Below are positions 1 to 37,130 of a stretch of 37,130 bases of DNA, one piece after another. The stretch's first letter is position 1. Each line of letters begins with the position of its first letter. The notes below the pieces were generated by a model. It saw only the letters and a program-made list of their open reading frames with translations. It was not told the DNA's origin and did not search any database. This stretch comes from Chthoniobacterales bacterium (GTDB taxonomy: Bacteria > Verrucomicrobiota > Verrucomicrobiia > Chthoniobacterales > UBA10450): assembly GCA_025935755.1 (NCBI GenBank), contig JAICUQ010000014.1:1-37130 (forward strand), read 5' to 3'. A program made the translations under genes and the position numbers.

Positions 1-178
1 GGGTGAGCCACCGCGTTCGGGAGAACGCGTCCACCTGACGTCCTGGTCCAAGCTGGCTAAGAGCAGTTCTTGCCCAAGGATTAGTCCACTGAATCGGGCA
101 GCGCTCTTTGCGTTTCCGCTCGGTCGCGGCGAATGCGTCGACACGCACACTCCTAGTCCTTGTGGCGAATTGAGCCGG
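1..178. repeat. ~180 bp direct repeat, copy 1 (reaches the window edge)
   Basis: This segment matches 283-464 at about 90% or better by eye, with a few single-base differences and small indels. It contains a short palindromic motif around 11-30 (GCGTTCGGGAGAACGC). It ends with the bases that in copy 2 form the last codons of the GIN-domain lipoprotein gene, so a reverse-strand reading here ends in the same GSIRHKD tail. Since it starts at base 1, the repeat or an array of it may continue to the left. About 104 bp of unrelated sequence separates the copies; that spacer includes a small hairpin near 259-278. No gene is supported in 1-438. Confidence 0.85.
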
Positions 179-282
179 AAGCGCTTCGAGGATCTTGCGC
201 TGGGTGTTGAGTCGCGCACGAGCCTTCTGTCAATGAAGTTCTTTGAAACCAAGGTGGATCGACTTCTCCGAAAGTCGATGAC

Positions 283-464
283 GGGTGAGCCAACGCGTTC
301 GGGAGAACGCGTTCCACCTGACCGTCCTGGTCGAAGCTGGCTAAGAGCAGTTCTCGCCCAATGATTAGTCCACTGAATCGGGCAGCGCTCTTTGCGTTTC
401 CGCGCTCGGTCGCGGGGAACGCGTCGACACGCACACTCCTAGTCCTTGTGGCGAATTGAGCCGG
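283..464. repeat. ~180 bp direct repeat, copy 2 (overlaps a gene 3' end)
   Basis: This is the second copy of the repeat at 1-178. Its right end (439-464) supplies the stop codon and last residues of the minus-strand lipoprotein gene. Either the gene's 3' end plus downstream DNA was duplicated, or a mobile repeat landed there and provided a new C-terminus. GIN-domain proteins often end in a run of similar GAGS-type turns, so the tail could be native and the duplication outward from the gene. Confidence 0.85.
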
Positions 465-1086
465 CTCCAGTGATCTGTTTCTTGATCGTCGGTGGGTTAC
501 CAGAATAGCTCACTTTGCCGGCGCCGGTGATCACAACTTTCAGGGTATCGGAGACTGCGATATCAGCGTCGCCCGCGCCGGTCGTGGAAATTTCAGCTGT
601 TTTCGCTTGCAGCTTATCAGCTGTTAACTGGCTGGCGCCGGTCATGTCGACGAGTAGCCGGTCGATGCTGCCATCAAGAGTAACCTCCGACGCTCCTTTC
701 GATTCCAATGCAAAGATCGGTCCGTTCAAGCGCGTTACGGTCAACTTGACCGCACCTCGCATGTTGCCACCTGTCCGGGTTGGACTTGAGATGAAAACTT
801 TGATTCCGTGAGTAGGCCAAATGTGTTCCCGGGTGCGCAGACGCAGCGTGTCGCCTGAAACGTCGCTCTCAATGTAAGGCAGGAGATTTTGATCGGTAGT
901 AATCCGGAGAGATGGCGATCCGTTTGCCCACTCAATCTGGAAAGCGCCGCTTGCGTCTACGGTAGTAAACGCAGTGATTGGTCGTTCCTCGGTTTTGATC
1001 CGGCCATTGCCTCGGATACCGGGTAGATGGCATCCGGCAAGCAACACGAGACATGCAGCAATCAAACGGACAAGGACTTTTTTCAT
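439..1086 (-). CDS. GIN-domain (DUF2807) lipoprotein, putative surface adhesin-like
   Basis: Predicted lipoprotein of about 215 residues. The N-terminus MKKVLVRLIAACLVLLAGC is a type II signal peptide with lipobox LAGC, so the mature protein should be lipid-anchored. The rest is a beta-rich repeat of short turns (DASGAFQIEW, GASEVTLDG, GAGDADIAV, GAGKVSYSG), which is the signature of the DUF2807 / head-GIN family, a right-handed beta-solenoid of unknown molecular role, sometimes annotated as a putative autotransporter adhesin. An in-frame ATG lies three codons upstream (1095), but a GGGAGAAG stretch abuts that codon and sits at normal spacing for the ATG at 1086, so 1086 is preferred. The last residues GSIRHKD lie inside the repeat at 283-464. 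The family call is secure; the role is unknown. Confidence 0.85.
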   Translation of the reverse strand: MKKVLVRLIAACLVLLAGCHLPGIRGNGRIKTEERPITAFTTVDASGAFQIEWANGSPSLRITTDQNLLPYIESDVSGDTLRLRTREHIWPTHGIKVFISSPTRTGGNMRGAVKLTVTRLNGPIFALESKGASEVTLDGSIDRLLVDMTGASQLTADKLQAKTAEISTTGAGDADIAVSDTLKVVITGAGKVSYSGNPPTIKKQITGAGSIRHKD

Positions 1087-1192
1087 GTAAAACATCTTCT
1101 CCCTTATGATGCCAGCTGGCTGCTTTTTGGATTCAACAAAATTGAAGAGGCGACAGCCGTGAGCTGGATCAGACAGGATGTCTGCGTCACGA

Positions 1193-2206
1193 TCATTGCA
1201 CGATTTTCATCTTCACAGCGTCGACGAGCACGTTGTCCACATAAAATTCGACACGGTAATCGCCGGGCATCCATCCATCTTCGGGCCGGGCGAGCGTGAA
1301 TGCGCCGCGTGCTGTCGGGCTCGTAGCCACAGCAGACGCTTCATCGATTTTGTAGTCCTGCGGAAAATCTTCGCCAATGTTTTCCGCGATCCACACCGCT
1401 TTCACATTTGCGCCTTCTCGCAAACGCTGCCCCTGCCAGCGCGCGTAAATTTCCGGCGTGTTTGCCGAAAACGATGTGATCGGTTTGCCGAACCGATCTT
1501 TTGCAACACTTACCAGAAGCTTTTTGGGTGCGATGTCCGATTTGACCTCGGGACGCTCGACAACCTGGGGCATGTCGGCCAATTCAAGCGAAATGCGCTG
1601 GAGTAAGTCGCCTTTCGCATCCTGCATTGTCGTGACGTCTTTCACGATGCCAACGCCCGGCGCAAACCACCGATCTATGGTCATTCGGTTGGGCATCGTT
1701 TGATCGCCATGAATCTTAAACGCTTGAAATTTTCCGGCGGGCACATCGACCCTTTCTTCACCTATGACGTCATAATGCTGTTGCACCTTCAATTCGCCAG
1801 CGTGTCCATCAAAGTTCCAGGCGGTGCCCTTTTTGAGTGGAGCAGTGATCATCGGCTGCGGCGGACTAAACTTGACCAATTCGCCATCGAGATTCACGCG
1901 AGCCCAGCAGGTAATCCCGTGCTCGTCTACGGTGAGCAGATCGGTATTCGTGATCGTGCCGCCCCGATGCATTTCAAATTTCAAAAGGTTTTTCCCGTCA
2001 ACATCTTCTGTCCCGTCGAGGCGGTACAAAACTGGCAGACGGATCTTGCCATCGGCATCGGCTTTTACGTTCGAAACATTCAATCCCTTTCCGATTTCCT
2101 CGGTCATGTTGTAGCGCCAGGTCGTGCCCGGCGCAGTCGGAATAACCGGGGCTGCGAAAATTGAGCTGAGGGCGAAGCAACAGGCGGCGACACAAAGACT
2201 TCTCAC
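1193..2206 (-). CDS. Exported protein, TapB / DUF3108-like
   Basis: A 337-residue protein starting at GTG, with a clear signal peptide (MRSLCVAACCFALSSIFAAP) and no later membrane segment. Residues about 25-215 read like the TapB/DUF3108 type of periplasmic beta protein: TTWRYNMTEE near the start, then VDVPAGKFQAFKIHG and DRWFAPGVGIVKD, which is the usual order in that group. The C-terminal ~110 residues contain a second beta domain (ANVKAVWIAENIGEDFPQDY ... MPGDYRVEFYVDNVLV) resembling a sugar-binding or Ig-like module. No enzymatic motif is visible. The gene stands alone, diverging from glgB across about 135 bp. The family assignment comes from motif memory; function unknown. Confidence 0.7.
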   Translation of the reverse strand: MRSLCVAACCFALSSIFAAPVIPTAPGTTWRYNMTEEIGKGLNVSNVKADADGKIRLPVLYRLDGTEDVDGKNLLKFEMHRGGTITNTDLLTVDEHGITCWARVNLDGELVKFSPPQPMITAPLKKGTAWNFDGHAGELKVQQHYDVIGEERVDVPAGKFQAFKIHGDQTMPNRMTIDRWFAPGVGIVKDVTTMQDAKGDLLQRISLELADMPQVVERPEVKSDIAPKKLLVSVAKDRFGKPITSFSANTPEIYARWQGQRLREGANVKAVWIAENIGEDFPQDYKIDEASAVATSPTARGAFTLARPEDGWMPGDYRVEFYVDNVLVDAVKMKIVQ

Positions 2207-2342
2207 GATGTTTAAGTCGCGTCTTTACCCAGTTGGGTTACATGCGTTGGTCGTTCATCACGACTGCAAACAACGTTTGGCTACCAGGCAAGGCGCGGTA
2301 AGTTTTTGCTTTGGACATCATACTGATGTTTTTCGCTGAATA

Positions 2343-4544
2343 ATGAAAACATTTGAGATTGCTGGCGTCCCGAGGGACGAGGTCCGCAGATTTGTCACAG
2401 GGCTGCATTCTGATCCTTTCCGTGTGTTAGGTCCGCACAAGGTTGGGGATGACGTCGAGATTCGAGTCTTTTGTCCGGATGCGCGTGCGATCGAGATCGT
2501 GCTAGATCGAGAACCGGACAAACCAATCCTCGCGGAACGAATCGATGAGGAAGGCTTTTTTTGCGCCACAGTTCCCGGGGCAGAGCGCGAAATTCCATAC
2601 TCTCTCCGCATTCGAAAACGAGACGGCTCAGAGGAGCTTATGCGGGACCCTTATCAGTTCGGCCCGATCCTGGGCGACATCGACCTGCATCTCTTCAGTG
2701 AAGGACAACATTGGAAAATTTATGAAAAATTTGGCGCGCATTTGCGGACAATCGGTGACGCCAGTGGCGTTTACTTTGCCGTTTGGGCTCCAAACGCACA
2801 GCGCGTCAGTGTGGTAGGCGACTTCAACAACTGGGATGGCCGCGTAAGCCCGATGCGCAAATTGTTAAGCGCAGGTGTCTGGGAATTGTTTCTGCCAAAT
2901 CTCAAGCAGGGTGCGCACTACAAGTTCGAAATCCGCACCCAGACTGGCGCGGTACTCTTGAAGAGCGATCCGTTCGCGTTTTTCAGTCAGCATGGGAAAT
3001 CGACGGCATCGCTCGTCTATGACCTGGAGCGTTATACATGGAGCGACGCCGAATGGATGGAAGCGCGCCAAAAAAAGAATTGGCCGCAAAGCCCGATTAG
3101 CACTTACGAGGTGCATCTCGGTTCATGGCGCAGGAAAGAAGACAATCAACAGCTGACTTATCTTGAACTCGCCGACACGCTGCTGCCGTACGTGTTGGAG
3201 ATGGGTTACACACACATCGAGTTGTTACCGGTGGCCGAACATCCGTTTGAAGGCTCGTGGGGATACCAGGTCACAAATTATTACGCGCCTACAAGCCGGT
3301 TTGGTCCGCCTGATGATTTCCGTCACTTCATAGACAAATGTCATCAAGCGGGAATCGGCGTGATCATGGATTGGGTGCCGGCGCATTTTCCAAAAGACGC
3401 ACATGCTCTGGCTGAATTCGATGGCACTCATCTTTTTGAGCACATGGATCCTCGCCAGGGCGAGCACCAGGATTGGGGCACCTTGATTTTTAATTACGGA
3501 CGCAATGAAGTGCGAAATTTTCTCATCGGTAATGCGCTCTTCTGGCTCGACAAATATCACATCGACGGTCTTCGCGTCGATGCCGTTGCTTCAATGCTTT
3601 ATCTCGATTATTCGCGAAAGCCCGGGCAATGGGTCCCGAATATTCACGGCGGCCGCGAGAATCTCGACGCGATCTATTTCTTGAAACGGTTTAACGAAGT
3701 CTGTTACGAGAGTTTCCCCGGGATCATTACCATTGCCGAGGAATCAACCGCGTGGCCTGGTGTGACACGGCCCACTTACCTCGGCGGGCTGGGCTTCGGG
3801 TTCAAATGGAACATGGGCTGGATGCACGATTTCCTGCACTACATGAGCATTGATCCGGTTTATCGGCGGTACCACCACGGTAACATCACCTTCTCACTGC
3901 TCTACGCGTTCCATGAGAACTTTATCCTCGTACTCAGCCACGACGAAATCGTGTACGGCAAGCGCTCGTTGCTATCCAAAATGCCGGGAGACGAATGGCA
4001 GAAGTTTGCCAATCTCCGGATGTTTTTGGCATGGATGTACGGGCACCCTGGAAAAAAGTTGGTCTTCATGGGAGGTGAGTTCGGCCAATCCAATGAATGG
4101 AATCACGACACGCAGCTCGACTGGGAACTGCTAGAGTTGCCACGCAATGACGGGCTTCGCCGGTTGGTCCAACATTTGAATTACACCTACAAGCAAGAGC
4201 CGGCGTTTTGGCAACTAGACAACACTTACGACGGGTTCGACTGGATCGATTTCCATGATGCCGATAACAGCGTGGTCTCTTTTCTGCGAAAATCTCGAGA
4301 CGGCGATATCGTGGTTTTCATTGTGAACGCCACCCCTGTGGTGCGTTACAACTACCGGTTAGGCGTTCCCGAACCCGGTTTTTATCGTGAGCTGATCAAC
4401 AGCGACGCCGAAACGTACGGCGGTAGCAATGTAGGAAACCTTGGCGGCGTTCAGAGCGAAGCCTCCGAATGGATGGGCCGCGAACATTCGATTCTGATTC
4501 ATTTGCCGCCGTTGGCAACAGTGGCCTTAAAGCTGGAAAAGTAA
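2343..4544 (+). CDS. glgB: 1,4-alpha-glucan branching enzyme
   Basis: GlgB (EC 2.4.1.18) cuts alpha-1,4 glucan chains and rejoins them as alpha-1,6 branches in cytoplasmic glycogen synthesis. At 733 residues it has the full bacterial length. The order is an extra N-terminal CBM48-like module (LHSDPFRVLGPH), a second CBM48 (VYFAVWAPNAQRVSVVGDFN), the GH13 barrel and a C-terminal beta domain. GH13 motifs are intact: DWVPAHF, GLRVDAV with nucleophile Asp413, IAEEST with acid/base Glu466, and LSHDE with Asp534. The glucan-binding GSWGYQ and GHPGKKLVFMGGEFGQ segments are present. No Shine-Dalgarno sequence is evident before the ATG. No other glycogen genes (glgA, glgC, glgP) are in the window, so it is a detached member of the pathway. 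It converges with the propeller gene at 4583, with under 40 bp between stops. Confidence 0.98.
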   Translation: MKTFEIAGVPRDEVRRFVTGLHSDPFRVLGPHKVGDDVEIRVFCPDARAIEIVLDREPDKPILAERIDEEGFFCATVPGAEREIPYSLRIRKRDGSEELMRDPYQFGPILGDIDLHLFSEGQHWKIYEKFGAHLRTIGDASGVYFAVWAPNAQRVSVVGDFNNWDGRVSPMRKLLSAGVWELFLPNLKQGAHYKFEIRTQTGAVLLKSDPFAFFSQHGKSTASLVYDLERYTWSDAEWMEARQKKNWPQSPISTYEVHLGSWRRKEDNQQLTYLELADTLLPYVLEMGYTHIELLPVAEHPFEGSWGYQVTNYYAPTSRFGPPDDFRHFIDKCHQAGIGVIMDWVPAHFPKDAHALAEFDGTHLFEHMDPRQGEHQDWGTLIFNYGRNEVRNFLIGNALFWLDKYHIDGLRVDAVASMLYLDYSRKPGQWVPNIHGGRENLDAIYFLKRFNEVCYESFPGIITIAEESTAWPGVTRPTYLGGLGFGFKWNMGWMHDFLHYMSIDPVYRRYHHGNITFSLLYAFHENFILVLSHDEIVYGKRSLLSKMPGDEWQKFANLRMFLAWMYGHPGKKLVFMGGEFGQSNEWNHDTQLDWELLELPRNDGLRRLVQHLNYTYKQEPAFWQLDNTYDGFDWIDFHDADNSVVSFLRKSRDGDIVVFIVNATPVVRYNYRLGVPEPGFYRELINSDAETYGGSNVGNLGGVQSEASEWMGREHSILIHLPPLATVALKLEK

Positions 4545-4582
4545 ATCGTTAGGCCAGCCGAACAGCAGAGACGTTCGCCGAT

Positions 4583-6046
4583 TTATCGGAGGCTAAAGGC
4601 GTACACTTTGTTTGCCCCGGCGAAATACATTCGGCCGCGGGCGACGATGCCCGTGTTCCATTTGCTGGTGGCGCTCATTAGCTCGTTAGGCCCGCCGCCG
4701 GCATAAACGATCGCCCCGGAATCGCCGTCAAATCCACGCAGCCGTTGATCACCGTTTCCCGAGTTTGCTGTCCACACGATCACGTTATCGGTGCCATTGG
4801 TCGCTGTAACCCAGGGCGAACCCTGACCGTTCTGCGAAACACTCCATGCCGGAATTATCGTCGGCGGATTTGTGGCAGTAACCTTGTAAGCGCAAATCGC
4901 GCCGCTGGTGGCACGGAAAACAAAATAGGTTCCCAGCCTGGTGCGATAAGTAGCAGCCGCTTGACCACGAATCGAAGTGGCAACTTGCGCTGATGAAACG
5001 GGGGCGCGTATTCCGCCAAGATTGTTTCGATTAAGCAAATATGCTTTGCCGTCTTTGCCTAAGGCAAGCACCAGTTGCGATGGCGTCGCCCCATTCACAG
5101 TGATGAGCACTGGGCCACAGCCCCCCAGATCGGTGTCTCCGTTATCGAGTGCGAACCAGTTGGTCGGCGCCCAGTAATCGATCGGATTTCCGCTGAAGAC
5201 GGGCCCAGGGTGCAAACGAATTACTGCTTCGCCGCCGCCCCACTGTCCGCCAGTCTGGAATGTATTCCCTGTGACCACAAACATGTTGGTGCCACCGCTC
5301 GCAATGCCACCGTGGCCCCAAATTCCGCCACCAACAGCGCTGGTTGCCCACGCGGTCACCGTCGCAGGGTTGTTGATTGGCACGCCAACGACCCAGCCCC
5401 GGTAGCTGCCACAGTCGCCGAAATGCCCCGAGTAGGGCACGTACAGCACGCCGTTCACCAATGCAAGCGCGCCCCGCTGGTTTTGGATGGATGAAGTAAA
5501 AGTTAAGCCGTTGTACCTGGCTTTCGCGTTCACATCCACCGGCCAGCCGGAACGGGTCGCGCCGGTGTCCACGTTTAGTGAAAAAATTAAATGCTTGATT
5601 GTCGGCCCCGCGATCATCGCATCGAAGAACAACGATCGCGTCGCCACATCGAGAACTGGCGTACCCGTAATTCCGAGCGGATTGATGTTGCCGCATGGCA
5701 GACCGGAAGTCACAGGCGCGCCGACATAACGTTGCCAAATTACCTGGCCGGTGCGCGCGTTGAGTGCATACACGTGATTCGTCTCGGTGGCTACAATAAC
5801 CATCGCTGCACCCCCCGGTCCGTTCTCGATGTAGAGCGGTTGGGCGTAGACGCTGCCTGAAATCGTCCCGTTGAACTTCACATCCCGCCGCAGATTTGCG
5901 GCGGTTGTTTGCGTGAAAGCTGAATCGATATAGAACCCATCACGAGAAAGATGTTTGTGCTCCTGCGTGACGTTTACCTGTGCCTGCGTCGAACTGGCAA
6001 TCAGCCCAGCGACAAGTACCCAGAGATTGCCCACTAAAAATTTCAT
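4583..6046 (-). CDS. Exported PQQ-like beta-propeller protein
   Basis: A 487-residue secreted protein: signal peptide MKFLVGNLWVLVAGLIASST with likely cleavage after QAQ, then repeated beta-propeller blades. Blade signatures of the PQQ/quinoprotein type are seen in VIVATETNHVYALNARTGQV, ALVNGVLYVPYSGH, LVLALGKDGKAYLLNRNN and ARGRMYFAGANKVYAFSLR. The closing blade lies at the very C-terminus. There is no cytochrome c CxxCH motif and I see no calcium/PQQ ligand set of the alcohol dehydrogenases, so this is more likely a structural or binding propeller than an active quinoprotein dehydrogenase. Similar proteins are common in soil bacteria as outer-surface or periplasmic proteins of unknown role. 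It has its own upstream region and no operon partner. Confidence 0.85.
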   Translation of the reverse strand: MKFLVGNLWVLVAGLIASSTQAQVNVTQEHKHLSRDGFYIDSAFTQTTAANLRRDVKFNGTISGSVYAQPLYIENGPGGAAMVIVATETNHVYALNARTGQVIWQRYVGAPVTSGLPCGNINPLGITGTPVLDVATRSLFFDAMIAGPTIKHLIFSLNVDTGATRSGWPVDVNAKARYNGLTFTSSIQNQRGALALVNGVLYVPYSGHFGDCGSYRGWVVGVPINNPATVTAWATSAVGGGIWGHGGIASGGTNMFVVTGNTFQTGGQWGGGEAVIRLHPGPVFSGNPIDYWAPTNWFALDNGDTDLGGCGPVLITVNGATPSQLVLALGKDGKAYLLNRNNLGGIRAPVSSAQVATSIRGQAAATYRTRLGTYFVFRATSGAICAYKVTATNPPTIIPAWSVSQNGQGSPWVTATNGTDNVIVWTANSGNGDQRLRGFDGDSGAIVYAGGGPNELMSATSKWNTGIVARGRMYFAGANKVYAFSLR

Positions 6047-6159
6047 CGTTCCGGTGCCATCGGTCCGGTCCGATGTTATCCCGCGACTTGTTCAGTGAAT
6101 ACGGATGTCGCGCTGCGAGAGGTTGCACCGAAACCGTTGTGTCCACCTAAATTCTTCTC

Positions 6160-7044
6160 TTAGAGATTTGACTTAGGGACAACGACATTCACTGCGCGTG
6201 GCACGAAAGTAATGTCTGCGGTCTTACCCGTTTGCACCCTTTCTCCATCGAGGAAAATGGGGATATCTGTGTCTGATTGCACAACGACGTTATGCGTTTT
6301 GGTGAGCGTCACGCTTTCATTGTCACGCCACCGTCCGAAGGCAGCCGCTGTTGCCAGCCCGAGTAATTTGCGGGCGTTCTCCACTTCGATCGCTGCCGCC
6401 TCCAATGCTTGCTCGGAATCCGACATTTCCTCTGAAACAAGCGGACAGATCACGGCAATGACATCAGCTTCTCCACACGCCTGAGATGAGATGGAATACC
6501 GAATTTTTGTTTCGAACATTGCTCGTAAAGCGACGGCGCTTTTTTCAACGGCATCACCGAACTCCCGTTCGCGTATGGATTCACGCGCTTCCATCCACAA
6601 ACCGGGCGCACCGATGACAGCAGCAACGAAAAATAATTCGTCTCCAATGCGACCTGCCGAAAGCGCCTTTTTCGAAGGCGCCGCGAGTGTGCTTTTGAGC
6701 GCCTCCTGCCATGACAAGTCGCCATACAGCGCCCGAGGAAGCATGTTCAACGTCCCACCCGGAAGCGGCAGGAGATACGTATCAGTTCCCGTGCACGCTT
6801 CCGCAGCAGTGCGGATGGTGCCGTCTCCGCCGAGGACTGCAAGGATTCCGGGTTTTTCGGCTACTGCTTCCGCAAACGCGCGCTCGATTTGGCGCGACTC
6901 TCCACACCATGTCTTACAATTGTTCACGCCTGCGCTTTTGAGGATGTGAAGCATTTCCGCCTCGGAGCCGGAGTCGCAGCCGCCACTTGACGTGTTGATT
7001 ATCGCTCCAACTTTCAGTTCTGATACATCGATGCCAACCGACAT
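6160..7044 (-). CDS. Diacylglycerol kinase family lipid kinase (YegS/LCB5-like)
   Basis: A 294-residue member of the DAGK-catalytic superfamily, soluble or peripheral enzymes that phosphorylate diacylglycerol, sphingoid bases or related lipids with ATP. N-terminal VGAIINTSSGG is the first nucleotide-binding strand and loop. GGDGT at residues 72-76 and PLPGGTLN at 93-100 are the diagnostic motifs of the family. The C-terminal half is the beta-sandwich lipid domain, ending with the usual FLDGERVQTG strand and a short positively charged tail. The length is typical for YegS-type kinases. There is no signal peptide or membrane segment. The substrate cannot be told from sequence. It is followed at 6046 by the propeller gene on the same strand, about 110 bp away, probably separately expressed. 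Confidence 0.9.
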   Translation of the reverse strand: MSVGIDVSELKVGAIINTSSGGCDSGSEAEMLHILKSAGVNNCKTWCGESRQIERAFAEAVAEKPGILAVLGGDGTIRTAAEACTGTDTYLLPLPGGTLNMLPRALYGDLSWQEALKSTLAAPSKKALSAGRIGDELFFVAAVIGAPGLWMEARESIREREFGDAVEKSAVALRAMFETKIRYSISSQACGEADVIAVICPLVSEEMSDSEQALEAAAIEVENARKLLGLATAAAFGRWRDNESVTLTKTHNVVVQSDTDIPIFLDGERVQTGKTADITFVPRAVNVVVPKSNL

Positions 7045-7344
7045 AATGTCAGATGTGTAAACGTAGTCGCCACGGCAAATGGCGGTAACGATTCCGGTAT
7101 GATGTTATCGAAGCGACATGCGGTCATTCCCGGCAACGCGAGGGATTTGACAAAAGATGGAACGTTCAGGCACCGCTATTTTCGATCGAGAGACCCGTCA
7201 CATCGTAGATTACGCACCAGTGCTGCCTCATTCGTTTCCCGGCGGCCACGCTGCACGCAGGCTTCGGCGAAAGCCCGTCTCTACGCGGCTCGAAGATCGA
7301 GCCGCGCAGAGACTCCCCCCGCAAAGTGAACTTGTTCCCGCGAC
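7045..7344. other. Intergenic region with one strong hairpin
   Basis: The 300 bp between the lipid kinase start and the end of the 961-residue gene holds the hairpin at 7277-7313. Short open frames here on both strands have no recognisable features and are read as noise. It must contain the promoter of the kinase gene and the terminator of the large gene, but I see no convincing -35/-10 pair. Confidence 0.5.
7277..7313. repeat. Near-perfect 16-bp-arm palindrome (extragenic hairpin)
   Basis: The arms GTCTCTACGCGGCTCG and CGAGCCGCGCAGAGAC pair over 16 positions with one mismatch around a 5-nt loop. It lies about 30 bp downstream of the stop of the minus-strand 961-residue gene. There is no T-run on either side, so it is not a classical Rho-independent terminator. 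It could stop or stabilise the 3' end of that transcript, or be a dispersed REP-like element. Confidence 0.75.
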
Positions 7345-10230
7345 CTAATGTGCCGGGCACGGGCCACTTCCGGCCGAATCGTCAATGAAGCCGGAAACCG
7401 TGCCACTGAACACCGATGACGCGCTAATAGTGCCCGTCGTGTTTACCACGATGACAAATGGCGCATGAGGTGGCACGACAAAGGAATAGGACACGTTCGG
7501 GACTGTTGTGCCCAAACCTACTATTCCGGTGTCGCCCAAATAGTTCAGGCAGAGGTTTGTCGGATCGTACGTTCCGAGATATGCCGCGCTCTCGAGGTCA
7601 CCAGCGCCTCCAAGTGCAGCATTGATCGTGACAGTGAAGCATGCAGCAGAAGCGCTATTGTTTGTGAAGTTGAATGTCTGAAACAATTTCGTTCCAGGGA
7701 AGCCACCGCCCGGGCAACCCTTTCCACTGCAGCTGCTCGGCTGACCATCACGTCCAAGCCGATCGGCCTGGGTTGGATCATTCGCGTCGAGAACGTCCGG
7801 GCCAAATGTCTGGTCCGCGCCGCCCCCGCACGTTGGTACGCTGATGTGAACAGTCTTGCTTCCATTCGGGAACGTGAGGTTCAGGTCAAACTCAATCTCC
7901 GTTCCGCAGGCGAAATTGGCGTCAGTCTGAATTTCGAACGGCGTCACATTCTCGCCCTGTTGGTCAATAGGCATGTCAGGATAATTTGAGTTTCCCTGTA
8001 TGACATGTGCACCCTCAGTGTTTGTGGTTAGCGTCGCAGAGATTCCCGTCGCATCAGCGCAACCGTTGTTCTTCAGCGTAATATTCAGATTTTTGCAATC
8101 ATTCCGGTGAATCACGCCATTACCGCTGATGGCCACGTCTTCCTCCTGGAGGTTTGAAGTTCCTACCATTGTGAAGTTCTGGTGCGTCTCGCCATCACTG
8201 GTGATGGTCACAGGTTGATTCGCAGGCGAACCGCTCGTGCAGTTGCGATCTGCGTCGGCAGCGTTCGCAGTGTAGTTGCCGGGTGGCACCAAAAACGAAT
8301 ACACGCCGTCCGCGTTGGTGGCGCCTGCATATCCGTTGTTCAAAGTAACCACAACACCCGAAAGCGGCGTGTTGGTTGGTGACGAAACAACCGTTCCAGT
8401 TAGTGTTCCCCACGCAGGTGCATCAGAACAGGCGTTAAACCTGTAAGCTGCCACCAGCGTAGACCAATTAAAATTACCATCGGTCTGTAAGTACTCGTTT
8501 GTGTAGTAAAACGTGCACTGGTTGACCGGGTCGAGGCTCATAGCGCTGTAATCACCCCAGCGGTTTCCACCAGCGACTTGCACGCCACCCCCGGCCCTGA
8601 CTTCGCTCTCAGCACCCAGCGTATTAAGAGGGTCGTTGCCGAGACGCCCGGTGATGAATATCGAGGGTTTTACAGTTAAGCTCGATTTGCTGTAGCCCAG
8701 CGCGATGTTGTGTTCTTTGTCCATCGCGATCGATCCCATCCAGCGATAGTTGTTGTCGGGATCATACGTGCTCGCCTGGAAAACAGTGGGCATGGTCGTC
8801 GAGCCGCCTGCGTTTCTGAATTCATACCAACGGATCGCTCCATGCTTGGGTTGGCTGTTTTTGCCTGTAACTGTGACGTTCGCTACAAGGGATTCCTGCA
8901 CAGGATTGCCGCCAAAGTTACGATACGCCAGCCGATGCATCAGGTGGAAGTCGAGGCTGTCAAGGTAATCCGTCGGCGTCGCCGGAGCGGGCTCTGGCAC
9001 GCAATCACGATGATCGCCCAGATCAGTATCGCTGACACACGGCGCGGTATCCCAGCTCTCCTGAATGAAACTTTCGGTTAAACGAATTTTCGGCGCAGCG
9101 CCCCACGTAACTGCTACTCGTGTCGACGCCAGCTTATTTTTAGTGGTCGGATGCGGACCAATCACGAACTCAGCTTCCCCGGCCGGAGGCGGAGTTAAGC
9201 TATCGAGATCCGCGGGAAGAAATCCGAATTGCGGTTTGTTCCCATATTTTTTCAGGTCAGCCTGCAGCTGGCGGGCTGGGAGACCTGCCAGCATTTTGTC
9301 GCGTTCAAAAACGAAGATTCTTCCCTGAAGAAACGCCGTGCCAGAAGCGTTGAAGATATGACCGCTCATATAATATCCGTCCGGCCAGACGGCGAGCTTG
9401 GTATAATCGACGAAATTCTGGGAGTCGGTTACGAAATCGTAAAGGTAATACGCTCCAGTAGCATCCTCTGTTTGTGAGACGGCAACGCACTCATGCGAAA
9501 AGTCGGGGCTCGCGCCAACAACAAATTGCGAAAGAACCCAACGCCCGGCCAGGATGTCGAACGAGACTACCGGGTCCCCATCGTTGTGAACTGCACAAGC
9601 TCCGCCGAGCGATTGAAAAAGTGTATTGCCAGCAGCCGGTCCGAAAAGCACTTCACCAGTTGTTTTATCGAAAACAGCGAAACTGGTGTTGTTCCACTGG
9701 ACATACTGTTTCGCGCCGACTCGCCCGTTCGTGTCCGGAGGATTGCTTCCAGGGACGAATGCGCCAAGACCCACACCAACACCATCGAAAACCACCCCTG
9801 TCGGCGTCGGCGCCGAGAGGACTCGACCTGAACGGGTTTGCGTCATGCCAACGTTCGCCCTGTCAGTGGGCGGATTGGGCCGCATCGGTTCGGGAAGGTC
9901 AGGGCGCGGCGCCAGTGCCGGAGGAATCATCGGCAACTGGCGAAGTGGCCGGGTATGCACTGCCCTTACCGCACGAGAGTTGTAACGCGGACCTCTGTAA
10001 TTAGCGACCGTCTGATCGTGAAATGTCCCCTGTAGCGGTTCCCGGGGTGCTTTGAAAATCGGAGCGCCTGCGCCTCCTCTTTTCTGTGTGAAAACAGACG
10101 CAAACTTTTGCGAATCTAAACGAACACCGAAAGCCAGTAGCGCAAGGATGCCACTAACTAATGCCAAAAAAACGCCGATAAAAATTCGGCGATTAAAGAA
10201 TGCGGATCGAGTGGAGCATTTTTTTTTCAT
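7345..10230 (-). CDS. Large exported protein with carboxypeptidase-regulatory-like domain
   Basis: 961 residues. A basic start and one hydrophobic segment (residues about 14-37) form a long signal peptide or anchor. A Pro/Arg-rich linker follows, then a ~480-residue N-terminal domain starting near GVGLGAFVPGSNPPDTNG. This part contains propeller-like strands (WVLSQFVVG, LAVWPDGYYMSGHIF, WGDYSAMSLDP) and resembles uncharacterised secreted proteins. Near residues 610-690, GTLTGTVVSSPTNTPLSGVV ... GVYSFLVPPGNYT is a carboxypeptidase-regulatory-like (transthyretin-type) domain. A CARDB-like beta domain (NLNITLKNNGCADATG) follows, then a Cys-containing C-terminal jelly-roll. No catalytic motif is seen. 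Codons 2-4 lie in an A9 homopolymer directly after the ATG. Its 126-residue neighbour has the same transthyretin-like fold. Probably a cell-surface or secreted protein; substrate unknown. Confidence 0.8.
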   Translation of the reverse strand: MKKKCSTRSAFFNRRIFIGVFLALVSGILALLAFGVRLDSQKFASVFTQKRGGAGAPIFKAPREPLQGTFHDQTVANYRGPRYNSRAVRAVHTRPLRQLPMIPPALAPRPDLPEPMRPNPPTDRANVGMTQTRSGRVLSAPTPTGVVFDGVGVGLGAFVPGSNPPDTNGRVGAKQYVQWNNTSFAVFDKTTGEVLFGPAAGNTLFQSLGGACAVHNDGDPVVSFDILAGRWVLSQFVVGASPDFSHECVAVSQTEDATGAYYLYDFVTDSQNFVDYTKLAVWPDGYYMSGHIFNASGTAFLQGRIFVFERDKMLAGLPARQLQADLKKYGNKPQFGFLPADLDSLTPPPAGEAEFVIGPHPTTKNKLASTRVAVTWGAAPKIRLTESFIQESWDTAPCVSDTDLGDHRDCVPEPAPATPTDYLDSLDFHLMHRLAYRNFGGNPVQESLVANVTVTGKNSQPKHGAIRWYEFRNAGGSTTMPTVFQASTYDPDNNYRWMGSIAMDKEHNIALGYSKSSLTVKPSIFITGRLGNDPLNTLGAESEVRAGGGVQVAGGNRWGDYSAMSLDPVNQCTFYYTNEYLQTDGNFNWSTLVAAYRFNACSDAPAWGTLTGTVVSSPTNTPLSGVVVTLNNGYAGATNADGVYSFLVPPGNYTANAADADRNCTSGSPANQPVTITSDGETHQNFTMVGTSNLQEEDVAISGNGVIHRNDCKNLNITLKNNGCADATGISATLTTNTEGAHVIQGNSNYPDMPIDQQGENVTPFEIQTDANFACGTEIEFDLNLTFPNGSKTVHISVPTCGGGADQTFGPDVLDANDPTQADRLGRDGQPSSCSGKGCPGGGFPGTKLFQTFNFTNNSASAACFTVTINAALGGAGDLESAAYLGTYDPTNLCLNYLGDTGIVGLGTTVPNVSYSFVVPPHAPFVIVVNTTGTISASSVFSGTVSGFIDDSAGSGPCPAH

Positions 10231-10296
10231 GTACTTTTAGGGCCATGTGATGGCTAGGTGGTTGAGGTTGGAGTTGAAGTGGATGTGATTTCTGAC

Positions 10297-10322
10297 GCGC
10301 GGCTTCAGGTGTGAAGTCGCGC
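10297..10322. repeat. 10-bp-arm hairpin in the 5' leader of the large exported gene
   Basis: GCGCGGCTTC and GAAGTCGCGC pair fully (one G-U) around a 6-nt loop, about 70 bp upstream of the ATG at 10230 on the minus strand. It could be a leader structure or an operator. The rest of 10231-10529 is AT-rich. A weak minus-strand promoter candidate (TTGACG near 10360) is visible, but its -10 element is poor. Confidence 0.5.
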
Positions 10323-10529
10323 ATGAGAGTTGTTGTCGGATAATGCCCAAACGAAAATCGTCAACGACGTAGTTTCATAAAATTTACAAAACACTTAGGA
10401 AAATAACCCTAGTCCGTGGTCGCTGCTGGGAAGCCGGATTCTAAAGTAACAACGCTGTAACTATTGATTTACGGTTACAAGTCCACATCGACTGGCAGAT
10501 CGCCCTCGCGATCGCCTGATCCAGACTTC

Positions 10530-10910
10530 TCAGCGCATTCCTGAGTCGCAGCGCCATTCGACATTTGTCATCCTGCCTCGGTCAACATTCACTCGAAATG
10601 GACCGCATGGCTTTGGAAACCGGTTCTCGGCAAGCAGAACCACGTAGCGGCCCGGTTGTAACAAAACTTTGAAGCACCCCAGTGCGTCTGTCGTAAATTT
10701 TTTTACTCCACCAGCGTCGCTCGTAACCGTGAACGTGGCATTGGGAAGCGGTGCCGCGTTCGGAGGTTCAGAGCCAGCTTTGATTGGGCCGGGACGTATC
10801 GGAGTAACCATGATTACCCCTGCGATTCCGGTGTTCTCAGGTTTGGATTCACCGCGAGTTACCGACACAACCACAAAAGACAAAGCTACAGCCAAAACGT
10901 GCAACCACAT
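10530..10910 (-). CDS. Small secreted protein with prealbumin-like (CarboxypepD_reg) fold
   Basis: 126 residues. A signal peptide (MWLHVLAVALSFVVVSVTRG) is followed by one compact beta domain: GVIMVTPIRPGPIKAG, LPNATFTVTS, GGVKKFTTDALGCFKVLLQP and GRYVVLLAENRF. The pattern of a variable insert, a TDxxGxFxxxLxPGxY strand and a closing strand is the carboxypeptidase-regulatory / transthyretin-like signature. Two or three Cys near the C-terminus could form a disulfide. It lies upstream of, and on the same strand as, the 961-residue exported gene, which has the same kind of domain, but the ~300 bp gap argues against one tight operon. Probably periplasmic; role unknown. Confidence 0.7.
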   Translation of the reverse strand: MWLHVLAVALSFVVVSVTRGESKPENTGIAGVIMVTPIRPGPIKAGSEPPNAAPLPNATFTVTSDAGGVKKFTTDALGCFKVLLQPGRYVVLLAENRFPKPCGPFRVNVDRGRMTNVEWRCDSGMR

Positions 10911-11016
10911 TTTATCGAGTCTCCAGTAACTGCCCTTTTAGCCAAAGCATTTCCTATTTCTTTCGCATTCGCGATTGAGTAAGGCCCTAATTTAGCCTCG
11001 GGGTCAGAATCAGGCA

Positions 11017-11427
11017 TTGCGCAGAGAGCCCAGCACTTCGAATGTGTTCGCGTTTTCGATTTCCTGTGAGTTGAAACGCAAGAAACCAGCACGGCAGAAA
11101 GAAGAAGACTTCCACCACAACGTTTATGTGGTTCTTCTCAGTGACGATGTCGCAAAACATCCTTCTATTTTGCGACTCAATCCGCAACGCGATCCGCTTA
11201 AGCCGTGTGTCTATGTGGGCATGACAGGTATTCCGGTTGATCACCGATTCGAAAACCATAAGATCGGCTACAAGTCGGCCTGGGTCGTCAGAAAATACGG
11301 TGTGCGACTCATGCCGGAGCTGTACCAGCATCTGAACCCTATGCCGTTTGAAGCCGCTGTCCAAATGGAGCTAGAGCTAGCCGAAGACTTACGCGCTCAG
11401 GGATACACTGTCACCGGCGGACACTAA
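11017..11427 (+). CDS. GIY-YIG-like nuclease-superfamily protein
   Basis: Up to 136 residues; the start is unresolved (TTG 11017, GTG 11044 or TTG 11071), and no Shine-Dalgarno sequence favours one. The core reads NVYVVLL ... PCVYVGMTGIPVDHRFENHK ... ALELAEDLRAQGYTV-like (here LELAEDLRAQGYTV). This matches the order of the GIY-YIG fold: a first strand with VYV in place of GIY, a second strand YVGMT in place of YIG, a conserved Arg in DHRF, and a C-terminal Glu-bearing helix. The family includes repair and homing nucleases and many uncharacterised small proteins. An insert separates the two tyrosine strands. It stands alone, convergent with the stress genes. Superfamily call fairly likely; activity unproven. 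Confidence 0.6.
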   Translation: MRREPSTSNVFAFSISCELKRKKPARQKEEDFHHNVYVVLLSDDVAKHPSILRLNPQRDPLKPCVYVGMTGIPVDHRFENHKIGYKSAWVVRKYGVRLMPELYQHLNPMPFEAAVQMELELAEDLRAQGYTVTGGH

Positions 11428-11524
11428 CACGTTGGCGACGTCAGCCGACCTGTTCGGCGCCAGTCGCATCAGTGCGACTAACAAGTGCCGCATCCAGACC
11501 GAATAAGCTCTCTCAATTTAGCAA

Positions 11525-11845
11525 TCAGCGTCGACGGCGCATGAGTCCAAGAACAAACCCGATGCCAAGGGCAGTGAACACCGCTTTGGTCGGATTCCTT
11601 CGAACGTAATCATCGGTGTCTTGCTTTAATGTTCGGAGGCGCTCTTTCGCATCATCCAACACTTCTCCCCCGCTTACACGTTTGGCCGGTGTTACATTCC
11701 CGGTTGTGCGCGTACCGCTGCTTTGCACATTCGGCCGTGGCCTGGCCGCAGACCGCCCGGCTTGCGACCCGGGGTTTTCCTCGCCGGTTCCTTCCGCCTG
11801 CGGCGAAACTGCAGGCCCTTGATTCGTGTGATTTTCTTCAGCCAT
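11525..11845 (-). CDS. DUF883 / YqjD-ElaB-like membrane-anchored protein
   Basis: 106 residues with a disordered Gly/Pro/Ser-rich first half, then a helix DDAKERLRTLKQDTDDYVRR, then a short C-terminal membrane segment (AVFTALGIGFVLGLM) closed by four arginines. Helix, RxNP turn, glycine-rich tail anchor and Arg cluster are the hallmarks of the YqjD/ElaB/DUF883 family. E. coli members are inner-membrane proteins that bind ribosomes in stationary phase. A GAGGG stretch sits about 7 nt before the ATG. It is the last gene of a three-gene minus-strand group (YflT-like at 11864, BON at 12423), spaced 18 bp from its neighbour, so co-transcription is likely. The long disordered N-terminus is unusual for the family. 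Confidence 0.8.
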   Translation of the reverse strand: MAEENHTNQGPAVSPQAEGTGEENPGSQAGRSAARPRPNVQSSGTRTTGNVTPAKRVSGGEVLDDAKERLRTLKQDTDDYVRRNPTKAVFTALGIGFVLGLMRRRR

Positions 11846-11863
11846 GATGCCCTCTTCTAATTC

Positions 11864-12388
11864 CTAAGCCTTCGGTACTGATGCTTCGCTGACAGTGCTG
11901 ATATCTTCAGCGTGAGCATTTTTGAAAATATCCTTGGCGCGATCAACGTCGCCGCTCTCGTCAGCGTGGACAGCGATGAGGTAGTTACCCTTCTTAAGCT
12001 TTTCGTCGTAACGCTTTGCTTCGATTTCCGGGATGCCGAGCCCAACTAAACCACCGACCACTCCGCCAGTAGTTGCGCCCACGGCTGCACCACTCAGTGC
12101 CGCCATGATCGGACCAGCGGCGATGAATGGACCGAGACCGGGAATTGCCAGGGCGCCAACTCCTGCCAACAGCCCAAGGACGCCTCCTGTGACGCCGCCG
12201 GTGGCTGCGCCAGTGGTGGCTCCTTCAGGCGCCTTCGTTGCCTTCACGTGACCGATGTCATGTGTGCCGGCTGTGTCAGGCATCAGGACTGAAATTTCCG
12301 AGGCTGCAAAGCCCTGACCTTGGAGCTGCCGGACGACTTGCTCAGCCTGACCTTGTGTAGTTGCGATACCGAATACTGATTTAGACAT
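11864..12388 (-). CDS. General stress protein, YflT-like with glycine-zipper
   Basis: 174 residues. The N-terminal module (SVFGIATTQGQAEQVVRQLQ ... FAASEISVLMPD) fits the heat/general-stress YflT (GSP17M) domain, a small alpha/beta fold found in envelope stress proteins. Residues about 60-130 are a Gly/Ala-rich double hydrophobic stretch (GATTGAATGGVTGGVLGLLA, GAAVGATTGGVVGGLVGLG), a glycine zipper likely to insert in a membrane. The C-terminal part (YDEKLKKGNYLIAVHADESG) repeats the alpha/beta theme, so the zipper interrupts the domain. I chose the ATG at 12388 over the longer frame to 12550 because the upstream extension is basic and low in structure and an AGGGAAG lies about 10 nt before this ATG. 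It lies 18 bp upstream of the DUF883 gene. Confidence 0.8.
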   Translation of the reverse strand: MSKSVFGIATTQGQAEQVVRQLQGQGFAASEISVLMPDTAGTHDIGHVKATKAPEGATTGAATGGVTGGVLGLLAGVGALAIPGLGPFIAAGPIMAALSGAAVGATTGGVVGGLVGLGIPEIEAKRYDEKLKKGNYLIAVHADESGDVDRAKDIFKNAHAEDISTVSEASVPKA

Positions 12389-12422
12389 ATAAAATAACTT
12401 CCCTTTCTGTTGTTGGTTGAGT

Positions 12423-12815
12423 TTACTTGGATTCTTTGACGTCGAGTTGGTCGACGACCTGGGCACCGCCAGCCACCGATTTTGCGATCTGAGCGATCTT
12501 GGTTTTCTCCTGGGCAGTCTTAACCGGTCCTCGGAGTGTAACCTGGCCACCGGCGGTAACGATCTTGACGTTCTTTGCCGTCATCGACAGTTCGCCGTCT
12601 TTCATCAACGCGCGCCGGACGTCCTGCGTGATCTTTAGATCCGCGGAACTGTTTGATTGGTCGCCCGATGTGTTGGTTTCACCGGAATGATCCCGTTTAT
12701 TTATTGCGGTGTTATCCGCATTTGTTTTCTCATCCGCAGCCGCGGCAGCCAGACTAAAAGCTGTAATAGCAGCTAAAGCGAGTGAAGTTCGTTTTATGGT
12801 TTGTGTTAGTGTCAT
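12423..12815 (-). CDS. BON-domain periplasmic protein
   Basis: 130 residues. Signal peptide MTLTQTIKRTSLALAAITAF with probable cleavage near SLAAAAADE, a polar Asn/Asp/Thr-rich linker (DNTAINKRDHSGETNTSGDQ), then one BON domain at residues about 55-128. The domain has DLKITQDVRRALMKD, AKNVKIVTAGGQVTLRGPVK and AQIAKSVAGGAQVVDQLDVK, the classical BON pattern with its conserved glycine (VTLRGPV). BON proteins such as OsmY bind phospholipid surfaces and are osmotic-stress or stationary-phase products. The gene is 34 bp upstream of the YflT-like gene on the same strand, so it is probably the first gene of a stress operon. Confidence 0.9.
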   Translation of the reverse strand: MTLTQTIKRTSLALAAITAFSLAAAAADEKTNADNTAINKRDHSGETNTSGDQSNSSADLKITQDVRRALMKDGELSMTAKNVKIVTAGGQVTLRGPVKTAQEKTKIAQIAKSVAGGAQVVDQLDVKESK

Positions 12816-12847
12816 AGTTTCTTTGCGTGGTTGAAGGACGCTGGGTA

Positions 12848-13039
12848 TTAATCGTGGTTGATACAGGAGCCGGTCTTACCTCCTGATAGGGTTGGATCAA
12901 GGGTAGCTGGCATCGACGAAACTCGGTCTGGTGGGAGCAATCCACAATCGGGCTCAAGCACGACCAGGTAGTCGGACGAAGGACTATCGTGCACGGGTGG
13001 CAGGATTAGGACTCCAGCGAAGCCGACAAACAGTGGCAC
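12848..13039 (-). CDS. Possible small exported peptide (weak)
   Basis: A 63-residue frame from a GTG at 13039 contains a hydrophobic start (PLFVGFAGVLILPP) followed by a polar tail with two Cys. Reading further upstream in frame adds IKLSIRT directly after an AGAGGT stretch, which would make a normal signal peptide, but the codon at that place is ATC. It could be a short secreted protein with a rare ATC start, or noise. The rest of 12816-13197 shows no other feature apart from being the shared upstream region of the divergent BON and aminotransferase genes. Confidence 0.22.
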   Translation of the reverse strand: MPLFVGFAGVLILPPVHDSPSSDYLVVLEPDCGLLPPDRVSSMPATLDPTLSGGKTGSCINHD

Positions 13040-13197
13040 TGTGCGGATCGACAGCTTGATAGTTTTACCTCTTGTTGCGCCATTGATTGTTAACTACGCG
13101 TTGTGAAATGGCAGGTCTGGCCGCTTCTCATCAGCCGGAATTGCGCGAAACTAGCGGGGAGGCAACAATTTGCATGTAGATGACCAACAGGAGGCGA

Positions 13198-14559
13198 ATG
13201 TCGGGGTGCGCTAAAATGACAGAGCCGCCTAAACTGCCGCCATTCGACTATCAGCCGCAGCCATATCTTGGGCCATCCGCTGAGGAGGTGCTGCGCTTAG
13301 GCCGGCAATTCCTGAATCCGGGCCTTTTCCTTTACTACAAACGACCTTTGATGCTCGTGGAGGGCAAAGCTCAATATGTATTCGACGAACAGGGACGACG
13401 ATATCTTGATGCTCTTGGCGGCATCGTGACGATTAGCGTTGGACATTGTCATCCGAAAGTCGTGGAGGCGGCCGGCCGGCAGAACGCGCTCTTGCAACAT
13501 TCGACCACGATCTATCTGCACCCGAACATCGTTGAGTACGCGGAGAAGCTTGCAGCAAAGATGCCCGGCGATTTGAACGTCTGCTATTTCGTCAACTCAG
13601 GATCCGAAGCCAACGATCTCGCGCTGTTGATAGCCCGCGTTTACACGGGGAACTATGATGTTATTGCGCTTCGAAATTCGTATCATGGAGGCAATGCGTC
13701 AGGAATGGGACTCACGGCGCATCGCACTTGGAAGTTCAATGTGCCGCACAGTTTCGGCGTGCACCACGCGATCAGTCCCGACCCGTATCGCGGATCGTGG
13801 GGCCGCGACGATCCGGATGCAGGATACAAGTATGCCGCCGACATCAAGAGTTTGATCGACCACGCCACTTCAGGAGACGTCGCCGCGTTTATCGCCGAAT
13901 CCATACAGGGCGTCGGTGGATGCGTAGTGTTTCCAGAGAATTATCTGAGCCGCGCGTACGAACATGTGTGGGCGGCCGGCGGGGTGTGCATCGCTGATGA
14001 AGTACAGACTGGATTCGGACGCACTGGCAGCCACTACTGGGGATTTGAGACTCAGAATGTCATCCCTGACATCGTGACAATGGCCAAAGGAATCGGCAAT
14101 GGCACTCCGCTCGCTGCCGTTGTCACTACGCCGAAGATCGCATCAACATTAACCCAGCGGCTCCATTTCAATACTTTCGGCGGCAACCCCGTCGTATGCG
14201 CGCAGGGGGCAGCGGTGCTGGATGTGATCGATCGCGAAAAATTGCAGACAAACGCCCTGAAAATTGGTAATCACATCCTCGCGGGACTCGAGCGCCTGAA
14301 AGAAAAACATAATCTGATCGGTGACGTACGCGGCAAAGGCTTGCTCCTGGGAATTGAACTGGTGAAAGACCGTGCGACGAAAGAACCTGCGACTGCTGAA
14401 TGTGGACAGGTCCTGGAAAACTGTCGTGACATGGGACTACTTCTTGGCAAGGGCGGTCTGTACGGCCAGACGATCCGATTTTCTCCGCCGATGTGCGTGC
14501 ATCAACAAGACGCCGACTTTCTGCTCGATGTGTTGGATCGAGCGTTTAGCGTTGTTTAA
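13198..14559 (+). CDS. Class III aminotransferase, AGXT2-like (alanine-glyoxylate type)
   Basis: PLP-dependent transaminase. Numbering from the upstream ATG at 13180, the PLP lysine is K303 in MAKGIGNG, the cofactor aspartate lies in [20 protein letters not shown] and SGSEAN at 140-145 binds phosphate. The run of matches to mammalian AGXT2 is unusually close ([52 protein letters not shown]). AGXT2 uses alanine or beta-aminoisobutyrate as donor and glyoxylate or pyruvate as acceptor; the bacterial substrate is inferred only. Start: AGGAGG at 13189-13194 lies 3 nt before ATG 13198, closer than ideal. ATG 13180 and ATG 13216 are alternatives, and homology starts just after 13216. The protein is cytoplasmic, single-copy and not in an evident operon; the AI-2E gene follows about 165 bp later. 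Confidence 0.93.
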
Positions 14560-14725
14560 AGTAATTCGGATGTCAGATCGCCGGTCAAATTCAGCATCAA
14601 CACACGCATATCCTAAGATTGATGCGATTCATGCGGCGGAGGCCGGTGGATTGCCGAACATTAACATCATTGCGGCGCAGAATCGTCAATCTGGCCGGCG
14701 CATTTGCTAACAGAGAATTTTGACG

Positions 14726-17161
14726 ATGCATTCACCCCGGACGATCGAACGAGCCGGTCCAGTTGATTCACGGGTACGAACGCCGCCTCCGTCGCTCACC
14801 GCCGCTGCCGCGCTCAACGGAATCTGGAGCCTTTTGCTGATCGCGTTCGTTGTTGCCGCGCTGTACTTCGGGCGATCGCTGTTCGTGCCGGTTGCTCTTG
14901 CTACGCTGATCACGTTTTTGCTGTCCAGGTTAGTCACGCGCTTGGAACGCTGGATCGGCCGCATCGCGGCCGTGTTAGTGACAGTCATTGCGATGTTCAC
15001 CATCTTTGGCGCGGTGAGTTGGGTCATTGGACGACAAGTGATCGATCTGGCTGACAAAATGCCTGACTACCAGGCCAATATCACCACCAAAATCCGATCG
15101 CTCAGACTGCCTGCCGGCGGACCTCTGGCGCGATTTTCATCCAGCGTTCACGAGCTGCAGAACGAGTTCGTTGCGCCCACTGCCGCTCCGGAAACGAACC
15201 GAACCGGCAGTACTCTCTCAAAGAGAACCCCGGCGCCTGTCGGGTCTCCCATCCCGGTAAAGGTGATCGAAGGCCGCAACGCAATCCCGCAACTGATGCA
15301 GGAGACTCTCAGCGCGATTCTGAGTCCGCTCGGTATGGCTGCATTGGTGCTATTGCTCGTTATTTTCATGCTGCTAAAAAGAGAGGACATTCGCGGCAGA
15401 TTGATTCGTTTGCTAGGGCAGGGGCGAATCAGCACAACCACCCACGCCATGGAAGACGCTGGACGCCGTGTGTCACGTTATCTATCCACGCAGTTTCTGG
15501 TCAACACGTGTTACGGCATCTGCGTTGCCGTTGGACTGCAGCTGATTGGAGTTCCCAATGCCGCTCTATGGGGATTATTAGCCGGTGTGCTAAGGTTCAT
15601 CCCTTACGTTGGCCCATGGGTGGGCGCTCTCCTGCCGGTGTTACTATCGTTCGCCATCTCTGCAAGCTGGTTCATACCTCTAATGACCATCACGTTGTTT
15701 GTCGTGTTAGAGCTGATTGTATCGAATTTCATCGAACCCTGGTTATACGGTGCGAACACCGGTGTTTCGCCGTTTGCGTTGATCATTTCGGCGGTATTCT
15801 GGACCTGGCTATGGGGACCGGTTGGTCTGGTACTTTCTACTCCTATGACTGTGTGTTTGGCGGTGATAGGACGACATGTTCCGCGGCTCGAGTCTCTCGG
15901 GATCCTGTTGAGCGAGGATCAACCACTGGCGCCTCATGAGGAGTTTTACCACCGGCTCCTGTCGTTCTCGCTGGATAGCTCGGAAGAATTTGCAAACAAA
16001 TACGCCGATACGGAATCACTGAGTGCGGTCTACGATAACGTTTTAATTCCCGCGATCGCTGCTGTCGAAATCGACGCGCATGCGGGCTCACTGACTCCGG
16101 AGCAAAGGACCTCCGCATTGCAGCGAGTTCATGAAATCATAGATGAATTCAGCAGCCGCGAGGTTTCACCTGTTGCTGAAGATGACCAACAGAATGCGGG
16201 ACTGACCAGTGTCGCTCCTGCGATTGGCAACCGTGTTCTTTGTCTTCCCGCGAGCGCCTATCGCGACGAACTTGCCGGGGAGATGCTCGCACAGCTACTT
16301 CGGCACCACGGATATGAAGCTGAAAGCTTACCCGCGCAGCTGACGCACGAAGAGTTGCTCGATCGGACTGTTGAACATCAGCCGGAATGCATCTGCGTTT
16401 CGGTGTTGCCGCCTACAAGTATCGCTGAGGCTCGCCACCTCACTTCCGCGATTCGTGAGCGACTTGGAAGTCCGACAATTCTCGTCGGCGTCTGGAGTAC
16501 AAGGTTTGATGCCGAGAAGCTGAGAGAACGGTTGAAGGGCGTGCATATAAGCGATGTAGCCGTCTCCCTCGCAGACGCGGTGCAACGGATTGACAAAATG
16601 ACTGCTGCAATTCCCGACACAATGAAGGCGGCGCCCATCCTACCTAACGAGAAAGAGCGCCTGGCGGAACTAGACGGGTTAAATCTTCTCGATACGCCAA
16701 GGGAAGCAAATTTCGATCATGTTACCGAGCGCCTGGCAAAACTTTTCAGGGTTCCAATCGCACTGATAACTTTGATCGATAAAAACCGGCAGTGGTTCAA
16801 ATCACAGACCGGATTGCCAGCCGACCTTGCCGAGGCGCGCTCCACCTCGCGCGACGTTTCGCTTTGCGGGCACGTTGTTGCCAACGATGAACGATTAATC
16901 GTACGCGACCTGGCGCGGGATCCCCGGTTCGCTAACAACCCTTTTGTGAAGGAACACGGCCTGCGGTTCTACGCTGGGGTCCCTTTACGCGGACCCAATG
17001 GCCTTCCGATTGGATCATTGTGCATCCTCGACACGAAACCGCGCGATATGACACAGCAGGAGCAGGAACTGCTTAAGATGATCGGTGACGACGTGATGGA
17101 AGAGATAAAGCGACGCCCCGTTGCCGAGGTGCCGAAAATCGCTGTTGCGGAAAAAACATAG
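14726..17161 (+). CDS. AI-2E family transporter fused to B12-binding-like and GAF domains
   Basis: 811 residues from the ATG at 14726 (a TTG lies two codons upstream). Residues ~28-400 are the AI-2E/PerM exporter fold: hydrophobic helices at the start, then an amphipathic soluble segment, then the family's conserved membrane half (LIGVPNAALWGLLAGVLRFI, SNFIEPWLYGANTGVSP, GPVGLVLSTPMTVCLAVIGR). Residues ~500-620 form a Rossmann-like domain in the style of B12-binding modules (RVLCLPASAYRDELAGEML), but the cobalamin-ligand DxHxxG is missing. Residues ~640-795 are a GAF sensory domain (PIALITLIDKNRQWFKSQTG, DVSLCGHVV, GLRFYAGVPL, GSLCILDTKPR). AI-2E proteins move small molecules or ions; the long form with the B12-like extension is, as I recall, known, while the added GAF is unusual. 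The soluble part is probably cytoplasmic, hinting at transport gated by a small ligand or redox state. Confidence 0.9.
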   Translation: MHSPRTIERAGPVDSRVRTPPPSLTAAAALNGIWSLLLIAFVVAALYFGRSLFVPVALATLITFLLSRLVTRLERWIGRIAAVLVTVIAMFTIFGAVSWVIGRQVIDLADKMPDYQANITTKIRSLRLPAGGPLARFSSSVHELQNEFVAPTAAPETNRTGSTLSKRTPAPVGSPIPVKVIEGRNAIPQLMQETLSAILSPLGMAALVLLLVIFMLLKREDIRGRLIRLLGQGRISTTTHAMEDAGRRVSRYLSTQFLVNTCYGICVAVGLQLIGVPNAALWGLLAGVLRFIPYVGPWVGALLPVLLSFAISASWFIPLMTITLFVVLELIVSNFIEPWLYGANTGVSPFALIISAVFWTWLWGPVGLVLSTPMTVCLAVIGRHVPRLESLGILLSEDQPLAPHEEFYHRLLSFSLDSSEEFANKYADTESLSAVYDNVLIPAIAAVEIDAHAGSLTPEQRTSALQRVHEIIDEFSSREVSPVAEDDQQNAGLTSVAPAIGNRVLCLPASAYRDELAGEMLAQLLRHHGYEAESLPAQLTHEELLDRTVEHQPECICVSVLPPTSIAEARHLTSAIRERLGSPTILVGVWSTRFDAEKLRERLKGVHISDVAVSLADAVQRIDKMTAAIPDTMKAAPILPNEKERLAELDGLNLLDTPREANFDHVTERLAKLFRVPIALITLIDKNRQWFKSQTGLPADLAEARSTSRDVSLCGHVVANDERLIVRDLARDPRFANNPFVKEHGLRFYAGVPLRGPNGLPIGSLCILDTKPRDMTQQEQELLKMIGDDVMEEIKRRPVAEVPKIAVAEKT

Positions 17162-17515
17162 AATTTACCGCATCCGTTTTTCCTTACCTGCGGTCATTTC
17201 TGTAAAACCATTGGCTGGCGTGGTGCAAACTCCTCATGGGGTGGTCGAATGATGAGAACGGAAAGATGCGGGGAGTTCCTCCTTCTGCTGTGGAGAGGGA
17301 GATGAATCGATGTTTCTTCACGTAATTCGCGGTTAGTTCCTTCGGCCACGGTGGAACTGACAATTGTTGAAAACAGGTGTCGCCATCGGCGACCCGAGAG
17401 CATCAATTCAAAATATCCGGTTGTAATCTTCTCTAAAATGCTAGTCTAGACGGCGAAATGCGAAGGAGGTCTTCGGGCTTCGCGCAACGCTTGAATGGGA
17501 ACCGATGGAAAAGTA
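17162..17515. other. Intergenic region without a supported gene
   Basis: About 350 bp. A possible ACCGCA/TGCGGT stem lies just after the preceding stop (17168-17196), and a small GTCGCC-ATC-GGCGAC hairpin lies near 17380. AAGGAGG occurs at 17463-17469 but is not at useful distance from a start with coding features. Nothing else was recognised. Confidence 0.45.
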
Positions 17516-18310
17516 ATGGGGAAACGCTGCGCACTTGCTCTTTTTTGTTTCGCCCTCTTCATCGCGTTCGATCCCGCGTTTGCTCAAATCGAGGCGGGCA
17601 GCGAAAAAGACAAAACAAGCATGAGAAAACCGTCGCCCTCTCGAGCAGCGCGGCCATTCGCATGGAAAACCAACATCGTAACGACAGTTTTTTGGATCGG
17701 TGAAAAGCCCGGCGGAAATAATCTTGTCCCGAATCGCACGAGTGCCTGGGACAAACAATGGACTAAAAATTATGGTGGCTTTGACGACCCCGATCCTGCC
17801 AATCGACGTAACTATGTGCCGGTAAAGTTTAAGCCGCGGCAGAACCCGTTTTATTGCGCGCTGCCGTACAACGACAAGGCACATACCGGTCACCGGCCGG
17901 AAGCGCCGCGTGTTGTTCCATGGTTCCAAGCCGCCTACCAGGGACCAGCTGTTTCGACTTGCAAAGACCGATGGGTCGCAATCCGCAAGGGCAATCGAAT
18001 CGCTTATGCACAATGGGAAGATGCGGGGCCCTTCCGAACGGACCACTGGCAATATGTCTTTGGCAATGAACGCCCGAAACCCAACCTGAATAAGGGCGCC
18101 GGCCTCGATGTTTCTCCCGCGGTGAGAGACTATCTCGGACTGAAACCGACCGATGTCACCGACTGGCGGTTCGTGGAATTTAGTCAGGTGCCGCATGGCC
18201 CCTGGTCAACTTTGGGTGAAAACAACACCTTTGTGACTAATCCTCGCAAAAAAGGTGTGCAGGTCACCGAGCGATCAAACCAAACCAGAGCAGGTGCGAT
18301 TGCCCGATAA
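17516..18310 (+). CDS. Exported RlpA-like (double-psi barrel type) protein
   Basis: About 264 residues from ATG 17516 (an in-frame ATG at 17495 adds seven polar residues). Signal peptide MGKRCALALFCFALFIAF with cleavage near AFAQ. The body has TTVFWIGEKPGG, PFYCALPYND, a CxxxW segment (TCKDRWVAIRKGNRIAYAQW), then EDAGPF and GAGLDVSPAVRDYLGL. The late GLDVSP-A-x-x-L-G element and the preceding EDAGPF glycine turn are like the closing strands of RlpA-type double-psi beta-barrels, which bind or cut peptidoglycan glycan strands. The usual catalytic Asp motif is partly recognisable (WEDAGP). Only 18 bp separate it from the L,D-transpeptidase gene, supporting a cell-wall role. Fold inferred from motifs, moderate confidence. 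Confidence 0.7.
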   Translation: MGKRCALALFCFALFIAFDPAFAQIEAGSEKDKTSMRKPSPSRAARPFAWKTNIVTTVFWIGEKPGGNNLVPNRTSAWDKQWTKNYGGFDDPDPANRRNYVPVKFKPRQNPFYCALPYNDKAHTGHRPEAPRVVPWFQAAYQGPAVSTCKDRWVAIRKGNRIAYAQWEDAGPFRTDHWQYVFGNERPKPNLNKGAGLDVSPAVRDYLGLKPTDVTDWRFVEFSQVPHGPWSTLGENNTFVTNPRKKGVQVTERSNQTRAGAIAR

Positions 18311-18328
18311 CCGTCCGGTATCGAATGT

Positions 18329-18859
18329 ATGAATCGGTCTGCGCAGTTGTTGGCTTTTTGGGCAACGCTCGTCAGTTTGACGGGCTGCAGCACCGTGACA
18401 GACATGGTGACCTCGAACCTGCCGGAGTCTCATTCAGGACGACCGACAATCGTCGTGAGTTTACGGGCACAGGAAGCGTATCTCTATCGGGCCGGGCAGA
18501 GAACGGCATCATCGCGGATCTCCAGTGGCCGCGAAGGTTACCGTACTCCTGTTGGCCGGTTTCGAGTGATTCGCAAGGACCAGGATCATCGCTCGAGCAT
18601 TTACGGTGACTACCTCGATGACTCTGGCCGCGTCGTAAAGGCTAACGTCGATATCCGCCGCGCCGCGAAACCGCCGCATTCGCACTTTGTTGGATCGCCG
18701 ATGCCCTACTTTCTGGAATTCTCGCCAGGTTACGGATTGCACCAGGGTTATCTGCCAGGCGTGCCCGCATCACACGGATGTATCCGAATGCCTTACTGGA
18801 AGGCACGCCAATTCTATAATGCCGCGCACATCGGCACGTTGGTGATCATCAAATCGTAG
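18329..18859 (+). CDS. L,D-transpeptidase (YkuD) lipoprotein
   Basis: 176 residues. The N-terminus MNRSAQLLAFWATLVSLTGC is a lipoprotein signal with lipobox LTGC (Cys20). The YkuD catalytic domain covers residues ~38-175: IVVSLRAQEAYLYRAGQ, YRTPVGRFRVIRKD, then His138 in GLHQG and the active-site motif SHGCIRM with Cys151 and Arg153. These enzymes form 3-3 crosslinks in peptidoglycan or attach lipoproteins to it. The motif is intact, so activity is likely, and the lipid anchor puts it in the periplasm on a membrane. It is immediately downstream of the RlpA-like gene (18 bp) and probably in the same transcript. No separate LysM or PG-binding domain is present. Confidence 0.92.
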   Translation: MNRSAQLLAFWATLVSLTGCSTVTDMVTSNLPESHSGRPTIVVSLRAQEAYLYRAGQRTASSRISSGREGYRTPVGRFRVIRKDQDHRSSIYGDYLDDSGRVVKANVDIRRAAKPPHSHFVGSPMPYFLEFSPGYGLHQGYLPGVPASHGCIRMPYWKARQFYNAAHIGTLVIIKS

Positions 18860-18875
18860 AAAGTAGTCCGCGCGA

Positions 18876-18900
18876 GCTGCGGCAAATTTTTTACCGCAGC
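18876..18900 (+). terminator. Possible terminator or extragenic hairpin after the YkuD gene
   Basis: GCTGCGG and CCGCAGC form a perfect 7-bp stem around an 11-nt loop containing TTTTTT, starting 17 bp after the YkuD stop. A proper U-run after the stem is missing, so termination by this element is only a guess. Confidence 0.4.
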
Positions 18901-19083
18901 GTTTGTCACAACCCTGCAGTTCCGCCCATTCGAGGAAGTTACCCCCGCTGCGGAGTTCAGTATCTAACTCCAAGTTGTGTTACCAGAACATCCACCAGCG
19001 GGATGTAATTCGAATCGTGTATCAAAAGCCAGTGTAGGATCTCGGTCGAGAGGCATTGGCGAACGTAACCACCAGTGAAGGAT

Positions 19084-19332
19084 ATGAAATTATCTGTTGA
19101 AGCAAAAGTGGCTGCTGCTGTAGCAGCGGGTTTTATAGCCTTAACTGCGGCGGAAATCGGGCAGGGAGGGGCTGAAGCACAAAGTAACGGGCCTAACAAC
19201 TATAGTCCGACCGTTCGTTCAGGGTTGAACACACAGACGACCTGGCAGGCATCTGAAAGTTCGCTGCCGGATGAATCGGCGGCGGACCGAATGGAAAACG
19301 TCTTCTCACACGTGAATCGAGTTCAACCCTAG
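19084..19332 (+). CDS. Small exported protein of unknown function
   Basis: 82 residues from ATG 19084 (GTG 19075 adds three). The N-terminus has a Lys-bearing start (MKLSVEAKVAAAVAAGFIAL) and an Ala-rich hydrophobic stretch ending near GGAEAQS, a plausible Sec signal peptide. The mature part is polar, rich in Ser/Asn/Thr, with no motif I recognise. AAGG lies just 2 nt before the ATG, which is too close for a good ribosome site. It sits between the YkuD gene and the convergent xseA, stops about 40 bp apart. It could be a real small secreted protein, judged on signal peptide alone. Confidence 0.5.
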   Translation: MKLSVEAKVAAAVAAGFIALTAAEIGQGGAEAQSNGPNNYSPTVRSGLNTQTTWQASESSLPDESAADRMENVFSHVNRVQP

Positions 19333-19370
19333 ACTCCAAACAAGTTTCTCTGAATGCGGGTGTTGCTCTG

Positions 19371-20660
19371 TTAGAGAACTTCTGAATCGAACTCGCCATC
19401 ACTCACACGGGTACGGATTCTGGACCTGGGCGTAACGGCCGACGTAGTCCGGATGATTTGGCCTCCATCGTTCATGGTGATGCTGTAACCCCGGCGCAGC
19501 GTCGCTTCGGGTCCCATCACGCGCAAGATACCTTCGATGCGGCTGAAGCGGTGCCTTGCGTTTTCGATAACTCGCACAGGAGAGGCAAGCAGTCGCCGGC
19601 GCAAATCGGCCACATAATTGCGGCGCATCATCAGCTCGCGCATCGGACTGCGGGCTTGCATAACGCGAACCGCATGATCCAATCCGCGTTTGTACCCCTC
19701 GATCTTGTGCGCAAGACAGCGGCGTAAGTTTTCGCGCCCGTGGTCCAGCCGTTGTTGAACATCGCGAATGCGGCTGAGCAACTGACGCCCCAGCGTGCGC
19801 GAGCAGCGGTCGAGCTGACGCTGCAGATCGATCACATCTGGAACAATCAACTCGGCCGCTGCGCTCGGAGTAGGCGCGCGGAGGTCCGCGACGAAATCGC
19901 ATATGGTAAAATCAATTTCGTGACCGACCGCGGATACGACGGGTATGGCCGAATGGGATATGGCCCGGGCGACGATTTCCTCGTTGAACTCCCACAGATC
20001 TTCAATGCTGCCTCCCCCGCGTGTCACCAGGATGAGATCGACAGGGGCAAACATCTCGTTAGGCCTGGTGAAGTCGCGAATAGCGACGGCAATTTCCTGT
20101 GCCGCCCCGATTCCCTGCACGCGCACCGGGTTGATCAAAATCTCCAACCATGGAGCGCGGCGACGCAGCACGTTAAGCACATCGCGGATTGCCGCGCCGC
20201 TTAACGACGTCACAATCCCGATCCGTCGCGGACACTTCGGCAACGCCCGTTTCCGTTCCTGAGAAAATAAACCTTCCGCCTCAAGCTTGCGTTTTAACGC
20301 TTCAAACTTCGCCTGGAGAAGTCCGACTCCGCGGGGCTGAAGAATCTGAACATTCAGCTGGTATTGGCCACGGGCCTCAAAGACGGTGACGCTGCCGTAG
20401 ACTTGTACCTGCGCGCCATCGGCAGGCGATTGCCGCTGGGGGACCATGGTGTCCCGCCAGATCACACATGAGATCTGGGTCCGTTGATCTTTGAGCGTGA
20501 AGTATTGATGGCCGCTCGGATGCAATTTGTAGTTTGAGATTTCTCCCTGGACCCAGACAGCAGCAAACCTTGTCTCGAGCGTACCCCGTATGCTTCGCGT
20601 CAACTCAGAGACCGTGAAAACTTTCGCGGTCTGTTGAAAAAAATCCGCTTTCAGTTGCAT
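19371..20660 (-). CDS. xseA: Exodeoxyribonuclease VII large subunit
   Basis: About 429 residues from the ATG at 20660 (an in-frame upstream start at 20681 is possible). XseA with XseB forms exonuclease VII, which degrades single-stranded DNA from both ends in repair. The N-terminal OB fold is clear (VFTVSELTRSIRGTLETRF, VWVQGEISNYKLHPSGHQYF), followed by the catalytic core (RIGIVTSLSGAAIRDVLNVL, LILVTRGGGSIEDLWEFNEE, PVVSAVGHEIDFTICDFVAD, RAPTPSAAAELIVPD). The coiled-coil region and a C-terminal beta tail (RRGYSITMNDGGQIIRT) complete it. All hallmarks are intact. The small subunit xseB, often adjacent, is not seen downstream; it must lie elsewhere in the genome. Confidence 0.97.
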   Translation of the reverse strand: MQLKADFFQQTAKVFTVSELTRSIRGTLETRFAAVWVQGEISNYKLHPSGHQYFTLKDQRTQISCVIWRDTMVPQRQSPADGAQVQVYGSVTVFEARGQYQLNVQILQPRGVGLLQAKFEALKRKLEAEGLFSQERKRALPKCPRRIGIVTSLSGAAIRDVLNVLRRRAPWLEILINPVRVQGIGAAQEIAVAIRDFTRPNEMFAPVDLILVTRGGGSIEDLWEFNEEIVARAISHSAIPVVSAVGHEIDFTICDFVADLRAPTPSAAAELIVPDVIDLQRQLDRCSRTLGRQLLSRIRDVQQRLDHGRENLRRCLAHKIEGYKRGLDHAVRVMQARSPMRELMMRRNYVADLRRRLLASPVRVIENARHRFSRIEGILRVMGPEATLRRGYSITMNDGGQIIRTTSAVTPRSRIRTRVSDGEFDSEVL

Positions 20661-20827
20661 TCGAACTACCAAGTTAAACACAGAGATCGTTCAGGGTGCA
20701 TAACTTTATTACATTCAACTCGTCGTTAGGGGACTCCTGTACCACAAGCTGTTGATTGGAAGATCCTTGCTACACAAGCTGATGGTTCTTGACTGGGTCA
20801 CGTGGCATCGGAGATGATTGGATACCT

Positions 20828-22060
20828 ATGAAAATTCGGGTGTTCCTTCGCGTCATGGTTTGTGGACTCCTTCTGGTGGCCATCACTCCCACAGGAGAAC
20901 TTCAAGCGGCGAGTTCCCAACGAATAGTGAAAATCGGCGTGCTGGCGTCGTTAAACGGATCGGGGTTCTCGCTTGGCAGGAACACCGTAGCCGCATTGCG
21001 GATCGCTGCAGCGGATATTCAAAACATCCATCCTCAGTATAACCCGGTGCGATTCCGGTTCCTCGTTCGCGATACGCAGCAGGATCCATCGCGTGCGCTG
21101 AACGCGATTCAGGACCTCCATTCCCGCGGCGTCAAGATCGTCATCGGGCCACAGACCAGCTCCGAAGTGGCGATGATAAAACCTTTCGCAGATGCGAATA
21201 ACATTCTGGTGATCAGCCAGGGCAGCACAGCATCTTCGCTCGCCATCCCCGGCGACAACATTCTTCGGTTTTGCCCTAACGACAGGCGCGAGGCTGAAGC
21301 GCTTGTAGCTTTGTTACAGCACGACGGCATTCGGGCCGTTGTTCCGCTTTGGCGCAACGACGCCGGTAACAATGGTCTGCACGACTCCGTGAAGATAAGG
21401 TTTCAGGCTTTTGGAGGCAGAGTCACTCCAGGGTTTCGCTACGACCCGAACACCTCAGACTTTTCCGCCGCAACCAACCGTGTTGCGTCCCAGATCGGGA
21501 ATCTGATTAGCGGTGGCATTAGCCCGTCTGCGATCGCGATTTATCTCGCGGGGTTCGATGAGGTCGTCGATATATTTCATTCAGCACAGGACAATCCTAC
21601 ACTCGCCAACACAGCCTGGTACGGCAGCGATGGGGTCGCGCTTTCCGCGGCATTGACAGGCGATTCGAGCGCGGCCGGTTTTGCCGCAAGTGTTGGTTAT
21701 CCAAATCCCATTTTTGGATTGCCGGATGCACTGCGCAATCGTTGGCAGCCGATTGCTGATCAAGTCGAAGGGCGCACCGGTATCACGCCAGATGCGTTTG
21801 CGTTGTCTGCTTACGATGCCCTCTTCGTGGTGAACCTGGCATTACAACATCCGAAGCCACTCAAAAATTTCCAAAAATTCAAACAGGAAGTCATCGAGGA
21901 AGCAGATCATTATCACGGCATTACCGGATCCACAGCGCTCGACCCGGCTGGCGACCGGCTGAACGGCGATTTCGATTTTTGGGCGGTGCGGCTGCGCAGC
22001 GGCGCCTACACCTGGTTGCGAGTGGCGACTTACAGTAACGGCTTGCTTAGGGTTTTCTGA
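20828..22060 (+). CDS. Leu/Ile/Val-type periplasmic ligand-binding protein (orphan)
   Basis: 410 residues from ATG 20828, which follows GGAGATG at about 12 nt; the longer frame from TTG 20789 has no signal-like start. Signal peptide MKIRVFLRVMVCGLLLVAIT with likely cleavage after LQAA. The body is a type I periplasmic-binding (Peripla_BP_6/LivK) fold: VKIGVLASLNGSGFSLGRNT, IQDLHSRGVKIVIGPQTSSE, IYLAGFDEVVDIFHSAQ, ITPDAFALSAYDALFVVNLA. Such proteins deliver amino acids, amides or aromatic acids to ABC importers, or serve as sensors. No permease or ATPase gene is nearby, so it may act with a distant transporter. The ligand cannot be told. Confidence 0.9.
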   Translation: MKIRVFLRVMVCGLLLVAITPTGELQAASSQRIVKIGVLASLNGSGFSLGRNTVAALRIAAADIQNIHPQYNPVRFRFLVRDTQQDPSRALNAIQDLHSRGVKIVIGPQTSSEVAMIKPFADANNILVISQGSTASSLAIPGDNILRFCPNDRREAEALVALLQHDGIRAVVPLWRNDAGNNGLHDSVKIRFQAFGGRVTPGFRYDPNTSDFSAATNRVASQIGNLISGGISPSAIAIYLAGFDEVVDIFHSAQDNPTLANTAWYGSDGVALSAALTGDSSAAGFAASVGYPNPIFGLPDALRNRWQPIADQVEGRTGITPDAFALSAYDALFVVNLALQHPKPLKNFQKFKQEVIEEADHYHGITGSTALDPAGDRLNGDFDFWAVRLRSGAYTWLRVATYSNGLLRVF

Positions 22061-22165
22061 GCGGTGGCCGCGGCGACGTGACCGCGTTGGATCCGATCCG
22101 TTGCAAGCCGACCCGGCGCTGCAGGCCTTTCAATTCACAGAAATCGAAACAGATTTCGAGTTTTT

Positions 22166-22177
22166 GGTGAATTCGAA
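22166..22177. repeat. 12-bp repeat flanking ruvB, left copy
   Basis: GGTGAATTCGAA here occurs as its exact reverse complement at 23292-23303, so ruvB is bracketed by an inverted pair. It may belong to a small AT-rich extragenic repeat; chance is possible because it contains the palindrome TTCGAA. Confidence 0.5.
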
Positions 22178-22220
22178 TTCCGATCTGCGCGTGACCCGCG
22201 CTTGCCTCTGAGCCGTTACG

Positions 22221-23219
22221 CTACAGAAGCTCAGCCTGCGTGCCTCCCGGCATTTTGAGTCCAAGTTTACGATAGGCGTTTGCAGTGGCGACGCGGCCTT
22301 GCGCTGTGCGCTTGAGATAGCCTTCCATGATTAAGTACGGCTCGTTTACTTCTTCAATGGTTCCGGCTTCTTCGCCGACTGCGACGGCAAGCGAATTCAG
22401 CCCAACAGGACCGCCATTAAATTTATGTATCAATGCCTCAATGATGCGTTTATCCCATTGATCGAATCCGTCCCGATCGATTTCGAGCATGGCCAGTGCG
22501 CGATCTGCAAGTTCGGCAGTGATTTTCCCTTCGGCTTTGACCTGCACATAATCGCGCACCCAACGCAGCAGATTGTTCGCCGTGCGCGGAGTCCCGCGTG
22601 AGCGTGCCGCGATCTCGGCTGCGCCGGCTGAGTCGATTTCCACGCCTAACAACTGAGCACTGCGCACAATGATTTTCTGCATTTCGTCAGCGTTGTAATA
22701 ATCGAGTCGCGCCGTCATCCCGAAACGCGAACGCAGAGGCGCGCTGACCATACCCGCGCGGGTCGTAGCGCCGACCAACGTGAACTTTGGCAAATTGAGC
22801 CGCAGACTTCGCGCCTGAGGCCCCTGGTCAATGATGATGTCGAGCCGGTAATCTTCCATCGCCGGGTACAGGTACTCCTCGATGGCCGGTTGCAGTCGAT
22901 GAATCTCGTCGATGAAGAGCACGTCGCCTTTTTCGAGGCTGGTAAGAAGTCCTGCGAGTTCTCCGGCCTTCTCAATGACCGGGCCGCTGGTATTTTTAAT
23001 GTTCACGCCCATCGCGTTGGCGATGATGTACGCAAGCGTTGTCTTACCGAGCCCGGATGGGCCGCTCAGCAGAATGTGCTCGAGGACGTCGCCTCGTTTC
23101 TTGGCTGCTTCCACCATTAACTCGAGGCGCTCGCGGACTTTTACCTGGCCGTTAAACTCGGCGAACGCCGGTGGACGCAGCGAAATTTCAAAAGCCGCAT
23201 CTGGTTCTGGCGGTTTCAT
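22221..23219 (-). CDS. ruvB: Holliday junction branch migration helicase RuvB
   Basis: 332 residues, AAA+ ATPase hexamer that with RuvA drives branch migration of Holliday junctions in recombination repair. Walker A GPSGLGKT lies at 53-60, Walker B LFIDEIH with D104/E105, sensor 1 near VGATTRAG (149-156) and the arginine finger in LRSRFG (about R165). The N-terminal entry [13 protein letters not shown] is the normal RuvB start, and the C-terminal winged-helix domain ends in GLKMPGG. Length and domains are complete. ruvA and ruvC are not in the window, so the usual ruvAB/ruvC cluster is split here. The RsbW-like gene lies upstream on the same strand, about 85 bp away. Confidence 0.98.
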
Positions 23220-23291
23220 GGTGACAAACCTGAATGGTTACATCGAGAATCGTTGCATCGGCAAATCGAATTTCGTTCACGATTCACGAAT

Positions 23292-23303
23292 TTCGAATTC
23301 ACC
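23292..23303. repeat. 12-bp repeat flanking ruvB, right copy
   Basis: TTCGAATTCACC, reverse complement of 22166-22177. The surrounding 23220-23305 is a short AT-rich stretch with repeated CGAATTTCG words between the RsbW-like gene and ruvB. Confidence 0.5.
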
Positions 23304-23305
23304 TT

Positions 23306-23710
23306 TCACGATTCGAGATTTTTTGTCAGCACCAACTCCGTGCCGCGGCGTTTGTGGATGTAATCTACCTGGTCGAAGGCGTAACGGATCAAGTGAAGAC
23401 CAAGCCCGCCTGGTTTGATCATGTCATGCGACCGGCCTTTCATTTCATGCGGGAAAACTTTGTCCCCATAGTCTCGCAAGCGCAGGCGCACGCATTTGCG
23501 TAATCCCTCCATTTGCAACGAGATCGGTTTATCGTCTCGCAAACGGTACGCGTACCGGATGACGTTCGTGCATGCTTCATCCACGCCGAGCACCATCAAC
23601 ATTTGCTGCTTTTCTGAAAATGGATAGCCCTTGAGGAAATCGCGGACGCATTTCCTCAGTAGCGCCAGGTTCGCAGTGTGACTGCTAAATTCGACTTTGC
23701 TTCGTTTCAT
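23306..23710 (-). CDS. RsbW-like ATP-binding protein (HATPase_c_2)
   Basis: 134 residues with the single GHKL ATPase fold of anti-sigma-factor kinases. The N box is GVDEACTNVIRYAY (E45, N49), and the G box is PGGLGLHLIRYAFD (residues 100-113), both well kept. The ADP-binding arginine-rich middle strand (LRLRDYGD) is also typical. Proteins of this size are usually serine kinases of the partner-switch type that bind a sigma factor or an anti-anti-sigma (STAS) protein. No such partner is adjacent; the only neighbour is ruvB downstream on the same strand. Regulation of the stress genes at 11525-12815 would be a tempting but unproven link. Confidence 0.88.
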   Translation of the reverse strand: MKRSKVEFSSHTANLALLRKCVRDFLKGYPFSEKQQMLMVLGVDEACTNVIRYAYRLRDDKPISLQMEGLRKCVRLRLRDYGDKVFPHEMKGRSHDMIKPGGLGLHLIRYAFDQVDYIHKRRGTELVLTKNLES

Positions 23711-23841
23711 CGCAGCTCGTGCAAACGGGAGCAGATTTCAGCTGTTGATTCAAGGATGACCATGTTTCGACATGCGGCGGGATGCCGACGCGTGCAAAAA
23801 GCCGATGGACAGTCAATCAAAGCGCTGTTCAATTTTGCCTG

Positions 23842-24531
23842 ATGTGGCGAGTGTGGGTAGGGCTTTTGCTTTTAACAGCGCCCGTCCGGGCGGAGGCGAA
23901 CGCCACGGCGTACGAAGCATTGCGTGTCGTTGGCAGCGAACTCGGTGGCGAGGCGTTGCATCAAATCGTGTCCATTCACGGCACGAGCGGCGATCCGCAG
24001 CCGGAGAAATGGAAAATTGTTGTGGAAGATCCACAGGGCGGCGTGCGCGAGCTGGAAATCGCTGATGGCAAAATCGATTCTGACAACGACGGAGGTCGCG
24101 GCGTAGCGGGTTCGGCTGAAGGAGCGACGATCGATCTTTCGCAGTTAAACCTGGATTCCAGCGGCGCCTACGCAGTCGCGAGTCACACCGCTGACGCATC
24201 GCACACCAGTTTTGCAACAGCGGATTACATATTACGCACAGACGATCGCGGCGAACCGATGTGGATCGTGACTCTTCGAAACAACGCGTCGCGTCCCGTC
24301 GGCACAATTTATATCGGCGGAACGCGAGGTACCGTGATGCGAACGCAGGGCATGTTTGCCGGGGCAACCATGGAGGACGTGGAAGGCGATTACGATCAGG
24401 AAGAAGGACCCGGTGTTTTCAGGAGCGCAAAACGATCCCTCAAGCACGGGTTCAACAGAGCACAAGAGGAAGCCCGGGGAATGTTCGACAAAGTGAAGCG
24501 CTCATTTTCGGATTTCATCAACAGGGAGTAG
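23842..24531 (+). CDS. Exported protein of unknown function
   Basis: 229 residues from ATG 23842, chosen because it gives a clean signal peptide (MWRVWVGLLLLTAPVRAEA); the longer start at 23782 adds a basic, unstructured 20 residues. No ribosome site decides. The mature part contains a PepSY-like opening (EALRVVGSELGGEALHQIV, EKWKIVVEDP), a central strand-rich block (GEPMWIVTLRNN, VGTIYIGGTRGTVMRTQGM) and an acidic then basic C-terminal helix region (EDVEGDYDQEEGPG, SLKHGFNRAQEEARGMFDKV). I do not recognise the family with confidence. It is the first gene of a plus-strand run but is 175 bp from the next gene. Confidence 0.65.
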   Translation: MWRVWVGLLLLTAPVRAEANATAYEALRVVGSELGGEALHQIVSIHGTSGDPQPEKWKIVVEDPQGGVRELEIADGKIDSDNDGGRGVAGSAEGATIDLSQLNLDSSGAYAVASHTADASHTSFATADYILRTDDRGEPMWIVTLRNNASRPVGTIYIGGTRGTVMRTQGMFAGATMEDVEGDYDQEEGPGVFRSAKRSLKHGFNRAQEEARGMFDKVKRSFSDFINRE

Positions 24532-24706
24532 GCGTAGCCTGCGGTTTAAGCGTTCCAGCATTGAAGGGTTGAAGCGCGGAGCGGTGCGATACCCTGCCAG
24601 TGCTTTCTCCAGAGATTTCTTTGGCCCTCCTCAAAATCAAGAGTTTGTTAAAGCTTGATTTGGCAACCCGCTTCATCGCTTTAACGCTTCAACGAATTAC
24701 GAACAA

Positions 24707-25654
24707 ATGAATGATACTTCTGAGTATTGGCCCTCGTTACCTTTCGGAGAATGGACGGATACGGCTGAGACATTACACATGTGGACGCAGATCGTCGGCA
24801 AGATTCGCCTGACACTCACTCCGTGGGTAAACCACTCCTGGCATGTAACCCTCTATGTCACTTCGCGCGGCCTAACGACCTCACCGATCCCGCACGGCGT
24901 GCGCACGTTCGAGATTACTTTTGATTTCATTGATCACCAGCTGCGTATCGACACGAGCGATGGCGAGCGGCGATCCATCGACTTGAAACCGCGGTCCGTT
25001 GCCGATTTTTACCGGGTTGTGATGAAGACGCTCGACGAGCTTCATCTGGCCGTGTCGATTAATAAAATGCCTAACGAAATTCCGGAACCGATTCCGTTTG
25101 ACGAAGATGAAGAGCACCGCTCTTATGATCGGGAATACGCCAACCGCTTCTGGCGCGTTCTGGTACAAAGCGACCGAGTGTTCAAGGAGTTTCGGTCGCG
25201 TTTTTGTGGCAAATGCAGTCCGGTCCATTTCTTCTGGGGTAGCTTCGACCTGGCGGTGACGCGGTTTTCGGGGCGTCCGGCCCCCCCGCACCCTGGCGGG
25301 ATCCCGCATCTGCCAGATGCAATTACCCGGGAGGCCTACTCTCAGGAGGTGAGTAGTCTCGGCTTTTGGCCCGGCAACGCGGTCGCGCCGACGCCGATTT
25401 TTTATTCGTACGCATATCCCGAACCGCCGGGATTTCCAGAAGCGAAGGTTCAGCCGGCAGCAGCTTTCTACGAACCGAAATTTCGGGAGTTCATGTTGCC
25501 CTACGAGAATGTGCGCACTGCTGAAAAGCCGGATGAAGTCCTGCTTGAATTCGCGCAGAGCACGTATGATGCAGCCTCGACACTCGGAAAATGGGATCGC
25601 GCTGCCTTGGAGGAAGTTAAACCCTCCTTGCATTCTACCCACCTGCACCCGTAG
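24707..25654 (+). CDS. DUF5996 family protein
   Basis: 315 residues, cytoplasmic, no signal peptide. The opening WPSLPFGEWTDTAETLHMWT, then QIVGKIRLTLTPWVNHSWHV and RFWRVLVQSDRVFKEFRSRF with the HFFWGSFDLAVTRFSGRPAP block, is the diagnostic order of DUF5996. The family is broadly spread in bacteria, with no known biochemical activity. Several conserved Trp and His residues (HxFWGSFD) are kept here. The AraC regulator begins 10 nt after its stop, so the two are very probably one transcript and the regulator may respond to something linked with this protein. Upstream lies an AT-poor tract with repeated GCTTCAAC words. Confidence 0.92.
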   Translation: MNDTSEYWPSLPFGEWTDTAETLHMWTQIVGKIRLTLTPWVNHSWHVTLYVTSRGLTTSPIPHGVRTFEITFDFIDHQLRIDTSDGERRSIDLKPRSVADFYRVVMKTLDELHLAVSINKMPNEIPEPIPFDEDEEHRSYDREYANRFWRVLVQSDRVFKEFRSRFCGKCSPVHFFWGSFDLAVTRFSGRPAPPHPGGIPHLPDAITREAYSQEVSSLGFWPGNAVAPTPIFYSYAYPEPPGFPEAKVQPAAAFYEPKFREFMLPYENVRTAEKPDEVLLEFAQSTYDAASTLGKWDRAALEEVKPSLHSTHLHP

Positions 25655-25664
25655 TTTACGCACG

Positions 25665-26600
25665 ATGAATCCCGGTTGCGCGGCGGAACAAGCTGCATGG
25701 CGCGAACTGAAAGATGGGTGGCGTCCCTTGTACGGCGACGTCGATAAGATAGGTGTCGCGATCGAGTGGCACGATTTTCGTATCGAGCATGTGTTTAACT
25801 GGGGACGTACGTTTCATCCGAATAGTCTGGAATTTTGTTTGAATCTCAGCGGACATGGAGCCGTCGGGGCCGGCGGCACACGGAGCGACTATCTGCCTGG
25901 CAATTGCGGTTATTACGCGGTTACCGATGTGCCACTGCCTGCGTCACGGCGGGCGCACGATCATCATCAGTTTGTGACGCTGGAATTTTCACGCCAGCAT
26001 TTGCGCAACCAGCTTGCGCAGAACGAAGGCGACCTCGAACCGGAGATTCGCCGCATTCTTTTCGGCAAAAAGGATGAGAACGTTGTCGTGCCGCCGCGTC
26101 CAATGACAATGCAACAGCGGAACGTCGTCGCCAGCCTGACGGAGCCGCCGGTCACCAAAGCTGCGCAGGTTCTCTGGTATCAAGGGAAGGCGCTGGAGCT
26201 TATGGCACAGTTTTTCTTTGCCGCGAAGGATCCCGAGTTTTTCTGCATGCGCCAGAAGCGCCTGGCGCGCGAACGAGTCGATCGGGTGAAAGACATTCTC
26301 ACACGGGATTTGGCGAATCCGCCGACGCTGGAAATGTTGGGGCAAGAGGTCGGCTGCAGCCCATTTTATCTAAGTCGAATTTTCTCGCGTGAAGTCGGTC
26401 ACACCATTCCGCAATACCTGCGAAATATCCGAATGGAACGGGCCGCCGAGTTGTTGCGCACTGGCCGTTATAACGTCACTGAAGCAGCGACAGAAGTAGG
26501 CTATTCGAGCCTGAGTCATTTCAGCAAAGCATTTTGCGAAACCATTGGCTGCTGCCCGGTGCTGTATCCCGTAGCCAAGAACGTTCTTCTCGACCGTTGA
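25665..26600 (+). CDS. AraC-family transcriptional regulator
   Basis: 311 residues from ATG 25665; an open frame continues upstream to 25509 but would run through the DUF5996 coding region. The N-terminal part (residues ~15-150) looks like a small-ligand cupin-type sensor ([54 protein letters not shown]). The C-terminal ~100 residues are the double helix-turn-helix of AraC/Xyl[41 protein letters not shown], and [20 protein letters not shown]. The second recognition helix and the following [12 protein letters not shown] motif fit the family closely. It sits 10 nt after the DUF5996 stop and likely regulates its own operon. Ligand unknown. Confidence 0.93.
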
Positions 26601-26614
26601 AGCTGCGCTACACG

Positions 26615-26706
26615 GTCATCCTAAGCGCAGCGAAACGGAGTCGAAGGACCCCGTGGCACTGCACAAGTTCATTTCAACGGGATTCCTCGACTTCGCTCGG
26701 AATGAC
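26615..26706. repeat. Inverted-repeat element upstream of purH (family A)
   Basis: Left arm from GTCATCCTAAGCG (26615) and right arm ending GCTCGGAATGAC (26706) are imperfect inverse copies. The right arm's reverse complement is GTCATTCCGAGCGAAGTCGA, continuing to GGAATCCC. A related arm is at 32382-32410. The core AGCGAAGTCGAGG looks like a dispersed palindromic repeat typical of soil-bacterial genomes. It lies between the AraC stop and the purH start, so it may act on purH transcription or the AraC 3' end. Confidence 0.7.
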
Positions 26707-26724
26707 GTAAAATTCCGTTTTCTA

Positions 26725-28248
26725 ATGAAAATTCGTCGCGCTCTCATCTCTGTGTCTGACAAGATTGGCGTCGCTGAGTTTGCTCGGGCGCTGGAAAGTC
26801 AGGGCGTGGACATTATTTCCACCGGCGGAACAGCGGTCCTGCTGAAAAAAGAGAAAATTCCCGTCCGCGAAATCTCGAGTTTCACGGCGTTTCCTGAAGT
26901 GCTCGAAGGTCGTGTGAAAACTTTGCATCCTCGCGTGCACGGCGGCCTTCTGTACAAACGTGGGAACGCCAAACACGAAGCAGAAGCGCGTGAATGCGGT
27001 TTTGATCCGATCGACCTCGTAGCGGTGAATCTGTATCCTTTCGAAGCCGTCGTTGCGAAGCACGGCGTAACTCTCGCAGAAGCGATTGAGAATATCGACA
27101 TTGGCGGTCCGTCGATGATTCGAAGCGCCGCCAAGAATTATGAGTCGGTCACCGTGATTGTTGACCCCGCAGATTACCCGGTGGTGCTCGAGAACATGGG
27201 TAAGCACGACGGGGAAACAACGCTGAAACTGCGGGAACGCCTGGCGATCAAAGCCTTCAACAGGACTGCGGAATATGATCGCGTCATCGCTAATTTTCTG
27301 AACAAACAGCAGAAGACCGATGCGTCTTTCACGCTTTCGCTTCCATTAGCAATGCGGTTGCGTTATGGAGAAAATCCGCACCAGCAAGCTGCACTGTATG
27401 GCGATTTCGAAAAATGTTTCGAGAAACTTCAGGGCAAGGAGCTTTCGTTTAACAACATCCTCGATATCAGCGCAGCGACGAATTTGATCGCGGAATTTGA
27501 GCAGCCGACTGTCGCGATCCTGAAGCATACGAATCCGTGTGGCGTGGGATCCGATGCGGACCTACGCAAGGCGTGGGAGAAAGCGTTCGCGACCGACAAG
27601 CAGGCTCCATTTGGTGGGATCATCGTGTGCAATCGTCCTCTCACTGAGTCGTTGGCAAAAGTCATCAGTGAGATCTTCAGCGAAGTGATCATCGCGCCTG
27701 ATTTTGAGATCGAAGCTCGCGCCGTTCTGCAGAAGAAAAAAAATCTGCGGTTGATTCGGCTGTTAACACCGCCCAGAGAAGCGAGATCAACAACAGATCT
27801 GCGCTCAGTCTGCGGCGGTGTGCTCGTTCAAGACGCAGACGTTGATAGTGAGTTGACGACAAATGTCGTGACCAGGCGCAAGCCCACCAAGGCGGAATTG
27901 AACGCGATGTTGTTTGGGTGGCGCGTGGTCAAACACGTGAAATCCAATGCCATCGTGTACACCAAGGCCGATCGGACATTGGGCATTGGCGCCGGCCAGA
28001 TGTCGCGAGTCGATGCATCCCGCATCGCCGTTTGGAAAGCGAACGAAGCCGGGCTTTCACTCAAAGGTAGCGCGGTCGCGAGCGACGCTTTTTTCCCGTT
28101 CCCGGACGGGCTAACCGCTGCCGCCGACGCTGGCGCAACCTGCGCGATTCAGCCGGGTGGTTCGGTGCGCGATGAAGAAGTGATCGCCGCCGCTAATGAC
28201 CGAAAGATGGCGATGATCTTCACCGGCGCTCGGCACTTTCGGCACTAG
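26725..28248 (+). CDS. purH: Bifunctional AICAR transformylase / IMP cyclohydrolase
   Basis: 507 residues from ATG 26725; the longer frame from 26653 would start inside the inverted repeat. PurH carries out the last two steps of de novo IMP synthesis (formyl transfer to AICAR, then ring closure). The N-terminal MGS-like cyclohydrolase domain reads [30 protein letters not shown] and [13 protein letters not shown]. The transformylase has [16 protein letters not shown] (about 211-226), [12 protein letters not shown] with catalytic Lys267/His268, and [11 protein letters not shown]. The conserved [17 protein letters not shown] and DAFFPFPDG motifs close it, ending GARHFRH. Full length and intact. 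No other pur gene is adjacent. Five hairpins follow the stop directly. Confidence 0.98.
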
Positions 28249-28395
28249 CCAGTGTTTTCACTGGTTTCATTAACACCCGGCTTTAGCCGGGTGCCACCGC
28301 GCACTTGAAACGCCAGCCGTTTCAACGGCTTCCTTTCTGGCAAAAAACCGTTAAACGGTTTCTCCACGCTGGGAGATTGCACAGGGCTGAAGCCC
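28249..28395. repeat. Cluster of five short hairpins after purH
   Basis: Five perfect small stems lie in a row, beginning on the first base after the purH stop: CCAGTG/CACTGG (28249-28264), CACCCGGCT/AGCCGGGTG (28274-28293), AGCCGTT/AACGGCT (28315-28330), AAACCGTT/AACGGTTT (28345-28361) and GGGCT/AGCCC (28384-28395). The outer parts also mirror each other, since TAACACCCGGCTTTAGCCGGG matches the complement of 28384-28403, so the whole may fold as one large structure. It may serve as a terminator complex or be a REP-like mobile palindrome. A T-run is absent. Confidence 0.8.
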
Positions 28396-28433
28396 GGTGT
28401 TAGTAAAAAAACCCTTATGCACTGCGAAAACCT

Positions 28434-29624
28434 ATGAATCGCTTGTCCCGATCTGTTCAAGCGCCGCGCGTTTTAAACATTGAAGACCTGCGGCACAGGG
28501 CGAAGCGGCGGCTTCCTCGTGTGGTGTTCGACTATATTGACGGCGGTGCTGAGGACGAATCGACGTTGCGGGCAAATTGTCGCGCATTCGAAGCGGTGAC
28601 ACTGCGGCCGCGCTGCGCGGTAGCAACACCGGCGTGCGATCTGCGCACCACGGTACTCGGCACTTCAGTTAGCATGCCGCTGATTCTCGCGCCGGTTGGC
28701 AGCTGTCGGCTCATGTTTCCGCACGGCGAAGAGGCAGCCGCTCACGCTGCCGGCGAAGCAGGAATCATCTGTACTCTTTCAACGCTTTCCGGATGTCGGC
28801 TCGAAGACGTCGCGACTGCATCGGGAGGAGCTGTCTGGTATCAACTTTATCTTGTTGGCGGCCGCGATTGTGCGCTGGCTGGTATCGACCGTGCCCGCAA
28901 AGCTGGATTTTCTGCGTTGGTGGTCACCATCGATACCCCGGTCGCAGGGTTCAGAGAACGCGATCTTCGCAACGGCGCGAAAGAACTGCTTACTGGAAAG
29001 CTTGGGCCGATGCTGCCATTTGCGAGTCAACTCCTTGTTAGGCCACGTTGGCTCGCGGCTTTCCTCGGGGACGGCGGACTGATGAGGTTCGAGAACGTCG
29101 TTATCCTTGGGAAGGGGCCGATGCTCTACGCCGATGTCACCGCAGCTCTTGAGCAATCGGTCGTTACCTGGGACGATCTTAAATGGATCCGCCAGGCGTG
29201 GAACGGGCCTATCGTGATCAAGGGCATTCACACCGCCGAGGACGCTCGCCGCGCAGTAGACACAGGCGCAGAAGCATTGGTCGTGTCCAATCATGGTGGG
29301 CGACAACTCGCCGGCGTTGCGCCGACTCTTCGCGTTCTGCCTGAAGTGGTATCCGCAGTGGGCGACCGGATCGAAGTGTTGCTGGATGGCGGCATCCGCC
29401 GTGGGAGCGATGTCGTTAAAGCTCTTTGTTTGGGAGCCCGGGCGGTAATGACGGGACGCGCTTACGCGTACGGACTTGGAGCGGCCGGTGGCCCGGGCGT
29501 TTCGCGAGCGATCGAGATATTGCACGCAGATCTCATGCGCACCCTCAAGCTGCTGGGCTGCCCGTCCATCGCAGACCTCGACCGAACTTACGTCGATGCC
29601 CCACGCGAGTGGTTTTCGAAATGA
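28434..29624 (+). CDS. FMN-dependent alpha-hydroxy-acid dehydrogenase/oxidase (LldD/glycolate oxidase family)
   Basis: 396 residues, TIM-barrel flavoenzyme oxidising L-lactate, glycolate or similar 2-hydroxy acids. N-terminal VVFDYIDGGAEDESTLRAN and the TIM-barrel strands follow the family. The catalytic aspartate strand TIDTPVAGFRERDLRNG (D167), the flavin lysine K263 in VIKGIHTAEDA and the active-site SNHGGRQ with His287 and Arg290 are present; the phosphate loop LLDGGIRRGSDVVKAL and GRAYAYGLGAAGGPGV close the barrel. One oddity is that the usual QLD after HGGR reads QLAG, an Ala for a widely conserved Asp, so substrate range may differ. It is preceded by the hairpin cluster. AGXT2-like aminotransferase elsewhere in the window could use glyoxylate made by such an enzyme; this is conjecture. 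Confidence 0.93.
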   Translation: MNRLSRSVQAPRVLNIEDLRHRAKRRLPRVVFDYIDGGAEDESTLRANCRAFEAVTLRPRCAVATPACDLRTTVLGTSVSMPLILAPVGSCRLMFPHGEEAAAHAAGEAGIICTLSTLSGCRLEDVATASGGAVWYQLYLVGGRDCALAGIDRARKAGFSALVVTIDTPVAGFRERDLRNGAKELLTGKLGPMLPFASQLLVRPRWLAAFLGDGGLMRFENVVILGKGPMLYADVTAALEQSVVTWDDLKWIRQAWNGPIVIKGIHTAEDARRAVDTGAEALVVSNHGGRQLAGVAPTLRVLPEVVSAVGDRIEVLLDGGIRRGSDVVKALCLGARAVMTGRAYAYGLGAAGGPGVSRAIEILHADLMRTLKLLGCPSIADLDRTYVDAPREWFSK

Positions 29625-29717
29625 CGGAGCAGTGGCGATGTGATCGCCACACCGTCATATCGGATTCATGCCTTCACGCCTTATGCTTCAACGCTCCAGC
29701 GCTCGAACGCAGCGTAG

Positions 29718-30236
29718 CTATACAGCAGCTCTGCGATACGATGCTGCCTGCACAAATATGCCGAGGATGGCCAGACCAATGAACACGAGTGTCGAACCGG
29801 TAGTCGGCAGCACAATAGCGCTTTGAATCAGGTACGCCCCGATAAATGAGGAGACAACGATCAGCGCCCAGCCAAACAGCGCCAGCAACAGAATCGCCCC
29901 GATCACACCTCCGACGACGAAGATAATGGTCGAGTACTGCGCATAGTGCACAAAAAACGAAGCAGCGATCGCGGTCGCGAGCTTTCCGCCAGCTAAGAAA
30001 CCGAGTACCGCGATCGCGACCTTCTGAAGAAAAAGCGCAAGCAACGCTCCAAGCAGGCCGAAGACTAAAGCGATGATCAGTGCCAGCAGTGATGACTGTT
30101 CGTTAACGAGCAGCGGCGCAATTTGAACGCCAACTGCAAATCCGGCTGCGGCCACACAGAGCCAAAACAACTTCCGACCGAAAAACAGAATCGCGATGCC
30201 GATGAGTACGCCTACGATCGTGACAGACGAATGCAT
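29718..30236 (-). CDS. DUF4203-like multi-span membrane protein
   Basis: 172 residues with about six hydrophobic segments, e.g. VTIVGVLIGIAILFFG, LFWLCVAAAGFAVGV, LLALIIALVFGLLGALLALF, AIAVLGFLAGGKLAT, YSTIIFVVGGVIGAILLLAL and LVFIGLAILGIF. The repeated glycine-rich spans and the GRKLFW entry are like TMEM198/DUF4203 membrane proteins. No catalytic residue stands out. No Shine-Dalgarno sequence precedes the ATG at 30236. It lies between the flavoenzyme (convergent) and the tRNA. Function unknown. Confidence 0.75.
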   Translation of the reverse strand: MHSSVTIVGVLIGIAILFFGRKLFWLCVAAAGFAVGVQIAPLLVNEQSSLLALIIALVFGLLGALLALFLQKVAIAVLGFLAGGKLATAIAASFFVHYAQYSTIIFVVGGVIGAILLLALFGWALIVVSSFIGAYLIQSAIVLPTTGSTLVFIGLAILGIFVQAASYRRAAV

Positions 30237-30334
30237 GGGGTAAACGTTCTCGACAATTACAGTGTAGACGCGTTTGTGCCAAACCTATACCGATCTGGTC
30301 CGGCAGATGGCCCACGCTAAAGCAGGAGGTAAAA

Positions 30335-30408
30335 TCGGGCTGGTGGGATTTGAACCCACGGCCTCCTGGTCCCGAACCAGGCGCTCTACCAAGCTGAGCC
30401 ACAGCCCG
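30335..30408 (-). tRNA. tRNA-Pro (anticodon CGG)
   Basis: The reverse strand folds into a complete cloverleaf. The acceptor stem CGGGCTG/CAGCCCG is perfect, the D arm is GCTC-AGCTTGGTA-GAGC, and the anticodon stem CCTGG/CCAGG holds loop TTCGGGA. The variable region has five bases, and the T arm is GTGGG-TTCAAAT-CCCAC. The anticodon is CGG with G37, as in proline tRNA. The discriminator is A, and no CCA is encoded. An open frame that crosses it on the plus strand is not used as its start lies inside the tRNA region. Confidence 0.97.
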
Positions 30409-30582
30409 CAAAAACCGGACTTCTCCGGCGGACGCGGTTCTTACTTCGCGTATTTTAATCCAAATCGCAAGAAGCGAACTCCAAGGAGTGACGGCTTCCC
30501 ACCGATCATTTCAACCCGATGCTGCGCACGTTGCTATTCTTGGATTATCTTGCGAAGTCATGTCGCGCCGCTACGCTCGGCT

Positions 30583-31266
30583 GTGGTTGATCAGACGGAT
30601 GCCGCTGATAGCGGTTCATCTCATTTGAATCAGGTTCTGGAGTTGCTTCGGACACTAATGGAATACCGCAGCGCTGACGTACGTCATCGATTAGAAGAGG
30701 TCGGGCGGGAATCGTCGATGTTGCATGTGGACGTTTTACTTTTGATCTATCATTTCGCGCGCTTCAGCCCCGGTAATGTCCTCGAGGTCGGTCCCTACGT
30801 TGGCGGATCCACCATCGCAGCGGCCCTGGGCGCGCGTGAGTCGGACACACAGAAGAAAATCATCACGGTTGAAGCTGGAGGCAGTTTGAAGCATTTCCGC
30901 CTGTCGAGCAGGAACATTATCAAGGATTTGAAAAAGAACCTCACGCGATTTGGGGTCGCGCACGACGTGACTTTGATTCACGGCCGGTCTTCTGAAGACG
31001 CGATTAAGGCCGAGATTCATAAGCGGTTGGCCAGTCGCGAGGTCGGTTTGCTTATTTTTGACGCGGATAATAATGTGCGCCGGGATTTGGATGCTTACGG
31101 TGACCTGCTTCGCGTTGGCTGCTGGCTGGTGATCGACGATTACTTTGGGCCAGCCAAAGCGGCGCCGCTGCGGGCGCAGATCGACGGGTTGGTGAGTGAC
31201 GGCCCGCTGGTGCCGTTTGGTTACTATGGATGGGGCACCTGGGTCGGGCGATGGCAACGGAAATAA
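30583..31266 (+). CDS. Class I SAM-dependent methyltransferase (Methyltransf_24-like)
   Basis: About 228 residues from a GTG at 30583; ATG 30658 is the alternative (203 residues) and loses little of the fold. The SAM-binding motif I is NVLEVGPYVGGSTIAAALGA, with motif II KIITVEAGG in the usual spacing, then LIHGRSSEDAI, LLIFDADNNVRRDLDAYGDL and WLVIDDYFG. The D-A-D and DDYFG pattern is that of the Methyltransf_24 (cephalosporin hydroxylase/macrocin-type) group. The substrate is unknown. The open frame continues upstream through the tRNA, which should not be translated. It precedes rpoZ on the same strand by about 225 bp. Confidence 0.82.
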   Translation: MVDQTDAADSGSSHLNQVLELLRTLMEYRSADVRHRLEEVGRESSMLHVDVLLLIYHFARFSPGNVLEVGPYVGGSTIAAALGARESDTQKKIITVEAGGSLKHFRLSSRNIIKDLKKNLTRFGVAHDVTLIHGRSSEDAIKAEIHKRLASREVGLLIFDADNNVRRDLDAYGDLLRVGCWLVIDDYFGPAKAAPLRAQIDGLVSDGPLVPFGYYGWGTWVGRWQRK

Positions 31267-31492
31267 CTTCGGCTCCCGCACAGCAGCAGGTCCGGTCCCG
31301 CCCCGAGGCTCGAAATTACTTTGTGTTCTTTCGGACAAAAAGCGTTGACAACGAGCCGCTTCATCTGGAAAGTCAACACTCATTTTTACCATGCTCGCAC
31401 CGCAACTTGTTACATCCGCGCTTCCAAGCAGCGGATCGACTATCCTTCAATTCCCGACGGAGGCGGTTCGCCGCGTTCATTCCTTGCGCCAT

Positions 31493-31708
31493 ATGACCAC
31501 TCAACTTCTTCAGGAAGCAGCACAGGTTATCCCCAATCAGCAACTTCTGATTAATGTTGTCTCCAAGCGTGTGCGTCAGCTTGGCCTAGGACACCGGCCT
31601 TTGGTAGAGACGACACCGCGGATGTCTTTAACAGATATTGCACTAAAGGAAATCATCGCCGGCAAATTGACTTACGAGTCGCTCGAAGGGTCCATAGACG
31701 GCGCTTAG
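31493..31708 (+). CDS. rpoZ: DNA-directed RNA polymerase omega subunit
   Basis: 71 residues from ATG 31493; an in-frame ATG at 31391 gives a 34-residue extension without homology. Omega binds the beta-prime C-terminus and helps RNA polymerase assemble. The matches are QLLINVVSKRVRQLGLGHRP at the first helices, and IALKEIIAGKLTYE near the C-terminus, which replaces the usual AxxEIAxGKI-like stretch. The short length is normal for the family. A TTGACA at 31345-31350 could be a -35 element, but the matching -10 is weak. The neighbours fit: smpB is next downstream after ~150 bp and a tRNA gene precedes. Confidence rests mainly on the omega motif pattern. Confidence 0.85.
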   Translation: MTTQLLQEAAQVIPNQQLLINVVSKRVRQLGLGHRPLVETTPRMSLTDIALKEIIAGKLTYESLEGSIDGA

Positions 31709-31734
31709 CCGCGCAACCGGTTCGAGTTTGTTAT

Positions 31735-31757
31735 GGCGTCTGACACAGGCGCCCTAC
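31735..31757. repeat. Dispersed hairpin repeat (family B), copy 1
   Basis: GGCGTCTGACACAGGCGCCCTAC; compare 34343-34365. The two agree at most positions, and the second forms GGCGTC/GACGCC. This copy is 27 bp after the rpoZ stop. Confidence 0.65.
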
Positions 31758-31857
31758 GATTTTGCTTGAGGCGTCGCTGACCCGGCGCTCGAATCTGCGC
31801 TGACGACGGCCGACACTACAAGGAGCGACAACTTCTGATACAGGATCCCTTGGCAAC

Positions 31858-32319
31858 ATGGCAACCGAGTCCGTAATCAATCGCAAGGCGCTGCGGGATT
31901 ATCACATCGTCGATCGATACGAAGCGGGCATCGAGTTGAAGGGCAGCGAGGTGAAATCGATCCGCGCGGGCAAAGCCAATATCAGCGACGCATTCGCCCG
32001 AATCGAGAACGGGGAAGCATTTCTTTACAATGCCGATATCCAGCCTTATGAGCGCGCCAGTCACGAAATTCCCACCGCCAAGCGTGTCCGTAAATTGTTG
32101 CTCCATCGCCAGGAGATTGACAGGCTTTACGGCGAAGCGCAGGTCAAAGGTCGCGCGTTGATCGTGTTAAAGTTGTATTGGAAAAATGGGAAGGTGAAAG
32201 CCGAAGTCGGCGTGGGCGTAGGGAAAGTTGCGGGGGATAAGCGTGCCGATTTGAAGAAACGCGCTGTTGATCGCGAGACTGCGCGTGAAGTTGCGCGTTT
32301 CAATCGCAAACACGCGTGA
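31858..32319 (+). CDS. smpB: SsrA-binding protein SmpB
   Basis: 153 residues. SmpB binds tmRNA and carries it to stalled ribosomes for trans-translation. The OB-barrel is clear: ALRDYHIVDRYEAGIELKG, SEVKSIRAGKANISDAFARI, AFLYNADIQPYERAS. Then LLLHRQEIDRLYGEAQVKGR and the C-terminal tail KRADLKKRAVDRETAREVAR, which in the ribosome forms the helix filling the mRNA channel. One deviation is a glycine/valine-rich VGVGVGKVAGDKR where most SmpB have G-x-AKGKKLHDKR, so the usual lysine-rich loop is altered. AGGAT lies about 12 nt before the ATG. The ssrA gene itself was not found in the window. Confidence 0.96.
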   Translation: MATESVINRKALRDYHIVDRYEAGIELKGSEVKSIRAGKANISDAFARIENGEAFLYNADIQPYERASHEIPTAKRVRKLLLHRQEIDRLYGEAQVKGRALIVLKLYWKNGKVKAEVGVGVGKVAGDKRADLKKRAVDRETAREVARFNRKHA

Positions 32320-32644
32320 CACTTATCGAAAAAATGAAGATGCCTCCGACGCGCTCGAATCCACACGACGTTGAGAGCATTGTCATGCCAAGCGAAGTCG
32401 AGGCATCTCTGGAATTATAGGTGATGGGTTGCGCGCTGCTGGCTTTGCGACATTCTCGCCATTACCGAGCAAGGCTTAGCGTCCGGGCACCGCCCGCCAA
32501 AGACGAGATCACATTGCTGGGGAACCCTCCATCAATGCTCATACTCAGCGGTCGCACTCTTTGCGTACGGTGCATCTCTGGTTCACTCTCTCGCTCACGG
32601 CCGCTTGCTCCGAATGTTTCGTATTTGATTATAGGGTTGTGTAA
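32320..32644. other. Intergenic region between smpB and the SDR gene
   Basis: About 325 bp. It holds the inverted-repeat element at 32338-32410 and then ~235 bp with no coding signal. No tmRNA-like structure was recognised. Confidence 0.5.
32338..32410. repeat. Inverted-repeat element after smpB (family A)
   Basis: The right arm AGCGAAGTCGAGGCATCT (32392-32409) reverse-complements to AGATGCCTCGACTTCGCT, close to the left arm AGATGCCTCCGACGCGCT (32338-32355). The core matches the arm of the element at 26615-26706. It lies 19 bp after the smpB stop. Confidence 0.7.
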
Positions 32645-33676
32645 ATGAATACGCGGGCTTGGCTCAGAGCAGGCGCTCTTTTATTTGGCGGTTGGATAAT
32701 CGTGCGGATGATTCGCACGGCGCAATATACGTTGCGCAACAAGGTCGCCCTCATCACCGGTGGCTCGCGCGGCCTTGGGCTCGTGCTGGCGCGACATATC
32801 TGCGAACAAGGCGGAAAGGTCGCTCTCATCGCCCGCGATCGAGAAGAACTCATGCGTGCCAAAGCTGATCTCACTTCGCGCGGTGGAAATGTTTTTACTG
32901 TCGAATGTGATCTGCTCGATCGCGATCAGATCCAGACCGCAGTCCGGGAAGTCATCGATCATTTCGATGGAATTGACATCCTGATTAACAACGCTGGCAT
33001 CATCGAAGTCGGTCCGCTGGATCACATGATTCGCGACGATTACGAGCGCGCGATGAGACTGCATTTCTGGGCGGCGTACGAATTGGTCTGCCAAGTCGTG
33101 CCCGAAATGCGTGTCGGCGATGGGGGACGTATTGTGAACATTTCGTCCATCGGTGGCAAACTTGCAGTGCCGCATTTTGCCCCATACAGCGCCAGCAAGT
33201 TTGCATTAACCGGCTTCTCCGACGCAATACGGACTGAGCTCGCGCGCGACAACATTCACGTGACGACCGTGTCGCCTGGGCTTATGCGCACCGGCTCACA
33301 TGTGAATGCAAAGTTTAAGGGCAATCACGACGCCGAATTTGCGTGGTTCTCCGCATCCGCGGGCGCGCCGTTGATATCGATGGGTGCCAATCGGGCAGCG
33401 CGGAAAATCATAGCGGCGTTCAGGCGCGGTCAGCCGTCGCTTACCCTCACGTTTGCTGCACGTGGCGCTATTGCGGCCAATGCGCTATTTCCGAACCTTA
33501 CCGGGTACGCGATGAAAATTGTGAATCGATTTCTCCCACAGACAGCCGATGAAGGCGGTCAACAATCACGGTCTGGCTCAGAACTCCCACGATTAACACC
33601 GGAATGGATGACACGCCTGGCCGATCGCGCGACAACACGGAACAACGAACGCGCGGCGCGATCCGTGAATCATTGA
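32645..33676 (+). CDS. SDR-family oxidoreductase
   Basis: 343 residues, classical short-chain dehydrogenase with a membrane-leaning N-terminus (RAGALLFGGWIIVRMI). TGGSRGLG at 38-45 binds the cofactor, NNAG near 115 is the family Asn motif, catalytic Ser lies around 168 in NISSIGG, and YSASK puts Tyr181 and Lys185. The Arg residues following the glycine-rich strand (ARDREELMRAK) favour NADPH. The C-terminal ~80 residues extend beyond the common 250-residue SDR core, with a hydrophobic Ala/Leu-rich patch (ARGAIAANALFPNLTGYAM), and could give a membrane-associated reductase. Substrate unknown. It precedes thpR, starts on the same strand and spaced 67 bp. Confidence 0.9.
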   Translation: MNTRAWLRAGALLFGGWIIVRMIRTAQYTLRNKVALITGGSRGLGLVLARHICEQGGKVALIARDREELMRAKADLTSRGGNVFTVECDLLDRDQIQTAVREVIDHFDGIDILINNAGIIEVGPLDHMIRDDYERAMRLHFWAAYELVCQVVPEMRVGDGGRIVNISSIGGKLAVPHFAPYSASKFALTGFSDAIRTELARDNIHVTTVSPGLMRTGSHVNAKFKGNHDAEFAWFSASAGAPLISMGANRAARKIIAAFRRGQPSLTLTFAARGAIAANALFPNLTGYAMKIVNRFLPQTADEGGQQSRSGSELPRLTPEWMTRLADRATTRNNERAARSVNH

Positions 33677-33743
33677 ACCTTAGATCGGATTTGCTTTCCA
33701 GCGATTGTGTCGCTCGCCCTTCGACAACAAATGGGGCGAAGGC

Positions 33744-34295
33744 ATGAGCAAAAGGCTGTTCGTCGCGATTGATCTGCCGGACTCAATGCGTCGATCGCTT
33801 GCAGGCCTTGATCCGGATGTTCGCGGTGTGCGTTGGACGGAACCGGAGCAAATGCATCTGACGCTCGGTTTTTTTGGTGAGGCACGAGAAGATGTTGAAC
33901 CGAAGCTCCGGGACAAACTCAGCACGATCCAGTTCGGCGCGTTCTTTCTACCGGTGAAGGAAATCGGTTCTTTTTCGTCGAGAGGCGCGCCGAAAATTAT
34001 CTGGATTGGCGTCGGCAAAGCGCACCCACATCTGTTCCAAATCCACAAACGCGTGCAAGAAGCTGCGCTGGCCGCCGGTCTCGAACCGGAGCTTCGCCCA
34101 TGGCATCCGCATATCACGATCGCGCGTTGCGGCGATGTTTCTGCTCAAGCGCTCTGTAAGTTTTTGCAATCGAATGCCGAGTTCGACGCCGGTCTGATCC
34201 GCGTTGACGCGTTCCATCTTTATTCTAGCAAATTAATGCCTGCCGGGCCGATTCACACTCGCGAACTGACCGTTGTCAGTAGCGGCGGTCTCTGA
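33744..34295 (+). CDS. thpR: RNA 2',3'-cyclic phosphodiesterase (LigT/ThpR)
   Basis: 183 residues from ATG 33744. The 2H phosphoesterase signature is double HxT: MHLTLGFFG (H38, T40) and PHITIARCG (H123, T125), both intact. The family opens 2',3'-cyclic phosphate ends in RNA and is widespread in bacteria. The opening KRLFVAIDLPDSMRRSLAGL and SFSSRGAPKIIWIGV are typical. The extra 5' frame from 33705 lacks homology, so the internal ATG is used. It is convergent with the MFS gene, with about 65 bp between stops, and that gap holds a dispersed hairpin repeat. Confidence 0.94.
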   Translation: MSKRLFVAIDLPDSMRRSLAGLDPDVRGVRWTEPEQMHLTLGFFGEAREDVEPKLRDKLSTIQFGAFFLPVKEIGSFSSRGAPKIIWIGVGKAHPHLFQIHKRVQEAALAAGLEPELRPWHPHITIARCGDVSAQALCKFLQSNAEFDAGLIRVDAFHLYSSKLMPAGPIHTRELTVVSSGGL

Positions 34296-34342
34296 TCACC
34301 GAGCGCAAGCGCTAATTTTGCAGGTGGTCTCTGCGAGACAAA

Positions 34343-34365
34343 GGCGTCTGACGCGGACGCCCTAC
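34343..34365. repeat. Dispersed hairpin repeat (family B), copy 2, overlapping an MFS stop codon
   Basis: GGCGTCTGACGCGGACGCC plus CCTAC-like end; the stem GGCGTC/GACGCC is perfect. Compare 31735-31757. The MFS stop codon (34362-34364) falls in its last bases, so the repeat may have set the C-terminus of that protein. Confidence 0.65.
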
Positions 34366-35843
34366 AGGCTCTTGCTCGATAACGGCGCGGCGATGTGCTC
34401 GAGCGAACGTTGCTCGGCTGCCACGCCGATCCATGCTTCCATCGCCGCGGCAAAAATCATCAACACCGCGGCAATCAAATATCCCGTGAACAGTGCAGTG
34501 GTCGATCCGGTGCCGATGATCCAGCCGAACAACAGCGGTGAGCCGACGCCACCGGTCAGTGTTCCGATTGCAAAAAAAATTGCAATCGCCATTCCGCGAA
34601 TTTCCAACGGGAAAATTTCGCTCACGGTGAGGTACGCAGAACTCGCGGCCGCCGAAGCGACAAAGAAGATAATCGTCCACGCGAGCGTCTGCGTTTGCGC
34701 CGTCAGCAATCCGGCATAAAAAAGCCACCCGGTCAGCGCGAGTAATATTCCCGCGACCGCGTATGTCAGGGTGATCATTTGTTTACGACCGATCGTGTCG
34801 AACAGATGCCCAAGCAGCAGCGGCCCGAGCACGTTTCCAAGTGCAAATGGCAACAAATAACCGCCGACGTCTTTCTCCGGCACGCCGTAGAAGCGCATCA
34901 ACACAAGCGCATAAGTGAAAAAGATCGCGTTATAGAAAAATGCCTGAGTCGCCATGAGCACGAAACCGAGAAACGAACGTCGCCGATGTTCGTGCACAAT
35001 CGCGTTCCAGATTTCGCGCCACGGCGTATGTGTGCGAGTGCGTACACGGACTGGAGTGATGGAGTGATGGAGTGATGGAGGGCGGAGTTCCGCGATGCCT
35101 TGAGTAACAGGCTCCCGGGAGCTCGCCTCTCCAGAGCGGATCCTTTGCTCGACCGCAGTTACGATCTGTTCCGCCTCGATGTTCCGGCCATGGATCATTA
35201 ACCAGCGCGGACTCTCCGGAATCCAGCGGCGAAAGAAGATCACGATCAATCCGAGCGCCGCGCCGATTCCAAATGCCAGACGCCACCCGAGCCAGATCGG
35301 AATGTGGCGCGGATCGAGAAGCACGAGCGTGGCCGCGGCACCCATCGCGGCGCCAACCCAGTAGGAGCCGTTGATGATCAAATCGACGCGGCCGCGCACA
35401 CGCGCGGGAATCAATTCGTCGATCGCCGAATTGATCGCCGCGTATTCACCGCCAATCCCTGCTCCGGTGATTGCCCGAAAGAGTGCGTAGCTCCAGAAAT
35501 TCCAGGAGAAACCTGATAGAGCCGTTCCCATCAGATAAACGGCAACGGTAATGAAGAACAACTTTTTGCGGCCAAACCGATCGGTCGCGTAGCCGAAAAG
35601 CAGTGCACCAATTACCGCGCCGGCCAAATAGCACGTCGCCGTGGCACCGACTTGGGCGTCGCTCAATCCGAGCGTCTCATGACGAGTCAAAACACCACCT
35701 AAAGCTCCGGCAAGCGTGACCTCCAGGCCATCAAGAATCCAGGTTGCCCCTAACGAGACGACGATGAGCCAGTGCCACGAACTCCACGGCAATCGATCTA
35801 ATCGCGCCGGGACATACGACTCGATAATGTCGCCATTTGTCAT
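34362..35843 (-). CDS. MFS transporter (sugar-porter / metabolite:H+ symporter-like)
   Basis: 493 residues, twelve-helix transporter. It opens HWLIVVSLGATWILDGLEVT, with the LAGAVIGALLFGYATDRFGRKK signature of loop 2-3, and the second-half echo LGHLFDTIGRKQMITLTYAV. These are the hallmarks of the sugar-porter/aromatic-acid-symporter branch; substrate unknown. The central loop after helix 6 has PRWLMIHGRNIEAEQ, then a low-complexity stretch LRPPSLHHSITPVRV encoded by an 8-bp tandem repeat (35052-35080). The C-terminal helices end in a short LEHIAAPLSSKSL tail overlapping a repeat element. It stands alone, head-to-head with nothing in the window and convergent with thpR. Confidence 0.93.
   Translation of the reverse strand: MTNGDIIESYVPARLDRLPWSSWHWLIVVSLGATWILDGLEVTLAGALGGVLTRHETLGLSDAQVGATATCYLAGAVIGALLFGYATDRFGRKKLFFITVAVYLMGTALSGFSWNFWSYALFRAITGAGIGGEYAAINSAIDELIPARVRGRVDLIINGSYWVGAAMGAAATLVLLDPRHIPIWLGWRLAFGIGAALGLIVIFFRRWIPESPRWLMIHGRNIEAEQIVTAVEQRIRSGEASSREPVTQGIAELRPPSLHHSITPVRVRTRTHTPWREIWNAIVHEHRRRSFLGFVLMATQAFFYNAIFFTYALVLMRFYGVPEKDVGGYLLPFALGNVLGPLLLGHLFDTIGRKQMITLTYAVAGILLALTGWLFYAGLLTAQTQTLAWTIIFFVASAAASSAYLTVSEIFPLEIRGMAIAIFFAIGTLTGGVGSPLLFGWIIGTGSTTALFTGYLIAAVLMIFAAAMEAWIGVAAEQRSLEHIAAPLSSKSL
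35052..35080. repeat. 8-bp tandem repeat inside the MFS coding region
   Basis: TGGAGTGA occurs three times in a row with a fourth partial copy. It encodes part of the disordered central loop. As the unit is not a multiple of three, losing or gaining one copy would shift the frame. Confidence 0.85.
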
Positions 35844-35997
35844 GCGTCAGTTCTTCGCGCGAACAAGCGTGCGATGCAAAATGTTGTGAGGTTGGTAATG
35901 GATTACAGAACCCGTATTGGAATGCACTACGAATCTAATTGGTACGGCGGCCAGTCCTCTGTGTGGCAGCCACATCAACCCGGGGGACCGACTTACT

Positions 35998-36786
35998 TTA
36001 CCCGAGCAGTTCTATCGAGTCGCCCTTGCGAATGAGGCCTTCTACGACGACAGCGCCATAAACACCGGCCATTCCGTCGTGAGCTTGCGCCACCTTTTTC
36101 AATATTGCGGGCGTTTGCTCTCCGGTGTCCGGATCCAGCGTGATCACCATGCAACGCGAATCGCGCTCAAGTATCGTGATAACGACTTTTGACCCGATGC
36201 GTACCGATCTGCCCACCAGCTCGTTTTCAGCAAAGGCTTTGGCAGCAGCCCCGAAATCGACGTAAACGTTTGCGCGGAACCGCCGTTTATCCACCGGAAT
36301 CCCGGTCTCTTCCGCGAGTTGCTGCGCCGATTGTAAACTGAAGAGCGACACGGGCCGGCAATCGGTCATGGCGCGTTGTGATTGCATTAATGTGACCTGA
36401 TGGTTTTGATCGACGTTCGCCCGGATTATCTCGATCAACGCTGGATCATCAATCGCAATCGATTTTCCATCCGGCGTCTCAACGTCGACGATGAACTCTG
36501 CGAGATTGGCCGAGAGCGGATTTGCATTTCTGCTTTCCGCGTCAACCAGATTGATAGGCTGCGCTGCTTTGTCTGGATACCGGAACCGGGGACGATACTG
36601 AAGCAGCTTTCGTTGCTCACGAGCTGTGAAGTATGGAAAACCATCGTGATTTGCAGAACTTCTGAATGCAAAGACGCGATCACCATAGATTCCGGAATAG
36701 CTCGCATACGCTTCGTTCGACTCCTCACCACGCATGCTCTTGACCGGATAACGCCAGAGGCTGTCCACTTTTCCGACGACGCTCAT
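35998..36786 (-). CDS. MOSC-domain protein
   Basis: 262 residues with the MOSC N-terminal barrel (LWRYPVKSMRGEESNEAYAS, GIYGDRVFAFRS) and the MOSC core, which ends ERDSRCMVITLDPDTGEQTP, carrying the conserved Cys212 that is typical of molybdenum-cofactor sulfurase/mARC-type enzymes. RFRANVYVDFGAAAKAFAEN and GRSVRIGSKVVITI precede it. MOSC proteins act in sulfur or Moco transfer, or as reductases (mARC). No Moco genes are near. The C-terminus is normal, ending in RKGDSIELLG. A complete protein with all motifs present. Confidence 0.92.
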   Translation of the reverse strand: MSVVGKVDSLWRYPVKSMRGEESNEAYASYSGIYGDRVFAFRSSANHDGFPYFTAREQRKLLQYRPRFRYPDKAAQPINLVDAESRNANPLSANLAEFIVDVETPDGKSIAIDDPALIEIIRANVDQNHQVTLMQSQRAMTDCRPVSLFSLQSAQQLAEETGIPVDKRRFRANVYVDFGAAAKAFAENELVGRSVRIGSKVVITILERDSRCMVITLDPDTGEQTPAILKKVAQAHDGMAGVYGAVVVEGLIRKGDSIELLG

Positions 36787-36852
36787 AAAAGCAACATCAT
36801 CCCATCAACGTGAGTTGTAGCCATCGGCGCTCTGTCGCCGTGTTCTGGGATC

Positions 36853-36874
36853 CCGCCTCGACTGAGCGAGGCGG
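36853..36874. repeat. 8-bp-stem hairpin repeat (extragenic)
   Basis: CCGCCTCG-ACTGAG-CGAGGCGG forms a perfect 8-bp stem with a 6-nt loop. It lies between the MOSC start and the end of the carbonic anhydrase gene; a GC-rich palindrome without T-run, similar in style to 7277-7313. Confidence 0.65.
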
Positions 36875-36915
36875 CTACGGTAATCGTGCGCTGCATTTCG
36901 GCTTTACGGAAAGCC

Positions 36916-37130
36916 CTACTTCCCGTCGAGAAAAGTAACTGCGCCACTGTCCAGGGTATAATAGCCACCGATTACCTGTACTTCACCGGCATCAACTCTA
37001 CCTTTTAGAATTGGCGCTGACGAGCGGAGAACGTCCACGACGTGTTTCACATTGGCTTTCGTCGTCGTCTCGAGATCGCCTTTTGGCGTCGACTGTACTA
37101 CCGGCTTGATCGCTGTGATCAGTGACTGAA
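36916..37130 (-). CDS. Beta-class carbonic anhydrase, C-terminal part (cut by window edge)
   Basis: The last 71 residues of a minus-strand gene whose start lies past the window. The visible frame reads QSLITAIKPVVQS ... NVKHVVDVLRSSAPILKGRV, then DAGEVQVIGGYYTLDSGAVT and ends FLDGK. This matches the end of beta-type carbonic anhydrases (the NVxxxVxxLRxxSPIL helix, then the G-x-xx-VxGAxYxLDTGxVxFL strand), which interconvert CO2 and bicarbonate with a zinc site. The zinc ligands lie upstream and are not seen, so whether the enzyme is active cannot be judged here. Confidence 0.85.
   Translation of the reverse strand, partial: QSLITAIKPVVQSTPKGDLETTTKANVKHVVDVLRSSAPILKGRVDAGEVQVIGGYYTLDSGAVTFLDGK

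Follow-up and report, generated by a model that had tools for sequence, protein, structure and literature searches.

A three-domain AI-2E-family protein with a B12-type Rossmann domain and a GAF domain in a Chthoniobacterales bacterium

In the 37,130-nucleotide window of DNA analysed here, a complete gene (14726..17161, + strand) encodes an 811-residue protein, P0001, in which an AI-2E/PerM membrane part is followed by a helical cap with a B12-type Rossmann fold and by a C-terminal GAF domain. This AI-2E + B12-fold + GAF order is genuine and widely distributed, has hardly been studied, and has a partly characterised precedent. AI-2E proteins are widespread and their substrates are mostly unknown. 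A clade with its own sensor domains offers a direct handle on the control of these transporters, perhaps also on their cargo, and a B12-type fold that has distinct conserved residues instead of the cobalt ligand makes it possible to test whether a sensor has switched ligand.

The gene and its genomic context

P0001 is read in one open frame, from the ATG at 14726 to the stop codon at 17159-17161, without internal stops. The three domains announced in the preliminary description were all recovered by Pfam: AI-2E_transport (PF01594; E=2.3e-41, 142.5 bits vs a cut-off of 34.3), B12-binding (PF02310; residues 519-605, E=4e-9, 36.8 bits vs 32.1) and GAF (PF01590; residues 660-792, E=2.1e-16, 61.1 bits vs 22.4), together with a sub-threshold match to the helical cap B12-binding_2 (PF02607) at residues 405-464. 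The membrane part was delimited at residues 24-395 (14795..15910, +), including helix 133-149 and a low-confidence loop at about 150-185, from PF01594 and from the likeness to TqsA (PDB 7nb6) in sequence and fold. The B12-binding_2-like cap region, residues 403-490 (15932..16195, +), was placed from the AF2 helices, the PF02607 match and conservation; the Rossmann domain, residues 503-626 (16232..16603, +), from PF02310 and fold matches; and the GAF domain, residues 642-795 (16649..17110, +), from PF01590, a match to the GAF of PDB entry 4zmu and a clade-specific insertion at 698-702. The AF2 model (monomer, 63 homologues) had a mean pLDDT of 87.3 and a pTM of 0.70, with the TM, cap, Rossmann and GAF blocks confident, and the tail modelled alone reached 92.3/0.81 (pLDDT/pTM).

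The source genome is a fragmented draft (3.67 Mb, 270 contigs, the window being contig 60), and nothing speaks for a frame or assembly artefact that fused two genes. The possible weakness raised at the outset, a stop codon overlooked or a slip of frame within 16600-16660, is excluded: at least 10 independent assemblies are collinear over this junction, and AF2 is confident on both sides of it. Six relatives from the same family or order show about 49-55% identity to P0001 over all three domains (one ends at a contig edge), more distant three-domain relatives mostly show 38-48%, and the domain order is shared by annotated plasmid genes of Paracoccus and Nitrobacter. Because orthologues are collinear over all three domains in many independent assemblies, complete Paracoccus and Nitrobacter plasmids among them, such a join was ruled out, and we regard its probability as negligible.

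The gene lies in a 14.8-kb stretch between glgB and xseA (4545..19370). Four congeners (L206, L209, L210 and L213) have glgB and xseA together on a single piece of sequence; there the corresponding gaps measure about 5.3, 1.3, 0.6 and 0.4 kb, and no match to the tested genes of the 14.8-kb stretch was obtained. No integrase or tRNA was noticed at the edges of this variable stretch. A search of 34 further genomes of the genus, many of them incomplete, did not reveal the three-domain gene. Its GC content is not unusual (54.4% vs 53.4-55.5% in the flanks), and in a tree the TM+B12 region of P0001 groups with Chthoniobacterales proteins. Since xseA on the contig is 72-84% identical to that of most congeners, and ruvB, xseA and glgB are ordered as in congeners, the contig belongs to the genome and bin contamination was ruled out. 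All-against-all comparison of flanking ORFs revealed no conserved neighbour or operon partner among three-domain loci, so the neighbourhood gives no pathway hint. Elsewhere in the window, the recognised part of a 961-aa ORF (7345-10230, -) is a CarboxypepD_reg-like stretch alone, a 271-aa ORF (17495-18310, +) matches neither Pfam nor NCBIfam and is signal-like at its N terminus, and a tRNA-Pro(cgg) (30335-30408, -) overlaps an opposite-strand mechanical ORF (30274-31266).

Distribution and related architectures

The three-domain order is no isolated case. When it was searched for and lineages were counted, it turned up in Verrucomicrobiota, in Alpha- and Gammaproteobacteria and in Acidobacteriota, that is, in several classes of at least three phyla. 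Genome samples were scored with alignment A2; as scoring was confined to the top few candidates of each genome, under strict cut-offs, the counts are lower bounds. The Verrucomicrobiota sample gave matches in 16 of 388 genomes; 10 of these genomes, the source genome included, had the three-domain form (E 1e-60). Matches were obtained in 22/367 genomes for the class of G483 and in 8/350 for the class of G476, with two three-domain proteins in each (those of G483 and G476 themselves included), in 11/199 for the phylum of G480 (the Acidobacteriota sample; one three-domain protein, L189) and in 7/199 for the phylum of G481 (no three-domain protein). The gene is also carried on plasmids, in Paracoccus yeei, P. 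marcusii and Paracoccus sp., Nitrobacter hamburgensis and Devosia neptuniae, and annotated three-domain records are named just "AI-2E family transporter".

The two-domain AI-2E + B12-fold form proved far wider than the three-domain form, in agreement with the first impression that the long form occurs elsewhere and that the GAF is the unusual step. No separate GAF gene, of the kind expected for a fusion precursor, was present in the flanks of two-domain transporters. In a Rhodospirillales MAG, L070 (5787-8597) encodes AI-2E, B12-fold and SpoIIE phosphatase in one frame, with SpoIIE in the GAF slot; signalling domains are thus accepted at this C-terminal position. An order search (one genome) returned no further SpoIIE fusion, and among plasmid records none reached 80% coverage of the L070 protein. 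In the three-domain L189 (1489-4794, -), the frame extends upstream and overlaps a 436-aa histidine kinase/response regulator-like ORF.

The membrane part and the two tail domains

The TM part of P0001 matched TqsA both in a sequence search (7nb6, E=3.5e-23) and in a fold search (7nb6_A, E=3.8e-11, TM-score 0.74 by target length, 24% identity). This fold and the family membership are what would be expected if P0001 exported AI-2 or exchanged Na+ for H+ as characterised AI-2E proteins do. Two observations make such a function very improbable. First, LuxS was absent from all 15 carrier genomes, the source genome (~90% complete) included, while 5 control genomes were positive. Second, the antiporter signature described for AI-2E proteins, E179-R182-K215-Q217-D251-R292-R293-E296-K298-S307 (PMC7221264), is not kept: when published motifs were compared by eye, only Q256, E337 and S348 of P0001 were retained among its positions, E179, R182, D251, R292 and R293 being lost (D251 reads as an invariant R290, R293 as N334 and E179/R182 as L217/E220). 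With LuxS missing from carriers and the signature absent, "AI-2 exporter" is a family name only.

In the Rossmann domain, the DxHxxG motif is indeed absent, as had been noted: residues 510-518 read SAYRDELAG and include no His. Across the 63 homologues there is no His-dominated column at 504-524, and P0001 has no His in residues 509-526, so that the heme-ligating His near the cobalt-ligating position, as in SCHIC, is missing too. A residue set of its own is strongly conserved in these homologues, with D514 and W590 in 62/63 each, R570 in 58/63, S559 in 56/63 and, in the cap region, Y408 and R410 in 63/63. This conservation indicates that the domain is altered and not decaying, and "degenerate" was too strong a word for it. 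Its fold matched AppA SCHIC (4heh) and B12-binding domains (8jbt/8c32) with TM-scores of 0.66-0.74 by target length; for 4heh alone the middle module scored 0.72-0.73 on the same basis, and it also matched further sensors of the cobalamin or heme type, namely CtMerR (8jbs/8jbt), CarH (5c8d) and photocobilins, as well as methionine synthase and MttC. A profile alignment put D514 at, or adjoining, the cobalt-ligating His position.

One probable relative has been tested. HaAI-2E (WP_052573826), expressed as a negative control and described as AI-2E + CBD + a third domain termed DGC (PMC11796333, FEBS J 2024), binds hydroxocobalamin and not AdoCbl or MeCbl, and an Arg replaces the cobalt-ligating His in superposition (PMC11796333). 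This Arg probably corresponds to R513 of P0001, with a register uncertain by one. The hydroxocobalamin binding means that loss of DxHxxG alone does not exclude corrinoid binding. Judging from name prefix and architecture, HaAI-2E is probably L041, the three-domain orthologue of Haloferula sp. BvORR071; as Pfam detected GAF and no GGDEF in L041, "DGC" may be a GAF misnamed after its closest structure. With this protein, the view in the preliminary description that the arrangement is not known to be characterised needs some amending.

The P0001 GAF resembles that of 4zmu (41% identity, rmsd 1.2-1.7 Å). Most members preserve nearly all of the residues that they have in common with free GAFs (R709, D728, D732, R734-F735, RFYAG 747-751, G763 and D769), and divergent GAFs occur in L120-L123, L159, L168 and L189. 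At 698-702, most fused GAFs carry the inserted residues, and 29 of 31 free GAFs have a gap. Of the 32 fused GAFs in a tree of this domain, 31 were separate from the 31 GAFs of other proteins; in a second tree, without the aberrant, fast-evolving and half-filled L168, the fused GAFs formed one side of a branch with support 97/80. When presence of the GAF is mapped on the TM+B12 tree, nine changes are required, and GAF was lost several times, which suggests that the transporter core works without it. Given one clade and a common insertion, a single AI-2E/B12-fold + GAF fusion followed by repeated loss and some transfer would be the simplest reading and fits the sequences best, within the limit set by a free GAF set (n=31) taken from top hits. 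That the fusion is kept across phyla argues for a function.

Possible function and comparison with known systems

We give an even chance to P0001 being a TqsA-like transporter of a long-form AI-2E clade, with a two-sensor tail and ligand-dependent gating. The cap and Rossmann module would be a non-canonical B12-fold sensor without the cobalt-ligating His, its ligand probably being a small molecule, perhaps an oxidised corrinoid or a tetrapyrrole related to it, and the GAF, apparently gained once in evolution, would be a second ligand or redox sensor. Ligand occupancy would rearrange the tail and would in this way gate the passage of a substrate that is probably not AI-2. Repeated loss of the GAF, its divergence in some members and the lack of conserved neighbours count against this model. 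Reading the GAF as a sensor is reasonable, though short of proof, and gating of transport by a small molecule or by redox state, as first proposed for this protein, is plausible. A wider hypothesis seems improbable on balance: that a whole transporter family in several phyla is directly gated by a corrinoid/tetrapyrrole-sensing B12-fold plus GAF, each a one-protein metabolite- or redox-gated transporter, with the GAF slot open to others such as SpoIIE phosphatase.

We infer that the tail is cytosolic and that P0001 is oligomeric. TqsA is a pentamer. The title of a structural paper cited in PMC9045395 describes it in the same way. In H. andaensis UPF0118, an AI-2E member, the C terminus was reported to be periplasmic by PhoA (PMC7221264); if this were also true of P0001, the tail would not be cytosolic.

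The SpoIIE of L070, an output enzyme in the place of the GAF, and the two-component genes near two carriers (Devosia and L189, the latter with its upstream kinase/response-regulator hybrid ORF) would suit a membrane receptor whose AI-2E part is an anchor or ligand receptor and whose tail signals to soluble partners. We consider such a receptor unlikely, though credible: SpoIIE is a single case from one MAG, the compared three-domain loci have no conserved signalling neighbour, and TM residues (G/P/R/E/W positions) are conserved over 63 homologues, in keeping with a transport core that functions. GAF domains often dimerise. Together with repeated GAF loss and the divergent GAFs of several members, this is consistent with a tail whose domains serve chiefly in the structure or assembly of an oligomer, the GAF being a packing element without ligand; the near-invariance of D514/R570/W590 and the free-GAF residues retained in most members speak against it, and we find it rather doubtful.

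The ligand-gated transporter that we favour can be set beside several known systems. E. coli TqsA/YdgG shares its TM fold with P0001, whereas TqsA has 344 aa and no tail domains, and E. coli has LuxS, unlike three-domain carriers. The two-domain proteins of Sinorhizobium, Azospirillum, Planctomycetota and Acidobacteriota have a TM part and cap/Rossmann module that are homologous to those of P0001 across ~600 residues (35-40% identity), and lack the GAF. The GAF of P. aeruginosa Dcsbis (4zmu) is similar to that of P0001, but is joined to a GGDEF cyclase and to no membrane transporter, whereas the fused clade has a GLPxDLA-type insertion. AppA SCHIC and AerR/CarH-type B12 sensors combine a four-helix cap with a Rossmann fold, as P0001 does; they are soluble regulators, each with a ligand His. 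SCHIC likewise departs from the cobalamin ligand position (PMC9144470); in AppA the ligand His is His284, which ligates heme from a site shifted by two. HaAI-2E differs in the third domain, termed DGC by its authors, from the GAF without GGDEF of L041; it resembles P0001 in that its AI-2E domain precedes a domain of the cobalamin-binding type, in which Arg stands in for the cobalt-ligating His, and a third, C-terminal domain.
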